From positions 248,001-312,000 of the forward strand of contig NZ_JAHXYI010000002.1 in assembly GCF_019970045.1 (NCBI RefSeq): a stretch of 64,000 bases of DNA, given 5' to 3'. The stretch is from Chryseobacterium sp. GVT01B. Lineage in GTDB: Bacteria > Bacteroidota > Bacteroidia > Flavobacteriales > Weeksellaceae. The translations under genes and the position numbers were made by a program. Position 1 is the stretch's first letter, and every line of letters begins with the position of its first letter. The notes below the pieces were generated by a model, which saw nothing but the letters and a program-made list of their open reading frames with translations, did no database searches and was not told the DNA's origin. Shown one piece after another: positions 1 to 64,000 of the stretch.

Positions 1-1
1 A

Positions 2-646
2 TATATCGTGGATCAGTCAGGCAATGTAAGCTGGAATGTTCTTGCCCCGGATAATCTCCTCCACAAAGGTGATCCTAATGCAGGAACAGCCTACAACAAC
101 GATTGGGAAGCCTGCGCCGCGCCAGTTAAACAGTGGTTCCAGCAATATGCATCCTCTAATTATCCTGTTGGAAACTGCAATACAAACAGCAGCCTTGTTA
201 ACAATGGTATTTATGAGATCGAGTTTCAGACCGATGCCAATAAAGTACTTGATTTAAAATCAGGAGAAGATGCCAATGGCGCAGTATTAAGGCCATGGAC
301 AAGAAATGGCGCTTCTGCACAGCGGTGGGTTGCCATTGATGCAGGTAATGGCTACTGGCGTTTTGTATCCAAAGCGAGTGCGTCTAATCGCTGCATTGAC
401 CTGACAAGTAACAGCAACACACTGGGAACTTCAATCCGGCTTTGGCAAAGCTATAGTAATGATGCACAGGCCTGGCAGGTGGTCGCTGTCTCCAATGGTT
501 ATTACAAAATCCTATCCAAGGTGGATCCTACACGTGGCTGGGATATCCCGAGCTGTACCATGGATGGCAACTCTAATTTACATCTTTGGGATTATTACGG
601 GACTTCATGTCAATTGTTCAAGTTCAAATATATTGGAATGAACTGA
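2..646 (+). CDS. Secreted protein with C-terminal ricin-type lectin domain (partial, 5' end missing)
   Basis: The reading frame is open from base 2, so the true start lies before the window; the GTG at base 8 is only an internal codon. About the last 140 residues form a ricin-B/CBM13-like beta-trefoil. Three repeated units are visible, with QRW (in SAQRWVAID), QAW (in DAQAWQVV) and a final QLF replacing the usual QxW; such domains bind carbohydrate. The roughly 60 visible residues before it end in a segment rich in W and A (DWEACAAPVKQWFQQY) that belongs to an upstream domain, perhaps a glycoside hydrolase, which I cannot name from this piece. It converges on the xylan locus and may serve polysaccharide binding, but that is inference. 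A hairpin terminator follows directly. Confidence 0.7.
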   Translation, partial: YIVDQSGNVSWNVLAPDNLLHKGDPNAGTAYNNDWEACAAPVKQWFQQYASSNYPVGNCNTNSSLVNNGIYEIEFQTDANKVLDLKSGEDANGAVLRPWTRNGASAQRWVAIDAGNGYWRFVSKASASNRCIDLTSNSNTLGTSIRLWQSYSNDAQAWQVVAVSNGYYKILSKVDPTRGWDIPSCTMDGNSNLHLWDYYGTSCQLFKFKYIGMN

Positions 647-654
647 TCCTAATA

Positions 655-688
655 AAAAAATAGGATGCTTTTGGGCATCCTATTTTTT
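655..688 (+). terminator. Rho-independent terminator of the lectin-domain gene
   Basis: An 8-bp stem TAGGATGC (661-668) / GCATCCTA (675-682) with a 6-nt loop is flanked by A and T runs, so it can act in both directions. It begins nine bases after the stop codon. Confidence 0.8.
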
Positions 689-719
689 ATTATGTGTGAA
701 AAGTCAATTTGCTTCGCAA

Positions 720-770
720 GTCAATGGTGAATTTCTAAAAATTGACAAGTGAAACGGATTCACTATTGAC
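720..770. repeat. Intergenic inverted repeat, copy 1
   Basis: Arms 720-732 and 758-770 are 13 bases long with one mismatch (GTCAATGGTGAAT / ATTCACTATTGAC), around a 25-base loop. This is the diverged copy of the element at 999-1049. Confidence 0.65.
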
Positions 771-930
771 CTTTTACTTTTCCATATAATCAACGTTTAC
801 CAAAACCTTACTACAAGGCAGTCAGTAAAAGCAACGTCACACGATTAAACTAAGGCTCAAGTTCAAATTTATTGGGATAAGCTAAGTGCCATAGAAATGC
901 ATAAAGTGCATATAACTAATTCTCAAATAA

Positions 931-967
931 AAAAAATAGGATGCTGAAAAAAGCATCCTATTTTTTT
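931..967. terminator. Second copy of the same terminator hairpin
   Basis: The same stem, TAGGATGC (937-944) / GCATCCTA (953-960), with flanking A and T runs. It lies 276 bp after the first copy and is part of a local duplication. It can terminate the minus-strand symporter gene that ends at 1076. Confidence 0.75.
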
Positions 968-998
968 ATTATATGTGAAAAGTCAATTTGCTTCGTAA

Positions 999-1049
999 GT
1001 CAATAGTGAATTTCTAAAAATTGACAAGTGAAACGGATTCACTATTGAC
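999..1049. repeat. Intergenic inverted repeat, copy 2
   Basis: Perfect 13-bp arms GTCAATAGTGAAT (999-1011) and ATTCACTATTGAC (1037-1049) enclose a 25-base loop. It lies just after the symporter stop and resembles short palindromic intergenic elements. Confidence 0.7.
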
Positions 1050-1075
1050 CTTTCACTTTTCCATATATTCAACGT

Positions 1076-2803
1076 TTACCAAAACCTTACGTACAAGGCT
1101 GTAAGTAAAAGCAATGTCAGCACAATCAAAACTAAAGTTCTGTTGTCCACTTTAAACATCGTCACATCAATGGCAAAAGCTTTAGGATTTACTTTCGGGC
1201 CTGCAAGGCTGATCAGTATCATCGCGATTATCGTGATAAAGAATGACCATCCCATATTGATCAGGAAAGGAATCTCGGTAATGGTATGTACTACTCCGTT
1301 CTCCAGCTTTTCATAAGTGAATGCAGTATACATCCAGGTTTCTTTTCCGAAAATTTCTACAGCAAAACTGTTGAAGAAGATCGCCAGCACAAAGCCTAAG
1401 ATAACCCCCACCAAAGCAGCTGTACCCGTTGTTCTTTTCCAGAACATCCCAAGAAGGAACATGGCAAAAACTCCAGGACTGATAAAGCCTGTATATTTCT
1501 GGATGAATGTGAAACCTCCTTCACCACCAATTCCTAAAACGTCTGTCCAGGTAAAAGCCAATGCGACCATCATCGCAATAATAATGACCCAGCGACCTGT
1601 TCTCACCATCTGGATTTCGGTAGCATCTGTTTTAAGGTATTTTTTATAGATATCTAAAGTAAAAATGGTTGAGATACTGTTTACTTTTCCAGCCAGTGAA
1701 GCTACAATTGCTGCTGTCAACGCTGCAATGGCCAATCCTTTTAATCCTACTGGTAAGAATCCTAATATTGCAGAGTATGCTCCATCTTTCACTCCATTGA
1801 ATCCAGGAAGGTGTCCTTTAGAATATAAAACATAAGCAGCGATTCCCGGAAGCATTACAATGACAGGCATGAATAGCTTCAGAAAACCGGCAAATAAAAT
1901 TCCGGTTCTTGCCGTTTTCAGATCTGCCCCCAAAGCTCTCTGGGTGATGTATTGATTACAGCCCCAATAGTTCAGGTTAACAATCCATTGCCCGGCAAAA
2001 TACATCGCCAGACCCGGTAGAACAACATACTTCTGTACATCAAGGTTCTGAGGCATATCCAAAGTAGTGGTGGTTGTTTTTGGTTTGTCAAGAATCAGTT
2101 TAAAATGCTGCGGAGCCTCATTAATCAGAGTATTGAATCCCGCTAAAGCATTCCCTACAGCCGCCCCGTTGATTCTCTGGTCTACAATCTGCAACGCCAT
2201 ATAAACCGTTGCAAAACCGCCAATAATAAGAACTGCAACCTGTATAACGTCTGTATATCCAATTACTTTCATTCCTCCAAGGCCGATCAGAAGGGCCATA
2301 AGCAAAAGAGCAATCATAATACCGTGAAGATGTTCTCCACCTAATAAAGTATCAATGGCAAGAGCTCCAAGGTAAAGAATGGAAGTAAGATTAACAATAA
2401 CATACAGAAACAGCCAGAATACTGCCATAATCAGTGAAACCGATTTATTATACCTTCTTTCAAGAAACTGAGGCATGGTATAGATCTTATTTTTAAGATA
2501 GATTGGAATAAACCAGACCGCAATAATGATCAGTGCAAGGGCAGCAATCCATTCGTAAGCGGCAACAGCAATTCCGACAAAGAAACCTTCACCACTCATT
2601 CCGATAAACTGTTCAGCAGAAATATTGGAGGCGATTAAACTGGCTCCGATCGCCCACCAGGTCAAAGATCCTTCCGCAAGGAAATAATCCTTACTTCCTG
2701 TAGACTCAGATTTTTTCTTTTTGTAGATCCATAATCCGTAAGAAGCTACCACCACGAAATAGATCAGAAATATAATGATATCAATAGTTGCTAATTTCCC
2801 CAT
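1076..2803 (-). CDS. Sodium:solute symporter (SSS family), sugar transporter
   Basis: This 575-residue inner-membrane protein has about 14 hydrophobic segments and the layout of the SSS/SGLT family. The N-terminal region contains GASLIASNISAEQFIGMSG, the family's typical sodium/substrate-site segment. Family members import a sugar with Na+. It starts three bases downstream of an aldose 1-epimerase stop codon, at the end of the arabinose (araBDA) cluster. The likely substrate is therefore L-arabinose or D-xylose, and it is the only candidate inner-membrane pentose importer in the window. The assignment to sugar is firm by family and context; the exact sugar is inference. Its last codons have a decayed duplicate at 791-855. 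Confidence 0.85.
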   Translation of the reverse strand: MGKLATIDIIIFLIYFVVVASYGLWIYKKKKSESTGSKDYFLAEGSLTWWAIGASLIASNISAEQFIGMSGEGFFVGIAVAAYEWIAALALIIIAVWFIPIYLKNKIYTMPQFLERRYNKSVSLIMAVFWLFLYVIVNLTSILYLGALAIDTLLGGEHLHGIMIALLLMALLIGLGGMKVIGYTDVIQVAVLIIGGFATVYMALQIVDQRINGAAVGNALAGFNTLINEAPQHFKLILDKPKTTTTTLDMPQNLDVQKYVVLPGLAMYFAGQWIVNLNYWGCNQYITQRALGADLKTARTGILFAGFLKLFMPVIVMLPGIAAYVLYSKGHLPGFNGVKDGAYSAILGFLPVGLKGLAIAALTAAIVASLAGKVNSISTIFTLDIYKKYLKTDATEIQMVRTGRWVIIIAMMVALAFTWTDVLGIGGEGGFTFIQKYTGFISPGVFAMFLLGMFWKRTTGTAALVGVILGFVLAIFFNSFAVEIFGKETWMYTAFTYEKLENGVVHTITEIPFLINMGWSFFITIIAMILISLAGPKVNPKAFAIDVTMFKVDNRTLVLIVLTLLLLTALYVRFW

Positions 2804-2806
2804 AGT

Positions 2807-3964
2807 TTACTTTTTAACTGAGAATTTATAGATGGTTTTAGACTGGTACTTCTGTCCTGGCTTCAGTTCTGTAGAAGGGAAAGAAGGCTGGTTTGGTGAA
2901 TCCGGGAAATGCTGTGTTTCCAGGCAGAACCCTGTTCTGAATTCATTTTTGCCACCGGTTTTGGTATCAAACTTTCCGTCAAGAAAATTTCCGGAATAAA
3001 ACTGCACACCAGGCTCATCAGTGAAAACTTCCATAAGCCTTCCTGTTCCCTGATGATATACTTTGGCGATACTTCTGAGTCCTTTTCCATTCAGAATCCA
3101 GTTATGGTCATATCCTTTTCCTTTTTTCAGCTGATCGTCATCTGCGCTGATATCTTTTCCAATAGGTTTTGAAACTGTAAAATCAAAAGGAGTCCTTTTT
3201 ACCGTTTTCTGTTCACCAGTCGGAATCAGAGTTTCATTGACCGGAAGAAAATGATCTGCATTAATCTGCAGTTCATGATCGGTAATCGTTTTTGTAAAAT
3301 TTCCTGACAGGTTAAAATATGAATGCTGGGTAAGATTTACCACTGTAGGCTTATCGGTCTCTGCTTCATAAGAAATTTCCAAAGCATCTTCGTCTGTAAG
3401 GGTGTAGAAAACAGTTGTTGTTAATTTCCCCGGATATCCTTCTTCACCGTCTGCACTGGTATAAGATAATTTTAATGTGGGAAATTTTGCATCTTTTACT
3501 GCCTCAATATTCCAGAATCTGGTATGAAATCCTTCTTTTCCTCCGTGAAGGCTGTTAGGACCATCGTTTTTGTCAATTTCGTATGCTTTGCCTTCCAGTG
3601 TAAATTTTGCGTTGGCAATTCTGTTACCATATCTTCCGATCAACGCGCCGAAATAGTAAGGATTACCCTCAAAATATCCTTCGGGTTTTGTAAAGCCCAG
3701 AACTACGTCTTCATATTTGCCGTTCCTGTCAGGTGCTGTTAAAGAAGTAATAATTCCACCGAAGTTGATGACCTCAACTTTCATCCCGTTTTTATTGCTT
3801 AAAGTGTATTTTTTAATAGAATCGCCCTTGGGCGTAACTCCATAGTCTGAAGTATGAACATGCTCCATTTTTCCTGAAATATCCTGTTTGTTATTTTCTT
3901 TTCTGCAGCCGAAAATAATTAAAAATAATAAAATAAAAATGCCGTTATATGTTGTTTTTTTCAT
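2807..3964 (-). CDS. galM: Aldose 1-epimerase (mutarotase), lipoprotein
   Basis: This 385-residue protein interconverts alpha and beta anomers of aldoses. The N-terminus is a lipoprotein signal with lipobox IIFGC, so it is probably anchored on the periplasmic side. GalM family motifs are visible: GPNSLHGGKEGFH, the catalytic histidine in QHSYFNL, and the catalytic glutamate region ETQHFPDSPNQPSFPST near the C-terminus. It sits between araA and the symporter, which suits mutarotation of freed arabinose or xylose before uptake. The gene symbol is by family; specificity is not proven. Confidence 0.9.
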   Translation of the reverse strand: MKKTTYNGIFILLFLIIFGCRKENNKQDISGKMEHVHTSDYGVTPKGDSIKKYTLSNKNGMKVEVINFGGIITSLTAPDRNGKYEDVVLGFTKPEGYFEGNPYYFGALIGRYGNRIANAKFTLEGKAYEIDKNDGPNSLHGGKEGFHTRFWNIEAVKDAKFPTLKLSYTSADGEEGYPGKLTTTVFYTLTDEDALEISYEAETDKPTVVNLTQHSYFNLSGNFTKTITDHELQINADHFLPVNETLIPTGEQKTVKRTPFDFTVSKPIGKDISADDDQLKKGKGYDHNWILNGKGLRSIAKVYHQGTGRLMEVFTDEPGVQFYSGNFLDGKFDTKTGGKNEFRTGFCLETQHFPDSPNQPSFPSTELKPGQKYQSKTIYKFSVKK

Positions 3965-3991
3965 AATTATTTACATATTTTTTAAAATTAG

Positions 3992-5488
3992 TTAACGATA
4001 ATACATTTCATTCCAACGAAGTGTATTTTTAAAATCACGCATTCTGGTATCTTCATCAATGACTAATGATTCCATGCCTGCTATGTCAGCAAAATCTTCT
4101 AACTGTTCTGCTGAAATATTTTCACTATAACACGTATGATGTGCACCTCCTGCCAATATCCAGGCCTCTGCAGCCGTATATAAATCTGGAAGAGGTTTCC
4201 ATAAGACTCTTGCTACCGGAAGTTTGGGCAGCTCTTCTGTAATTTCCAATGCTTTTGTTTTGTTGATCAGCAATCTGAAATGGTTTCCAAAGTCCATCAA
4301 TGCAGCGTTCAGAGAATCAATATTTCCTCTGGAATTGAATACGAGACGAACGGGATCTGCTTTTCCTCCTATTCCCAGCGGATGGATCTCACATAATGGT
4401 TTTCCGGCAGCCAGAACCGGATCTACTTCCAACATATGGGAGCCTAAAATAGAAGGGTTGGAAGGATCAAGATGATAGGTATAGTCTTCCATAAAAGCAT
4501 TTCCTCCTTCAAGCCCCTGCCCCATTGTTTTCATGGCGCGTACCAACGCTGCTGTTTTCCAGTCTCCTTCTCCTGCAAATCCATATCCTTTCTGCATCAG
4601 GCGCTGTACGGCAATTCCAGGCAGCTGTTCCAGCCCGTGAAGGTCTTCAAAGGTATCGGAGAATCCTTTAAATCCACCATCTTTTAAAAACTTTTCAAGC
4701 CCTAATTCAATTTTGGCGGCGGTGTGCAGAGACCTTCTGTTTGTTCCTCCTTCCAAGAGAGATGCTGCCATATGATAAGAAGATTCATATTCTTCCATAA
4801 GGCTTTTTATTTCTCCTTCACTTACAGAATTGATAACTCCTACAAGATCACCGATTCCCCAGGTATTGACTGAGAAACCAAACTGTGTTTCAGCTTCCAC
4901 TTTATCACCATCTGTAACGGCTACAAACCGCATATTATCTCCGAAACGGGCAAATTTAGCCCCCTGCCAGTCATCCCAGCCTGCAGCAACACGGCTCCAG
5001 TTACCAATCTGCTTCTGAACTCTTTCTTCTGACCAATGCCCTACCACTACTTTTCTGTTTTTTCGGAGTCTGCTTACCATAAAGCCAAATTCACGGTCAC
5101 CATGAGCAGCCTGATTGAGATTCATAAAATCCATATCCATTGTAGACCATGGGATGTCTCTGTTGAACTGGGTATGCAGATGTAGAAGAGGTTTTTGTAA
5201 AATTTTTAATCCTCTGATCCACATTTTAGCGGGTGAGAAGGTATGCATCCATGTAATAACTCCTATACAGTTTCTTACCTGATTGGCTGCTGCAATGGTT
5301 TCAAATATCTCTTCTGTAGTTTTTACGGTTGGTTTTACAATGACTTTTACCGGGATAAAAGAAGATTTTTCAAGTTCTTTCACAATTTTCCGGCTGTGTT
5401 CTGCAACCTGAGCCAGTGTTTCGGGCCCGTATAAATGCTGACTTCCTGTGATGAACCAGATTTCTTTGGTATTGAGAGGTGTTAACAT
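3992..5488 (-). CDS. araA: L-arabinose isomerase
   Basis: This 498-residue cytoplasmic enzyme converts L-arabinose to L-ribulose. It matches the AraA family from the start ([20 protein letters not shown]), with [15 protein letters not shown], the metal-binding E and H residues of the central domain ([24 protein letters not shown]) and [18 protein letters not shown]. Length is normal for the family. It is the third gene of an araB-araD-araA series, 38 bases after araD, and is probably co-transcribed from the promoter upstream of araB. Confidence 0.96.
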
Positions 5489-5526
5489 AATTTTATTGAT
5501 CGTTAATAGTTGTTTTTGTTGAGTGT

Positions 5527-6237
5527 TTAGTGTTTAAATTCCTGTCCGTAATAAGCATTCTTGCCATGTTTACGTTCGTAGTGCTTTTTAATGAGTGATT
5601 CTTTCAGGCGTTCTGCATCAGGGTTTATCTGTCTGGTGAGATAAGCCATTTCAGCAATGGTTTCCAGTACTTTGCTGTTGTAGACTGCTTTTTCTGCGTT
5701 TTTCCCCCAGGTAAAGGGACCGTGATTGCCAATCAGAATCATCTCTACTTCTTCCGGGGATAGCTGTTTTTCTTTAAAGCATTCCAAAATCTGTATTCCG
5801 GTATTGTATTCATAATTTCCTTCAATGAGATGATCATGCATCGGTGGTGCACAGGGAATATCTGTCGTGAGATGGTCAGCATGGGTGGTTCCGAAAACAG
5901 GAATATCCATTTGTGCCTGTGCCCATGCTACGGAATAGATCGCATGTGTATGGGAAATCCCACCGATATTTTCCCAGCACTTATAGAGATAAGCGTGTGT
6001 TCTGGTATCTGATGATGGTCTGAGACTTCCTTCAATTACATTGGCATCAAAGTCTAAAATCACCATGTCTTCAGGCTTTAAAATGTCATAGGGAACACCG
6101 CTTGGCTTTATGGCAAAAACACCTTTATCACGGTCTACAGCACTTACATTTCCGAAGGTATAGACCACCAGCTTCAGGGCATCGAGCTGCATATTAGCTT
6201 CATAACATTCTCTTTGGAGTTCTTTATATGTATTCAT
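5527..6237 (-). CDS. araD: L-ribulose-5-phosphate 4-epimerase
   Basis: The enzyme converts L-ribulose 5-phosphate to D-xylulose 5-phosphate, the last arabinose-specific step. It is a class II aldolase-fold protein with zinc ligands in [11 protein letters not shown] (first His pair near GGISHTH) and TTHADHL, and it contains the [10 protein letters not shown] segment. The chosen ATG (6237) gives [18 protein letters not shown], which aligns with the usual family start; an in-frame ATG four codons upstream (6249) is also possible. araB ends 22-34 bases upstream. Length (about 236 residues) is normal. Confidence 0.95.
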
Positions 6238-6271
6238 TTTGAGTGTCATTCAAAAAGTTAAAAATGAACAA

Positions 6272-7972
6272 TCAGGAGTTCTGAAGTTCTTTCCTGTTGT
6301 TTTTCAGTTTGGTATTATATTCTACAAAATCAGCGAGCTTCTGGTATTGCTGCATTAATTCTTTGTAGTGCTTTACTTCTTCAGCTTTGGGTTGGTATTC
6401 CGCTTCAAATCCAGATCCCATTTTCATGCTTGCTTCCTGCACTGTAGGGTAAACTCCTGCTGATACGGCGGCATAAACAGCAGCTCCCAATGCGGGAGTC
6501 TGGTCTGAAGCAGCTACTGCAATAGGCATATCCAGAACATTAGCAAGTGTCTGCATGATAAATGGAGATTTCCTTGCTACCCCTCCAATTCCAATTATTT
6601 TATTGATTTTCAGACCTTCTTCTTCAAAACGGTCAACGATCTTTTTAGCTCCGAAACAAATGGCATTAACCAAAGCTTTGAAAATATGGGGAGCTTTTGT
6701 TCCCAGAGAAAGTTGACTGATGGCTGCTTTTAGCTCCTGATCCGCATCAGGTGTTCTTCTTCCGTTTACCCAATCCAATGCAATCGGAACACTATCTGAA
6801 AGAGGAATTTTTTCTGCTTCATGGGTTAATTTTCTGATAAGATCATGTTCCATTTCATCTGCCAGCTTTTTCTTCAGCTCTTCTGAAATACTTTCGGAAT
6901 GCATCAAAACCTGATAAACAGGCCACATCAGGATATCTTTATACCATGCCAGAACATCTCCAAAGGCTGACTGTCCTGCTTCAAGTCCTATCAATCCGGG
7001 AATTACAGATCCGTCAACCTGTCCGCAGATTCCTTTTACGGTTGTATCCCCGATGGTTTCTCCTGAAGCCACCATGATATCACAGGTAGATGTTCCCATG
7101 ATTCTGATCAGTGCATTTTCTTCCACCCTGGCTCCTACCGCACCTGAGTGGGCATCAAAGGTTCCTACAGTAACTATGGTTTTGGTGGTAAGACCGGTTT
7201 TTGCAGCCCATTCTTCATTCAGGCAGCCGGCAATTTCATCTGAAGTATACGTTTCCCTGTATAATCTTCCTCTGAGTTCCCCCAGAGAAGGATCTAGCCT
7301 GTTGAGAAATTCTCCGGAAGGCAGCCCGTCCCATGTCTCATGCCACATGGCTTTGTGGCCGGCAGCGCAACGGCTTCTTTTAAAAGTTGTCAGGTCTTTA
7401 TGATCGGATAAAAGATAGGTCAGATAATCACAGTGCTCCATCCAGGTGTACGCCGCATTTTTTACTTCTGCATCTGCTCTACTGATGTGCAGTATTTTGG
7501 CCCAGAACCATTCTGAAGAGTAAATACCGCCTTCATATTTTGTATAATCTTCGCCACCCCAGGTTCTTGCAAGGGTATTGATTTCTTCGGCTTCGCGGAT
7601 AGCGGTATGGTCTTTCCATAAAACCATCATGGCATTGGGATTTTCTTCAAATCCCGGAACCAATGCTAAGGCTACTCCGTCACTTGTTAGTGGTAACGGT
7701 GAAGAGCCTGTAGTGTCAATACAAATACTGACGATCTGCTCTGCCGGTATTCCGCTTTCTCTTACAACTTCTGAAATGGTTTTCTCCAGACCTTCAATAT
7801 GATCTGAAGGATGCTGTCTGAAACTGTTGGCTGAGGGATTACAAAATCGGCCTTCCTTCCATCTCTGGTAGTAGCTGACTGAAGAAGTTATTTCGGAACC
7901 GTTTTCAGTATCAATAAGGACGGCCCGTACGGAATCTGTACCGTAGTCCAGCCCGATAACATATTTTTTCAT
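6272..7972 (-). CDS. araB: L-ribulokinase
   Basis: This 566-residue FGGY-family kinase phosphorylates L-ribulose with ATP. The N-terminal phosphate-binding motif YVIGLDYGTDSVRAVLID is clear. The C-terminal FGGY half includes GIGGVARKSPFIMQTLANVL and DQTPALGAAVYAAV. Length and sequence match the long bacillus/bacteroidete AraB type rather than xylulokinase. It is the first gene of araBDA. A promoter-like box (8027-8034) and a 26-bp inverted repeat (8053-8078) lie upstream. Confidence 0.95.
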   Translation of the reverse strand: MKKYVIGLDYGTDSVRAVLIDTENGSEITSSVSYYQRWKEGRFCNPSANSFRQHPSDHIEGLEKTISEVVRESGIPAEQIVSICIDTTGSSPLPLTSDGVALALVPGFEENPNAMMVLWKDHTAIREAEEINTLARTWGGEDYTKYEGGIYSSEWFWAKILHISRADAEVKNAAYTWMEHCDYLTYLLSDHKDLTTFKRSRCAAGHKAMWHETWDGLPSGEFLNRLDPSLGELRGRLYRETYTSDEIAGCLNEEWAAKTGLTTKTIVTVGTFDAHSGAVGARVEENALIRIMGTSTCDIMVASGETIGDTTVKGICGQVDGSVIPGLIGLEAGQSAFGDVLAWYKDILMWPVYQVLMHSESISEELKKKLADEMEHDLIRKLTHEAEKIPLSDSVPIALDWVNGRRTPDADQELKAAISQLSLGTKAPHIFKALVNAICFGAKKIVDRFEEEGLKINKIIGIGGVARKSPFIMQTLANVLDMPIAVAASDQTPALGAAVYAAVSAGVYPTVQEASMKMGSGFEAEYQPKAEEVKHYKELMQQYQKLADFVEYNTKLKNNRKELQNS

Positions 7973-8026
7973 GGTGGTAAACGTTTTTGATGATTGAGAT
8001 TTTTATTTCTCCTGATGAAATAAAAA

Positions 8027-8034
8027 CAAATATA
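8027..8034 (-). promoter_or_regulatory. Predicted -7 promoter box of araBDA
   Basis: TATATTTG on the minus strand fits the Bacteroidota TAnnTTTG box, about 55 bases before the araB start. No clear TTTG is seen at the -33 position. Confidence 0.5.
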
Positions 8035-8052
8035 AGATTCTATTTTAAATAA

Positions 8053-8078
8053 ATGTAAAAAATACACTTATTTTACAT
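8053..8078. promoter_or_regulatory. Candidate arabinose-regulator operator (inverted repeat)
   Basis: Perfect 8-bp arms ATGTAAAA and TTTTACAT are separated by 10 bases. The centre lies about 45 bp upstream of the predicted araB transcription start. A related half sequence lies at 42200-42225 upstream of the NUDIX regulator and xylose genes. Which protein binds it is inference. Confidence 0.5.
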
Positions 8079-8099
8079 AACAACTTAATTAACAGTTTA

Positions 8100-10091
8100 T
8101 TAAATTAGTTTTAGCTTTAAAACCACTAAAGAACTGGCAGGAATTTCAGTGAATATTTTGCCATTTTTGGCTTCAAAAATCTCTTCTTTAGGTTTCACTA
8201 GTTCAGCATCGAAATTATTTTCACTGGAAAGCTGAGGCGCAGACAATAATGTTTGGGTCAGTTTTTTACCAACTTTCAAATTTCCGGGATTAATGGTGAT
8301 TCTTTTACCCTGAGTATCAGTATTAACTATTTTAATAATTATTTCATTCCCTTTTGCATCTTTCACTGCTGTAGCATATAAATTTTCCTGCCCTGATAAA
8401 GCTTTTCCTTCATTTTCTATTTTCAGTAAATCTGTTCCTTTATTGTTGGAAAATAATTTTTGCACATAATAATTAGGAGTGGCGTAAGATTTCAGATTAT
8501 TAAACCAGATAAGATCAGGTGTCCACTGCCACCCTTCGGCATGAGCAAAAAGCGGTGCATAAGAAGTCATATAGACAACATCTGCATTTCTTTCGAGACC
8601 GGTCATGAAAGCAGCTTCTGAAAGTGCTGTCAGCCAGCTATTCTTATTATCCGGCTTCACTACACCTACAGACTGAGCGGCATATTCCCCGGCAAAAACT
8701 TTGGGTCCGGAACGGTCATAATGGTCATATCTTCCGGCATTTTTCATGACCCAGTCGGGTGAATTGTAATAATGCTCATCAACAATCTGTGCGTTAAGCT
8801 GTTTCAACTCTTTCCAGCCATATTCAAAGAATTCGCCATCAGGTGATGGTCCGCTTCCTGAAATAATCTTAATGTCAGGGTATTTTGTGTGGATAGCTTT
8901 TTCAAAAACTTTATAACGTTCAATATAATCTGCTCCCCATTGCTCGTTCCCAACTCCGATAAATTTTAAATTAAAAGGCTTTGGATGTCCCATTTCAGTT
9001 CGGATTCTCCCCCATTTTGTTATTTCGGGATCTCCGTTGGCAAATTCAATGAGGTCCAGAGCATCCTGAACATAAGGATCAAGGTCCTCCATTTTCACCA
9101 GCTCTGCCGTATTGAACTGACATGCCATTCCACAGCTCAGAATAGGGATGGGTTCTGCGCCCAGATCTTCGGAAAGCTGAAAATATTCAAAAAATCCCAA
9201 CCCGAAAGACTGTCCGTAATCCGGTGTAAGCCTGTGCGGAAATCCAGTGCTCCATTTATTGATAAGATATTCACGGTCTGCCACATTTCCTACTGTTTTT
9301 TTCCATTGATACCGTTCTGCCAAGGTTCTTCCTTCTACAATACAGCCTCCCGGAAACCTCAAAAATCCGGGCTGCAAATCATATAATTTCTGAACGAGGT
9401 CTTTTCGTAAGCCTCCTTTTCTGCCTTTCCAGGTATCCTGCGGGAAGAGGGAGATCATATCCATATTCACAATTCCGTTTCCGGTAAATGTAATCCGGAG
9501 TCTCGCTTTCTCAATAGTTCGCGGGGACTGTAAAACAATATTGTATTTTTGCCATCCCTTTTCTCTTATGAGCGTGGAAACCGAAGAAATTTCTTTTCCT
9601 TTTTCATCAACAAGACTAGCCTTTACTGCCGAAATATTTCCTGAAACATTCTCCAGATCAAAACTGAAATCATATTTTTCACCTTCATGAAGACCAATTC
9701 CCCTGAAACCTTCATTTTCCAGAAGATAATTTTTATTATTCAAAACCGTAATCCGGGCGTAATTTTTATTGGCTCTGGAAGGATTGGAATAAATTGTCAG
9801 AAATCCGGAATCAAGATTAGGAGAAAGCGTTTTTGTATTGGGCTGTATCCATCCTGTAAAAGGTTCATCAAATTCAAAGCTTCGGTTTTTAATCAATTCA
9901 GCATATATTCCTCCGTCTGCTGCAAAATTGATATCTTCAAAGAAAACCCCGTACATTGTAGGCTGTATTTTAATATTGGCGGAGTTTTCTTTTATGTCAA
10001 GGTTATAAGTACGGATGGCATTATTCTGAGCCGAAAAGAAAGTGGCACTCAGAGAAATCACAATGGAGAATATTTTATTTTTTGTTGTCAT
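8100..10091 (-). CDS. GH51 alpha-L-arabinofuranosidase
   Basis: This 663-residue enzyme releases L-arabinofuranose from arabinoxylan or arabinan side chains. Residues 1-21 are a signal peptide ending SAQ. A carbohydrate-binding-like beta domain (about 60-210) precedes the TIM barrel. The barrel has FLRFPGGCIVEG, the acid/base glutamate E383 in GVGNEQWG and a probable nucleophile E469 in FAGEYAA, followed by the C-terminal beta domain of the family. It lies 127 bases upstream of araB, so the enzyme and the pathway for its product are adjacent. The longer sequence with an extra N-terminal domain matches the exo-acting bacteroidete type. Confidence 0.92.
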   Translation of the reverse strand: MTTKNKIFSIVISLSATFFSAQNNAIRTYNLDIKENSANIKIQPTMYGVFFEDINFAADGGIYAELIKNRSFEFDEPFTGWIQPNTKTLSPNLDSGFLTIYSNPSRANKNYARITVLNNKNYLLENEGFRGIGLHEGEKYDFSFDLENVSGNISAVKASLVDEKGKEISSVSTLIREKGWQKYNIVLQSPRTIEKARLRITFTGNGIVNMDMISLFPQDTWKGRKGGLRKDLVQKLYDLQPGFLRFPGGCIVEGRTLAERYQWKKTVGNVADREYLINKWSTGFPHRLTPDYGQSFGLGFFEYFQLSEDLGAEPIPILSCGMACQFNTAELVKMEDLDPYVQDALDLIEFANGDPEITKWGRIRTEMGHPKPFNLKFIGVGNEQWGADYIERYKVFEKAIHTKYPDIKIISGSGPSPDGEFFEYGWKELKQLNAQIVDEHYYNSPDWVMKNAGRYDHYDRSGPKVFAGEYAAQSVGVVKPDNKNSWLTALSEAAFMTGLERNADVVYMTSYAPLFAHAEGWQWTPDLIWFNNLKSYATPNYYVQKLFSNNKGTDLLKIENEGKALSGQENLYATAVKDAKGNEIIIKIVNTDTQGKRITINPGNLKVGKKLTQTLLSAPQLSSENNFDAELVKPKEEIFEAKNGKIFTEIPASSLVVLKLKLI

Positions 10092-10144
10092 AGATCGTAT
10101 ATTTTGAAAGCTAAAGCATGTCTCAATTTATCCTGAATCAATTT

Positions 10145-12778
10145 TCATTTTACTTTTAACGAAATGTTTTTCAATCCTGCATCATCAGAAGTTCCGCCAT
10201 AAAAAATGGTATAGTCGCCGGGTTTTGCAACCAGATCATCTGCTTTTTCATCGTAGAACGCAAATGAGTCTTTAGAGAGAGTCAGCTGAATATTTTTTGT
10301 TTCTTTGGATTTAATTAGAGTTCTTTCAAAAGCCCTTAACGTTTTTACCGGTGCCTGGGCATCATTATTTCTTTTGATATAAACCTGAACGACTTCTTCT
10401 CCATCCCTTTCTGAAACATTGGTTACGGGAATTGTGATCGTCACATTTTCGCTGGTACTGATCGTATTCTTGCTCAGTTTAGAATCTCCGTAAACAAATT
10501 TGGAATAGCTCAAGCCATGCCCGAACGGATAAAGAGGTTTTTCCTTCATATAACGGTACGTTCTTCCCTGCATATCATAATTTTCAAATCCTTCGTGCTT
10601 GCTTGTCTTTGAAAGAGCATTGTCCAGCTGTTCAAGGTTTTTGTAAAAGGTAATGGGTAATTTTCCGGAAGGGTTATATTCCCCTGCCAAAACATCTGCT
10701 ACGGCCGTTCCTCCGGACTGTCCGCCATACCAGGCGTTCAACAGGGCATCATAATTTTTCTCATCCTGTTCCAATCCCAGAGCGCTTCCGGTGCAAAGAA
10801 CAAAAACAACAGGTTTGCCGGTTTTTCTAAGCTCCGCTAACAGGTCCCGCTGGACTTTAGGAAGGGCAATAGAAGTTTTGTCACCGCCTTTGAAGCCTTC
10901 TGCATTCACCATCATCTCTTCACCTTCCAGACTTGGAGAAAGTCCGCCTGCGAAGAGAATGACATCTGCATTTTTCACCTTTTCTCTCACCGAAGCAAAA
11001 TTAACAGGGTCTTTTCTGTAGACCTCAAAGCTGATGCTTACATATTTTCCTTTTTGTGTATGACGCAGTTCTATCTGGTATTCTTTTCCTTTTTCCATTT
11101 TTACAGAAAACTCTGAAGGATGTCTTGCGTCAGGTCCTTTCCTTGTTGCGATTTCTTTTCCGTCCACGAAAAGTGTATAGATATCAGAAGTGGAAGCAGA
11201 AAACACAACCTCCCCTGTATAAGTACTTTTGAAAATGCCTGAAATAATAGCTGAGGTATTTTCTCTTCCTACATTGGGTGCAAGTTGAGTACCTCCAAAG
11301 CTGTTGTAGCTGATCGCAGTGGAATTTACGGAAGTATTAGCCGACTGCCCTTTGAATTCATTATTATTGAAGAAATCTACTTTCATTCCTTTTGCACCGT
11401 TTTTCTGACTGATAAAATTCTGGTATAATGACTTTCTGGACGAAGGATCTGTTACTTCGCTTCCTTTTTCGTAGATAATTTCAGCATTTGGAAATTTGGT
11501 TTTGATTCCGTCTAAAATCGTTACAATGGAAGAAGGTGTTCCGTTATAGTTTCCTAACTGCATCAATCCGTCATCAGCATTCGGGCCTACAACGGCAATT
11601 TTTTTAATATTTCTGCTGAGAGGCAGAACATTCTTTTCGTTTTTCATCAGCACAATTGACTTTTGTGCCATTTTCAGTGCCTGTTTTTTATGATCTTCAG
11701 AATCTACTACAGAATACGGAATGGTATTCCAGTGAACGGAAGATTTCGGATCAAGCATTCCCAGCTCAAACCACCCTTTCAGGATTCTGCGCATCGACTC
11801 ATCAATATCTTTTTCGGTAATCAGTCCGCTTGCCAGAGATTTATTCAGATTGTTATAGGTATCTCCGCATTCCAGATCCGTGGAATGTTTCAGGGCATCT
11901 GCTGCGGTTGTTTTTTCGTCAGGATGAGTGCCATGGTATTTTTTCTGAAAGAAATCGGCCAGTGCCCAGCAGTCTGAGACCACCATTCCGTCATACTTCC
12001 ATTTTCCACGGAGAATTTCAGTAAGTAAAGTGTTGTTTGCACAACATGGCTGCCCGTCAAAAGCATTGTAGGCACACATTACTTCTCTTACATTTCCTTC
12101 CTGAACCAATGCTTTGAAAGCGGGAAGATACGTCTCATACAGATCTCTTTTTGATATTTCTGCGTTATAGGAATGGCGGTTCCATTCCGGTCCGCTGTGT
12201 ACCGCAAAATGTTTGGCGCAGGCGTGGGTTTTAAAAAATTTCGGGTCGCTTCCCTGCAAACCTTTTACTGCAGCAACGCCCAGAACGGAGGTAAGATAAG
12301 GGTCTTCACCATAGGTTTCCTGACCTCTTCCCCATCTTGGGTCACGAAAAATATTGATATTGGGTGTCCAGAAGGTCAGTCCTTCGTATCGTCCTGTTTT
12401 CATAGCTTCATCAAAAGATCTGTTGTATTTTGCCCGTGCTTCATCAGAAATCATTTCAAAAGTTTTAAAATGCTCCGGAACATCCCATGTAGCAGCCATC
12501 CCGATAGCCTGTGGAAAAACAGTAGCTGTTCCTGCTCTTGCTACCCCGTGAAGAGCTTCATTCCACCATCCATAGGCTGGAATTTCCAGACGCGGAACTG
12601 CCTGTGAATTATCCATCATCATTCCTATCTTTTCTTCTGTTGTCAATAAGGAAAGAAGGTTTTCTATTCTTTCATTAACAGGAAGATCAGGATTCCTGAA
12701 CGGGTATTTATAATGGCTCTGGGCAAAAAATAAAGATGCTGCCAGGGTTGTACATAAGGTTAATACAATTCTTCTCAT
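10145..12778 (-). CDS. GH3 beta-xylosidase/beta-glucosidase family enzyme with PA14 domain
   Basis: This 877-residue secreted enzyme has a signal peptide ending FAQ. The GH3 N-terminal barrel carries the nucleophile D269 in VVSDCWAL. The C-terminal alpha/beta domain is split by a PA14 insert (about residues 440-590, with IYTLFVDGKEI and YQIELRHTQKG). It ends with a fibronectin III-like domain (GEEVVQVYIKR). This architecture is common in bacteroidete GH3 enzymes that remove xylose from xylo-oligosaccharides. The neighbouring xylanase and arabinofuranosidase favour beta-xylosidase activity. Beta-glucosidase activity cannot be excluded by sequence. Confidence 0.9.
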   Translation of the reverse strand: MRRIVLTLCTTLAASLFFAQSHYKYPFRNPDLPVNERIENLLSLLTTEEKIGMMMDNSQAVPRLEIPAYGWWNEALHGVARAGTATVFPQAIGMAATWDVPEHFKTFEMISDEARAKYNRSFDEAMKTGRYEGLTFWTPNINIFRDPRWGRGQETYGEDPYLTSVLGVAAVKGLQGSDPKFFKTHACAKHFAVHSGPEWNRHSYNAEISKRDLYETYLPAFKALVQEGNVREVMCAYNAFDGQPCCANNTLLTEILRGKWKYDGMVVSDCWALADFFQKKYHGTHPDEKTTAADALKHSTDLECGDTYNNLNKSLASGLITEKDIDESMRRILKGWFELGMLDPKSSVHWNTIPYSVVDSEDHKKQALKMAQKSIVLMKNEKNVLPLSRNIKKIAVVGPNADDGLMQLGNYNGTPSSIVTILDGIKTKFPNAEIIYEKGSEVTDPSSRKSLYQNFISQKNGAKGMKVDFFNNNEFKGQSANTSVNSTAISYNSFGGTQLAPNVGRENTSAIISGIFKSTYTGEVVFSASTSDIYTLFVDGKEIATRKGPDARHPSEFSVKMEKGKEYQIELRHTQKGKYVSISFEVYRKDPVNFASVREKVKNADVILFAGGLSPSLEGEEMMVNAEGFKGGDKTSIALPKVQRDLLAELRKTGKPVVFVLCTGSALGLEQDEKNYDALLNAWYGGQSGGTAVADVLAGEYNPSGKLPITFYKNLEQLDNALSKTSKHEGFENYDMQGRTYRYMKEKPLYPFGHGLSYSKFVYGDSKLSKNTISTSENVTITIPVTNVSERDGEEVVQVYIKRNNDAQAPVKTLRAFERTLIKSKETKNIQLTLSKDSFAFYDEKADDLVAKPGDYTIFYGGTSDDAGLKNISLKVK

Positions 12779-12930
12779 AAAGATTATGGTTTCAATAAAA
12801 TCTGAAAACTCTAGAAATTTTTGTTGTTAATAATTTTACCTGCAGATTTTGCGGATTTCACAATTGACTGTATATATTTTAAATTTTGTCTGTTTTAATC
12901 TTTCAATACATCATCGATGGTAGTAAATGA

Positions 12931-12956
12931 GCCATCATAAACTGACTTATGATGGC
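12931..12956. terminator. Hairpin after the GH30 gene
   Basis: A perfect 10-bp stem GCCATCATAA / TTATGATGGC with a 6-base loop lies 13 bases beyond the GH30 stop codon. No clear T-run follows, so it may be a terminator or an mRNA 3' end stabiliser. Confidence 0.55.
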
Positions 12957-12968
12957 TTTGAGTTCAAT

Positions 12969-15707
12969 TTATTCTTTAACAAATTTTTGTGTGATCACTG
13001 TGTTATTCTTATAAGCAACTTCAATGAAGTAAATACCAGCCGGGAAATCTCCTACATTAATTTGGTTTTTTCCTGAGTTTATTTTCAATCCGGAACTGAT
13101 GACACTTCCTCTCTCGTCAAAAATAGTGGCAGCTGCTTCTGACAGATCAGAATCAATGAAAAGGTCTGCTTTTACCGGATTAGGATATATTTTTACACCC
13201 TCTTTTTTAGCTTCAGCAGAAATATTTCTGGCGCTTAATGATCCAAAATTTAAAGGAAGAACGTTGGCAGAATATGTATTTTCTTCTGTAAGATAAGCTT
13301 TAAAAGATCCTATTACAGGCTCATTTCCTGCAGTTACCTTATAGAAACCTGTTATGCCGTTTTCTGTTTTCAAGACATAGGCATTGGCGGGGACTTTGAT
13401 ACTCTGATAGACTCCGTTCATCTGATTGACAGTGATTGCTTTGGGTGTGGAAACATTTCCTGAGCCGTTGAAAGTAATATTTCCTGCTGCATTGATAAGC
13501 ACCGGAGTATTTGCAGGAATAATTCCGTTTGAAATTGCGGTACTACTTATACTGCCTGCTCCGGGTGACAATGTATAAGCAGTAACTCCGGACGGTATAT
13601 TAGCCTGAAATGGTAAGATCAACATGTCATAACCGTTGAATGTACGGCTGTAAGAAGCGTTATTAGCTGTAAAACTGAACGGTACCTGAAAATCCATACC
13701 CTGGCCGGAGAGAACAAGATTTGAACATGCAGCACCTGAAATCACATTATTGACCGACGAATTTACATTTGAATTGATGTAATAGATGCTGTTAGTATCC
13801 GCACTCATAGGCTGCCAGTTGTTTGAGGAAGTAATGCCTGCAGTATTTCTGAAATCGACTGATGTATAGTAGCCATTTTCCAGCGCATCCATCAGATAGC
13901 TGTCACTTGCGGAATAAGTTCCTCCGAATTTTGAAGCATTTTCATTTCCTACATTAAAATAAACGTCTCCAAGATTAAGGGTTAGTATAGAGCTGTAGTT
14001 TGAATTTCTCAGTCCCAGAATCCCTTTGCATCCGTCTGTAAGAACCTGTCTTGAAATATCGAATGTCATATCAAAATTTCCTCCCTGAGGAAAATTAATC
14101 TTTCCATAGTTATAAGATTTCGTTACGCCCTGGCTGTTGATATAGTATAAAGTTGTATTGTCCGAATAACTTTGTCCTGCCGTTGTATAGCTGTTTACAT
14201 GCAGGACCAGTTTATTGTACCTGTCGTTAAGCTGTAGATATCCGTTAGCCGCGGTCATATTATTGCTGATAAGAGGACTTGGATTGGAGAACGTCACTGT
14301 TGTATTGCTTATATTGAATCCCGTACCAAAAGCTGTATTGGTAGCAGACTGTGTTTCAATTTTATTATAATGAATATCACCACCTGTCATCAGAGAAGCA
14401 GGTCTGTCACCGCTTTTATTAAAAACGAAGGTTATGACACTGGAAGGGCTGATATCAGCCGTAGGCCGGAATGTTGCCGTACCTATAGAAATAGGTGTAC
14501 TAACCATATTGGATTGTGTATTGGTAAGGACTTTTGTTCCTGAAGTTGTGTAAAAAGGGAGATCAACCTTCAAACTATAAGTATTCTGAGAAGGATTAAT
14601 GATCATAAGAACAACCTGATTTCCATCCTGGGAAATATAGGAAGAACCTTGTAATACTCCGGTTTTGTCATCCCATTTCGCGTCTATTCTTGTTTTTCCC
14701 GTTGTATATTTGGCATAATGTGAAAGGATATAACCTCTTTTGGTCATTACTCCTGCGGTAGTTCCGTAAGTTCCGTCCCCCATTAAACCGTAATAACGTT
14801 TGGCGGAATAATGGATCCATGCATTGATATTGCCTAATAAAGCATTGTTGACGCTACTGGCAAAGGTAAATGCATCTGTATTCCAGCTGAAATCACGGGC
14901 CGGCTGAGTGGATGAAGAATTCCAGTTGATCAGATATTCTGTCTGCCAGATTTCTTTATTGTAATTCTGAAACTGCTTGTAGGTAGACTGGATAAGGCCA
15001 TACTGATGTCCTCCATATACTTCAAAATTAGCCATTGCCGTGGGATCCAGCAAAGCACTGGCAAAATTATCCGTAAATCCCACACTTTCCGGAGCAATAA
15101 CCTTACAGTTGATGAGATGTCCATAATTTTTGATAAAAGTGGCAATTTGAGCCGGTGTCCAGATACAACCCTGGTACTGAGCCATTTCATCCGGTTCATT
15201 TTGAATGGAAATATAGTCAAGATCTACTCCGTTATTCTGAAGATAAGTAACAAAGCTGTTGAGATAAAGGGCATAGTCCTGATAATTTTCGGTTTTCAGA
15301 TATCCTATCTGCTGTACTCCGTTGGTATCCGTGTACACGGCATTTACATGATTATTGGTTTTCCAGGCTGCAGGCATTGTCCACGGTGTAGCAAAAATGG
15401 TAAGTCCCATTGATTTGGCAAGCTGTGCAGTAGCCAATACAGAACTCCAGTTACTGCTGTTTTCAGGAATATATAGTCTCATAATGTTATATCCACCTTC
15501 ACTGGAAGCTCCCCAAAGATTCTGAATCTCCGAAGTTGACATATGGTTATAAGCAAACTGAGGACTGCACACAAACCCTCCGAACCCTCTTACTTTCTGA
15601 TAAATAATATTTTTGTCAATTTTTACCGTTGTAAGCTGACCTTGCAGCATGCCGCTGAAAAATAAGACCATAAAATGAATGGCAACAAGACTTAAAAATT
15701 TTTTCAT
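12969..15707 (-). CDS. GH30 glucuronoxylanase (subfamily 8-like) with T9SS sorting domain
   Basis: This 912-residue enzyme should cut the beta-1,4-xylan backbone guided by glucuronic acid side groups. A signal peptide is followed by the GH30 barrel (about 28-430): GFGGFVCSPQFAY, the acid/base E171 in IQNEPDE and the nucleophile E257 in IWQTEYL. Arg-Tyr in IHYSAKRYYGLMG sits where GH30_8 xylanases bind glucuronate. A long middle part contains Ser/Thr/Asn-rich beta regions (about 450-820) of unknown role. The last roughly 75 residues, from GVKIYPNPV to QKFVKE, are a type A type IX secretion sorting domain, so the protein is exported to or through the cell surface. It is the only clear endo-xylanase in the window. 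Confidence 0.9.
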   Translation of the reverse strand: MKKFLSLVAIHFMVLFFSGMLQGQLTTVKIDKNIIYQKVRGFGGFVCSPQFAYNHMSTSEIQNLWGASSEGGYNIMRLYIPENSSNWSSVLATAQLAKSMGLTIFATPWTMPAAWKTNNHVNAVYTDTNGVQQIGYLKTENYQDYALYLNSFVTYLQNNGVDLDYISIQNEPDEMAQYQGCIWTPAQIATFIKNYGHLINCKVIAPESVGFTDNFASALLDPTAMANFEVYGGHQYGLIQSTYKQFQNYNKEIWQTEYLINWNSSSTQPARDFSWNTDAFTFASSVNNALLGNINAWIHYSAKRYYGLMGDGTYGTTAGVMTKRGYILSHYAKYTTGKTRIDAKWDDKTGVLQGSSYISQDGNQVVLMIINPSQNTYSLKVDLPFYTTSGTKVLTNTQSNMVSTPISIGTATFRPTADISPSSVITFVFNKSGDRPASLMTGGDIHYNKIETQSATNTAFGTGFNISNTTVTFSNPSPLISNNMTAANGYLQLNDRYNKLVLHVNSYTTAGQSYSDNTTLYYINSQGVTKSYNYGKINFPQGGNFDMTFDISRQVLTDGCKGILGLRNSNYSSILTLNLGDVYFNVGNENASKFGGTYSASDSYLMDALENGYYTSVDFRNTAGITSSNNWQPMSADTNSIYYINSNVNSSVNNVISGAACSNLVLSGQGMDFQVPFSFTANNASYSRTFNGYDMLILPFQANIPSGVTAYTLSPGAGSISSTAISNGIIPANTPVLINAAGNITFNGSGNVSTPKAITVNQMNGVYQSIKVPANAYVLKTENGITGFYKVTAGNEPVIGSFKAYLTEENTYSANVLPLNFGSLSARNISAEAKKEGVKIYPNPVKADLFIDSDLSEAAATIFDERGSVISSGLKINSGKNQINVGDFPAGIYFIEVAYKNNTVITQKFVKE

Positions 15708-15970
15708 AATGTTTTGGTTTAAATATTTGTGATTTTGATGTAAACAATTAAAATAAGGGCAATATATACCCCGTCAAGACAGTTAATTTTCAAAAAACCA
15801 TCAGGAAAATGCATTGAGTTATCAGACAGCGATCCGTTAAATACAATTACTTACAGATATCCGCTGTTCTATTTCTTTACGCTCTGTTTTGGAACTGTAT
15901 TTAAAATTGAATGTGAGTTAAGATTACTGTTTCATGGCTAAAGTGTTGTTTGTTATGGATACTGGAGTAT

Positions 15971-18493
15971 TCAGTGAAGCATTTCACTTTCCGGAGCCCC
16001 CAGGTAAGAAGGTTTTAGACCTCCGGTATTGATCAATATTTTTTCCAGAACAATGCCAGGTTCGAGCACTCTGAAACGTAATGTGTGTTTTCCTGTCTGC
16101 GAAATTGCGTGTTTTGTAATAGATTTAATAATATGCTCTGACTGCCATTTTCCCAATTCTCCTTTGTAATGGCCATTGAAATTCACAATCTGCGGAGTTT
16201 CGTTGTCAAAAGAAATTTCGTAGCGAAGTCCTTTATTATGATTAAAATTTAAAGTCGGAGCTAATAATAATTGGACATCAAACTCACCTTTTGATTCAAA
16301 ATTTATATCATATTCCAGCCAGATACTTTCATCGTTTTTAGGATAAGCATTCTGTGGAAAGGTTGTCACTCCTGATTTTGTCTTTCCAAAATCAGGAATT
16401 ACTTCCCAATAGATTTTTTCTGATTGATGCATTCTTGCAAAGTTTTCCGCTTCAATAGATACATAACCGTTTTTTTCCTGAAATACTTTTTCTTTGAGAG
16501 CCTCAGATTCTGAAATATAGGTGACTTCGGGCATTATATTTTCTTTTCCATCCGCCCAGCTTTTGTACCCTATTCTCATCTGATCCATCATATGCTTCCA
16601 TTTTCCTCCGGCTATTACATTGTTGTATTGATGGTCCAGATACGTGTTTCTTTCAAAACATGCCTTCACTTTATCTGCATAAAGATTGGCTTCAGGGTCT
16701 TTTTTTACTGCCAGTTCCCTGTTTTTTGCTACGGCATAATACATTTCATATAAATTACTGCAGGCATCAATAGGATACAAAACCAACTGATAATAGGCAT
16801 CCTGATATTCTGAAGAGATCTGTTCTTTTAGACGTAAGGCTTCTACTACTAATGCCCTGTAATCATTGAGAACTGTTTCAAATTCATGATAATTCTCTAG
16901 GCTGTACGTTTTGCTGTCAAGGGTTTCAGGCGTTACTCTCCTGTTGTATTTGGCATACAGATTAATCATCCTGGCAATCTCTTTGGCGTGTTTTTCTCCA
17001 AACTGCTGAGCAGACCATCTTTCAGTATATTCCAAAAGATTTTTAGCGTTAAACTGCTTTGGATTCCAGGCCATTTCCAGAAAAAAGCTGATGGGAAATT
17101 CCATGGGCTTTAAATCTCCTACATTCACTATCCAAAGTTTGTCCACCTTGTGTTCATAAGAAAGATTCATCTGTTCCCATACTCTCTGGATGGGGCTGAT
17201 GTTGATCCATTTAGAATTTCTCGGTCCCCCCACATAATCGAAGTGGTAATACATTCCATATCCTTCTTTATGCAATGGTTTTGAAAGATCAGGAAGCTTT
17301 CTTACATTTCCCCAGTTATCGTCACAGAACAGTAGAATAACATCATCCGGAACCCGCATTCCTTTATCATAATAGTCCTGAACTTCTTTATACAATGCCC
17401 AGACCTGAGGAGTTTTTTCTGCTTTTTTACCAGTAACATCCGCAATGATTTTACGCTGGTCTTTTACAATTTTCTCCAGCAGGGAAATATTGGTTCCATC
17501 CCCCATTGCTTCATCGCCATCACCCCGCATTCCCACTGTTACCAACTTTTCCCAGTTTTTGCTTCTTTCTATTCCTGACTTCCAGAATTTCTGTAGCACT
17601 TCTGCATTTTTACTGTAATCCCAGACATTCGGAAGATTATTTTTTTTGATATACCTATGCCAGTCTGTTTGTGCCAAAGCCATAGGTTCATGGTGAGAAG
17701 TTCCCACCACAATCCCCATTTCATCAGCCAGCGGACCGCTCAGAGCATCATCGTCATAAAATGCTTTTCCCCACATTGCCGGCCAGATATAGTTTCCTTT
17801 CAGGCGCAGGATCAGATCAAAAACTTTTTCATAAAACTGACTGTTTATTCCTCCGAAAGTTGCCCTTGCCCAACCTCCAAGCGAAGGTTCTTCATCGTTA
17901 AGGAAAATACCGCGATATTCTACAGCAGGCTCACCATCGGTATACATTCCTTTTTTGAAATATAAATTTTCCTTTACCGGAACCGGAACATCCGCCCAAT
18001 AATACCATGGTGAAACACCTATCTGCTGAGACATTTCATAAACTCCATAAATAGTTCCTCTTTTATCACTTCCTGCAATCACAATGGCTTCGGTAACTCC
18101 TGGAAAAGGATTGCTGACATTCTGAATGATATACTTTTCTTTTTTCCCAGTTAATGCTTTTCCATCAATTTTTTTTTGCCTGATTAAATCATCAATGACA
18201 GATTTTGTCCCTATAGTTCCGATAATTATTAAAGGTGACTGCAATCCTGAAATTTGGTTAAGAATCGCCGGCTGTTCTCCTGTCACTTTTTGAAAGTCAG
18301 TCTGCAGATTTTTCACCGCTCTCATAACCCCCTTATCTGTTCCGAAGTTGGTAAAGATCGAAAGATTGGTTGCTTTTTCTTTTAAAATAATACTTTCCGG
18401 GGTCTTTTCAGTATTGATGAACGGTTCTGCTGCATGAACCTGCAGACCAAACCCAAACAACACAACAAAGACAAATATTTTCAGATGATTCAT
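15971..18493 (-). CDS. GH115 alpha-glucuronidase
   Basis: This 840-residue secreted enzyme removes (4-O-methyl-)glucuronic acid from internal xylose units of xylan. A signal peptide ends VHAAEP. The family core is recognised by GTIGTKSVIDDLI, ETIVIAGSDKRGTIYGVYE-like residues around 130-150, YRGIFLNDEEPSLGGWA, LRLKGNYIWPAMWG, GTSHHEPMALAQTDW, LFCDDNWGNVRKLP and MYYHFDYVGGPRNSKWI. The C-terminal region is a beta domain typical of the family. Its product feeds the glucuronate genes at 26728-33215. It precedes GH30 by 263 bases, which may hold a promoter I could not identify. Confidence 0.95.
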   Translation of the reverse strand: MNHLKIFVFVVLFGFGLQVHAAEPFINTEKTPESIILKEKATNLSIFTNFGTDKGVMRAVKNLQTDFQKVTGEQPAILNQISGLQSPLIIIGTIGTKSVIDDLIRQKKIDGKALTGKKEKYIIQNVSNPFPGVTEAIVIAGSDKRGTIYGVYEMSQQIGVSPWYYWADVPVPVKENLYFKKGMYTDGEPAVEYRGIFLNDEEPSLGGWARATFGGINSQFYEKVFDLILRLKGNYIWPAMWGKAFYDDDALSGPLADEMGIVVGTSHHEPMALAQTDWHRYIKKNNLPNVWDYSKNAEVLQKFWKSGIERSKNWEKLVTVGMRGDGDEAMGDGTNISLLEKIVKDQRKIIADVTGKKAEKTPQVWALYKEVQDYYDKGMRVPDDVILLFCDDNWGNVRKLPDLSKPLHKEGYGMYYHFDYVGGPRNSKWINISPIQRVWEQMNLSYEHKVDKLWIVNVGDLKPMEFPISFFLEMAWNPKQFNAKNLLEYTERWSAQQFGEKHAKEIARMINLYAKYNRRVTPETLDSKTYSLENYHEFETVLNDYRALVVEALRLKEQISSEYQDAYYQLVLYPIDACSNLYEMYYAVAKNRELAVKKDPEANLYADKVKACFERNTYLDHQYNNVIAGGKWKHMMDQMRIGYKSWADGKENIMPEVTYISESEALKEKVFQEKNGYVSIEAENFARMHQSEKIYWEVIPDFGKTKSGVTTFPQNAYPKNDESIWLEYDINFESKGEFDVQLLLAPTLNFNHNKGLRYEISFDNETPQIVNFNGHYKGELGKWQSEHIIKSITKHAISQTGKHTLRFRVLEPGIVLEKILINTGGLKPSYLGAPESEMLH

Positions 18494-18558
18494 AATCAGT
18501 TTTTTTATTTTAAAAACTTTGTAGTCTTACTCAATTCAAACCTTACAGGTTTATTTCT

Positions 18559-20496
18559 TTAATTTCTCAGTACAAAACCACCCTGTTGCTGCACCTCAAT
18601 ACTGAAATCCCCCCTTCCATTTACTTTTACTTCTTTCTCTGAGGTGTTTCCTTTTGCATCATCATTGATAAATTTTACGGTTTTTCCAGCGAACATCGGA
18701 AGTTTTATTTTCAGTTTCCGGGATTGTTTTTCTGCATTCACGCCAGCTATATACCATTGATCTGCATGTCTTCTTGCAATCACTACATATTTCCCGGGAT
18801 AACCGTCTAAGAAGATTGTTTCATCCCAAAGTGTAGGAACTTCTTTCATAAAGCGGAGCTGAAATTCCGGAGCATCGGTCAGGTTATTCGGCATTACGGC
18901 AAACATCTGAACGGGATTCTGAAACAGCACTGCTGTAGCCAGCTGAAAGCCGTCCGTGGTATGCCTTTTATTTTTATCCCTGTTTGATTCTGTTAAATAT
19001 CTATTAAGGAAACTTCCTCCAAATTCCATACTTCCCACTGTATTTCTGATGAAAGGATGAAGTGTAGCAAAAAAAGCTTCCTGCTTACGTACATCTTCTG
19101 AAAAATAAAGCATTTCTGAAGCCAGAACAGCTTCACTCCCTGCATAGTTCGGGTACATTACTTCCCAGCCTCTCGGTACAGTGGCTCCATGAAAAATAAT
19201 GGTTAATCCATAATCGTTGGCATCGGATAAAATATCTTCATAAAGACGCATGGTTTCCTGTTTGTCTCCTCCGAAAAAATCCACTTTGAGTCCTTTTACC
19301 CCGACATCTTTCAGCCATTTCATTTCTTTTTTACGTTCAACAGATGAGCTCATTTTGTTTCTCGGTCCCATCGGTGCGTCATTGGCTGCTCCATTGGAAT
19401 TGTACCAAAGTAATACGCCTACATTTTTCGATTTTGCATACTGAATGAGAGTTTTCATTCGTTCTTTTCCAATATTTTTATCCCAAAGCGCATCCATAAG
19501 AATAAACTGATATTTCAGCGCGGCAGCAAGGTCTATGAATTTTACCTGATCATCATAGTTCATACTTTTGTCCTGCCACAGAATCCAGCTCCAGGTGGAT
19601 TTTCCGAACTGATACTCCTGTGAAGGCTCATACATCGGATCTACCACATCAAAAGGAATGGTGGTTTCCACGATGGGTTTCAGAGAACCTCCCACAGTAA
19701 TTGTTCTCCACGATGTTTTTCCGGGAAGTGAAACGGCTGCTCCGGTACTTCCGAAACCGTTATTTTCAGCAATATTCGGATAAGCTACTTTATAAAGACT
19801 TTTTTCTGCTGTGGTTTCAAGATGAGAAGCACAATACATACTGTTCACTCCTGTCTCGGAAAGCAATACCCAACCCTCATTTCCGATATGGAACAGACCA
19901 GGGAAAACATATCCGTAATCAGATGATATTCCCAGCTCGGCATCGGCTTTATAACCACTTTCATAGCTTGGTGCTGTACGGGCGAAACCTGTCATTGGCT
20001 TCATCATAGGGGAAAGAAAAGTAGTCGTCTGTGACGGGAACCTGTAACCAGTAGTTTCTGACTGAACAACAACACTCAGGCGTTCTTTCATGGGTAGAAT
20101 ATTATATCGGAAAGCAATATTATTATTACTCACCTGGAATTCGATGCTTATCTGGTGCTGGTCCGCATTGGTGAAATTAACGGTTAAAGTATTTGTATTA
20201 TAATGAATCTCGGATATTTTGATTTTCCGGTTTGTATATTTCTTAGAAATCACGTCTTTTTGGCTGTCAGTAAATTTCAAATTCTTGGAAAAATCTGATT
20301 CATTCGTTATCAGGCCTAACGGAGATTTTTCAAGCATTATTTTCCCTTGAAAAGTCACATCATACAAAGCCTGCCCTCCTTCTGAAAAGACATGAAGCTT
20401 TATTTGGCCGTCAGGACTTGAAACTTCTGCTACCTGCGCAAAACTTTTACTTATTAGAAACAGGCTGAATACAATATATAATGCTTTTTTTCTCAT
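18559..20496 (-). CDS. GH97 glycosidase, retaining (alpha-galactosidase-like) subgroup
   Basis: This 645-residue secreted protein has a signal peptide ending SFAQ, then the GH97 N-terminal beta-supersandwich, TIM barrel (about 300-560) and small C-terminal beta domain. Aspartate D406 in LKVDFF sits where the retaining GH97 alpha-galactosidases have their nucleophile; the inverting SusB-type alpha-glucosidases lack it. The setting in a xylan locus suggests removal of alpha-galactose or beta-L-arabinopyranose caps from complex arabinoxylan, but that is inference. Its start overlaps the stop of the upstream GH43 gene by four bases (ATGA), which indicates translational coupling. Confidence 0.88.
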
Positions 20497-21875
20497 AATT
20501 CATTATTTTCAAGAAAAGTCCAGTAATCGAAATACATAATATCTGTTGAAGCTTTTCCGCTGAATACAAAATACAGATCATGGATACCGGTAATCTTTTC
20601 AGAAATCTGCACTTTTACCGTTTCCCAGCGGTCATCACCACCAGTCATCGGAATCTTTACTGTGGTGGCTACCGGACCGTTCACAGCATCTAAATGAATG
20701 GCCATCGTTACGTCACTGTTGTGAGTAGTTCCTACCCTTGCGGAGAAAGCTGCGGCTCCTTTTTTTCGGAAATCCACATTTTTTACACTGGTATAAGCCC
20801 CATTTTTCTTGGCTTTGATGAAGACACCAGCCTCTTTATTCTGATAGGATTTTACATTTTCCGACCAGGCAATCATTTCCGCCTGATTGAACGAATAAGG
20901 ATTAACTGTTGCGATAGCTTTTGTAATTCCGCTGGTCATTTTAAATGGTGAAATGGAGCCGTCTTTATTGAAGGTAAGCTCTTCCAGACTTACTGATCTT
21001 GTAAACCCGCTTCCGTTCGGCAATGCACCATTGTGATAAAAGAAATAAGTTTTTCCCCGGAAATCAATAACGCCGGGATGATTGGTGAATGACTTTCCTT
21101 CCGCTGGCATGATAATTCCACCATACTTCCAGGGTCCCTGTGCATTTTTACCTGTAGAATATCCTATGAATTCCGGAAGCGGACCACCCGGCCAGAAAAG
21201 ATAATACAAATTTTTCCTTTTGTACAGCCACGGCCCTTCCTCATATTTTGTTGGTCTTTCCAGGTTGGCTTTCCCATCTCTTTTACCAAATGATTCTTCT
21301 GTCATTGGAACTTCTACAATATTTCCGGAATAGGAAATCATATCTTCATTAAGCTTTACGTATTTAAGCTTAGGATTTCCCCAATACATATGAGCCTGTC
21401 CATCATCATCCACAAAAACCGTTGGATCAATATCACCCCATTCGCTCTGAACCATAGGCTTTCCCAGCGGATCACGGAAAGGTCCCAACGGACTGTCACC
21501 TACAGCAACACCGATAGCTCCTTTATTATTGGTTTTTGACCACATCGGAACATACATAAAAAATTTTCCGTTTCTTTCTACACATTGTGCGGCCCAGGCA
21601 TCGCGCTTTGCCCAGTCAAAATCTTTATACGAGAGAATTGTTCCGTGATCTGTCCAGTTGACCATATCATTGGTAGAATATACTTTCCAATCGTTCATGG
21701 TAAACCAGGTAGAATCATCTTCATCGTGTGTGGTGTACACATACAGCCTATCATTGTAGACCATCGGTGCAGGATCTGCAGTGTAATTGGTCTGCACAAT
21801 AGGATTCTGTGCAAATCCCACTTGGGAAAAGCCTGCCATTAGAATTAAACTGACATATATTTTACAGATACTCAT
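20493..21875 (-). CDS. GH43 glycosidase with C-terminal CBM6 (arabinofuranosidase/xylosidase)
   Basis: This 460-residue secreted protein has a signal peptide ending GFAQ. The five-bladed propeller carries the GH43 acidic triad: base D34 (TADPAPM), pKa-modulating D150 (GDIDPTVF) and acid E213 (YEEGPWLY). Residues from about 330 to the end form a CBM6-like beta-sandwich ([20 protein letters not shown]). Enzymes of this layout commonly remove arabinofuranose from arabinoxylan. The gene overlaps the next one (GH97) by four bases, so the two are probably made together. Confidence 0.9.
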
Positions 21876-21916
21876 AGAATTGGAAATTTGGATTTAAAAC
21901 TTTTAAGCCTGATATT

Positions 21917-22795
<879 letters not shown>

Positions 22796-22872
22796 TTATT
22801 TGTAGTTTTAACACTTATTATTTTAGATAAAAAAATAATAGCAAGCTATTTAAAGTTTTATATTGATTATTT

Positions 22873-23067
22873 TTAACCACAAAAGGCACAAAAGTTTTAA
22901 ACACTTAAGCTTTTTCAGAGCTAAACCTTATGCGTAATAAGTACACCTAAGTTTTGGGAAAATCTTTGATTTTCATCTTATGTGAACTTTTCTACACAAT
23001 CATTTTAAACTTACTTAAGTGAGCTCAAGTATTTTAGAATGAAACCCTTTGTGACTTTTGTGGTTAA
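22873..23067. repeat. MITE-like intergenic element with 22-bp terminal inverted repeats
   Basis: The left end 22873-22894 (TTAACCACAAAAGGCACAAAAG) and right end 23046-23067 are inverted repeats with two mismatches. A second, inner pair CACTTAAG (22902-22909) / CTTAAGTG (23014-23021) nests inside. The element is 195 bp, holds no gene, and fills most of the gap between the CE1 and GH43 genes. From memory, similar sequences are dispersed between genes in Chryseobacterium genomes. Confidence 0.65.
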
Positions 23068-23098
23068 TAAAGTTTAAACATCTGAATACTTATTTTAT

Positions 23099-24748
23099 TT
23101 ATCTGTTTACAGCAAACTTTTCCCTGCTAATTTTGTTATTTTCATTCTCGGCTTTATTGACTCTGAAAAAATCTACATCTACAAATCCTCCGGTATTTTT
23201 TGTAGCATAATTAAAAACTGCGAATTTTGATCCCATAAAAAATCTCCGGTAATCAAAGATCATTTTGTAGTCTTTTGCCAATTCTGTCCAGTTTTTCTGA
23301 TCTGTGCTGTAATAAAAGTCCGCAAGATCTTTCCCAAGGTTAAAATTGGCATCAATACGCAGGAAAACCTTATCTGAATCGAGAGAAATCCGTTTTTTTT
23401 CTTCTTTTTTAACTCCTGTAATCGCTTTGGTTTTACTATCCAGGCTTACTTCATTTGTTGCAAAAACAATGAATTTTTCCTGTCCTTCCTTTACTATTGA
23501 CAAAATCCCTGAATCCCCGTTGAAAGCACTGAAGCCTGCAACATCTCCATCTTTCATTCCTTTGAGGTCCATTGCAACAACTGCTGAAGAAGTTGGTCCT
23601 TCCATTCTCTGGGTCAACGTATTGGGCGCTGCGTACAGATTGTCTGCTACTCTGCTGGTCTTTAGTCTCAGAAATCCTTTTCTTTCGGATAAAGACCATG
23701 CTTCATTCACCGGATTATGATTCCATTGCCATTGGATTTTCATCTTTTTATCAGAAAACTCATCACTTTCCACCAGATGATTTTTCGCTTTGAATGACGG
23801 AAGTGGAACTTTTCCCTTCAAAGGAACTTTTCCTTTATCTCCCAGTATCGGCCAGTCGTTTTCCCATTGAACTGGTAGCAACAACGGGACACGCCCCACT
23901 CCGTTTCTATCCTGAAAAATGAGGGAATACCAGTTCCCATTTTCATCATCTATCAAAGCACCCTGACCTGCATAGGAAAATCCTAAAAAATTATCTTCCA
24001 GTATTACTTTTTTCTCATACGGACCTGTCACTTTATCAGCTCTGTAAACTACCTGGCGGCGTTTTCCATTTCTGGGCCACGAGATCATCATCATATAATA
24101 TTTTCCGTTTCTTTTAATGATCTGGTTCCCTTCCAGAAGTCCGGTTTCCGAAGCATCTTTCTGAAACACCTCGGTTCCATCCGGATTTCCGATTACCTCA
24201 TTAAAATCAGAACTCAGTTCAAAAACTTTGTTGGAAGTGAAGACATATACTTTATTATCATCATCGAAAAACAGTGAAGCATCGTGAAAATGCCGTGTTC
24301 TTGTGATGAGTTTCCATTTTCCTTTTTCGGGATTATCAGTCACATAGAAATAAGATTTGAAAGGTTCATCATTCGGAGAGAACAAAACGTAATACTTCCC
24401 TTTATGATAGCGTATTGAAGAAGCCCATTGACCTCTGCCATAAACGGTTCCGTTCAATAAATCATATTTCGGGTTGTCATTCAAAGTATTGAAAACATAT
24501 CCGGACATTTCCCAATGTACCAAATCCCTGGAATGCATCACCGGAGCTCCCGGCATCAGATGCATGGTTGTACTGATCAGGTAAAAATCATTTCCGTTTC
24601 TGGTAATGGATAAATCCGGCGCATCTGCCCAAATGATGGGGTTTGTAAATGCCGTACCCTGTTTTCCGGAAGGATTTACCTGGGCTGAAAGAAGATTCAG
24701 CCCGATAAACCCCAATAAAGAAACTATATAAGATTTTTTGATTTTCAA
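23099..24748 (-). CDS. GH43 beta-xylosidase/arabinofuranosidase with C-terminal beta-sandwich
   Basis: This 549-residue secreted enzyme has a signal peptide ending LLSAQ. The GH43 triad is D45 (WADAPDLS), D156 (FHDASLFF) and E206 (LLEGNQI). The C-terminal half (about 330-530) is the concanavalin A-like beta-xylosidase domain (EFSDKKMKIQWQWNHNP, LRLKTSRVADNLY). This two-domain form typically acts on xylo-oligosaccharides or arabinose side chains. A second GH43 of the same architecture lies directly upstream, so the pair probably arose by duplication or serves different linkages. Confidence 0.9.
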   Translation of the reverse strand: MKIKKSYIVSLLGFIGLNLLSAQVNPSGKQGTAFTNPIIWADAPDLSITRNGNDFYLISTTMHLMPGAPVMHSRDLVHWEMSGYVFNTLNDNPKYDLLNGTVYGRGQWASSIRYHKGKYYVLFSPNDEPFKSYFYVTDNPEKGKWKLITRTRHFHDASLFFDDDNKVYVFTSNKVFELSSDFNEVIGNPDGTEVFQKDASETGLLEGNQIIKRNGKYYMMMISWPRNGKRRQVVYRADKVTGPYEKKVILEDNFLGFSYAGQGALIDDENGNWYSLIFQDRNGVGRVPLLLPVQWENDWPILGDKGKVPLKGKVPLPSFKAKNHLVESDEFSDKKMKIQWQWNHNPVNEAWSLSERKGFLRLKTSRVADNLYAAPNTLTQRMEGPTSSAVVAMDLKGMKDGDVAGFSAFNGDSGILSIVKEGQEKFIVFATNEVSLDSKTKAITGVKKEEKKRISLDSDKVFLRIDANFNLGKDLADFYYSTDQKNWTELAKDYKMIFDYRRFFMGSKFAVFNYATKNTGGFVDVDFFRVNKAENENNKISREKFAVNR

Positions 24749-24795
24749 AATGTACTTTGATGTTTGGTTTTACTTTTTTCAATTTTAAAAGGAAA

Positions 24796-24819
24796 CGCTT
24801 CGACAAGCTCAGTGTGACA
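24796..24819. repeat. Fragment of a dispersed intergenic repeat
   Basis: CGCTTCGACAAGCTCAGTG and the following TGACA lie in the 85-base gap between two GH43 genes. From memory, this motif recurs between genes in flavobacterial genomes. Only one copy is visible here. Confidence 0.35.
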
Positions 24820-24833
24820 TTGCTAATACTAAC

Positions 24834-26552
24834 TTAATTCGGTATAATATCATTGGAAGAAGTACTGTACAGCCCGATAAGGCTTCCTGTAAAACCTCCT
24901 GCAACATCCGTAGAAAGAATATCTCCTGAAACAGGTCCTCCAAGATTTTTATAGTTTTTACCATCCAGTGAATAATTAAAGCTATGTTCATCTTTATCAG
25001 CAACCACCTGCAGTTTAACAGTTTTGGATAATGAAATCTTCTCGCTGGCGATCAGCTTTGATTGTCCTTTTTCTGTTCTTTCCAATACGATGTAGAAATC
25101 TTTATCTTTTTTCGTTATTCCGAAAACATAATTGAATGTTTCACTTTGATAACAGGTAATTCCTGCCAGTTCTTTTTCTGATTTTGGCTTAAAATCCAGT
25201 GTTACAGAAGTTTCAAATGATTCATGCTGCAATTTGTGGAACAGTGCCGAAACCGGAGCCAATGCCTTGATATTGGTTTCAAAAGGGTTTACTTTCACAC
25301 CATTTTTTGTAACTGTAATAAAGCTTTCACGAGGTCCACGCATGGCAATCCATCTGTAGTCAAGGTTTTTATCGGTCAGCTTATCAGAATAGGTGAAGTT
25401 TCCGTTGGGAAAAAATCCGTTTTGGCCGTTTTGATTCTGAACTCCAGCAGGTAATTTCAGTTTTGGTTTCATCGGAACCAGTCCATTTTGGAAAACCGGG
25501 TATTTTCCGCTCCAGTCAACCGGAAGGATAAATGTTTCACGGCCTTTGTTGACTCTGTTCTTCTCATTCGGGCGTATCGCCAGAAATACTCCATAATATT
25601 GGCCATCCGGTGTTTCTATAAGATCTGCGTGGCCTGCCCAGTCTACTTTTTCCTTTCTGTCTTTCGGGAAATAGCGCTGTGTCAGAATCGGGTTATTGCC
25701 AGCCGGAACGTAAGGTCCTTTCGGGGAATCGGACATAAAGATAACTTCACTGTGATTTCCTCCGGTTCCTCCTTCGGCACACATCAGGTAATATTTACCG
25801 TTCTTTTTGTAAATATGGGGACCTTCGATCCAAATGGGCTTTTGGGAAAGATCCACGCCACCGTTTACAATAATCTTATCCGAGCCCGCAACTACCTGGT
25901 CTTTTTCGAGGTCATAGTCCCACATCTTAATAACACGGTGACCATTGTACTGTTCAGTACCTTGTGGCGGAGCATCGTTGTGAACGATATATGCTTTTCC
26001 GTCATCATCAAAGAAAATAGCAGGATCAATACCTTCAAAATTCAGTTTTTGAACTTCGCTCCATCCTTTTGACGGATCTTTTGTTTTTACGACCATATTT
26101 CCAATACCACCCGCAAACTGGGTAGTAATCATATAAAAAGTATCGTTGTGCTTATTGTATTTGATGTCCGGAGCATAAATTCCATGGGAAACGCCTGATT
26201 TTTCAACCTTAAGCTGGGAAGGTCTGTCCAGAACGTGTCCCACCTGTTTCCAGTTCACCAGATCTTTAGAAGTAAAAATCGGGACTCCCGGAAACATTGA
26301 AAATGAAGAATTCACAAGATAATAATCTTCACCTTTTCTGGTAATACTGGGATCAGGATAACAGCCCTGTAAAATCGGAGAATAAAACTCATCCGGTTTA
26401 AGAGGATTGTCATTATATATTTTATCGTTTCCACGGTAAGTAAAGTCTGAGAATGTCTGGGCAGAAATAGAAGTCACCGAGAGCAAAGCAGCTGCTGCCA
26501 GCACATTCGTTTTATTCCTGAAGAAAGCTAAATTCATTATATTCTGTCTCAT
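24834..26552 (-). CDS. GH43 beta-xylosidase-like enzyme with C-terminal beta-sandwich
   Basis: This 572-residue secreted enzyme has its signal peptide (ending ISAQ) after an N-terminal extension; ATG codons at residues 1 and 6 are both possible starts. The GH43 triad is D67 (GCYPDPSI), D176 (EGIDPAIF) and E243 (WIEGPHIY). FPGVPIFTSKDLVNWKQVGHVL is the family substrate-pocket segment. A concanavalin A-like C-terminal domain (about 370-565) follows. It is the first glycosidase after the glucuronate transporter gene, from which it is separated by 175 bases. Confidence 0.9.
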   Translation of the reverse strand: MRQNIMNLAFFRNKTNVLAAAALLSVTSISAQTFSDFTYRGNDKIYNDNPLKPDEFYSPILQGCYPDPSITRKGEDYYLVNSSFSMFPGVPIFTSKDLVNWKQVGHVLDRPSQLKVEKSGVSHGIYAPDIKYNKHNDTFYMITTQFAGGIGNMVVKTKDPSKGWSEVQKLNFEGIDPAIFFDDDGKAYIVHNDAPPQGTEQYNGHRVIKMWDYDLEKDQVVAGSDKIIVNGGVDLSQKPIWIEGPHIYKKNGKYYLMCAEGGTGGNHSEVIFMSDSPKGPYVPAGNNPILTQRYFPKDRKEKVDWAGHADLIETPDGQYYGVFLAIRPNEKNRVNKGRETFILPVDWSGKYPVFQNGLVPMKPKLKLPAGVQNQNGQNGFFPNGNFTYSDKLTDKNLDYRWIAMRGPRESFITVTKNGVKVNPFETNIKALAPVSALFHKLQHESFETSVTLDFKPKSEKELAGITCYQSETFNYVFGITKKDKDFYIVLERTEKGQSKLIASEKISLSKTVKLQVVADKDEHSFNYSLDGKNYKNLGGPVSGDILSTDVAGGFTGSLIGLYSTSSNDIIPN

Positions 26553-26610
26553 TATTATTCTTTTTTTATAGTTTTTAAAATGTATATTTTTGAAAAGGTG
26601 TTGTTCTTTT

Positions 26611-26676
26611 TAACGCTGAGTCCGCAAGTTTTTTAACTACTATCTTTTTGAGGTTCGCAAAGGCATTACACTCAGC
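26611..26676. repeat. Degenerate palindromic intergenic sequence
   Basis: Outer arms GCTGAGT (26615-26621) and ACTCAGC (26670-26676) flank CCGCAAG and CGCAAAGG motifs. It resembles worn copies of short dispersed palindromes and lies in the gap upstream of the GH43 gene. Confidence 0.35.
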
Positions 26677-26727
26677 TAGGATAATTCATATTTTATCATT
26701 ATAATCGTTTACCGATCGTTACATATT

Positions 26728-28002
26728 TTAAATGGTTTTCTTCCGGTTGATTATTTTAATCAATCCCCAGGCTGTAACATAGGATATTCCAGCAATGAAA
26801 AATATAATGTTGTAGCCTCCGTTGATATTTCCTGATTTTTTAAAAGTATCGAGAACAATTCCGATAAAGAGCGGAAAAATAATTCCTGCCGCTGAGCCGA
26901 GCATTCCGCCAAAACCAATGACAGAACTGACATAATTGTTAGGCAACTGATCTCCGACCGTGGTCATAAGATTGGCTCCCCAACCCTGGTGTGCAGCTGT
27001 TGCAAGGGCAATAATAAGGGTAATTACCCACATATTGTCTACATATTTTGAGAACATGACCGGAACTACCATCAAAGCAAACAATAGCATGGTAAAGCTT
27101 CTGGCTCTTCCGATGGCCCAGCCTTTTTTAATCAGAAGGGATGAAAGATAGCCTCCGCCGATACTTCCGATCGTAGTTCCGCTGTAAATAATAATCAATG
27201 GAAGGGATGGTTTTGTTAAATCCATTTTGAATACATCCGAGAAATAGGCCGGCAGCCAGAACATGAAGAAATACCAGATAGGATCGGTTAACATTTTACC
27301 AATGGCAAATGACCATGTTACTTTATATTTGAGTAATTCTGATAAAGGAATTTTGTTTTTTTCCTCTGTTTTTTCATCCTGATCACTTTTTATGTATTGC
27401 AGTTCTTCTTTGCTGAGATTTTTTGTTTTTTCGGGTATGGCATAGAATTTCCACCAAAGGATAATCCAAACCATGCCTAAGGCACCAATCCATACAAAAG
27501 TCTGTCTCCAGCCGTAATGTCCAAGAATGAACGGAACCAATAGCGGTGCTAAAATAGCTCCCACCGTTGCTCCAGAGTTAAAAATCCCTGTTGCCAGCGC
27601 CCTTTCTTTTTTAGGAAACCATTCAGCCACAGATTTGATAGCAGCAGGAAAGTTTCCTGCTTCACTAATTCCCAAAGTGCTTCTCGCAATGATAAACCCG
27701 ATGGTACTTTTCACAAAACCATGTCCTATAGAAGCGAGACTCCATACAATAAGGGAAACCGCATACCCGATTTTGGTTCCTACCCGGTCTATAAATCTTC
27801 CCATGGCCATGTAACCAATAGCATACGTAGTGGTAAATGCCATGACGATATAGCTGTAATCTTTTTCGTCCCAGCTGAATTCTTTTTCCAGTACAGGTTT
27901 AAGCAAGCCCATTACCTGACGGTCAAGATAATTGATCGTAGTGGCGAGAAAGACGAGAGACAGCATCCACCATCTTATATTGCGGTTTTGAGGAGCCTGC
28001 AT
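26728..28002 (-). CDS. MFS hexuronate transporter (ExuT-like, ACS family)
   Basis: This 424-residue protein has about 12 membrane segments. It opens with RWWMLSLVFLATTINYLDRQVMG, the hallmark of anion:cation symporter members such as ExuT/GudP, and has the loop motif FIDRVGTKIGY and ERALATGIFNSGATVGAI. It should import glucuronate (and perhaps galacturonate) with protons. Its start codon overlaps the eda stop by one base. It is last in the uxaC-kdgK-eda-MFS set, so it is translated with the enzymes that use its substrate. Confidence 0.9.
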   Translation of the reverse strand: MQAPQNRNIRWWMLSLVFLATTINYLDRQVMGLLKPVLEKEFSWDEKDYSYIVMAFTTTYAIGYMAMGRFIDRVGTKIGYAVSLIVWSLASIGHGFVKSTIGFIIARSTLGISEAGNFPAAIKSVAEWFPKKERALATGIFNSGATVGAILAPLLVPFILGHYGWRQTFVWIGALGMVWIILWWKFYAIPEKTKNLSKEELQYIKSDQDEKTEEKNKIPLSELLKYKVTWSFAIGKMLTDPIWYFFMFWLPAYFSDVFKMDLTKPSLPLIIIYSGTTIGSIGGGYLSSLLIKKGWAIGRARSFTMLLFALMVVPVMFSKYVDNMWVITLIIALATAAHQGWGANLMTTVGDQLPNNYVSSVIGFGGMLGSAAGIIFPLFIGIVLDTFKKSGNINGGYNIIFFIAGISYVTAWGLIKIINRKKTI

Positions 28003-28637
28003 TAGTTATGATTAAGTTGTTGTAATAAATTCTTTGTCTTCAGAGTCAGCTCTTCTCCATTAACATCTTTTCCGATGATTGAGCTTCCCAATCCTGCCGC
28101 TACAGCGCCACCATTAAGCCATTCTCTGATATCTTCAAATTCTGCATTGATCCCTCCGGTGGGCATGAAATTCATTCCGGGGAAAACAGGTTGTACCGAT
28201 TTGATGTATTTCTTCCCTAAAGCATCAGCCGGAAATATTTTAACGAGTTTTAAACCGTTCTGATAGGCAATATTGATATCGGAAGGAGTAAAACAACCCG
28301 GAATCAAAAGGATATTTCTTTCAAGTGCATGTTTTACCAATGCTTCACTGATGACAGGTGTAATGATAAAATCTGCTTTTACACCCGCATAATCATCCAT
28401 TTCCTGTATATTTTTTACCGTCCCGATTCCTAACAGAAGACCAGGAAATTCGATATGGGAAATTTCTTTCAGCTTAGTGAAGTTTTCCAATGCCTGCTGA
28501 CCTCGGTTGGTATATTCTATCACACGGATTCCTGCTTCGTATAAAGCTTTTACGATATTTTTTGAGACTTCAAACGATTTGTTGTAAAACAGCGGAACGA
28601 TTTTCTGGTCTTTTATTTTTTGTAGTATTTCACTCAT
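28002..28637 (-). CDS. eda: 2-keto-3-deoxy-6-phosphogluconate aldolase
   Basis: This 211-residue enzyme splits KDPG to pyruvate and glyceraldehyde 3-phosphate. The family features are KIVPLFYNKS at the start, GIRVIEYTNRG, LLLGIGTVKN, the Schiff-base lysine in LVKIFPADALG, and PTGGINAEF. It overlaps kdgK by four bases and the transporter by one base. It completes glucuronate breakdown. Confidence 0.94.
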   Translation of the reverse strand: MSEILQKIKDQKIVPLFYNKSFEVSKNIVKALYEAGIRVIEYTNRGQQALENFTKLKEISHIEFPGLLLGIGTVKNIQEMDDYAGVKADFIITPVISEALVKHALERNILLIPGCFTPSDINIAYQNGLKLVKIFPADALGKKYIKSVQPVFPGMNFMPTGGINAEFEDIREWLNGGAVAAGLGSSIIGKDVNGEELTLKTKNLLQQLNHN

Positions 28638-29647
28638 AGTTTTTCGATATTAATGCTTTCATCAATGGTGTCTCCCTTTACAAATAGCTTTTTAAAAGCA
28701 ACTTTTGCAGCATCTTCCAGGATCTGTTGTTCAGAATTACCTTTTACAATTCCATGGATTAAAGCCGCCATAAAAGAATCACCGCTTCCTACTCTTTCTT
28801 CAATTTTGTCTGAATTATATTTTTCTGAAACTAAAAGCTGCTCATCAGCCAATAAGGTGGCAAAATAATTGACCTTTTCTCCATTTGTAAAGCGGAACGT
28901 ATTGGCAATCTTTTCTACATTTGGGAATTGTTTCTTGATTTCTAAAGCTGTTTTCTTTGCTTGTTTCAAAAGATTTTCATCGTCAAAGCTTCCGTTAAGC
29001 TTATATTCAACAGGAATATTCAGGAACTGCCCAACAGACCAGATATTTCCCATGAGAACGTTGACAAAAGGCATCAGCTCTTTAATTTTGTGAGGAGTCT
29101 GGTGTTGCCAAAGTAACGCCCTGTAATTCAGGTCAAGAGAAACCGTAATATTTCTTGTTCTGGCTTCTTTCATGATCTGTAAACATTTGCGAAATGCGTT
29201 ATCACTCAAAGCCGGTGTGATGGTACTGATATGCAGCCATTTTACTCCTGAAAATATTTCATCATCACTGAAAGTTTCAAAATCCGACTGAGTAAAAACA
29301 GACGGAAATCGGTCGTACACCACTGAAGCATTCTGCATATCACCATCGGAGGAAAGATAAAATGTTCCTATTCTCCCTTGAGTTTTTTCTGCAAGGACTT
29401 CTATTCCTTTATGCTTAAGTTGAATTTCCAGCTGGTTTCCTACAAAATTCTCCGGTAAAGCTGATAATAGTTTCACAGAATTCTTCCATTGGGAAAGCGC
29501 TGCTGCAACATTGTATTCTGCACCTCCCAGGTAAATCTTCAGAGATTGCTCATGGAGCCAGTTTCCTTCGGAATCCGGGGCAAAGTGGAGAAGCAATTCC
29601 CCGAAACATAGTATCTTAGACGAATCCTGCATGGTATTAGATTTCAA
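28634..29647 (-). CDS. kdgK: 2-keto-3-deoxygluconate kinase (PfkB family)
   Basis: This 337-residue sugar kinase phosphorylates KDG to KDPG. PfkB motifs are present: GGAEYNVAAALSQW near the N-terminus, and the C-terminal ATP/anion-hole signature in EERVGSGDSFMAALIHG with the catalytic aspartate. It starts inside the last codons of uxaC (11-base overlap) and its end overlaps eda, so the three are translationally coupled. The position between UxaC and Eda makes KDG the expected substrate. Confidence 0.92.
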   Translation of the reverse strand: MKSNTMQDSSKILCFGELLLHFAPDSEGNWLHEQSLKIYLGGAEYNVAAALSQWKNSVKLLSALPENFVGNQLEIQLKHKGIEVLAEKTQGRIGTFYLSSDGDMQNASVVYDRFPSVFTQSDFETFSDDEIFSGVKWLHISTITPALSDNAFRKCLQIMKEARTRNITVSLDLNYRALLWQHQTPHKIKELMPFVNVLMGNIWSVGQFLNIPVEYKLNGSFDDENLLKQAKKTALEIKKQFPNVEKIANTFRFTNGEKVNYFATLLADEQLLVSEKYNSDKIEERVGSGDSFMAALIHGIVKGNSEQQILEDAAKVAFKKLFVKGDTIDESINIEKL

Positions 29648-31055
29648 AATAATTTTTTGTATTGTGATAACAGATATCCTGAATGATCTTTCCTACCCAT
29701 TTTTCATCATCAGGCAGCAGACCTCTTTCCATTTCGCTTCCGAACAGATTGCATACAAGCCTTCTGAAATAATCGTGTCTTGAGAATGACAGCAGGCTTC
29801 GTGAATCAGTAAGCATCCCGACAAAAGTGCTGATCAGACCGATATTTGAAAGTGTATTCATCTGTTTCGTCATTCCATCGAGCTGATCCAAAAACCACCA
29901 GGCTGCTCCGAACTGTACTTTGGATCTGATTCCTCCTTCATTGAAGTTTCCGGCAAGGGATGCAAGAACTTCGTTAAATGCCGGATTAAGATTGTATATA
30001 ATTGTTTTGGCCAGTTTTCCTTCTGTATTCAGTGCATCCAGCAAAACGCTCAGTCTCTGTGCATAATAGGGTTCTCCAATGGCATCATATCCTGCATTGG
30101 CACCTATTTTTCTGAACATTTCTGAATTGTTGTTTCGGGTTGCCCCCACATGAAACTGCTGTACCCATTCTTTTTCTGCATACATTTTGCAAAGCTCTTT
30201 CAGCAAATAGCCGCATAATGCATCCGGATCGGAAAATGTTGAGAGATTGCCCTTCAGAAATTCGGAAAACTCTTTTTCAAGGCTATGATTCCATTTTGTG
30301 GTATCCGGAAAATATTCAAAGCCATGATCAGCCACTTTTGCTCCTGCTTCCACAAAATAGTTGATTCTGGACTGAAGTGCATTCAACAAGTCGGAAGCTG
30401 ATGTGATTGAAAATCCGCAGACTTTTTCAAGCTTTTTAATTCCTGAAAGATATTGTTCAGAATTAATAATATTAATATAGGTATCAGGGCGGAAAGCCGG
30501 AAGAACAGCTGTGTTAAATCCACTGTTTTTTAAAGCCTTGTGATGAATCAGATCATCAGCAGGATCATCTGTAGTGCACAACGCTTCTACCTTAAAATTC
30601 TGAATGATGGATTGTGGTAAAAAGCCGGATGTCTGCAGACTTTCATTCATCTGATGATATAAAGTATCTGCATTATTGGGTGATAAATATTCACTGATTC
30701 CAAAAGGATTTTTGAGCTCCAGATGCGTCCAGTGAAATAGTGGGTTACGAAGGGTATACGGCACCACTTCTGCCCAGTTCATAAATTTTTCCTGATCTGA
30801 AGCATTTCCGGAAATAAACGATTCATCAATGCCAAAATTTCTCATAGCCCTCCATTTGTAATGGTCACCATCCAGCCAGATAGCCGTGGGAGAACGGAAA
30901 TTCTGATTAGCAGCAATAACATCCGGTTCAAGATGATTGTGATAATCGATCACGGGCATATCTTTGGCATATCCGAAATAGAGATTCTCTGCCTTTGCTG
31001 ATTCAAGCAGAAACAGTTCTCCGAAGACTTCTTTATTTTTAATGGAATTACTCAT
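29637..31055 (-). CDS. uxaC: Glucuronate isomerase
   Basis: This 472-residue enzyme interconverts D-glucuronate and D-fructuronate (also galacturonate and tagaturonate). UxaC family motifs include MPVIDYHNHLEPDVI, WLDGDHYKWRAMR, TTDDPADDL, QFHVGATRNNN and SLLSFSRHDYFRRL; length is normal. It is the first step on glucuronate released by GH115. It begins about 72 bases downstream of a strong terminator hairpin, so it probably has its own promoter. Confidence 0.95.
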   Translation of the reverse strand: MSNSIKNKEVFGELFLLESAKAENLYFGYAKDMPVIDYHNHLEPDVIAANQNFRSPTAIWLDGDHYKWRAMRNFGIDESFISGNASDQEKFMNWAEVVPYTLRNPLFHWTHLELKNPFGISEYLSPNNADTLYHQMNESLQTSGFLPQSIIQNFKVEALCTTDDPADDLIHHKALKNSGFNTAVLPAFRPDTYINIINSEQYLSGIKKLEKVCGFSITSASDLLNALQSRINYFVEAGAKVADHGFEYFPDTTKWNHSLEKEFSEFLKGNLSTFSDPDALCGYLLKELCKMYAEKEWVQQFHVGATRNNNSEMFRKIGANAGYDAIGEPYYAQRLSVLLDALNTEGKLAKTIIYNLNPAFNEVLASLAGNFNEGGIRSKVQFGAAWWFLDQLDGMTKQMNTLSNIGLISTFVGMLTDSRSLLSFSRHDYFRRLVCNLFGSEMERGLLPDDEKWVGKIIQDICYHNTKNYFEI

Positions 31056-31127
31056 TATTTATTTTTACAATCCTGGATTTTTAATTCTCTTTTTAGTTCT
31101 GACTTCATGAAAGCCAGCATTTTAAAA

Positions 31128-31160
31128 ACAGGACCTTGTATGAAACCATTAAGGTCCTGT
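31128..31160 (-). terminator. Rho-independent terminator between the SDR gene and uxaC
   Basis: A perfect 10-bp stem ACAGGACCTT (31128-31137) / AAGGTCCTGT (31151-31160) is followed on the minus strand by TTTTT. It lies 31 bases after the SDR stop. Confidence 0.8.
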
Positions 31161-31191
31161 CCAAATTATTATATATGAAGAAATTAGTTTT

Positions 31192-32007
31192 TTATACTCC
31201 GCTAAATGCACTGAAACCTCCGTCAACGGGAATCAGGGCTCCTGTAATGAAGCTTGCTGCATCCGAACATAGAAACTGTACAACACCGTTCAGCTCTTCT
31301 ACTTCTCCAAATCTCTGCATTGGTGTTTTGGCCATTACTTTTTTACTTCTTTCCGTTAAGCTTCCATCCGGATTCAAAAGAATTGCCCGGTTCTGATCAC
31401 CAATGAAAAATCCTGGTGCCACGGCATTTACGCGTAATTTATCACCGAACTTCAATGCGAGATCAGAGGCCAGCCATTGGGTAAAATTGGTAATTGCCGA
31501 TTTGGCTGCAGAATATCCGGCTACTCTCGTAATCGCTGAATAGGCAGCCATGGAAGAAATATTAATAATGTTTCCGCTCCCCTGCTCAGCCATTGCTTTT
31601 CCGAAAACATAGCTGGGATAAACTGTTCCGTTGATATTGAGATCGGTAACCTCAGTCCATCCCTTCATATCCATATCAAAAAATGACTGTTCGGGAGATA
31701 AAGTGGCTGCCGGAATATTTCCACCGGCTATATTGAGCAGAATATCAATGCTGCCATACTTTTCTTTTATTTTCACAGAAGCAGCTTCAAGACTTTCAAT
31801 ATCCATCACATTGGCTTCTACAGCGAGTGCATCACCTCCCAAATCTGTAAGCTCTTTTACACGGGCATCCAGTGTTTCCTGGTTTCTTCCCAGAGCCACA
31901 ACTTTGGCGCCGGCTTCTATAAAACTTTTGGCAAGGCTGCCTCCTAAAACGCCCGAAGCCCCTGTGATGACTGCGACTTTGTTTTTAATACTAAACAGTT
32001 CTTTCAT
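31192..32007 (-). CDS. SDR-family D-mannonate/fructuronate oxidoreductase
   Basis: This 271-residue short-chain dehydrogenase has the NAD(P) motif TGASGVLGGSLA (residues 15-26), NIAGG, the catalytic serine in NISSMAAYS and the Y-x-x-x-K pair in GYSAAKSAI. It sits directly after uxuA and before uxaC, where the fructuronate reductase step is needed, and no classical long-chain UxuB is in the window. I infer that it reduces D-fructuronate to D-mannonate, as SDR replacements of UxuB do in other bacteria. The SDR assignment is firm; the substrate rests on context. Confidence 0.88.
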   Translation of the reverse strand: MKELFSIKNKVAVITGASGVLGGSLAKSFIEAGAKVVALGRNQETLDARVKELTDLGGDALAVEANVMDIESLEAASVKIKEKYGSIDILLNIAGGNIPAATLSPEQSFFDMDMKGWTEVTDLNINGTVYPSYVFGKAMAEQGSGNIINISSMAAYSAITRVAGYSAAKSAITNFTQWLASDLALKFGDKLRVNAVAPGFFIGDQNRAILLNPDGSLTERSKKVMAKTPMQRFGEVEELNGVVQFLCSDAASFITGALIPVDGGFSAFSGV

Positions 32008-32039
32008 TTTACTTTTTATTATTTTATTACAAACGCAGA

Positions 32040-33215
32040 TTAATTTTTCTGTAATTCTGACTGAACGGCAGCTATTACTCCTTCGATCTGTCCCAATGCC
32101 AGCATTCTTCCTAAAAATGAATAACCTGGATTATACCCTTTGTCAATATCTTCTGTCAGAAGCCTTCCATGGTCTATTCTCATAGGCAGATCAGGGTTTT
32201 CCTTTTCAAATACACGGATTACTTCTATGAGCTTTCCTCTTCCTCCCAGATGATGAGCCTCGATGAAATCACCATTTTCAAAGACATTTGTACTTCTCAG
32301 GTGAACGAATTTGGTTCTGTAGGCAAATTTCTCAGCCAGTTTTGGAACATCATTCTGAAGATTGGCACTTAGAGATCCTGTACAGAACGTTAACCCGTTG
32401 TGAGGGTTATCAACAGCTTTCAGAAGCCAGTTAATATCCTCTTCATTGGTTACTATTCTTGGTAAGCCCAATAATGAAAACGGAGGATCATCAGGATGTA
32501 CACACATCTGGATATTCCATTTTTCACAGACAGGCATTATTTTTTCAAGGAAATATTTCATATTCTGACGAAGCTGATGTTTATCTATACCATCATATAA
32601 TGCCAGTAAACTTTTAAACTTTTCTACAGGATTCAATTCGCCTTCTCTGATATTTCCATTCACGAATCCCTGTGTTTTTACTATGACCGAATCGATGAGG
32701 TCATGATTATCTTTTTCTGTTAATATATTTTTTAATTCTTCTACTTTTTGAAGGGTTTCCGAACTATAATCATTTTCTGCCCCTTCTCTTTTAAGGATAT
32801 GAATTTCGAAGTACGCAAACTTGGCTTTGTCAAAATAAAGTGAGGATGAACCGTCTTCCCATTCGTGAAAGAGGTCGGTTCTTGCCCAGTCGAGAACAGG
32901 CATAAAGTTGTAGCAAACTGTTGTAATACCTGCTTTACCCAGATTTTCAAGGCTTATGATATAATTTTCTATTAAAGAGTCACGGTCTTCACCTCCGTAT
33001 TTGATCGCTTCACTTACGGGAAGGCTTTCCACAACAGACCAGCGAAGTGCGTGGCTTTCTATATAGTTTTTATAATCAATAATGGCCTCTGAATTCCAGA
33101 TTTCTCCGTTTGGGATATCATGCAGAGCAGAAACAATTCCTTCTACTCCAATCTGACGGAGCATATTGAGTTTTATTTTGTCTTTTTTGCCAAACCAGCG
33201 CCAGGTTTTTTCCAT
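32040..33215 (-). CDS. uxuA: Mannonate dehydratase
   Basis: This 391-residue enzyme dehydrates D-mannonate to 2-keto-3-deoxygluconate. It starts with the family pattern MEKTWRWFGKKDKIKLNMLRQ (first 20 residues) and has GITTVCYNFMPVLDWART, MCVHPDDPPFSLLGLPRIV with metal-binding His and Asp, FCTGSLSAN and FVHLRSTNV. Length is normal. It lies 32 bases upstream of the SDR gene and follows susD after a weak terminator-like hairpin. Confidence 0.95.
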   Translation of the reverse strand: MEKTWRWFGKKDKIKLNMLRQIGVEGIVSALHDIPNGEIWNSEAIIDYKNYIESHALRWSVVESLPVSEAIKYGGEDRDSLIENYIISLENLGKAGITTVCYNFMPVLDWARTDLFHEWEDGSSSLYFDKAKFAYFEIHILKREGAENDYSSETLQKVEELKNILTEKDNHDLIDSVIVKTQGFVNGNIREGELNPVEKFKSLLALYDGIDKHQLRQNMKYFLEKIMPVCEKWNIQMCVHPDDPPFSLLGLPRIVTNEEDINWLLKAVDNPHNGLTFCTGSLSANLQNDVPKLAEKFAYRTKFVHLRSTNVFENGDFIEAHHLGGRGKLIEVIRVFEKENPDLPMRIDHGRLLTEDIDKGYNPGYSFLGRMLALGQIEGVIAAVQSELQKN

Positions 33216-33245
33216 ATTTTTTTTAGTTTAATTCAGTTAAACAAA

Positions 33246-33265
33246 GCAGGTGCTTTCACACCTAC
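33246..33265 (-). terminator. Weak terminator-like hairpin after susD
   Basis: GCAGGTG (33246-33252) and CACCTAC (33259-33265) pair with one wobble. On the minus strand a TTTGTTT stretch follows. It may partly separate susCD from the glucuronate genes. Confidence 0.45.
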
Positions 33266-33294
33266 TCTGTTACTGATATGAATGTTGAATGAAA

Positions 33295-35253
33295 TTAATT
33301 GTATCCGGGATTCTGGTATTTTGCCTTAATATCTGCAGATACTTCCATAGCATCAATCTGGTTCTGAGGAATAGGTCTCAGATAATGAAAAGGCTTTATC
33401 GTTCTTGTAACCGTTTGCGGATTGTGGTCTCCATAAGAAGCTCCCCCAATCTGATAGGTAGCCGCATAATCTCCCCACTTCTGTGTACGTACAAGATCAT
33501 ACCATCTGTAGAATTCCCCATAATATTCGCGGGATCTTTCTGCAAGGATATAATCAATGGTAATTACAGATGGTGTGGCAGTAGTCATGGCTACACTGTT
33601 ATCTGCTACATAAGCGGTATTCTGGGCATTACTGAACTTCCATTTTCCGGCACGGGCACGAATGACGTTGATAAGGTCTCTGGCTGTCATAGCTCCTGAA
33701 GCTCCTTTTACGGCTGCTTCTGCTGCGATAAAATAGAATTCTGAGAATTTGGCAACGCTGAAAGGACGGGTTAATCCTGCATTTGGATATCCTAAACCGT
33801 TTGGATCATCAGTACGGTAAGTTCCGATTTTCCATAAGCCAGGGTATACAATTCTGCTGATACCGTTCGGTGCAATTACCCAGTCTGCTCTTCCCGACAG
33901 AGTTCCTGCTCCCACACCACTTTGTCCTGCCCCTGAAGGGTAAGAAGGAGTCTGGCTGTCATCATTCAGAAAGCTTAAAATAGCGCCTCCAGGCTGTACA
34001 GGCAGATTATTTGCGTTATAAAGTACAGGAACCGTTGTAAGCCCAGTTCCGTTTTTGTTCCAGTTTCCTCTGTAAGTGGTTACAAAAGTCCCATCATAAC
34101 GGGAATCGTTGGTTTTATCTGCAAAAGTATTTTTAATAACTCCCAAGGTAGGACACATACGAACCCACGGACGTCCCAGTGGCTGTGCCGCTTCTCTCTG
34201 TACTCCACTTACGACGTCTGCCCCAGCCCACGCTGTTGTTTTGCTGCTTTTGATAGCAGTGTAGTTCCAGGTCTGCATCCATGCTGCAAAATTATCCGGT
34301 GCCCAGCCTGATCCAAATCCTACAGGATCACTTTCATTATAGTATGTACTTGACTGCGTATGGTCTGCATAGAGCATAGATTCAGTATTTCTGTCATTTG
34401 AACCTACATTGACATCGTAAAAAGTAGGCTGAAGCGCATAGGGTCCCGGATTATTGATTCCTTCCATCGCAATATCATAAGCCTGCTGGAAATACCATTG
34501 GGCATTATGTCCGTCAGGATCTGTTCTCGTCACTTCAGGATAAGTTGGAATTCCGTTTGGATTCTGCAACCACCATCCATAAGTAAGATAAGCTTTGGCA
34601 AGCATTAGTCTTGCTACATTTTTGGTCACGCCTCCGGTTACTCTTGGTGAGGCAGGTAGATTTTCTATTGCTTTTTTAAGATCAGCAAAAACAGTTTTTG
34701 TATATACTTCCGGCACGGTATTTCTTGCAGAAGTTGTAGACGGAAGAGTGTTATATTTTAATTCTCCTGTACCTAAATCCAGAGGAACACCTCCATAGGT
34801 CTGCACCAGCATGAAATAATAAACCCCCCGGAAGAAACGGGCTTCAGAAACCATAGATTCGGCAATTCCGAATCCTGGTCCTTTTTCAATAATACCATTG
34901 GCCGTATTGATATATGGGAACACTGAATTCCAAACCATACTTGTAGGAAAAGTATTGGAATTGATAATACCGTTTCCGGACATATCAAGTTCTTTAAAGT
35001 TACCATCTGCACTTTGTGCCCAGGTAGACTCGTCAGTTCCGTTCTGGCAATTGCTCATAAAGTAGCCATTACCATACAGTAACCTCATCTGTCTGTATAA
35101 GGCTGTAAACCCCTGATTAACTCCATCCGGTGTATTAAAATAATCAGCTGTATATATTGCTCTTGGCTGTTCATCAAGAATTTCATTACAACCTGTAAAT
35201 GTTAAGGATAAAAAGATTGCTCCTAATAGCAGTTTTTTGTTAAAATTTATCAT
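33295..35253 (-). CDS. SusD/RagB family outer-membrane sugar-binding lipoprotein
   Basis: This 652-residue surface lipoprotein has a lipobox TFTGC (cysteine near residue 21) after a signal peptide. SusD family features are the N-terminal LDEQPRAIYTADYFNTPDGVNQGFTALY, EARFFRGVYYFMLVQTYGGVPL, KAYLTYGWWL and the C-terminal ILAERSREYYGEFYRWYDLVRTQKW region. It caps the SusC channel and captures xylan fragments. It is encoded 12 bases after susC. The family call is certain; the ligand is inferred from the locus. Confidence 0.96.
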   Translation of the reverse strand: MINFNKKLLLGAIFLSLTFTGCNEILDEQPRAIYTADYFNTPDGVNQGFTALYRQMRLLYGNGYFMSNCQNGTDESTWAQSADGNFKELDMSGNGIINSNTFPTSMVWNSVFPYINTANGIIEKGPGFGIAESMVSEARFFRGVYYFMLVQTYGGVPLDLGTGELKYNTLPSTTSARNTVPEVYTKTVFADLKKAIENLPASPRVTGGVTKNVARLMLAKAYLTYGWWLQNPNGIPTYPEVTRTDPDGHNAQWYFQQAYDIAMEGINNPGPYALQPTFYDVNVGSNDRNTESMLYADHTQSSTYYNESDPVGFGSGWAPDNFAAWMQTWNYTAIKSSKTTAWAGADVVSGVQREAAQPLGRPWVRMCPTLGVIKNTFADKTNDSRYDGTFVTTYRGNWNKNGTGLTTVPVLYNANNLPVQPGGAILSFLNDDSQTPSYPSGAGQSGVGAGTLSGRADWVIAPNGISRIVYPGLWKIGTYRTDDPNGLGYPNAGLTRPFSVAKFSEFYFIAAEAAVKGASGAMTARDLINVIRARAGKWKFSNAQNTAYVADNSVAMTTATPSVITIDYILAERSREYYGEFYRWYDLVRTQKWGDYAATYQIGGASYGDHNPQTVTRTIKPFHYLRPIPQNQIDAMEVSADIKAKYQNPGYN

Positions 35254-35265
35254 GACAGTACAGTT

Positions 35266-38160
35266 TTAAAAGGTTAAGTTAAGTCCCATTAAGTAATTTC
35301 TTGTAGAAGGGTTGTTGGTTCCTATGACAAGCTGACGGTTTTGATATCCGCTTACTGCCTGGTTTTCATTTCCGAAAGAGTTTGGCTCCGGATCCATTCC
35401 TGAGAACTTATGATAAGGTGAGAATAGTACAACAGGGTTGGTTACCGTAAAGTAAATTCTTAAGCTTGTAATTTTTAAATCCTTTAAAAAGTCCTTATTG
35501 ACATTATAACCTAATGTAATGGTACGAAGCTTAAGATAAGAAGCATCAAACATCGCTAAAGTAGAAGAATACTTCGGATTATCACCACTCAAATGACGTC
35601 CCGGACGCGGAAAATAAGCACCGGTATTATCTTCTGTCCAGTAATCTACGTCTACGTTATTCCCTCTTCCCGTTAATCTGTTAAGATAACTTGCAGATCC
35701 ATAAATAGTACTTACCAGGATTCCTCCTTGCTGGAAAGCTCCTACCGTACTCAGTTCAAAATTCTTGTAGGCAAAGCGCATATTGAATCCTCCCTGAAAT
35801 TTCGGAGCGGTATCAAAGATCTGTCTGTCGTCCGGGCCAATTGCTCTTACCGGTGTTCCGTCAGCATTGTAACCTCCGGTATAAAGAACTTTGATAGATC
35901 CTACAACATCTGCAGCTGTTCCCGGCTCAAGAATGTTCTGATAAGGATCTCCAGCCTGCCAAAGACCGATGTATTGATAATCATACAATGAATTAATATT
36001 GTGACCTACAAACCATAAGTTATTTACGTCACGTTCTGTTCCGGATGCAAGCGATAAAATTTTGTTTTTATTGGTATAGAAATTAACTCCCGCTTCCCAT
36101 GTAAACCCATCCGGGTTATCAAAAATGACTCCGTTTAAAGAAACTTCCAGCCCTTTATTTTCTGTTTCCGCTACATTGGAAACAATGGATGACCATCCGC
36201 TTGTCGCCGGAAGACTTTTCTGGGTCAACAGGTCATAGGTATGGGTCTTGTAATATTCCACGCTTCCGGTAAGGCGGTTGTTCAGTATTCCGAAATCTAC
36301 TCCATAGTTTTGTGTTTTTGAATACTCCCAACCAAGACTTGGATTAGGTGGCTGATTTCCATAGATACCTGTACTTCCTGCACTTCCGTAGTTATAAGGA
36401 GCGACGTTAAATCTTCCCATCGTAGAATATGGATCTACTGCCTGATTTGAAGTCTGTCCCCATCCGGCTCTGAACTTAAGGAGATTAATCACCTTGATAT
36501 TCTGCATGAAAGATTCGTTGGTAACATTCCATCCTAATGATAATGCGGGATAGGTATGCCATTTATTACCCGGAGCAAGTCTGGAAGATCCATCGGCACG
36601 AAGTGTTGCCGTTAGCATATACTTATTATCATATGTATACATAATTCTTCCCATGGCTGAAAGAAGGCCGGTTTTCCAATAAATTTGGTCTTCAGGTCTT
36701 ACGGTGATATCAGCCTGAGGCGACTGTCCCAGGTTGTAATACTGGAAAAAGTCTGCAGGGACATTCTTTGCACTCATGTATGAGCTTGTATACTTATTCT
36801 GTTCTGCCGAATATAATGCTACAGCATTTACTTTATGCTTACCAAATGTACGGTCATATGTTAAAAGGTTTTCCAATACCCAATGATAGGTCTGGTTATT
36901 CCCTCTTCCTGCAGCTGACGGGCCTAAAGGATTTGTATTAAAGACTCCTACACCGGAGTAATTCCCACTATTTGAAGTACGGTAATCCAACCCTACATTT
37001 AATCTGTATTTCAATCCTTTGATTGGAAGGCTGGCTTCCCCATAAAGATTGTTATAGGATGCAAAGGCCTTGGTCTCGTCGATATATTTATCTCCCAGAT
37101 TCCCAAGGCTTCCCCTTGTATAAATCCATGTCTGATCGATACCGCCAGCTGTACTCATTACTCTTTTCGGAGTTCCGTCTGGATTGTAAGGATTGGCAAT
37201 AGGAGAATACCCTAAAACAGCTCCCGGGTTTACCCCATTTCCTTCAGAAACGGAATAGTTTGTATTGGTAGTGAAACCGAACTTAAAGATAGATCCCACC
37301 TGCTGATCAATCGCCATACGAAGAGCAAATCTTTCATAACTTTGAATAGGGATTAATGCATTTTGCTTGAAGTATGACAAGCCTACATTATAATTTCCAC
37401 CTTCTGTTCCTCCTGATACGCCAATATCATGACTGGTCATCATGGCAGGTTTATAATACAAACTTTGCCAGTCTGTATTAACACTGCTATTTTCATCTGC
37501 CCCGTTGGAATACAAAGGTGTTGTATTTCCTGCTGGAATGGCATAAGCACGCAACTGCGCAAATTTAGGACCATCCATCATCGGATATTTTGAAAACAAG
37601 GTCTGAACTCCCGTAAAGGTGTTGTAACTGAATTTAGGTCTCTGCCCTTTTGCCCCTCTGTTGGTTGTAACGAGAATCACACCATTTGCCCCTCTGGATC
37701 CATAGATTGCTGTGGCAGAAGCATCTTTCAGGATGTCAATACTTTTGATATCACTTGAGCTTATATCTCCCAGTGATCCCACAAAAGGAATACCATCCAA
37801 TACGATTAATGGGTTATTATCCCCTGTCAGAGATCGTGTTCCCCTGATACGGATCTGCATAGCAGCACCCGGTTTAGTAGAGGTTTGCGAGATATCTACC
37901 CCTGCCGTTCTTCCCTGTAATGCCTGGGTAATGTTGGCAGAGGGTACTTCACGCAGTGCATCTCCTTTTACAGTGGCTACAGAACCTGTCACAGCTTCTT
38001 TTCTCTGGGTTCCATATCCTATCACAACAACTTCATCTATTTTATTTTCTTTAGCTACTGTATCTTTCTTAACCTGTGAATATGCTATGCCTGAAGGCAA
38101 TAAAGTCATTGCAAAAAACAATGCTGCTCTATTGCTTTTATTGAAATAAAATCGGTTCAT
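35266..38160 (-). CDS. SusC/RagA family TonB-linked outer-membrane transporter
   Basis: This 964-residue receptor imports oligosaccharides in partnership with SusD. A signal peptide is followed almost at once by a TonB-box-like segment (KIDEVVVIGYG) and the plug domain, with the signatures IRIRGTRSLTGDNNPLIVLDGIP and ILKDASATAIYGSRGANGVILVTT. A 22-strand barrel fills the rest and ends in F. The usual N-terminal carboxypeptidase-regulatory-like domain of SusC proteins is missing. It lies between xylA and susD. Confidence 0.96.
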   Translation of the reverse strand: MNRFYFNKSNRAALFFAMTLLPSGIAYSQVKKDTVAKENKIDEVVVIGYGTQRKEAVTGSVATVKGDALREVPSANITQALQGRTAGVDISQTSTKPGAAMQIRIRGTRSLTGDNNPLIVLDGIPFVGSLGDISSSDIKSIDILKDASATAIYGSRGANGVILVTTNRGAKGQRPKFSYNTFTGVQTLFSKYPMMDGPKFAQLRAYAIPAGNTTPLYSNGADENSSVNTDWQSLYYKPAMMTSHDIGVSGGTEGGNYNVGLSYFKQNALIPIQSYERFALRMAIDQQVGSIFKFGFTTNTNYSVSEGNGVNPGAVLGYSPIANPYNPDGTPKRVMSTAGGIDQTWIYTRGSLGNLGDKYIDETKAFASYNNLYGEASLPIKGLKYRLNVGLDYRTSNSGNYSGVGVFNTNPLGPSAAGRGNNQTYHWVLENLLTYDRTFGKHKVNAVALYSAEQNKYTSSYMSAKNVPADFFQYYNLGQSPQADITVRPEDQIYWKTGLLSAMGRIMYTYDNKYMLTATLRADGSSRLAPGNKWHTYPALSLGWNVTNESFMQNIKVINLLKFRAGWGQTSNQAVDPYSTMGRFNVAPYNYGSAGSTGIYGNQPPNPSLGWEYSKTQNYGVDFGILNNRLTGSVEYYKTHTYDLLTQKSLPATSGWSSIVSNVAETENKGLEVSLNGVIFDNPDGFTWEAGVNFYTNKNKILSLASGTERDVNNLWFVGHNINSLYDYQYIGLWQAGDPYQNILEPGTAADVVGSIKVLYTGGYNADGTPVRAIGPDDRQIFDTAPKFQGGFNMRFAYKNFELSTVGAFQQGGILVSTIYGSASYLNRLTGRGNNVDVDYWTEDNTGAYFPRPGRHLSGDNPKYSSTLAMFDASYLKLRTITLGYNVNKDFLKDLKITSLRIYFTVTNPVVLFSPYHKFSGMDPEPNSFGNENQAVSGYQNRQLVIGTNNPSTRNYLMGLNLTF

Positions 38161-38253
38161 AATTATTATTTTAGTATTAGTTGTTGAATAAAAGGCTGTT
38201 TAATAATTATAGTTTATAAAATCCTTAGTGTTTATGAGCCTTTTATTTTTTTA

Positions 38254-39582
38254 TTATATATGCATATTCACGATAGCTTCAAACAATTCCTGTTTTCCGC
38301 TTTTTGGCTGTGGTTCGCCGATTTCGTGTGCAATTCTCTGAAGATCTTCCAATGTAAGAGTACCTTCCTCAAATGCTTTTCCGTTTCCGTTATCAAAAGA
38401 AGCGTAGCGGTTTGTTCTCAGCTTTTTGTAATCTGAATTTTCAAGAATATCTGCAGCAGCAAGAAGTCCTTTGGCAAAAACATCCATTCCAGAAATGTGA
38501 GAAATGAATAAATCTTCAGCATCAATAGAATTCCTTCTGATTTTGGCATCGAAGTTTACACCTCCGGTTCCCAAGCCTCCCGCCGGAAGAAGTACAAGCC
38601 ATGCCTGAACCATGTCGTAATAATCGATCGGGAACTGATCCGTATCCCAGCCATTCTGATAATCACCTCTATTGGCATCAATACTTCCTAAAAGTCCAGC
38701 ATCAACTGCAACCTGAAGCTCATGTTCAAACGTGTGCCCTGCCAACGTAGCGTGATTTACTTCAATATTCAGTTTGAAATCTTTGTCTAATCCGTAGTGT
38801 CTAAGGAATCCGATTACCGTTTCAGAATCATAATCATACTGATGCTTGGTAGGCTCCATTGGTTTTGGCTCGATCAGGAAAGTACCTTTAAATCCTTGCT
38901 GGCGTGCATAGTCTCTTGACATAGAAAGGAAACGGGCCAGATGATCTTTTTCACGCTTCATATCAGTGTTTAAAAGGCTCATATATCCTTCTCTTCCACC
39001 CCAGAAAACATAATTTTCACCTCCTAGTGCTATTGTAGCATCTATTGAATTTTTCACCTGAGTTCCTGCACATGCCACAACATCAAAATTTGGATTGGTA
39101 GAGGCACCGTTCATGTATCTTTCATGGGTGAAAACATTCGCTGTTCCCCATAAAAGCTTAATTCCTGTTTCCTGCTGTTTTTGTTTTGCATACTCTACAA
39201 TAGTCTGCATATTCTTCTCATAGTCTTTCCAGTTACCGGCAGGATCTACCAAATCGATATCATGGAAACAGTAATAACTGAAGCCCATTTTGGACATGAA
39301 TTCAAAACCTGCATCCATTTTATGCATTGCTCTTGTTACTGCATCATTTCCGATATCCCATGGGTGATGGATGGTAGGTCCTCCGAATGGATCGCTTCCG
39401 TTTGCACATAAGGTGTGCCACCATGCCATCGCAAATCTTGTCCAGTCTTTCATAGGTTTTCCCATCACGGTCTTTTCAGCATCATAATAACGGAATGCCA
39501 ACGGGTTCCTGCTTTCTTTCCCTTCAAACTTAATTTTTTCAATACCTGTAAAAAACTCTTTTGTACCTGTTAAAGTGTTCAT
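38254..39582 (-). CDS. xylA: Xylose isomerase
   Basis: This 442-residue enzyme converts D-xylose to D-xylulose. It has the class II features: [11 protein letters not shown] with the catalytic histidine, [48 protein letters not shown] with metal-binding glutamate, and [18 protein letters not shown]-type residues followed by the metal site GSIDANRGD. It lies 106 bases after xylB and 93 bases before susC. Confidence 0.97.
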
Positions 39583-39688
39583 ATTTATTTGATTATTTTT
39601 AATTTGTTTTTTTAATTTTTGCGTAGAGATACCCTTCTCACTGATTCTTAAAAGTCAGTAAGCGGATAAAAAAACTGTTGTAATTGTT

Positions 39689-41173
39689 CTAGATTATTTC
39701 TTTAAGATGATGTTTCCATCTGGCATAGGCTTCTAAATATTGTTCTTGTTTTTCATGTTCCGGCTCTATTACCGCTATTTTTTCAAGTGAAGAAAATGCT
39801 TCTCTGGAATCTGAATAAAATCCTATTCCCATCCCGGCAGCTCTTGCAGCTCCTACTGCTCCATCGGTATCATAAAGTTCAATAACCGCATTGCTGACAC
39901 TGGATAGCGACTGACGAAAAATTGAACTTAAAAACATATTAGCATTTCCTGCTCTGATAACCTGGATATTCATTCCGATATTTCTCATGATATCCATTCC
40001 GTATTCGTAGGAGAATACAATACCTTCCTGTGCTGCACGCAGAATATCTCCTTTAGAATGTATATTAAAATTAATTCCATGGATAGAACAGCTTGTATCT
40101 TTATTTTCAAGCACTCTTTCAGCACCGTTTCCGAAAGGAATTATACTTAATCCTTTTGAACCAATAGGTGAAAGTGAAGCCATATCATTCATATCACCGT
40201 AAGAAGAAAGAGAGGTTGCGAAATTATGCTTCAGCCAGGAATTTAAAATACCTGTTCCATTGATACACAGTAAAACACCCAGTCTGATCTGTTCCGGTGT
40301 ATAATTGACATGGGCAAAAGTATTTACTCTTGATAACTTATCATATTCCAGCTGGTCCAAAACACCATATACCACTCCGGAAGTTCCTGCTGTAGAGGCA
40401 ATTTCTCCAGGATTAAAGACATTCAGAGACAACGCATTGTTGGGCTGATCTCCTGCTCTGTATGAAATAGGTGTACCTTCTTTCAAACCTAATTCTTCAG
40501 CTGCTGCCCTAGAAACTGTAGCCTGAATACCAAATGTAGGTACAATTTCCGGGAAAAAACTTTTGGGAATTCCATAGTGGCTAAGGATATCTTCTGAAAT
40601 GCAGTTATTTTTAAAATCCCAGAAAATTCCTTCTGATAATCCCTCAATAGTCATCCCTATCTGTCCTGAAAGTCTCATGGCAATATAGTCTCCGGGGAGC
40701 ATTATTTTATCTATCTTTTCAAAAATTTCAGGCTCGTTTTCTTTTACCCAGGCAAGCTTTGATGCGGTAAAGTTTCCCGGTGAGTTTAAAAGATGTGAAA
40801 GACATTTCTCTTCTCCTATGGTTTTGAATGCTTTTTCACCATAAGGTACAGCACGACTGTCACACCAGATAATTGACGGTCTTAAAAGATTCTGATCTTT
40901 GTCTACCAGAATCAAACCATGCATCTGCCAGGTAATTCCAATTCCTTTAATATCTTCAGCATGTACACCAGATTCATGCATAACAGCTTCATGTGCCAAC
41001 TTCAGATTGGTCCACCAATCAACAGGATTTTGTTCTGCCCATCCCGGATTTATAGCAGTGATTTTCATTTCTTTTTTTGGAGAAAATTCAGAAGCAATCA
41101 CTTTTCCACTGGATGCCTCTATGAGACACACTTTCACAGAAGAACTGCCAATGTCATAGCCTAGTAAGTACAT
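39689..41173 (-). CDS. xylB: Xylulokinase
   Basis: This 494-residue FGGY kinase phosphorylates D-xylulose. It has LLGYDIGSSSVKVCLIE at the start, GITWQMHGLILVD (the xylulokinase W-Q-M-H-G signature), STAGTSGVVYGV, and the C-terminal IRAGNANMFLSSIFRQ. It starts 15 bases after the NUDIX regulator gene, so regulator, kinase and probably isomerase share a transcript. Confidence 0.95.
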   Translation of the reverse strand: MYLLGYDIGSSSVKVCLIEASSGKVIASEFSPKKEMKITAINPGWAEQNPVDWWTNLKLAHEAVMHESGVHAEDIKGIGITWQMHGLILVDKDQNLLRPSIIWCDSRAVPYGEKAFKTIGEEKCLSHLLNSPGNFTASKLAWVKENEPEIFEKIDKIMLPGDYIAMRLSGQIGMTIEGLSEGIFWDFKNNCISEDILSHYGIPKSFFPEIVPTFGIQATVSRAAAEELGLKEGTPISYRAGDQPNNALSLNVFNPGEIASTAGTSGVVYGVLDQLEYDKLSRVNTFAHVNYTPEQIRLGVLLCINGTGILNSWLKHNFATSLSSYGDMNDMASLSPIGSKGLSIIPFGNGAERVLENKDTSCSIHGINFNIHSKGDILRAAQEGIVFSYEYGMDIMRNIGMNIQVIRAGNANMFLSSIFRQSLSSVSNAVIELYDTDGAVGAARAAGMGIGFYSDSREAFSSLEKIAVIEPEHEKQEQYLEAYARWKHHLKEII

Positions 41174-41188
41174 AATTTTTTAAAGGAA

Positions 41189-41914
41189 TTATTTTATAAG
41201 TTTTGTATTGTTTTTCTTGTAAATCTTAGCATCAAACCTGTAATATCTCGCTGCACGGTGTGATACATCTTTTTGAATTTCATCCAAGGGAACAATATAG
41301 GGGAATGAAGATATTTTTTTATGAAAATTCTTAATATCAATATTCTTTTCATTTAAAGCGCTATAGAGCTGATAGAGCTGTCTTATGGTGAATCTTTTTG
41401 GCAGCAGCTCAAAAATAATGGAGAAATCAGATTCAATCCATTTTCTGATCTCCATTAAAGATTCATTGATAATCTTGTTATGATCAAAAGGCAGTAAAGG
41501 AACTTCATCAACAGGATACCAGTCTACGGTTTCATATTTTGTACTGTTGATCTTGTGATCTATTTTACAAAGGGAAAGGTAGGCAACTGTAATAATCCTG
41601 TCTATATGATGTTTATATTCCTGGTCCATCCATTTGATATCATGCGCATTGCTTGCTCTCATAGGATCGGCAAAGCATTTAAACTGCTTGAGAACCATTT
41701 TTTTTATCCCTGTAAGTTCATGAAGTACTCTTTGCGCAGCATCGTCTACATCTTCATCACTGAAAATTAAACTTCCTGGAAGTTTGATCTGTTTTTCCAA
41801 CGGTACATCATCAACATGGCGTTGTACTAGTAATATATTCAACCGGTTTTCATGGTCAAATCCAAAGACAACACAATCTACAGAGACATAGGTATGGATA
41901 AAGTTCTGATTCAT
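41189..41914 (-). CDS. NUDIX-type (NrtR-like) transcriptional regulator of pentose use
   Basis: This 241-residue protein joins an N-terminal NUDIX domain (about 1-145) to a C-terminal winged helix (about 160-230, with FTIRQLYQLYSALNEKNIDIKNF). The NUDIX box is degenerate. In GSLIFSDEDVDDAAQRVLHELTG the key R-E-x-x-E-E positions read Q-R-V-L-H-E, so hydrolase activity is unlikely and ligand sensing is likely. NrtR-like NUDIX proteins are known as AraR or XylR regulators in Bacteroidota. It is first in the xylBA transcript, which suggests control of xylose or arabinose genes. Direct repeats at its own promoter suggest autoregulation. Confidence 0.88.
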   Translation of the reverse strand: MNQNFIHTYVSVDCVVFGFDHENRLNILLVQRHVDDVPLEKQIKLPGSLIFSDEDVDDAAQRVLHELTGIKKMVLKQFKCFADPMRASNAHDIKWMDQEYKHHIDRIITVAYLSLCKIDHKINSTKYETVDWYPVDEVPLLPFDHNKIINESLMEIRKWIESDFSIIFELLPKRFTIRQLYQLYSALNEKNIDIKNFHKKISSFPYIVPLDEIQKDVSHRAARYYRFDAKIYKKNNTKLIK

Positions 41915-41922
41915 TAGTTCGT

Positions 41923-41949
41923 TAACATTTTGGTAACATTACAAATATA
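41923..41949 (-). promoter_or_regulatory. Promoter box and direct repeats before the NUDIX regulator gene
   Basis: The minus strand reads TATATTTG at 41942-41949, matching TAnnTTTG. TAACATT occurs at 41923-41929 and 41934-41940 (plus strand), 11 bp apart, over the predicted transcription start. This is a candidate autoregulatory operator. Confidence 0.45.
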
Positions 41950-42045
41950 AAAATTCATCTGAATAAAAAAAATAAATCATCCATTATCTACTGCCTATCA
42001 ACACATTACATATCGAATTTTTATGATATCAATTGTATAAAAATT

Positions 42046-42061
42046 ATGATAAGGTTATCAT
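42046..42061. promoter_or_regulatory. Palindrome upstream of the NUDIX regulator
   Basis: ATGATAA-GG-TTATCAT has two 7-bp arms around GG and lies about 130 bp before the regulator gene. It is a candidate operator for an unidentified regulator. Confidence 0.35.
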
Positions 42062-42199
42062 TAATATTACACTTACTTATTTCATAAGACATGAATTCAC
42101 AATTAATTGCAATGTTATCCAGCATTAAAAAAAAATTCCATTTTCAGAATAAATATTATGATAAGAAGAATCAATTTTTTTTTCATTTTGTCTGAAAAA

Positions 42200-42225
42200 A
42201 AATGTAAAAAACACACTTTTTATTA
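42200..42225. promoter_or_regulatory. araB-operator-like sequence
   Basis: AAATGTAAAAAA-C-ACACTT and the following bases match the left two-thirds of the inverted repeat upstream of araB (8052-8078). The right arm is poorly kept. Confidence 0.35.
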
Positions 42226-42475
42226 TTAAAAAAGAAGTAAATCATTATTTTCGTTTACCATTTTTCACACTCTAACTACAAATAATTACGAAACAGTCAA
42301 CTTAAATAGTAATATGATGTCATAATGCGAACATGAAAAAATTCAATATATATACGATCGGTTTATTTGAAAATTTCGAGAATCCATGAAAAAAATGAGA
42401 CAAATAAAAAAAAATAGATTTATTCCAATAAGTGCTGAGAGGTGCAATTTTCAGACTCCTTTATAGAGGGCATAG

Positions 42476-42483
42476 TAAATTTG
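42476..42483 (+). promoter_or_regulatory. Predicted -7 box for the small membrane-protein genes
   Basis: TAAATTTG is an exact TAnnTTTG match 30 bases before the start at 42513. It lies inside any longer version of that gene, which argues for the shorter start. Confidence 0.45.
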
Positions 42484-42512
42484 CAGCAAACAAACTCCAA
42501 AAAAAAGATACC

Positions 42513-42650
42513 ATGAATGAGTATAAAAATGTGCTTATGAGTTTTATCCCGTATATTTTAATAATTTATATCTTTATGAGCGAGATAGCCTTATTTATAA
42601 ATCTCTACAACAAAATTATAACCTGCAAAACCATCAACAAAACATTATGA
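42513..42650 (+). CDS. Small one-helix membrane protein, hypothetical
   Basis: A 45-residue peptide, MNEYKNVLMSFIPYILIIYI and on, with one strong hydrophobic segment (about 8-32) and a basic tail. I do not recognise it. The upstream in-frame ATG at 42432 would precede the promoter box, so the start at 42513 is preferred. The stop overlaps the next start (ATGA), which suggests that the two are co-translated. It could also be only a leader for the next gene. Confidence 0.4.
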   Translation: MNEYKNVLMSFIPYILIIYIFMSEIALFINLYNKIITCKTINKTL

Positions 42651-42892
42651 AAAACAAGTCAATAAGCGAATACACAAATGAAGAACTCATCAGCAATGAA
42701 AAGAAAATTAAGATTATTACTATCATGCTGGGCATTGCGATCCTCTTATTATTCCTAAGTAATATAGTCTTAACATTCAAACGTGGATTTAGTGCAATGA
42801 GTGTAATTCCTATCGCTCTGGTTCCAATCCTCATTCTCAATATTAATAATTGGAATCAGTTAAAAAAAGAGAAGGCAAATAGAAATTTATAA
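42647..42892 (+). CDS. Small two-helix membrane protein, conserved hypothetical
   Basis: This 81-residue protein has a charged N-terminus (SISEYTNEELISNEKKIK), two hydrophobic helices (about 23-43 and 49-65) separated by KRGF, and a charged tail. The pattern TNEELISNEKK-helix-KRGF-helix-NNWNQLKKE resembles small flavobacterial proteins that are often labelled, with little basis, redox-active disulfide protein 2. This one has no cysteine, so a redox role is not supported. Function unknown. Confidence 0.65.
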   Translation: MKNKSISEYTNEELISNEKKIKIITIMLGIAILLLFLSNIVLTFKRGFSAMSVIPIALVPILILNINNWNQLKKEKANRNL

Positions 42893-42900
42893 AGATAAAA

Positions 42901-43257
42901 GTGAGATTCTTTGCTGTTTATCTTCTAAGCTTGATTATTGGAGTAAATCTAAAATACCACCAGAATCAAGATCCAAATAAGCCGCAATTCCATTTCCCAA
43001 TAACAATACCTTAGCTGGGTTATCATGGAAAATATTTTATAACAAGTGAAAAACGCACCCCATCTATAGTCGTTTTATAAGATTAATGGGGAAGTTTACA
43101 TATAGCCATATTTTATAGAAATCAATATTTATATAAATTTTGGAATCAAAACGGCTTGTCTCCCGAATCAAAATATTCATATATACTTTCTATTCGCAGT
43201 AAATCTTCTTCAAAAAATTCGAGAAATCATCCCGTTGGGGCTACAATTCACACTTAG
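42901..43257 (+). pseudogene. Possible decayed gene, unknown family
   Basis: From GTG 42901 one frame reads as protein-like sequence (RFFAVYLLSLIIGVNLKYHQ) and stays so for about 118 codons, interrupted by stops at 43012, 43078 and 43084. After the stops it continues as WGSLHIAIFYRNQYLYKFW and LSPESKYSYILSIRSKSSSK. The N-terminus looks like a signal or membrane segment. It may be a decayed small secreted protein. No family is recognised, and chance AT-rich sequence is possible. Confidence 0.3.
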
Positions 43258-43291
43258 AATCTTCAGATGATATCGCTCTTTTAAAAGAAAA

Positions 43292-43313
43292 ATCCCTGGA
43301 TTTCTCCGGGGAT
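43292..43313. other. Short hairpin
   Basis: ATCCCTGGA / TCCGGGGAT arms (one wobble) surround a 4-base loop (TTTC). No T-run follows, so a terminator role is unsupported. Confidence 0.3.
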
Positions 43314-43390
43314 ACAAACTTATAATAAAAAATTTTATTAACATTTCAAAATTAATAAATCTCTATTAATTGAATTATGATTAGAGTCAT

Positions 43391-43419
43391 AAAAAAACCT
43401 CCCGTGTCAATAGGGAGGT
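43391..43419 (-). terminator. Minus-strand terminator with no assigned gene
   Basis: A perfect 7-bp stem ACCTCCC (43397-43403) / GGGAGGT (43413-43419) is followed on the minus strand by seven T. The only thing transcribed into it would be the region 43420-43600. Confidence 0.65.
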
Positions 43420-43440
43420 AAAAGTGCAAAATGATATAAG

Positions 43441-43590
43441 TTATAATGATGTGGTGTTAAATAAAGTCTTTCTTAAAAACTCTTTTTTATCATTAACAAT
43501 GCATATGCCATAAACTTCACTGTTTAATGAAATCGTTCTTTTTGTGGTACATTTTCTTTTGACGCAAAAATCCCCGGGAAACCGAGGACA
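43441..43590 (-). other. Short minus-strand open frame before the orphan terminator
   Basis: A 49-codon open frame (ending KKEFLRKTLFNTTSL) stops 22 bases before the terminator stem. It has no ATG, GTG or TTG start after the preceding stop codon at 43591. A second frame starts with ATG at 43591 and runs 24 codons (MSSVSRGFLRQKKMYHKK and on). It may be a gene remnant joined by frameshift, or non-coding RNA. Confidence 0.25.
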
Positions 43591-43678
43591 TTAAAAAAAC
43601 TTTGACTTGTACTTTTAGTTTATACAAACACCGTAAATATACGGAGAGACTGTAGTCAGATCTATACGGGAAACCGTA
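43572..43678 (+). promoter_or_regulatory. GAAA-loop hairpins upstream of the sce7725 gene
   Basis: CGGGAAACCG occurs at 43575-43584 and 43667-43676. Each copy can form a CGG-GAAA-CCG stem-loop, extended to CCCCGG/CCGAGG (with a mismatch) in the first and TACGG/CCGTA in the second. Between them CCGTA-aata-TACGG (43631-43644) is another inverted repeat. Confidence 0.45.
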
Positions 43679-43732
43679 ATTACAATATATTAGCTTTTTT
43701 TATATTAGCCGGATAATCTAAAATTTATTACC

Positions 43733-44644
43733 ATGTATTTTCCAATTTTAACAGCAAAACAAAACGAGGTTTTTGCATTAAGCGAATTACCTGACACTGC
43801 ATTTAGTAATACTATTCCAATTCTTATCCCACCAAACAGTAAAAATTTGATTGTACAAATTACAAAATTGGTTGATAAGAATATATACTTTATTCTTGTT
43901 GTAAACCCTCAAAAATCTTCATATCCTAAAATGAATGTAATTCAACACGAGTTTATTCAGGGTGTATTAAAAGATTACAAGAACTATTCTATTGCTTTTA
44001 TTTTAGACGACAAAACATCAGAGTATGATATTTCTGATTTTTTTGCTTCAAATCCTAAATTAGAAAAGTCATTAATGCATTTTGGTAAATTTAGCAATAG
44101 AGAATTTTTAAGAAAAAAATCAAAATCAAAATATGATATTTACCTTGAAAAAAAAGTAGATCAAGCATATATAAATGATACAGCTAACGGTGAAATTGTT
44201 TTGATTGAGGATGGATTTAAAAAACAAGATAGAAATACAGATTATCCTTCAGATTCTAAGTTTTCTGATTTAATATTCAGATATGAAAACGAAGGAATAT
44301 TTGGCTTTGGAGACTTTACAATAGTTGGTAAAGAAGTTTCAGATACTGGTGGTTCTCCTTTCGCCATAGCCCTACATTTGTCGCAAATAAAAAATCCTAA
44401 TTTTGATATTTATCATTTTGTATCAGACGACGCAGAAGACAGAAAGAACCAAGCAGGAAAATTTACCCAGGCGCTAAATAAATTAATTATGCATATAGAC
44501 GTAAATCCGATGCATGAGGGATCTGGAATAAGAGATTTTAGAGACAGGCATGCTGATGGACACTATCCAGGTTTAGGAATATGTAAAAGAATGTCTATAA
44601 AAAATCATATCGAGCAAGTAAACAATGAAATTTCCATTATATAG
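43733..44644 (+). CDS. sce7725 family protein (phage T4 beta-protein-like)
   Basis: This 303-residue, probably cytoplasmic protein has no signal or membrane segment. It resembles the sce7725/beta family. The N-terminus YFPILTAKQNEVFALSEL is typical, as are GFGDFTIVGK (191-200), SPFAIALHLSQIK, IYHFVSDD followed by AGKFTQALNKL, and the C-terminal DRHADGHYPGLGICKRMSIKNHIE. The biochemical role is unknown to me. Members are usually found beside sce7726 proteins, and here a sce7726 gene converges on it 64 bases away. The region is AT-rich and holds a phage lysozyme, so a mobile or phage origin and a defence-like role are plausible but unproven. Confidence 0.8.
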   Translation: MYFPILTAKQNEVFALSELPDTAFSNTIPILIPPNSKNLIVQITKLVDKNIYFILVVNPQKSSYPKMNVIQHEFIQGVLKDYKNYSIAFILDDKTSEYDISDFFASNPKLEKSLMHFGKFSNREFLRKKSKSKYDIYLEKKVDQAYINDTANGEIVLIEDGFKKQDRNTDYPSDSKFSDLIFRYENEGIFGFGDFTIVGKEVSDTGGSPFAIALHLSQIKNPNFDIYHFVSDDAEDRKNQAGKFTQALNKLIMHIDVNPMHEGSGIRDFRDRHADGHYPGLGICKRMSIKNHIEQVNNEISII

Positions 44645-44662
44645 TATCCTTTCTTACGATAT

Positions 44663-44690
44663 AAATTCCCCGCTACATAGTGGGGAATTT
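44663..44690. terminator. Bidirectional terminator between sce7725 and sce7726
   Basis: AAATTCCCC (44663-44671) and GGGGAATTT (44682-44690) form a strong stem, with A and T flanks on both sides. It lies midway between the two convergent stop codons. Confidence 0.75.
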
Positions 44691-44708
44691 TGTATATATA
44701 ATCCATTT

Positions 44709-45593
44709 TTAAGAGGAAAGAACATGAACTTTTTCAATATTTTCTAAAACTGTCTCACACTTTTTTTTGCTGTATGAAGATTTTATGGTTATGCATTTTA
44801 GACTTGTAGGCAAATTATCTATTAGATCTAAATGTTCATTTCTTAACACTCTTTTCTTTAAATATGAAAGAGTTAACTTATATGCATCCAGAATATCTAT
44901 CTTTAAAAATAAATCAAAACAATAATCAAATATTTTAGTATTTGGCATTATTGGAATTAATCCGTAGACATCTTTTATTAAACCTATATATTCTTTTTTC
45001 CTTAATGAAAAGAATAAAGATTTATGCGTTATATTCTCAATGTTGGATAAGGCTTTTTTATACTGAAACAATTTATTTTTTTCGTCTAGAATAAAAACAC
45101 CTACATTTTCTGGAATTATCTTTTCAACATTACGAATATGCTTTTCACTAATAACAACATTTAAATATTCAAAAAATGTCATGTAGTCTCGAATCTGCGA
45201 ACTAAGCCTACCTGTGGTGTCAATCTCCGATTTAATCTCGTATACTGTGGAAGCTCCATTAAAGACGGCTAAATCAGCTTTTGAATTCCCAATATTGAAT
45301 TCGGGTATAGTAATACAATCATTGATCTTATGATTTTTTAAAATCAGTTCCTTAAATACTATGTTTTTAAAAACATATTCATTTTTATATTTCTTTAATA
45401 AAATTTTATAGAAGTCAGAATATGCTTCTGTTAGAGTAAAGCAGTCCACATCAGAATACAAGTTTTTAAATGTTTCAACTACATAGTTGATGCGCTCTTC
45501 ATCATTTGTTGCTAATGAATCGAAAATTGGTGCGGAAAATAACCTTGATATATTAATGTAATCAGATTTGGAAAGTTTTGATTTAATTCTCAT
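44709..45593 (-). CDS. sce7726 family protein, PD-(D/E)XK nuclease-like
   Basis: This 294-residue protein carries the family core: D107 in KADLAVFNG, then E119-x-K121 in VYEIKSEIDT, followed by GRLSSQIRDYMTFFEYLNVVIS. The spacing D...ExK matches PD-(D/E)XK nucleases. I chose the ATG at 45593, not the one at 45641, because an exact TAnnTTTG box (45611-45618) would lie inside the longer version. The C-terminal half (about 170-294) is alpha-helical and basic, without a known motif. It is the usual partner of sce7725. Codon and base use are strongly AT-rich (one sampled line near 44761 is about 27% GC). Nuclease activity is inference. Confidence 0.82.
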   Translation of the reverse strand: MRIKSKLSKSDYINISRLFSAPIFDSLATNDEERINYVVETFKNLYSDVDCFTLTEAYSDFYKILLKKYKNEYVFKNIVFKELILKNHKINDCITIPEFNIGNSKADLAVFNGASTVYEIKSEIDTTGRLSSQIRDYMTFFEYLNVVISEKHIRNVEKIIPENVGVFILDEKNKLFQYKKALSNIENITHKSLFFSLRKKEYIGLIKDVYGLIPIMPNTKIFDYCFDLFLKIDILDAYKLTLSYLKKRVLRNEHLDLIDNLPTSLKCITIKSSYSKKKCETVLENIEKVHVLSS

Positions 45594-45610
45594 ATTTCTT
45601 AATCTCGTAA

Positions 45611-45618
45611 CAAATATA
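45611..45618 (-). promoter_or_regulatory. Predicted -7 box of the sce7726 gene
   Basis: TATATTTG on the minus strand, 18 bases before the ATG at 45593. No good -33 TTTG is seen at normal spacing. Confidence 0.5.
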
Positions 45619-45641
45619 CACTTATTTACAAAATGCGACAT

Positions 45642-45657
45642 TACGGAAAACCATAAT
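45642..45657. promoter_or_regulatory. Motif shared with the sce7725 upstream region
   Basis: TACGGAAAACCATAAT matches TACGGGAAACCGTAAT at 43665-43680 in 14 of 16 positions. It lies about 40 bases upstream of the predicted sce7726 transcription start, at the end of the lysozyme gene. Confidence 0.4.
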
Positions 45658-45658
45658 G

Positions 45659-46099
45659 CTATTTTGCAAAGAACACATCAGCTTCTGCCTTCCTTCTTCG
45701 GATGAGCCCATTTAATATTCTTCCGCCAGCAGTAATATATTTCGTGGTAAACCAATTTCTGATTACCTGCTCTTCTGCTTTTTTATTGACCAAAGAAAAC
45801 AAAGTCTCAGATCCTCCGGTATTGTAAGAATGAGAAACCAAAGCATCAAACTGATTCTGATTAAGTTCTATTTTCACTTTTGAGTTCACGATGTTTTCAT
45901 AAATTGGCAAAACTGTAGCGAATAACTCTACTCCTTGTTCTTTTGTGATCGCTGGATCTTTCATGGTTACTTTCATTCCTCCGGGATAATAAGTGTTGCC
46001 ATACCCTATTGTCGGAATTCCCGCAGAATCCAGATAAGGCTTAGCACTGAAGCCTTCAAATGATACGATCAGGTTGATTCCTTTTTGTGAAGTTTTCAT
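45659..46099 (-). CDS. Phage-type lysozyme (GH24)
   Basis: This 146-residue muramidase resembles T4/P22-type endolysins. The catalytic triad E15 (SFEGF), D24 (YLDSAG) and T30 (IPTIGYG) has the exact E-x8-D-x5-T spacing of T4 lysozyme. FDALVSHSYNTG and the basic C-terminal RRRKAEADVF are also typical. There is no signal peptide, so release would need a holin or lysis; no holin, tail or capsid gene is nearby. It is a stand-alone phage-derived gene, placed 66 bases before the sce7726 start on the same strand. Confidence 0.88.
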   Translation of the reverse strand: MKTSQKGINLIVSFEGFSAKPYLDSAGIPTIGYGNTYYPGGMKVTMKDPAITKEQGVELFATVLPIYENIVNSKVKIELNQNQFDALVSHSYNTGGSETLFSLVNKKAEEQVIRNWFTTKYITAGGRILNGLIRRRKAEADVFFAK

Positions 46100-46316
46100 G
46101 TATTTAGTTTTATGTATTGCCCAGCAAAATTAAAATTGTAAATCCCAAAACAGTGAGGAAAAACACCTATTTTTATCAAGTGTTATTATTATTTTCATTT
46201 TAAGTCCTGACTTTCTTTTTTATGCTCTAAGGATATTTTTGCTTGTTTTTTATCTTCGGCGTGTTAGCGGACATTTACTGAATTTGTTCAATCTCTGAAT
46301 GTATTGAGGCTGTAAC

Positions 46317-46346
46317 AAAAAAAACCTCCCGAATCATCGGAAGGTT
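46317..46346 (-). terminator. Minus-strand terminator of the candidate small RNA
   Basis: AACCTTCCGA / TCGGGAGGTT read on the minus strand, 4-base loop, followed by eight T. No minus-strand gene lies upstream of it. Confidence 0.7.
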
Positions 46347-46381
46347 ATACTGTAATTTGTCAGAAATATGAAATTTCAATG
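46317..46381 (-). ncRNA. Candidate Crp/Fnr-controlled small RNA (about 65 nt)
   Basis: On the minus strand a -7 box TATATTTG (46385-46392) predicts a start near 46381. A terminator stem (46323-46332 / 46337-46346) with eight following T ends it near 46317. The stem pairs fully only as minus-strand RNA (one U-G wobble; on the plus strand it is a C-A mismatch). There is no open frame. A 16-bp palindrome is centred about 41 bp upstream of the predicted start. Confidence 0.45.
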
Positions 46382-46413
46382 GGCCAAATATAACAAGTGT
46401 TTATATCACAAAA

Positions 46414-46429
46414 TATGATCCGGATCATA
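46414..46429. promoter_or_regulatory. Crp/Fnr-family-like binding site
   Basis: TATGATCCGGATCATA is a perfect 16-bp palindrome containing TGAT-N4-ATCA, the layout of FNR-type sites. It sits near -41 for the predicted minus-strand RNA and about -67 for the plus-strand box at 46475-46482. Confidence 0.5.
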
Positions 46430-46474
46430 CTGCTGCGGAAAATATTTCCTGAGCCCAACAGAAGCTATAATCAT

Positions 46475-46482
46475 TAGGTTTG
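46475..46482 (+). promoter_or_regulatory. Predicted plus-strand -7 box
   Basis: TAGGTTTG matches TAnnTTTG. It could start the TonB receptor operon from a distal promoter. Confidence 0.35.
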
Positions 46483-46547
46483 AAATCACATCTTGAAAAA
46501 TATCTGTTACTTTTTCTTCATCATCCCTTTTTTATCAAATTAAATTG

Positions 46548-46555
46548 TACTTTTG
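46548..46555 (+). promoter_or_regulatory. Predicted -7 box close to the Cys/His protein gene
   Basis: TACTTTTG matches TAnnTTTG, 10 bases before the ATG at 46566. It excludes the longer start at 46545. Confidence 0.45.
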
Positions 46556-46565
46556 TTTTTCTATT

Positions 46566-46919
46566 ATGCAAAAATTTCTCAGAGTCTTTTTTGTTTTCTC
46601 TTTACTTCTGATATTTGTTTCTAATGTCAGTGGCATAACAATGTGTTTTGATCACGCTAAACATGCTAAAAGTAAAGTGATTTATAAAAAAGGTTCCAAA
46701 GAAGAGAAAATCCCTACCTTTTCACAGGACGACGAATGTCAGTGTGCGCTTCATATGCACATGAACAATGTTCTCCTTCCTGAACCTTTGAACATGGATT
46801 TTGCCATCAATAGTACGAATGACAACGAAATGCCTCAACCAAAAGCCATTTCATACCGTTGCCTTCTCGACTTCTTCAGCTCCCGGGCTCCCCCATCCTC
46901 ATTTTTCGCGGCAGCTTAA
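46566..46919 (+). CDS. Small secreted Cys/His protein, possible metal-binding
   Basis: This 117-residue protein has an N-terminal hydrophobic signal (FLRVFFVFSLLLIFVSNVSG). Two metal-ligand-like clusters follow: MCFDHAKHAK and ECQCALHMHM. The tail is hydrophobic with a PP pair (SRAPPSSFF). Bacteroidota have small periplasmic proteins of this kind just before TonB receptor genes, and some are linked to copper or other metals. I recognise the type but cannot fix the family. It lies 98 bases upstream of the TonB receptor on the same strand and is probably in the same operon. Confidence 0.65.
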   Translation: MQKFLRVFFVFSLLLIFVSNVSGITMCFDHAKHAKSKVIYKKGSKEEKIPTFSQDDECQCALHMHMNNVLLPEPLNMDFAINSTNDNEMPQPKAISYRCLLDFFSSRAPPSSFFAAA

Positions 46920-47017
46920 TCTATACTGCCTTCATTTTTTGTATACAGATTTCTTAGTCTGTACTGTTATTCCGTGGATACCTGTGTTTTCACACAATTA
47001 AGGATATCCTTTTATTA

Positions 47018-49360
47018 ATGGGCATTTTCATTGCCCGTACATCCCTTTTCATGATTACCAGTAATTTTAATTATTCGGGAATAATTCATTGTATTTCCCC
47101 AAATTCTGTGAAACTTTTAAGTCTAAGTTTCCTTACCGCATCTTCATTTCTATATGCTCAGTCCCGTTTTGATGATTCTTTATCTACAGTGGTACAAACG
47201 GTTGAGATCATCGGAAGAAAGTCTAAAGATTATACATCGGACTACTCTTTCGCTGCCACTAAGATTGCTATGAAAAATAAAGATCTTCCTTTAACTCTTA
47301 ATACGGTTACCAAGGAGCTGATCACCGACCGCCAGGCCTTTCAGCTTGGAGAGGTTATGAAAAACCTGAACGGAGTCTCTCCTTCCAGTTATTACAACCA
47401 ATACAACATCCGTGGCATCAGCCAAAATGAAGAAGGACAGATTATCAATGGAATGCGCACAAGGCAGTATTATTTTCTACAGCCTATGACTTCCAATATT
47501 GAGCGTGTGGAAATTTTCAAAGGTCCTGCAAGCATTACCATGTCCAGTGTAGATCCCGGAGGAACAATTAATATGGTTACCAAAAAACCGTTGTCAACTT
47601 CCCGTCACGAGATCAGTTCATCAGGAGGCAGTTTTGATACTTACCGTATTACCACAGATCTTACAGGTCCTTTAAATAAGAGCAAAACCCTGTTGTATCG
47701 CTTCAATGGAGCTTACCAAAATGCTCATTCGTTCAGGGATCACGTCAAAAATAGTGGGATTCTGATCTCTCCTTCCATCACCTTTGTTCCCAATGAAAAA
47801 ACATCTGTGAATGTAGAAATGATTTTCAATGATCTTTATGGAAATCTGGACAGAGGGCAACCTATTTTCGGTGCTGTTGCAGGAAAAACAGATTTGTACA
47901 GTACACCAAGATCTTTGAATCTGGGAGCTCCCGATGATTTTTTTAAAACCAGGGAATTAATTTTAATGGGAAGTGTTGCCCATCACTTTAATCAATTTAT
48001 CAGCTTTAATGCTTCTTATATGAAGCAATACTGGAGAGAAAATCTGCAGGAACACCGAACCACCAATTCTTTTGTCCCCGATATGGATAACAAACCGGTT
48101 TCCAGTCTTGCAATGATGCAGTTTGTACAAAGGAATCAAAACTGGGCAACAGATAATATCAATGCTTATTTTAATTTTAAATTCAAAACCGGTGCTGTTC
48201 AGCATCAGGCTTTGATAGGCTATGACAGTCAGATCTGGGAAAAACGCAAAGGCGGGCAGCAAAATGCCGCAAGAGGTTTTCTTTTAAAAAACGGTGCTGT
48301 AGCTTCTTCTTACAAACCAGCCAATGCTGCTGATTATCAGACTTTCAATTACAACGGAATACTCATTCCAAAGCCCAATGTTACTCCTTTTGATCTGAAT
48401 CCGGGTGCAGAAAATTATCAGGGTAATGATTTTAATACTTTGAATATCATGACTCCTCTGCCTTCTGCTCTTACAACCACACATGCAGCTTATATCCAGC
48501 ATTTTTTCACGTGGAAAAAGTTCAAAATTTTATCAGGAATACGTCAGGAATGGTTTCAGGACATTACCAATTTCAAGGAATCCAATGAGTCTTCATTCCG
48601 GAATAATAAACTTCTGTACAGATTCGGGATCACCTATAGTCTTACGGATAACATTAATTTTTATGGAACTTACCTTACCGGATTTCAGCCACAATCCAAT
48701 ACGGTGACATTAATGCCCAATACCTCCAGCCTTACAGGATCTGCTGCCAGATTTAAACCTTTGACATCAGATCTTAAAGAACTGGGAATGAAAGCACAGC
48801 TTTTTGGAAAAATCTCATTGAATCTTGCTGTGTATGAGATCAATCAGAGAAATATTTTAATCAATGCCAACAATCCTTCGGAACCTGATGAACTTGTACA
48901 GCGAGGGGCCGACCGGAGTCGGGGATTTGAAGCTGAGATTTCGGGGCAGATTCTTCCTCAATGGCATATTTACGGAGGTTACAGCTATATTGATGCTAAA
49001 ATACTGGATGATACGAATCCTGATCTTGTGGGGAAAAGGAAAGAAAATACTTCTAAAAATTCTTTCAATATCTGGACACGCTACAACTTTTCAACCATAG
49101 AGCTTATAAAAGAATTTGGAATTGGAGCGGGAATGCTTTATCAAAGTTCAAAAGTACCATGGTTTACAAGAAGTTTTGAGCTTCCGGCATATACTACCAT
49201 AGACGCTGCATTGTATTATACTCCGGCAAAATCTGTTCAGCTAGCTTTTAACCTGAATAATATTACCAATAAGGTCTACTGGATCGGCGCTCAGAATTAC
49301 TTAAGACTATTTCCAGGCACACCAAGAAACTATTTACTAACTGCTACTTATAAATTTTAA
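47018..49360 (+). CDS. TonB-dependent siderophore-type receptor
   Basis: This outer-membrane receptor of up to 780 residues has a signal peptide ending FLYAQ near residue 48. The start could be 47018 or the ATG at 47051, which gives a more normal signal. The plug domain (about 60-200) has NTVTKELITDRQAFQLGEVM, YNIRGISQNEEGQIINGMR, VEIFKGPASITMSSVDPGGTINMVTKKP. The barrel ends in NYLLTATYKF. These are features of FhuA/FpvA-type receptors. Three ABC genes follow immediately, so receptor and ABC system probably serve one substrate. Substrate unknown; ferric siderophore or metal chelate by family. Confidence 0.88.
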   Translation: MGIFIARTSLFMITSNFNYSGIIHCISPNSVKLLSLSFLTASSFLYAQSRFDDSLSTVVQTVEIIGRKSKDYTSDYSFAATKIAMKNKDLPLTLNTVTKELITDRQAFQLGEVMKNLNGVSPSSYYNQYNIRGISQNEEGQIINGMRTRQYYFLQPMTSNIERVEIFKGPASITMSSVDPGGTINMVTKKPLSTSRHEISSSGGSFDTYRITTDLTGPLNKSKTLLYRFNGAYQNAHSFRDHVKNSGILISPSITFVPNEKTSVNVEMIFNDLYGNLDRGQPIFGAVAGKTDLYSTPRSLNLGAPDDFFKTRELILMGSVAHHFNQFISFNASYMKQYWRENLQEHRTTNSFVPDMDNKPVSSLAMMQFVQRNQNWATDNINAYFNFKFKTGAVQHQALIGYDSQIWEKRKGGQQNAARGFLLKNGAVASSYKPANAADYQTFNYNGILIPKPNVTPFDLNPGAENYQGNDFNTLNIMTPLPSALTTTHAAYIQHFFTWKKFKILSGIRQEWFQDITNFKESNESSFRNNKLLYRFGITYSLTDNINFYGTYLTGFQPQSNTVTLMPNTSSLTGSAARFKPLTSDLKELGMKAQLFGKISLNLAVYEINQRNILINANNPSEPDELVQRGADRSRGFEAEISGQILPQWHIYGGYSYIDAKILDDTNPDLVGKRKENTSKNSFNIWTRYNFSTIELIKEFGIGAGMLYQSSKVPWFTRSFELPAYTTIDAALYYTPAKSVQLAFNLNNITNKVYWIGAQNYLRLFPGTPRNYLLTATYKF

Positions 49361-49363
49361 ATT

Positions 49364-50809
49364 ATGGCTATTTCAAACTTACAACTGATTGTGAGAAAGA
49401 CCTGGCAGGACCTGTTCAAAGGGAAACAGAACCTGCTCATCACCATCACTGTACTCCTCTTCTGTATGTTGAGCATCGGCATTGGGTTTACAAAATACAC
49501 CGATTCTTTTTCAAAAATAAAAGAATACCGGGAAGAAGTCCGGGAACACTGGGAACACAGACCTGATAAGCATCCGCACCGTATGGCTCATTATGGCTAT
49601 CTGGTTTTCAGAATCGGGCATCCACTGAATATTTTTGACAACGGATTAGATGACTATCTTGGAAATGTAATATTCCTGGAAGCACATAAACAGAATACAG
49701 CCAATCTTTCGGAAGCCGGAAGTTCAGGTACTTTGGTAAGATTCGGGGCTTTCAGCAGTGCTTTTATTCTGCAGAGTATTGTCCCTCTGATTATTCTTTT
49801 TTTAGGGTTTGGATTAATAGTACAGGAACGTGAGAACGCTACCTTAAAAATTATCAGTGTACAAGGGGCTTCGGGAAGAGATATTATCTGGGGAAAAGTT
49901 CTGGGACTCTGGCTGTTTTCTTTATGTTTCCTGATCCCGGTAATTCCTGTTGCTTTCGTGGCTGCATTGATGTCACAAACTACAGATTCTGCTGATATTT
50001 TGATTCGTTTGTCATTGCTCCTGCCCGCTTATATGATCTATTATTTTTTCATCAGCGTCTTAACGGTTATCGTTTCTGCGAACAGTAAAAGTACCTCTTC
50101 AGCACTGATCGGTCTTATCGGGTTCTGGCTTCTGTTCATTATTGTTTTGCCAAAAGGAGTTCAGTTTGCAGCACAAAATTTATATCCGGCTCCTTCCCGT
50201 ATTGCTTTTGAGACCAATCTGGAAAAGGATATTTTAAAATCGGGAGACAGCCACAATCCTGATGATCCTCATTTTAAGAAAATAAAAGATTCATTACTTG
50301 CACATTATAAAGTAAAAACAACCAATGAACTTCCCTTCAACTATGGCGGGTTTGTCATGAAGGAAGGGGAAAAGATAAGCTCCCGGATCTACATCAGGCA
50401 TCAAAAAGAATTGCAGACCATTTACCACAAACAACAAAATCTCACAGACATTTCGGGATTAATCAATCCTGCTATTGCCATTAAAAATTTTTCAATGATT
50501 GCAACAGGCACTGATTTCTTCTCTTATACCCAGTTTCAAAAGCAGGCTGAAGAATATCGCTATCAGATGGCTCAGCATTTAAATGATCTGCAGATAAAGC
50601 ATATCAGCAATATAAAACCGGAAAAAGGAGGTCCGCCTGCTGTGATTGATAAAGATAACTGGAAGAAATTCCCGGACTTTAATTATCAGTATACGAACGT
50701 TTTGGACAGCTTGAAAGAACAGTCAATACCTGCTGTTGCTTTACTTCTTTGGTTCGCAATAGGTATCGCCGCAATTGAAATAAGTGGAAGAAAACTAAAA
50801 TTAATCTAG
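49364..50809 (+). CDS. ABC-2 type permease, DUF3526-like (first)
   Basis: This 481-residue inner-membrane protein starts 3 bases after the receptor gene. One helix near the N-terminus (about 20-40) is followed by a large periplasmic domain (about 45-130) that is rich in histidine at its start (EHWEHRPDKHPHRMAHYG). Helices at about 135-280 follow, with LIVQERENATLKIISVQGASGRDIIWGK, the ABC-2 coupling segment. A second extracytoplasmic region (about 290-440) and a last helix complete it. It has the layout of DUF3526 permeases found in pairs. It abuts the second permease with no gap. Confidence 0.82.
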   Translation: MAISNLQLIVRKTWQDLFKGKQNLLITITVLLFCMLSIGIGFTKYTDSFSKIKEYREEVREHWEHRPDKHPHRMAHYGYLVFRIGHPLNIFDNGLDDYLGNVIFLEAHKQNTANLSEAGSSGTLVRFGAFSSAFILQSIVPLIILFLGFGLIVQERENATLKIISVQGASGRDIIWGKVLGLWLFSLCFLIPVIPVAFVAALMSQTTDSADILIRLSLLLPAYMIYYFFISVLTVIVSANSKSTSSALIGLIGFWLLFIIVLPKGVQFAAQNLYPAPSRIAFETNLEKDILKSGDSHNPDDPHFKKIKDSLLAHYKVKTTNELPFNYGGFVMKEGEKISSRIYIRHQKELQTIYHKQQNLTDISGLINPAIAIKNFSMIATGTDFFSYTQFQKQAEEYRYQMAQHLNDLQIKHISNIKPEKGGPPAVIDKDNWKKFPDFNYQYTNVLDSLKEQSIPAVALLLWFAIGIAAIEISGRKLKLI

Positions 50810-52156
50810 ATGAATCGTTATTTATACATACAATTTTACCGTAACAAAGCCTATATCATTGCATTATTATTCTTATTCTTGGCCGGGATGATGGCTATTT
50901 ATACCGGGAAGAAATTTCTGGACCGGAATGAAGATATTATTTCTAAAAGCGGAGCATTCCAGAAAGAAAGCATAGAAAGGAACACGAAGTTTCATAAAGA
51001 TGATCTGGGATTGGTTCTTTATTATATTAAATTTAATCTGGTGAATGAAACTCCCAGACTTGCTGCCCTGAATATCGGAATGCGTGACTTAAATCCTTCG
51101 ATACAGGGAGTAACCATCCGGAATCTTGAAGAGCAACGTTATAATTCTGATTTTTATAATCCAGCCAATGCAGCCGTCGGAAACTTTGATTTCAGTTTTG
51201 TGATTGTATTCCTTTTCCCATTGGTGATTGTCGCTTTTTGTTATAATCTGATTTCTGAGGAAGAAGAAAGAGGAACCTGGAAGCTGCTGTCAGTTCAAAG
51301 TGGTAATTTACAAAAGTTTTTGGATCATAAAATGCTCATACGACTGAGTGCTGTAACGGTGGTGTATCTGGCATTAATGATTATTGCTTCGTTATGGATA
51401 AAGATTCCTTCAGACCTTTATTATATTGCGTTTGTCATCAGTGGATGGCTTTATATTCTGTTCTGGTTTGTGCTTTGCAGATGGATTATTTCTTTTCGGA
51501 AATCATCAGCTCAGAATGCATTGATTCTTCTCATTGTATGGGTAAGCATTAATTTTATCATTCCGATGAGCAGCAATATTCTGATCCAAAAGATCTATCC
51601 TGTTCATGAATCCCTGAAAGCGGTTATGGAACAGAGAGAGGGCTATCACAACAAATGGGATGAAGCCAAACGCCCGACTATGGAAAAGTTTTACAAAGCA
51701 TATCCTCAATACAGAAATTTTACGGTGGAAGAGAATGATACTTTTACCTGGACCTGGTATTACGCCATGCAGCATATGGGAGATCTGGAGTCTGCAAAAT
51801 CTGCAGAACTTTATACGGAAAAAATGCAGAAACGAAATCAGGCGGCAATTTATTTAGGCTATCTTCTTCCGAATCTCCATACTCAGCTCACAGAGAGTCA
51901 TCTGGCGAAAACTGATATGAGTAATCAGCTGCAGTATGCTTCTTCGCTCAAAAAATTCCATGAGGAAAAACGGTTGTTCTTCTACCCGCTTATTTTCTCG
52001 GGAAAAAATGCCGAATCTGTCAACTGGGCACAGCAAACGATAGAAGTATTCAGCTTGTCCGAACATTTGAAATGGTTTCAGCTATTGCTGCCCTACCTCA
52101 TCTTCATTGCTTTATTCATGATTCTTTCACAAAACAAATACAGAAAACTATGTTAA
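50810..52156 (+). CDS. ABC-2 type permease, DUF3526-like (second)
   Basis: This 448-residue protein has the same topology as the gene before it: helix (about 10-30), extracytoplasmic domain (30-125), helix group with YNLISEEEERGTWKLLSVQSGN (ABC-2 motif, about 145-165), more helices, a second extracytoplasmic domain (about 260-415) and a final helix. The two are diverged paralogues and probably form a heterodimer. The gene starts on the base after the previous stop and overlaps the ATPase start by seven bases. Confidence 0.82.
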   Translation: MNRYLYIQFYRNKAYIIALLFLFLAGMMAIYTGKKFLDRNEDIISKSGAFQKESIERNTKFHKDDLGLVLYYIKFNLVNETPRLAALNIGMRDLNPSIQGVTIRNLEEQRYNSDFYNPANAAVGNFDFSFVIVFLFPLVIVAFCYNLISEEEERGTWKLLSVQSGNLQKFLDHKMLIRLSAVTVVYLALMIIASLWIKIPSDLYYIAFVISGWLYILFWFVLCRWIISFRKSSAQNALILLIVWVSINFIIPMSSNILIQKIYPVHESLKAVMEQREGYHNKWDEAKRPTMEKFYKAYPQYRNFTVEENDTFTWTWYYAMQHMGDLESAKSAELYTEKMQKRNQAAIYLGYLLPNLHTQLTESHLAKTDMSNQLQYASSLKKFHEEKRLFFYPLIFSGKNAESVNWAQQTIEVFSLSEHLKWFQLLLPYLIFIALFMILSQNKYRKLC

Positions 52157-52845
52157 AAACAATCAACTTACATAAAAAATATAACGATTTTACAGCGCTT
52201 CATTCTCTTAATCTTGAAGTAAAGAAAGGGGAAATTTTCGCTCTTTTAGGACAAAACGGAGCTGGAAAAAGTACAACGATCAATATTCTTCTGGGACTCA
52301 TTAAAGCCACTTCCGGAGATGCTTTCATTAATGAGATTTCTGTAAAAGAGCATCCTCAAAAAATAAAAAAACACCTTGCTTATATCCCTGAAACCGTTCT
52401 TTTGTATCCTCATCTCACCGGAATAGAAAATCTGGATTTTTTCTCTAAGATCGCAGGATTTGATTATCAGAAAGATGAGCTGTCTGCATTATTAAAACGA
52501 ACAGGATTGCAGGAAACGGCACACCAAAAACCCCTTGGAGGATATTCCAAAGGAATGCGCCAAAAAGTAGGTATTGCTATTGCCTTGGCCAAAGATGCAA
52601 AAGTCCTTCTCCTTGATGAGCCCACCAGCGGACTGGATCCGATAGCTACAGCGGAGTTTACAGAAATTGTGCGCCAGCTGGGTAAGGAAGGCAGAACCGT
52701 TCTAATGGCTACTCATGATATTTTCAATGCCGTAAGCGTAGCCACTAATATTGGTATTATGAAGCAGGGAGAACTTGTACAGAACCTACCTTCCAAAGCA
52801 TTTACCGCACAGGAATTACAGGAACTGTATCTGAAAACAATTTAA
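52150..52845 (+). CDS. ABC transporter ATP-binding protein
   Basis: This 231-residue ATPase has Walker A GQNGAGKST (34-42), signature YSKGM (132-136; the usual LSGGQ is altered), Walker B VLLLDEP (152-158) and the switch histidine in MATHD. The start at 52150 overlaps the preceding permease by seven bases and gives the normal N-terminus MLKTINLHKKY; a longer start at 52072 would lie far inside the permease gene. It powers the two DUF3526 permeases. It is similar to the NosF/CcmA-like ATPases of ABC-2 exporters. A terminator follows. Confidence 0.9.
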   Translation: MLKTINLHKKYNDFTALHSLNLEVKKGEIFALLGQNGAGKSTTINILLGLIKATSGDAFINEISVKEHPQKIKKHLAYIPETVLLYPHLTGIENLDFFSKIAGFDYQKDELSALLKRTGLQETAHQKPLGGYSKGMRQKVGIAIALAKDAKVLLLDEPTSGLDPIATAEFTEIVRQLGKEGRTVLMATHDIFNAVSVATNIGIMKQGELVQNLPSKAFTAQELQELYLKTI

Positions 52846-52895
52846 TGATCCGATTACTTCAATAAGTAACTTTTCATATTAATATCAATTGGTTG

Positions 52896-52930
52896 ATGCT
52901 CAGTGGCTTTTTTGTCACTGGGCATTTTTG
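52896..52930 (+). terminator. Terminator of the TonB receptor-ABC operon
   Basis: ATGCTCAGTG (52896-52905) pairs with CACTGGGCAT (52916-52925) with one wobble, then TTTTTG. It lies 51 bases after the ATPase stop. Confidence 0.75.
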
Positions 52931-52941
52931 TCTAAGATGGT

Positions 52942-54237
52942 TTATGTCAGGGCTTTCTTATATTCGGATAAAGCTCTTTCTCTGGCATAGGCATGTTGTA
53001 CTATGGGTGCCGGATAAGCGGATGTATTCCATTCTGGCAGCCATTTTTTAATATATGAAAAGTCTTTATCAAATTTCTCAACCTGAGCTGTCGGATTAAA
53101 AACCCTGAAATAAGGAGCTGCATCACAGCCGCTTCCTGCCGCCCACTGCCAGTTTCCATTGTTTGCTGAGAGATCATAATCATTCAGCTTTAAGGCAAAA
53201 TAAGCTTCCCCCCAACGCCAGTCGATCAGTAAATGCTTACATAAGAAACTCGCCACAATCATTCTTACACGGTTATGCATATAGCCTGTCTGATTAAGCT
53301 GTCTCATTCCCGCATCTACAATAGGATATCCTGTAGTTCCTTCACGCCAGTGTTTAAATTCTTCTTCATTGTTCCGCCAGCTGATATTATCATATTGCTT
53401 TTTGAAAGATTGATGAACCACCTGTGGAAAATGAAATAAAATCTGCATAAAAAACTCGCGCCAGATCAATTCTGAAAGCCATGTTGCATTATGCTTCAAT
53501 GCAAAAGCTACACATTTCCTGATACTGATTGTTCCAAACCGTAAAGCAATTCCCAACTGTGTGGTATGCTGTAAGGCTGGATAATCACGGTATTTATCGT
53601 AATCATCAATAATAGAAGCATCCAGAACAGGTTTTGTAAAATCAAAATCTGTTTTTCTGAAACCAATCTCTTGTAATGTAAGGATAGCAGAATGTTCCTG
53701 TGAAAAGAAATTTTTAAAGTTCAATTCCACAGATTTATAATGTTCCTGAGTTAATGCTTCACGCCATTTCTTTGCAAAAGGAGTATAAACGGTATAAGGA
53801 GAACCATCTTTTTTAACAATCTGATCTTTATCAAAAATAACCTGGTCTTTATAAGCTTTAAATGGAATATTTTTTTCTTTGAAAAAATAATAGACTTCCT
53901 TATCTCTTTCAATTGCCTGAGGTTCATAATCCCGGTTACAGAAAACGCCTTCAATATGATATTCTTCGGATAATTTCCTAAGTATTTCTATGGGTTTACC
54001 ATAATAAGTATTGACTTTTGAATGATATTTTTTCAGTGAAATATTGATATCTGTCAAAGCCTGATGGATATAATCTACCCTGCGGTCCTCTTTATCTTCC
54101 AGTTTCCCGAGAATATCAGTATCAAATATAAAAACAGGCATTACCGGAGCATCCGACTGGAGAGCGTGGTGAAGCCCGATATTGTCTTCCAACCTCAAAT
54201 CACGTCTGAACCAGAAAAGAGTGATTGTATCTTTCAT
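52942..54237 (-). CDS. phrB: Deoxyribodipyrimidine photolyase
   Basis: This 431-residue DNA repair enzyme uses light to split cyclobutane pyrimidine dimers. An N-terminal antenna-binding domain (LFWFRRDLRLEDNIGL) is followed by the FAD domain: LIWREFFMQILFHFP, WREGTTGYPIVDAGMRQL, GYMHNRVRMIVASFL, and DYDLSANNGNWQWAAGSGCDAAPYFRVFNP, which is the photolyase/class I signature. Length is slightly short but complete. It converges on the ABC operon and stands alone. Confidence 0.95.
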   Translation of the reverse strand: MKDTITLFWFRRDLRLEDNIGLHHALQSDAPVMPVFIFDTDILGKLEDKEDRRVDYIHQALTDINISLKKYHSKVNTYYGKPIEILRKLSEEYHIEGVFCNRDYEPQAIERDKEVYYFFKEKNIPFKAYKDQVIFDKDQIVKKDGSPYTVYTPFAKKWREALTQEHYKSVELNFKNFFSQEHSAILTLQEIGFRKTDFDFTKPVLDASIIDDYDKYRDYPALQHTTQLGIALRFGTISIRKCVAFALKHNATWLSELIWREFFMQILFHFPQVVHQSFKKQYDNISWRNNEEEFKHWREGTTGYPIVDAGMRQLNQTGYMHNRVRMIVASFLCKHLLIDWRWGEAYFALKLNDYDLSANNGNWQWAAGSGCDAAPYFRVFNPTAQVEKFDKDFSYIKKWLPEWNTSAYPAPIVQHAYARERALSEYKKALT

Positions 54238-54434
54238 AATAGTTTAATTCAAATTCATTGATCATTTCTGCTTTGAAATGACTTCGTAACTAAGGAATAA
54301 ATATACATATTTTAGCACATAAATATTTTCCAAAATTCGTATTATTCGGCTTTATCATTATATTTTGTATGATGATATGAAGTAAAATTTTCCGACCTTT
54401 GTCTGGAATTTAGCATGAATAGAAACTTACAATA

Positions 54435-54677
54435 ATGGAAGAATTTGAAGTACCTGTAATCTATAAAGGTAAAGAGCTGTTTTTCAATGGAAAGCTTGCC
54501 ACCTTCTCATACGGCTATAAACTGTATGTAGATGTTGACGGAATAGAAGTTGTTATTGAACGTGATGATCACGGTGATTTAAGGGCTCTTCTGCCGGATG
54601 TTGCTTCGGAAAAAAATATAGACAAAGGGCTTATTGAAGCCATTATTGAAGTATTTAAAGAGCTTCAGGTTTTGTAA
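54435..54677 (+). CDS. Small conserved hypothetical protein
   Basis: An 80-residue acidic protein, MEEFEVPVIYKGKELFFNGK and on, that alternates beta-like segments (YKLYVDVDGIEVVIERD) with a C-terminal helix (KGLIEAIIEVFKELQ). Codon use and composition are those of a normal gene. I recognise no function; similar small proteins are widespread in Flavobacteriia. Confidence 0.75.
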   Translation: MEEFEVPVIYKGKELFFNGKLATFSYGYKLYVDVDGIEVVIERDDHGDLRALLPDVASEKNIDKGLIEAIIEVFKELQVL

Positions 54678-54705
54678 TTTTCATTAATTAAGATCAGGCA
54701 AAAAT

Positions 54706-55554
54706 CTATTTGAAATTCTTCCTGTATTCACCGGGCGTCACTCCCCTATATTTTTTAAACAACTTAGAAAGATGGCTTTCATCACTGAACTGGAGCTCAT
54801 AAGCGATTTCACTTAAGCGTACACTGCTGTATTTTAAATAAGTTTCCACCAGCTTCAATCTATAATCCAGCAGATAATCCTGATAGGAAACGCCTGTCTG
54901 CTGTTTAAAATACTCTCCGAAATAATTCCCGGAAATCCCGAAATGTTCAGCAATAACCTGAATTCCGGTCTTCTCACGGTCTTTTATATGCTGTTGAATG
55001 TAAGTGATGATCTTCATTATCGAAAAAGCCTTGCGGTTTTCCTGAAGGTCTGAAGTTTCACTCTGAATGATATTTCTGGCAATCAGGTTGAGAAGGATCG
55101 ACATACAATTGCGAATGATAAGATAATCCTCAGCTTTGTTTTTGAACTCATTCGTGATCTGCAGAATTAGGGTTTCCGCAAATTGTTCATCATTTTTATT
55201 CCTGAAGACACAGCCGGCCCTCCCATGATAATTATGGCTGATGTACTGGAGTTTATACAAATTCTCACAGCTTTCAATACGATCTGCCTCCAGCCTTATT
55301 TTATCAATAAAATCAACCGGACACTGAATACTGATAAGCTTAGCAGTTTCACTCTCAAAGCGGTATCCTTCCTGTTGAGGAATAATGAAAAGCTTACCCT
55401 GAGAAAAATTAATACTGCGGTCGTCATATGCAAGCGTACCTTTTCCTTTGACAATATAAACGAATGAAAGAAAAGCTTTTGTTTTAAACATGACCTCTTC
55501 TTCTTGCAGTTTTATTTCTCTTACTTCAATCCCTTCAAGTGGCAATCCCTTCAT
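54706..55554 (-). CDS. AraC family transcriptional regulator
   Basis: This 282-residue protein has an N-terminal cupin-like sensor (about 1-140, with SFVYIVKGKGTLAYDDRSINF) and a C-terminal double helix-turn-helix. The second HTH is RLSEIAYELQFSDESHLSKLFKKYRGVTPGEYRK. The start at 55554 (MKGLPLEGIEVREIKL) is chosen because a -7 box (55574-55581) and the divergent MFS gene occupy the DNA that a longer version would use. It is divergent from the MFS exporter and probably controls it. Confidence 0.9.
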   Translation of the reverse strand: MKGLPLEGIEVREIKLQEEEVMFKTKAFLSFVYIVKGKGTLAYDDRSINFSQGKLFIIPQQEGYRFESETAKLISIQCPVDFIDKIRLEADRIESCENLYKLQYISHNYHGRAGCVFRNKNDEQFAETLILQITNEFKNKAEDYLIIRNCMSILLNLIARNIIQSETSDLQENRKAFSIMKIITYIQQHIKDREKTGIQVIAEHFGISGNYFGEYFKQQTGVSYQDYLLDYRLKLVETYLKYSSVRLSEIAYELQFSDESHLSKLFKKYRGVTPGEYRKNFK

Positions 55555-55573
55555 GACACACAGTATTTTCCTC

Positions 55574-55581
55574 CAAAAGTA
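55574..55581 (-). promoter_or_regulatory. Predicted -7 box of the AraC gene
   Basis: TACTTTTG on the minus strand, 20 bases before the ATG at 55554; exact TAnnTTTG match. Confidence 0.5.
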
Positions 55582-55606
55582 CAATTTTAACAGAATAAAA
55601 AGCTGG

Positions 55607-55614
55607 TAATTTTG
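55607..55614 (+). promoter_or_regulatory. Predicted -7 box of the MFS gene
   Basis: TAATTTTG, exact TAnnTTTG match, 11 bases before the ATG at 55626, so the leader is very short. TTTA at 55586-55589 could be the -33 element. Confidence 0.5.
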
Positions 55615-55625
55615 CATAAAAAAAC

Positions 55626-57002
55626 ATGAACACATATCCGAAACGATGGCAGGCACTCAATTTTCTGATTGCAGGTGCTTTTCTCTCACCGCTGGATTAT
55701 TTTATTGTCAATATGGCTTTGCCTTCTATCAAAAAGGCATTCAGCGCCAGCGATCATCAGCTTCAGATGGTCATTGCCATTTATGGACTTACCTATGCAG
55801 CACTTGTTGTTTGTGGAGGAAGATTGGGTGATATTTACGGCCGTAAAAAAGTATTTATATCAGGATTATATACTTTCCTGTTCTCATCTCTGGCCTGTGC
55901 CTTCTCTCCTGATGTTACATGGCTGATTATTTTCCGACTGTTTCAAGGCGTTGGAGCATCATTGCTTGCACCGCAGGTATTGGCTTCTATAAAGGATCTT
56001 TTCAGCAGTCAGGAGCAGCCTAAGGCTGTGAGCCTTTTCAGTTCGGTATTTGGGCTTGCTTCAGTGGCAGGACAATTGCTTGGCGGAGCTCTTCTAAGTA
56101 TGCATTGGGGAAATTTTTCCTGGGAAATGGTTTTTCTTGTGAATGTACCCATTACTGTGATCTGTATTCTGGGAATCCATTTTACCATGAGTGACAGCAA
56201 TAAGAAAGAACAGACAGGTATTGACTTTACAGGAGCTTTATTATTAATTCTGGCTTTACTTATGCTCATCTGCCCTCTTATTTTCGGACAAAAATTTGAG
56301 TGGGCCTGGTGGATTTTCGGAGTTATTCTTTCCGGAATCTTATTATTAATCGTGTTTCTGAGATATGAGAAAAAGCAGCTGCAAAAAAGCCGTCCGGTAC
56401 TTATAGATCCGGCACTGCTGCAATATAAACCTTTTGCATTAAGCCTTCTTATTATTTTCTTTTACAATTTCACCGCTGGTTTATTCATTTGTTATCCTTA
56501 TTACCTTCAGCAGTTTCTTCATCAGAACTCAATGCAGACAGGATTGGCTATCGTTCCTTATGGACTTGCATTTTTTCTGGCACCATTGATCACTTCACGG
56601 ACAAAACTGGCCACTGACAAAATGATCTACGTAGGATTGGGATTATTGTTGTTCGGATTTATACTCAGTGCAGCAGCTTTCTATTTTCAGCAAAAACCAT
56701 CTTTTATTACTCATATTACCCTTTTTATTGCCGGATTTGGGCACGGAACCATTATGCCGGTTATGATGCGCACAGCTATTTCTCTGGTTTCTAAAGATAA
56801 AGCAGGTCAGGCTTCCGGTCTGGTAAGCATTGGAATTCAAATTGGCAGTGTAACCGGAGGGGCTGTTATCGGGACTTTATTTTTTAATCTGATCCCTATT
56901 CTGGGATTCAAAGAAGCATTTGTGGCAGCGGTAGGAATGATTGGTATTTTTCAACTTATTGGAATAGGAGCAGGAAGCAGATTGAAGAAATTCATTGATT
57001 AA
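55626..57002 (+). CDS. MFS drug-exporter-like transporter (DHA2, 14 helices)
   Basis: This 458-residue protein has about 14 membrane segments. It has the MFS motif A GGRLGDIYGRKKVFISG (about 63-79), motif C-like GLASVAGQLLGGALLSM, and LDYFIVNMALPSIKKAF near the N-terminus, typical of EmrB/QacA-type proton antiporters. It is divergent from an AraC regulator with back-to-back promoters. A small NTF2-like gene follows. The exported compound is unknown. Confidence 0.88.
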   Translation: MNTYPKRWQALNFLIAGAFLSPLDYFIVNMALPSIKKAFSASDHQLQMVIAIYGLTYAALVVCGGRLGDIYGRKKVFISGLYTFLFSSLACAFSPDVTWLIIFRLFQGVGASLLAPQVLASIKDLFSSQEQPKAVSLFSSVFGLASVAGQLLGGALLSMHWGNFSWEMVFLVNVPITVICILGIHFTMSDSNKKEQTGIDFTGALLLILALLMLICPLIFGQKFEWAWWIFGVILSGILLLIVFLRYEKKQLQKSRPVLIDPALLQYKPFALSLLIIFFYNFTAGLFICYPYYLQQFLHQNSMQTGLAIVPYGLAFFLAPLITSRTKLATDKMIYVGLGLLLFGFILSAAAFYFQQKPSFITHITLFIAGFGHGTIMPVMMRTAISLVSKDKAGQASGLVSIGIQIGSVTGGAVIGTLFFNLIPILGFKEAFVAAVGMIGIFQLIGIGAGSRLKKFID

Positions 57003-57039
57003 AAGACATTTAAACAACAAAAAAATTATACATTTAAAT

Positions 57040-57429
57040 ATGAGCAATACAGAAAAAATTATTTGGGAAATAGAAGAGTTTCACAGGAATATTGAAAAAT
57101 GGTTTCAGGGTAAAACAGATAATCAGGAAAGTCTTTACAACAAATTATTATCCGGATTCTCACCGGATTTCAAATTGATTAATGGAAACGGAGATACTGT
57201 TACGCTATCTATGCTTGGAGAATGGCTTCCCACCGTATTTGGAAAATTCCCGGAACGAAATATTCAGGTTGAAAATATAGAAGTACATTATTCCGATTAT
57301 CACGGTCTTGCCACCTATATTGAGACTCAGATTACGGGAAAAACCACAAACAGGAGACAATCGTCAGCTGTTTTTCTATTAAATGAAGAAAAAGCGTTGT
57401 GGTTTCATCTTATTGAAAACTGGATATAA
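57040..57429 (+). CDS. NTF2-like (DUF4440-type) small protein
   Basis: A 129-residue protein beginning MSNTEKIIWEIEEFHRNIEK. A helical start, FSPDFKLINGNGDTVTLSML, a beta-rich centre (IQVENIEVHYSDYHGLATYIETQI) and an end WFHLIENWI suit the cone-shaped NTF2/SnoaL fold. The start at 57040 is preferred over the in-frame ATG at 56995, which lies inside the MFS gene. It is probably co-transcribed with the exporter. The role is unknown. Confidence 0.75.
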   Translation: MSNTEKIIWEIEEFHRNIEKWFQGKTDNQESLYNKLLSGFSPDFKLINGNGDTVTLSMLGEWLPTVFGKFPERNIQVENIEVHYSDYHGLATYIETQITGKTTNRRQSSAVFLLNEEKALWFHLIENWI

Positions 57430-57435
57430 ATATAT

Positions 57436-57471
57436 AACAGCCCTGATCATCTAAGAATGTTCAGGGCTGTT
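57436..57471. terminator. Bidirectional terminator
   Basis: AACAGCCCTGA (57436-57446) and TCAGGGCTGTT (57461-57471) form an 11-bp stem between the convergent genes ending at 57429 and 57493. Confidence 0.75.
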
Positions 57472-57492
57472 TAATTGTAGATTTTCTTTTAC

Positions 57493-58143
57493 TTATTCAG
57501 ACCACGGCGAATGTAAGATACAATCACAGAAGTTTCTCCTTTGGAAATTCGGGATCATGAAGGCACAAACATCAGCTTTTATATTTCCAAAAGTGGTTTC
57601 TGTTTTATGTTCAAAACCACCGAAAAAAGTAGGAATAATCTTCTTTTTAAAATCATTTCTCGGAAAAGCCCTGAGAATTTCCTCCCGATGTTCTGTACTC
57701 AGGTTTTCATATCCTTCTCCCATCACATCCAATCCTACTCCGGAATACATTAAGGCTACTTCATTCTCTTTATGTTCTGCAATTCCAATGGTAGTGTGAA
57801 GCGCAATGGTATCCCAAACCAGCTGGAGTTTATCCTGAGCAATCCCATGTCCTTTCAAAAAGTCTCTTGCAGCATTGGCTCCGTCTACCTCAAACCTCAG
57901 GTCAGAACTGCTGTAATGAGCAACAAGTCCCAAATCATGAAAGACCGATGCGACGTATAATAACTCTGTATCATGAGCCTTGTTTTCCCGTTTGGCATTC
58001 AGTGATGAGAATAAAAAAACACGCAGAGAATGATTATAAATAAATTCTGTTCCGTGTTCCAATAGCAGTTCTGTGGCTTCTGTTGCGATTTTACTGTCCG
58101 GAATGATGATTCCGGCAACTTCTTTCATACGATGTACTGACAT
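57493..58143 (-). CDS. HD domain hydrolase
   Basis: This 216-residue protein has the HD metal motif: a histidine in FIYNHSLRVFLFS, H-D in ASVFHDLGLVAHY, and further histidines in IALHTTIGI and AEHKENEVALMYSG. It resembles the HD proteins related to cyanamide hydratase rather than nucleotide phosphohydrolases of the RelA type; the substrate is unknown. It sits 91 bases from an AraC gene, and its promoter region holds half-sites matching those before that AraC gene, so it is probably a regulated target. Confidence 0.85.
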   Translation of the reverse strand: MSVHRMKEVAGIIIPDSKIATEATELLLEHGTEFIYNHSLRVFLFSSLNAKRENKAHDTELLYVASVFHDLGLVAHYSSSDLRFEVDGANAARDFLKGHGIAQDKLQLVWDTIALHTTIGIAEHKENEVALMYSGVGLDVMGEGYENLSTEHREEILRAFPRNDFKKKIIPTFFGGFEHKTETTFGNIKADVCAFMIPNFQRRNFCDCILHSPWSE

Positions 58144-58162
58144 AGCTTTATGTAATTTTATC

Positions 58163-58222
58163 CAAAGGTATCCTGATTACAGGTACCTGAGAATATCAAT
58201 AAATACTGATGACATGTCAAAA
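58163..58222 (-). promoter_or_regulatory. Promoter and candidate AraC operator of the HD gene
   Basis: The minus-strand -7 box TACCTTTG (58163-58170) is an exact match. Half-sites ATATCAATA (58193-58201) and ATGTCAAAA (58214-58222), 21 bp apart, lie at about -37 and -58. The second is identical to the half-sites at 59161 and 59182. Confidence 0.5.
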
Positions 58223-58234
58223 TTTCAAACTGTT

Positions 58235-59092
58235 TTACACCCCGAGGTGGATGAAATTACTGCGATAGTTCACCGGAGATATTTCCGTGTTTTTTTTGAA
58301 AAAGTGGCTGAATTGTTCCGAGGTCCCGAAATTAAGCTGATAAGCAATCTCTTTTACAGTATAAGAGCTAAACTGAAGAAGTCTTTTCGCTTCCGCAACA
58401 ATCTGTCCGTTGATGATCTCTTTTGCGCTTTTATTACTGCATCGTTTACACAGGTCGCTCAATCTTCGTGGGGTAATATTCAACATATCTGAATAGTCGT
58501 TTACTGCATGCAGATTATGAAACTGACTGCTCAACAGCTCCATAAATTTGCGGTAAATGATATAATCCTGGCTGTCAAAAGTTTCTTCCTTTACGATTTT
58601 TATATTAGCTAATTTGATCATAATGATCTTTAAATAGGCAGCCAATACATCCATCTGATTGGTATAAGACTCTGCTTTGTATTCTGTCAGTAAGATCTTA
58701 AACAAACTTAAGAATTCGTCTGTTTCAGTCTGATCCGGTAACAGCTGTTGATTCGCTGCGGCATTATTAAACAAAACCGCTTTACAGTTACTGGCACTGG
58801 AAGGCACTCTTTCCCAAAAACAGTCTCCAAAAGAAATAAGATAACCACAGATATCAAAATGATTTTCCAACTTACAGATCTGTCCTTTAGAGAGTAAAAA
58901 TATTTTTTGACCTGCAATATCAAAAGTATGTTCATCTACGGTCAGCACACCTCTACCGTTCTCAACCATTAAAATATGGTGATAATTGAGTCGTACAAAG
59001 TTTTCGGAATAAGGAATTTCATCCTCCAACCGCTTTACGGAAAAAGAATGATCAATAACAGATTCGGTTAAAATTCCTGAGACCTGTTTCAT
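58235..59092 (-). CDS. AraC family transcriptional regulator
   Basis: This 285-residue regulator has an N-terminal cupin-like domain (HHILMVENGRGVLTVDEHTFDI) and a C-terminal double HTH ending YTVKEIAYQLNFGTSEQFSHFFKKNTEISPVNYRSNF. The start at 59092 (MKQVSGILTESVIDHSF) is preferred, since a longer version would include the predicted operator and promoter. It stands between the HD gene and an MFS gene. The same 9-base half-site occurs in its own promoter and before the HD gene, which suggests control of both. Confidence 0.88.
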   Translation of the reverse strand: MKQVSGILTESVIDHSFSVKRLEDEIPYSENFVRLNYHHILMVENGRGVLTVDEHTFDIAGQKIFLLSKGQICKLENHFDICGYLISFGDCFWERVPSSASNCKAVLFNNAAANQQLLPDQTETDEFLSLFKILLTEYKAESYTNQMDVLAAYLKIIMIKLANIKIVKEETFDSQDYIIYRKFMELLSSQFHNLHAVNDYSDMLNITPRRLSDLCKRCSNKSAKEIINGQIVAEAKRLLQFSSYTVKEIAYQLNFGTSEQFSHFFKKNTEISPVNYRSNFIHLGV

Positions 59093-59130
59093 AAGGAAAT
59101 TTTTAATAAAGATAGAAAGATTTTGAAATG

Positions 59131-59190
59131 CAAGATTAACAAGGAATAATGAACTTGAAAATGTCAAAAAACACCTAACGGATGTCAAAA
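59131..59190 (-). promoter_or_regulatory. Candidate autoregulatory operator of the AraC gene
   Basis: ATGTCAAAA occurs at 59161-59169 and 59182-59190, exactly 21 bp apart. A near-consensus minus-strand -7 box TAATCTTG (59131-59138, one mismatch) gives the same spacing as at the HD gene promoter. Confidence 0.5.
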
Positions 59191-59202
59191 TTCCCTGAAA
59201 AA

Positions 59203-60360
59203 TTATAATTTCCTGAATACTTTCATCTGTCCGGCCATAACCGCCAGTAAAATCCCGAAACAGGCAAAAAGACTGTATGAATACCTGAGATCAAAACTCT
59301 CAGCAATGTATCCGATAAGAGGCGGCCCCATCAGAAATCCTAAAAATGAAATACTGGATACAAACGATAGTGCAATACTTGGTGCAACAGTACTTACCTT
59401 TCCCACAGTGCTGTAAACTGACGGTACGCTCAGGGAACTTCCAAGACCAATAATCATAAAAGCAATGATACAAATCCATAATTCCGGGAAGAAAACGCTT
59501 AGAAAAAGTCCTCCGCTCATCAGAATACCACAACATTGCAAAACGATCTTTTTGCCATACTTTTCTATGATTCTGTTCCCGATAAACCTACCTAAAGTCA
59601 TCATTAAAATAAAACTTGTATATCCCAGTATCACAAGGTTTTCAGGTGCTTTAACTATAGTTTGAAAATAAACCCCGCTCCAGTCGAACATGGCTCCTTC
59701 AATCGCCATACTCAGAAATCCTATGATTCCCAAACCAAACAGTGTAGGGTTCACAGATTTAAAAATTGACCGGGTTTGCGGCTCTGCTTTATGAATAATA
59801 TTAGTCAGATTTCTTTTACTATAGAACCAAAGTACTCCTACCAGAATAAAAATAGTAACAAAATGATAGAAAGTTCCCACATGAAGGTTAATCATCAATA
59901 AACCAACAACAGCTCCCGTAAGACCAGCAAAACACCAGGCTCCGTGATAGGAAGAGAGAAGAGATCTCTTGGTAATAGATTCTATTTCAATAGCCTGCGT
60001 ATTGATCGCTATATTGCACATATTTCCGGAAACCCCAAAGAAGAACAGAACAACTGCCAGCGTCCAATAAGAAGGTGATAAACCAATCAACAAAAGAAAA
60101 AAAGGATATAATAAAAAAACTCTTTTAATAATCCAGCTGCTTCCATAGATACTGATCAGTTTTCCAGCCAAAACCATCGTGGAAAGCTGTCCTATCGGCA
60201 TCAGAAGTAATAATGTTCCCAGTTCTGCCTCATTGATGGAAAGTGCATTTTTAATGATAGGAATCCGGCTGGCCCAGGAAGAAAAAACAAGTCCGTGGGC
60301 AAAGAAAAGTAAGAAACAGGCTGTTGGCATTTTTGCATTAAAAGATTCTCTCTCGTTCAT
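59203..60360 (-). CDS. MFS transporter, YbjJ-like
   Basis: This 385-residue protein has about 12 membrane segments. FAHGLVFSSWASRIPIIKNAL with LGTLLLLMPIGQLSTMVLAGKLI is the pattern of YbjJ-like transporters. The start at 60360 (MNERESFNAKM) is chosen because an exact -7 box (60388-60395) lies just upstream and inside any longer version. The substrate is unknown. Direct repeats 21 bp apart precede its promoter, which suggests AraC-type control. Confidence 0.85.
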   Translation of the reverse strand: MNERESFNAKMPTACFLLFFAHGLVFSSWASRIPIIKNALSINEAELGTLLLLMPIGQLSTMVLAGKLISIYGSSWIIKRVFLLYPFFLLLIGLSPSYWTLAVVLFFFGVSGNMCNIAINTQAIEIESITKRSLLSSYHGAWCFAGLTGAVVGLLMINLHVGTFYHFVTIFILVGVLWFYSKRNLTNIIHKAEPQTRSIFKSVNPTLFGLGIIGFLSMAIEGAMFDWSGVYFQTIVKAPENLVILGYTSFILMMTLGRFIGNRIIEKYGKKIVLQCCGILMSGGLFLSVFFPELWICIIAFMIIGLGSSLSVPSVYSTVGKVSTVAPSIALSFVSSISFLGFLMGPPLIGYIAESFDLRYSYSLFACFGILLAVMAGQMKVFRKL

Positions 60361-60387
60361 TATAACAGGTAATAAAAATTCCTTTTG

Positions 60388-60450
60388 CAAAGGTAGACAC
60401 GCTCCCCTATTAAAATCTAGTTCATTTTTGTCATTTTTATGTTCCATTTT
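60388..60450 (-). promoter_or_regulatory. Promoter and candidate AraC operator of the MFS gene
   Basis: The minus-strand -7 box TACCTTTG (60388-60395) is exact. GTTCATTTTT (60420-60429) and GTTCCATTTT (60441-60450) agree in 8 of 10 bases, 21 bp apart. The AT-rich context makes chance similarity possible. Confidence 0.4.
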
Positions 60451-60462
60451 AACCAATAACAA

Positions 60463-60494
60463 AAAAACACCCGGTCTTTGAACCGGGTGTTTTA
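60463..60494 (-). terminator. Terminator of the AraC gene ending at 60498
   Basis: A 9-bp stem ACACCCGGT (60467-60475) / ACCGGGTGT (60482-60490), with seven T following on the minus strand. Confidence 0.85.
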
Positions 60495-60497
60495 TAT

Positions 60498-61412
60498 CTA
60501 ATTGAAAGATTGTCTGTAGCTCAGAGGCGTTTTATCTGTTTTCTTTTTAAACAGCTTATTGAATGACTGCGGATGCTCAAATCCTAGCGCATAGGCTACT
60601 TCAGATACAGAAAAACCTGTGGTAGTAAGATATTCTTTCGCCTTTTCAATCAGTTTTTCATGAATATGCTGCTGGGCATTCAGCCCGGTAAGGTTACGAA
60701 GCATATCACTCAGGTAATGTGGTGATAAATTAAGAGTGGAAGCCAGAAATTCTACTGTAGGAAGTCCTTTATTCAAGGTTTCCTGCTGATTAAAATAATT
60801 TTCAAGCACAGCATCCATCTTCGTCAACAGATCACTGTTTACAGCTTTTCTCGTGATAAACTGTCTTTTATAGAAACGGTTACTGTAATTGAGAAGAACA
60901 TCCATATAAGAAATGATAACATCCTGGCTTACTTCATCAATCGTTGTATTCAATTCATTTTCAATAGTATTCAGCAGTCCTGTTATCGTTGTTTTTTCCT
61001 GATCAGACAGATGCAGTGCCTCATTCGTATCGTAAGAAAAGAAACCGAAGTTTTTGATATTCTTTGCTAAAGGATAGCTTCTGATAAAATCCGGGTGTAC
61101 CAGTAACGTATAACCGCAATATTCTGCATTCTCATCAGTGGAAAGTACCTGTCCGGGTGCAGTGAACATCATTCCTCCTTCATTGAAATCATAATATCCC
61201 TGCCCATAGCCCATTTTCCCGGTGGTAGAATATTTATACGAAATTTTATAAAAATTCAGGATAAAACTTCTTTTCAGCATATCCTTTTTAATGCTCATTT
61301 TCGTATTATCCACAAGGCTTACCAACGGATGAAGCGGTTTTGGGAGCTGCAGCATGTCGTGCAGTTCTGATATGGATGAGATTTTCAGAGGAATGTTATC
61401 TTTCTTTTCCAT
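60498..61412 (-). CDS. AraC family transcriptional regulator
   Basis: This 304-residue regulator has an N-terminal cupin-like part (GGMMFTAPGQVLSTDENAEYCGYTLLVHPDF) and a C-terminal double HTH: PTVEFLASTLNLSPHYLSDMLRNLTGLNAQQH and FSVSEVAYALGFEHPQSFNKLFKKKTDKTPLSYRQ. This group is often paired with SDR or oxidoreductase genes. An SDR gene lies directly upstream on the same strand, and its promoter holds a 10-base direct repeat spaced 21 bp apart, so it is the likely target. Confidence 0.92.
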   Translation of the reverse strand: MEKKDNIPLKISSISELHDMLQLPKPLHPLVSLVDNTKMSIKKDMLKRSFILNFYKISYKYSTTGKMGYGQGYYDFNEGGMMFTAPGQVLSTDENAEYCGYTLLVHPDFIRSYPLAKNIKNFGFFSYDTNEALHLSDQEKTTITGLLNTIENELNTTIDEVSQDVIISYMDVLLNYSNRFYKRQFITRKAVNSDLLTKMDAVLENYFNQQETLNKGLPTVEFLASTLNLSPHYLSDMLRNLTGLNAQQHIHEKLIEKAKEYLTTTGFSVSEVAYALGFEHPQSFNKLFKKKTDKTPLSYRQSFN

Positions 61413-61445
61413 GATATAAAATTATAAATTATTTGATTGAAAAGA

Positions 61446-61480
61446 CAGTATAAATGTGATTTACTTTATACTGCCTTCCA
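61446..61480 (-). terminator. Terminator of the SDR gene
   Basis: A 9-bp stem CAGTATAAA (61446-61454) / TTTATACTG (61465-61473) lies 18 bases after the SDR stop; TCTTTTC follows on the minus strand. Confidence 0.6.
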
Positions 61481-61490
61481 AAAAAGCTGA

Positions 61491-62288
61491 TTAAATAAAC
61501 TGTTTGCCAAACTGTTCTCTGAATGCTTCATCACCTAATTCAAGGCGCTGTGCATAGATTGCTTTAGCATCTTCTCCTGCTACATATCTCAGCTGTTTTT
61601 TGCCATCTGTAGCAGCCTCGTACACCACTGCTGCAATCTGCTCAGGAGTAGAAGCAGCTTCCATCATTCCTTCCATTTTAGAAAACAGAGAATTCGTCAT
61701 GTCTTCATACGCCGGACTGGATGCTGAGTCCAGAGAACGGCTTACAAAATCTGTTTTGATTCCTCCGGGAGAAACAGTTTTAACACCTATTCCAAAGGTA
61801 TTAAGCTCAAAAGCTAAACTTTCGCTCCATCCTTCAAGTGCCCACTTGGTAGCATGATAAGTAGAGCCTAACGGGAATGCAACCAGTCCACCTATAGACG
61901 TTGTAGAAATGAACATTCCTTTTTTCTGTTCTCTGAAGTAAGGAATAAATGCCTGGGTAACGCGTAGAACGCCTAATAAATTCGTGTCAAGCTGTTTTAC
62001 GATCTGCTCATCCGAAAGAGCTTCCAAAGGGCCTATAAGCCCATATCCTGCATTGTTGTAAACCACATCAATATCTCCCAGCTCAATAACGTGTTTAGCG
62101 GTTGACTTTATCTGCTCCGGATTAGTAACATCCAGTGGAAGTACAATCACGTTCTCCAGAGCCGCAAGATCAGTTGCTGCTTCGGGGTTTCTCATTGTAG
62201 CGATTACTCTCCATCCGTTGTTTTGAAATAATTGGGCAGTTGCTTTTCCTAATCCTGTAGAAGCACCTGTTATAAAAATTGTTTTCAT
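61491..62288 (-). CDS. SDR family oxidoreductase
   Basis: This 265-residue classical short-chain dehydrogenase has TGASTGLGKATAQ (residues 7-19) for the dinucleotide, VYNNAGYGLIGPLE, the catalytic serine in STTSIGGLVAFP and the Y-x-x-x-K pair in STYHATKWALEGWSESL. The start at 62288 (MKTIFITGAS) matches the family, and a longer version at 62315 would run into the predicted promoter. The substrate is unknown. It is probably activated by the AraC protein encoded at 60498-61412. Confidence 0.92.
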   Translation of the reverse strand: MKTIFITGASTGLGKATAQLFQNNGWRVIATMRNPEAATDLAALENVIVLPLDVTNPEQIKSTAKHVIELGDIDVVYNNAGYGLIGPLEALSDEQIVKQLDTNLLGVLRVTQAFIPYFREQKKGMFISTTSIGGLVAFPLGSTYHATKWALEGWSESLAFELNTFGIGVKTVSPGGIKTDFVSRSLDSASSPAYEDMTNSLFSKMEGMMEAASTPEQIAAVVYEAATDGKKQLRYVAGEDAKAIYAQRLELGDEAFREQFGKQFI

Positions 62289-62312
62289 TTTTCTTTGTTT
62301 AAAATTACAGGA

Positions 62313-62375
62313 CAAAGTTCAGTATTACAACAAACCCGGGAGTTGCCAAAATGGGGTAAGCTGTAGCCAAAATGG
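62313..62375 (-). promoter_or_regulatory. Promoter and candidate AraC operator of the SDR gene
   Basis: GCCAAAATGG occurs twice, at 62345-62354 and 62366-62375, exactly 21 bp apart. A near-consensus minus-strand -7 box GAACTTTG (62313-62320, one mismatch) puts the half-sites at about -39 and -60, the usual place for AraC activators. Confidence 0.55.
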
Positions 62376-62399
62376 ATTCTCAAATACATTTGTTTTTTG

Positions 62400-62407
62400 T
62401 AAGTTTG
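62400..62407 (+). promoter_or_regulatory. Predicted -7 box of the SWIM-finger protein gene
   Basis: TAAGTTTG matches TAnnTTTG, 15 bases before the ATG at 62423. Confidence 0.45.
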
Positions 62408-62422
62408 CCCTCATCAATTTTT

Positions 62423-64000
62423 ATGGCAGAATATATTCTTGACAACGTTAATATCAGTACACTTTCCGCATATGACCTGCTGAAACATACCTCAGACAGT
62501 GCATTCATCGGAATCAGAGATTTCCGCGAAATCTACCCTGCTGCTATTGAAAACAATACAGGAATATTTACAAAGCAATCTTCATTACAGGATTTTCCAA
62601 TGGTCAGCATCAGCAAGGTTGGCAGTTCACTACTCTGCTCCTGCACGTGTGATGATCAGAAAGACAAGCTTTGTTCCCATCAGGCAGAAATCATCCATTG
62701 TATCATAGAGGATAAAAATTACCGCTTGTTTTTTGATGATATGCTTCGCAAAAAAGCCATTCTTCCCAAAGCCAAAGCATATGGATTGGAAAATGAACCG
62801 GATCTGGATCAATATTTTCAGCTTGAATACAGCGATGGTAAAATTGAAATTCATCCTAAGATCAAGGAAATGCTTCCTGTAGATGAGGTGATGCTTCAGA
62901 GAGATCTCCTTCCACAGCTTCCCTCAAAACTGGATGAATTGGCTGTACTGGAAACAGGAAAAAAACAGATATTGGTTATCGGTAAGCACCGCTATTATAA
63001 CCATATGACCTTCTCCCTGATGGAAGCGGAAATAACGCAGACAGGCAAGCTCAAAAATCCGGTGACTCCTGTAGATTCCATGCAGCTGATCTGGAGAGCC
63101 GAGAAACCGGCAGAAATTAAATTTTATACAGCCATTACCTCTTTTCAGAATAATTATAATGAAGATTACAATCCTTCAGAACTGGAAGCTTTAAAACTTA
63201 TTGTACAAAATCCTCTTGGATTGGATGTCTATTATCACGACCGGGAAATTGCAGAAACGGTGTCTGCAAAATCACTTTCTCAAGTTGAATTAAATACTTT
63301 AGATGCCGAGGTTCAATTATCTGTATTTAAGAAAGATCCGTTTTACGAAATAACAGGAGAATTGTTATTTAATGATATTTCTGTTCCTTTCAAAAATATT
63401 GTTCTCAGAAATGAATATTTTGTATATAACCGAAACATTTTCAGCTTTGTAGATCATCCCGACATGCTCAAAATCATCAGGTTTTTTAAGGCTAATAATG
63501 AAATTTTACTGATTCATTCCTCAAAATATGAGGCATTCATGAAGGACATCCTCTCTGCTATAGAAGAACGTATTCATATAAATTACAACTACATACAAGT
63601 CGCAACGAAAGTACAGCTTGAAGATAAGAATTATCACACGAAAAGAATAATTTATCTCCGTCAGCAGGAAAATTATATTGGTATTACTCCCGTTATGAAA
63701 TACGGAGATGTAGAAGTTCCGGTGTATTCCAGGAAGCAGCTTTTTGATACGGACCAAAATGGAAATCCATTTAAAATAGAAAGAAACGAACCTGCAGAGG
63801 CCCGCTTTACTTCACTGGTCATGCAGCAGCATCCTGATTTTGAAGAGCAGATGGACGGATATCAGTATTTTTATCTTCACAGGGATAAGTTTCTGGATAA
63901 CAACTGGTTTCTTGAAGCATTTGATACATGGAGAAATGAAGGGATAACCATACTGGGCTTTAATGAATTAAAAAATAACAAATTAAATTCCCATCGGGCT
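62423..64000 (+). CDS. SWIM zinc-finger protein, probable N-terminal part of an SNF2-type helicase (partial)
   Basis: The frame is open for 526 codons from the ATG at 62423 (MAEYILDNVNISTLSAYDLL) and leaves the window without a stop. A SWIM-type zinc finger is visible: C72-x-C74-x-C76, then C84-x-H86, in the segment LLCSCTCDDQKDKLCSHQAE. The remaining part (about 100-526) is a long region of mixed beta and alpha segments without motifs that I can name. In Bacteroidota a SWIM finger followed by such a region usually leads into an SNF2 DEAD/DEAH helicase, which would lie beyond base 64000. The helicase part is inference. Confidence 0.7.
   Translation, partial: MAEYILDNVNISTLSAYDLLKHTSDSAFIGIRDFREIYPAAIENNTGIFTKQSSLQDFPMVSISKVGSSLLCSCTCDDQKDKLCSHQAEIIHCIIEDKNYRLFFDDMLRKKAILPKAKAYGLENEPDLDQYFQLEYSDGKIEIHPKIKEMLPVDEVMLQRDLLPQLPSKLDELAVLETGKKQILVIGKHRYYNHMTFSLMEAEITQTGKLKNPVTPVDSMQLIWRAEKPAEIKFYTAITSFQNNYNEDYNPSELEALKLIVQNPLGLDVYYHDREIAETVSAKSLSQVELNTLDAEVQLSVFKKDPFYEITGELLFNDISVPFKNIVLRNEYFVYNRNIFSFVDHPDMLKIIRFFKANNEILLIHSSKYEAFMKDILSAIEERIHINYNYIQVATKVQLEDKNYHTKRIIYLRQQENYIGITPVMKYGDVEVPVYSRKQLFDTDQNGNPFKIERNEPAEARFTSLVMQQHPDFEEQMDGYQYFYLHRDKFLDNNWFLEAFDTWRNEGITILGFNELKNNKLNSHRA

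What the first reader, a model, noticed from the sequence alone, without database searches (positions are those of the whole stretch)
46317..46429. Candidate Crp/Fnr-regulated small RNA upstream of the lysozyme gene
A perfect palindrome TATGATCCGGATCATA (FNR-type TGAT-N4-ATCA) is followed on the minus strand by an exact TAnnTTTG box, with its centre at about -41 (the class II activator position). A terminator whose stem pairs properly only as minus-strand RNA comes about 35-64 nt after the predicted start. There is no open frame between. Together they read as a short regulatory RNA of about 65 nt, an arrangement reminiscent of the FNR-controlled FnrS RNA of enterobacteria, with no sequence relation claimed.
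Basis: partly seen in the sequence, partly recalled or inferred. Interest (0 to 1): 0.7.

Follow-up and report, generated by a model that had tools for sequence, protein, structure and literature searches.

The report
Conserved Crp/Fnr-box small RNA in Chryseobacterium

Summary
On the minus strand a perfect palindrome (46414-46429) lies 21 nt before a flavobacterial -7 box (46385-46392), so its centre is at -41.5, the class II activator position. A terminator follows (stem 46323-46346, U-tract to 46317), giving a predicted RNA of about 64 nt. The RNA recurs in 24 of 148 sampled same-genus genomes (own included), 24 of 24 with palindrome and hairpin, 23 with an exact box, while flanks and neighbours change (lysozyme gene near 10 of 29 loci). 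It reads as an independent small-RNA gene, not a lysozyme leader.

Palindrome plus box at 21-22 nt is a real module: 176 sites in 60 genomes, 0 for the reversed control. Site number follows the number of genes of an expanded Crp/Fnr subfamily (helix VETVIR, no FNR-type cysteine motif seen), and 47 of 150 listed sites lie within 2 kb of such a gene (0.4 expected). Two further conserved RNA-like units follow it, one in this window (43284-43342). In three loci of two other genera it precedes nosZ, nor-like and sdh genes.

Small RNA: supported. Crp/Fnr control: well supported by comparison. Oxygen control 'like FnrS': not shown. Targets: not found. No expression data.

The parts
46414..46429 (-). 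Operator: perfect palindrome TATGATCCGGATCATA (class TATGAY-N4-RTCATA), centre at -41.5
   Evidence: arms 0.96 mean pairwise identity over 24 loci (partly by construction, loci were anchored on it), centre 0.47
46385..46392 (-). -7 box TATATTTG (TAnnTTTG), 21 nt after the palindrome
   Evidence: extent -12 to -5 from PMC9723704; identity 0.95 over 24 loci
46317..46380 (-). Predicted small RNA 'sRNA1', about 64 nt (unpaired 5' part AUUGAAAUUUCAUAUUUCUGACAAAUUACAGUAU, then terminator)
   Evidence: BLAST and covariance model R1 find it in the same 24 of 148 genus genomes (19 of these built the model), alignment A1, fold z = -3.8. No expression data
46323..46346 (-). Intrinsic terminator hairpin, U-tract continues to 46317
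   Evidence: 9 pairs, 95.3% of cells paired, 3 pairs (4 cells) with changes on both sides
43376..43391 (-). Second copy of the operator (TATGACTCTAATCATA) in the window
43347..43354 (-). -7 box TAATTTTG of the second unit, 21 nt after the palindrome
43284..43342 (-). Predicted second small RNA 'sRNA2' with terminator ATCCCCGGAGAAATCCAGGGAT and a T-rich tail
   Evidence: same unit in L004/L226 (one genome), L015, L020, L223 and L224

Best explanation
A stand-alone gene for a ~64-nt regulatory RNA. A dimeric Crp/Fnr-superfamily activator, most likely one of the eight 'VETVIR-type' paralogues of this genome, binds the palindrome centred at -41.5 and contacts RNA polymerase at the TAnnTTTG promoter (class II activation). 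The transcript ends at its own terminator. Its strongly conserved unpaired 5' half (UGAAA(A)UUUCAUAUUUCUGACAAAUUACA) most likely acts in trans by base pairing with mRNAs; its complement contains AUAUGAAA, which looks like a translation start. It is one of several RNAs and genes behind the same kind of box. Shown by comparison: the conserved block, its promoter and terminator, the fixed operator spacing, the association with the Crp/Fnr subfamily. Inferred: expression, which paralogue acts, the signal, base pairing, and all targets.
For: BLAST with the block: 32 of 148 genus genomes (own included) at E<=1e-3; 30 loci fetched, 24 of them with the exact palindrome. In six of these (L016, L021, L022, L023, L025, L026) the alignment began after the palindrome's end, yet it is there. 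Model R1, built without palindrome and box from 19 of the 24 loci, finds the same 24 at E<1e-6 (19 by construction) and 4 new genus genomes, 4 of 4 with palindrome. Identity: arms 0.96, box 0.95, unpaired RNA 0.80, hairpin 0.85; palindrome centre 0.47, spacer 0.42, flanks 0.29-0.37. With gaps of 20-32 allowed there are 196 sites, with 21-22 there are 176. Site count against Crp-subfamily count in 60 genomes: Spearman 0.71; sites in 0 of 4 genomes without the subfamily (E<=1e-20), in 52 of 56 with it. 47 of 150 listed sites within 2 kb of a listed subfamily gene, 0.39 expected. Helix: V where CRP has R180, E181 and R185 kept, which fits the rule R180-G3, E181-A6 of PMC1274295 (passages). Terminator 18-50 nt after the box: 7 of 33 palindrome boxes, 1 of 100 other TAnnTTTG boxes; outside reading frames 7 of 27 against 1 of 50, and with a second set of loci added 9 of 32 against 2 of 101.
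Against: No transcript has been seen. The loci and genomes are related, so counts are not independent. The hairpin has only 4 cells with changes on both sides, and 168 of 500 shuffles reach its number of pair types. No target: the best duplex in 204 start regions of this genome was matched or beaten by 22 of 40 shuffled RNAs; an 18-mer of the core with up to 3 mismatches gave no convincing start-codon site in the 30 of 56 places fetched. Four genomes with the Crp subfamily have no exact site. Other Crp/Fnr proteins of this genome (for example L111, T-E-S-A-I-R) could also read the box, and the box occurs in other genera, where I did not look for the subfamily.
Confidence: 0.77

Rival explanations
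1. FnrS-like anaerobic RNA: the activator is an oxygen- or NO-responsive FNR/DNR-type protein and the RNA represses aerobic functions.
For: Half-site spacing is FNR-like (TGAT-N4-ATCA). In the three loci inspected from two other genera the same unit precedes a cytochrome c plus NosZ (L209), a cytochrome c plus a COX1-family gene, NorC/NorB-like by my reading (L210), and an Sdh cytochrome plus FAD subunit (L211). In this genome one palindrome lies near a molybdopterin oxidoreductase and a cNMP-domain regulator (L040), though without an exact -7 box at the class II distance.
Against: The candidate regulators of this genome show no CX2-3CX5C motif by eye. Genus neighbours of the box include catalase, DUF892, DUF2383, CinA and small lipoproteins. 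No Rfam FnrS match.
Confidence: 0.25
2. A leader or attenuator of the downstream lysozyme gene: the terminator controls read-through into 46099-45659.
For: In this genome the lysozyme gene is the next gene on the same strand, about 220 nt after the terminator.
Against: Only 10 of 29 sRNA1 loci hold the lysozyme gene within about 1.5 kb, while the RNA is kept in the others. Downstream flanks are at 0.29-0.30 identity.
Confidence: 0.04
3. The block serves a short peptide: the TTG frame MKFHISDKLQYNLPMIREVFF is translated.
For: An open TTG frame of 34 codons in this genome, the MKFHISDKLQ frame kept in 9 of 24 sequences.
Against: In 7 of 24 it stops after 6 codons because of a 1-nt insertion and in 5 of 24 there is no start, while the RNA sequence stays nearly the same. 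In this genome the frame runs through the terminator.
Confidence: 0.03
4. The palindrome serves the divergent plus-strand genes (46566-46919, no Pfam family, and TonB receptor 47018-49360), and the minus-strand RNA is incidental.
For: A plus-strand TACTTTTG lies at 46548-46555, about 120 nt from the palindrome.
Against: For this palindrome the class II distance exists only on the minus side; the palindrome stays with the RNA when neighbours change.
Confidence: 0.06

Closest known systems
FnrS of enterobacteria (passages of PMC10993149; the primary papers recalled)
   Same: Short RNA whose promoter appears to be activated by a Crp/Fnr-superfamily protein; own terminator (for FnrS recalled)
   Different: No Rfam match; candidate regulators without the FNR cysteine motif; signal and targets unknown; several unrelated RNAs share the box
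Rfp18 and other small RNAs of Flavobacterium psychrophilum (PMC9723704: outline, abstract and passages)
   Same: Small RNA of a flavobacterium, conserved in a genus; TAnnTTTG is the main promoter box there
   Different: Rfp18 is described as strongly structured, pairing through its third stem-loop, and linked to proteases; sRNA1 has one clear hairpin and a Crp/Fnr-type operator. Sequences were not compared (supplements not readable here); the main text has no 'Crp' or 'Fnr'
DNR, HcpR and NnrR regulators and their boxes (PMC1274295, passages)
   Same: Crp/Fnr superfamily without the FNR cysteine motif, TGAY-N4-RTCA-like core, E at helix position 181 linked to A6
   Different: Box here begins TATGAY rather than TTGAT; helix VETVIR; 0 to 11 copies per genome in the genus sample

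Membership tests
FnrS (as an RNA family) | Match to the Rfam covariance model | tested here: not met
   No Rfam match in the window at gathering score; at E<=1 the only hit over the block was MicC, 30.5 bits against a cut-off of 90
FnrS (as a way of working) | Induced without oxygen through FNR | not testable with these tools
   No expression data; promoter architecture compatible
FnrS (as a way of working) | Represses several mRNAs by base pairing | tested here: inconclusive
   No target better than controls in 204 start regions; the whole genome was not available as a file
Class II Crp/Fnr-dependent promoter | Two-fold symmetric site centred near -41.5 | tested here: met
Class II Crp/Fnr-dependent promoter | Regulator with a matching recognition helix in the genome | tested here: met
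   Eight paralogues with (R/C)(V/E)ET(V/A)IR; helix of one aligned to CRP
Class II Crp/Fnr-dependent promoter | Regulator binds and activates | not testable with these tools
   Needs gel shift and reporter assays
FNR proper (oxygen-sensing [4Fe-4S]) | N-terminal cysteine cluster in the regulator | tested here: not met
   By eye on the eight sequences printed; the motif itself is recalled
Intrinsically terminated bacterial small RNA | Own promoter, own terminator, no conserved reading frame, independent of neighbours | tested here: met
   (sequence evidence only)
Hfq-dependent small RNA | Hfq present and bound | not tested
   An hfq gene was not searched for

The most novel reading that the evidence does not exclude
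In Chryseobacterium an expanded family of Crp/Fnr activators runs a stress network (catalase, DUF892 and DUF2383 proteins, small lipoproteins, the activators themselves) whose output includes a set of unrelated ~60-nt RNAs under one shared operator-promoter cassette, so that a transcription-factor family, rather than an alternative sigma factor, recruits new small RNAs again and again.
Probability: 0.35. Interest if true: 0.75.

Novelty: new member of a known kind. Interest (0 to 1): 0.58.

Why it matters
Small-RNA control is little known in Bacteroidota (recalled). Here operator, promoter, RNA and terminator can be read as one cassette, the number of such operators follows a specific regulator subfamily, and three RNA families recur across Chryseobacterium genomes. 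That makes the regulator, the signal and the targets directly testable, and it gives a simple pattern for finding further small RNAs in this group.

Tried and rejected
Targets: an 18-mer complementary to the core with up to 3 mismatches gave 56 places against 34 for the reversed control in this genome, one of the 56 being sRNA1's own opposite strand. Of the 30 with fetched loci none is a convincing start-codon match; for one (L158, near a contig end) my script did not find the site; 26 were not fetched. Duplex scan of 204 start regions, many from loci chosen by that same 18-mer: best -20.7 kcal/mol, matched or beaten by 22 of 40 letter-shuffled RNAs. Rejected.

Wide distribution of sRNA1: at E<=0.01 the model rings in 70 of 148 genus and 52 of 197 family genomes. 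Of the weaker matches I could inspect, L097-L102, L107, L109 and L110 lack the exact palindrome with box; L108 and G016:C7 (L227) have it; the others were not inspected. No match outside the genus was better than E = 9e-4. I take most of these for terminator look-alikes. The six weak BLAST loci L027-L032 lack the palindrome; two more weak hits (G034, G115) were not fetched.

Palindromes not at class II distance were set aside: L033, L034 and L035 (the last two inside reading frames), L040, and L041 and L042 before TonB receptors with gaps of 31 and 27.

Lysozyme leader and peptide readings: rejected as stated under rivals. MicC match: taken for chance. The first terminator control included boxes inside genes; I repeated it outside reading frames.

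Literature: the listings (titles and abstract starts of the rows shown; several lists were cut) gave no paper on this RNA or this box in Chryseobacterium; the library holds open-licence papers only.

Full report
What is there. The window is a stretch of a 5.15-Mb genome (contig C22, 248001-312000). Exact matches to a 22-base core of the RNA in the named collection are all titled Chryseobacterium (15 of 15 records, including C. indologenes AA5, C. cucumeris, C. culicis, C. rhizoplanae, C. sediminis, C. candidae, C. aquifrigidense, C. phosphatilyticum and C. panacisoli), so I take the window to be from that genus. On the minus strand the order is: palindrome 46429-46414, 21 nt, TATATTTG 46392-46385, predicted start 46380, about 34 unpaired nucleotides, terminator stem 46346-46323, U-tract to 46317. 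The published extent of the flavobacterial -7 box is -12 to -5 (PMC9723704, passage), which puts the palindrome centre at -41.5.

Is it conserved as a unit? BLAST of the 181-bp block found matches in 32 of 148 same-genus genomes, the own one included, at E<=1e-3. I had loci for 30; 24 carry the exact palindrome, 23 of them with an exact TAnnTTTG (L026 has TATCTTTC), 11 at 21 nt and 13 at 22 nt. The other 6 (L027-L032) are weak and carry no palindrome. Because the query contained the palindrome, the best test is the loci whose alignment began after its end: L016, L021, L022, L023, L025 and L026, six of six with palindrome. A covariance model built without palindrome or box from 19 of the 24 loci found the same 24 genomes at E<1e-6 (19 by construction) and four more genus genomes in the family search, four of four with the palindrome. 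Outside the genus nothing was better than E = 9e-4.

Mean pairwise identity over the 24 loci is 0.96 in the palindrome arms, 0.47 in its centre, 0.42 in the spacer, 0.95 in the box, 0.80 in the unpaired RNA, 0.85 in the hairpin, and 0.29-0.37 in the flanks; for L011 and L013-L026 alone it is 0.95, 0.51, 0.39, 0.92, 0.71, 0.79 and 0.30-0.34 (ungapped, anchored on palindrome, box and hairpin, so the first figures are partly by construction). Operator arms, box, RNA and hairpin are kept and the rest is free, as expected of a gene with an operator. The stem pairs in 95.3% of cells, three of nine pairs show changes on both sides (four cells), no slid version shows any, and the number of pair types is not above shuffles. 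The RNA of this window folds with z = -3.8. The lysozyme gene is found within about 1.5 kb in 10 of 29 loci. The TTG frame in the RNA is kept in 9 of 24 sequences and changed, cut short or absent in the other 15.

The operator-promoter module. TATGAYNNNNRTCATA-N20-32-TANNTTTG occurs 196 times in 60 genus genomes, in 55 of them; the reversed control 3 times. With the gap fixed at 21-22 there are 176, in 52 of 60 genomes, control 0, so about 90% of the sites use 2 of 13 allowed distances. In the family sample 126 of 197 genomes and 17 of 33 genera have at least one, control 0. This genome has four: sRNA1, sRNA2 (window 43391 to about 43284), sRNA3 (L037) and one before a 74-codon frame, divergent from a Crp/Fnr gene. 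Three of the four run into a terminator within about 70 nt of the box. In the 30 loci brought in by the pattern alone, 7 of 33 palindrome boxes have a terminator 18-50 nt after the box against 1 of 100 other TAnnTTTG boxes; outside reading frames 7 of 27 against 1 of 50 (p = 0.002), and with 30 loci fetched by a Crp protein added 9 of 32 against 2 of 101 (p = 4e-5). sRNA2 and sRNA3 recur too: sRNA2 in L038, L004/L226, L015, L020, L223 and L224 (L225, fetched for the same reason, is not one); sRNA3 in L037, L216-L219, L221 and L222 (in L220 the start is kept and the terminator is gone).

Which regulator? This genome has eight matches at E<=1e-20 to one Crp/Fnr protein (L036:1712-2302), and eight of its Crp-HTH proteins carry the helix G-L-(R/C)-(V/E)-E-T-(V/A)-I-R (five of the eight tied together by place, the other places were not listed). 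Aligned with CRP, R180 is V in the query, E181 and R185 are kept. Rodionov and co-workers (PMC1274295, passages) report that R180 goes with G3 and E181 with A6 of the half-site; the box here has A3 and A6, which fits. In 60 genomes the number of sites follows the number of subfamily genes (Spearman 0.71); none of the 4 genomes without the subfamily has a site, 52 of 56 with it do. Of the 150 sites listed, 47 lie within 2 kb of one of the listed subfamily genes, 0.39 expected for random places in a 4.7-Mb genome (both lists were cut by the tool). Relatedness of the genomes inflates the first two figures. Other Crp/Fnr proteins of the genome cannot be excluded.

What does the regulon do? Genes found behind class II boxes in other Chryseobacterium genomes include Crp/Fnr genes (L045, L047, L048, L051), small lipoproteins of 66-85 residues (the one tested, L067, has no Pfam or NCBIfam match), catalase (L044, L052; L052 best fits HPII), DUF892 (L213, and L203 in this genome), DUF2383 (L049), CinA (L043, L069), an alcohol dehydrogenase (L061), an alpha-amylase domain (L069), a CcoN-like gene (L046) and a class II cAMP phosphodiesterase (L066). 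Several lie hundreds of bases up to about 1 kb downstream, and their link to the box is inference. The mix recalls general stress regulons. In the three loci inspected from two other genera the unit precedes a cytochrome c and NosZ (L209), a cytochrome c and a COX1-family gene that I read as NorC/NorB-like (L210; NCBIfam gives only weak ccoN matches), and Sdh genes (L211), which recalls FNR/DNR. The box may therefore be read by different relatives of the superfamily for different signals, and for sRNA1 the signal stays open.

How the RNA works. The most conserved unpaired part is the 5' half; its complement contains AUAUGAAA, a plausible translation start, so pairing over start codons is my best guess. 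I found no target, and the RNA could act otherwise.

Verdict. The small RNA and its Crp/Fnr-type control are well supported by comparison, not by experiment; the likeness to FnrS is one of architecture only, and oxygen control is unproven.

Noticed in passing
window 43284-43391, minus strand: A second operator-promoter-RNA-terminator unit of the same kind (sRNA2), found again in several relatives.
   Followed up: yes
L037:1400-1516 minus (G000:C22, operator 148219-148234): A third recurring unit (sRNA3); in one relative (L220) the terminator has been replaced by unrelated sequence.
   Followed up: yes
window 43395-43560, minus strand; also downstream of sRNA1 in L011, L013, L022, L023: A recurring stretch ACCACAAAA...GGCATAnnCATTG...AACACCAC(A/G)TCAT...terminator, next to sRNA1 or sRNA2 in several genomes; perhaps another RNA with a sigma-54-like start (TGGCAT-N5-TTG, motif recalled). 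Not identified.
   Followed up: partly
L227 (G016:C7:86440-86720), L006:2511 plus, L009:746 minus: Further short RNAs behind the box TATGACTACAGTCATA; the L227 one looks like a diverged paralogue of sRNA1.
   Followed up: partly
L203 (G000:C22 near 15525): Two Crp/Fnr genes in a row followed at once by a class II box and a DUF892 gene plus two small genes without Pfam families.
   Followed up: partly
L046, L049, L052, L056, L058, L067, L071, L072: Small lipoprotein-like genes of 69-85 residues (hydrophobic start, then SCKK or similar, rich in D and T) 25-66 nt behind the class II box; several have similar 5' leaders with CACAAAAT.
   Followed up: no
L041, L042, L050, L064, L070: Promoters with the same palindrome but 27-31 nt from the box, recurring between genomes; L041 and L042 precede TonB receptors. 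A different arrangement, perhaps a different protein or repression.
   Followed up: no
G000:C4:85178-85189 (L001): The only other exact TGATCCGGATCA of this genome, about 2 kb from a Crp/Fnr gene (C4:82648-83241); surroundings not inspected.
   Followed up: no
PMC13209784 (passages): In a Chryseobacterium cadmium RNA-seq study the table lists 'sRNA' reads at about 9% in three samples and about 40% in three others, while the text calls the share very low; worth re-analysis at these loci.
   Followed up: no
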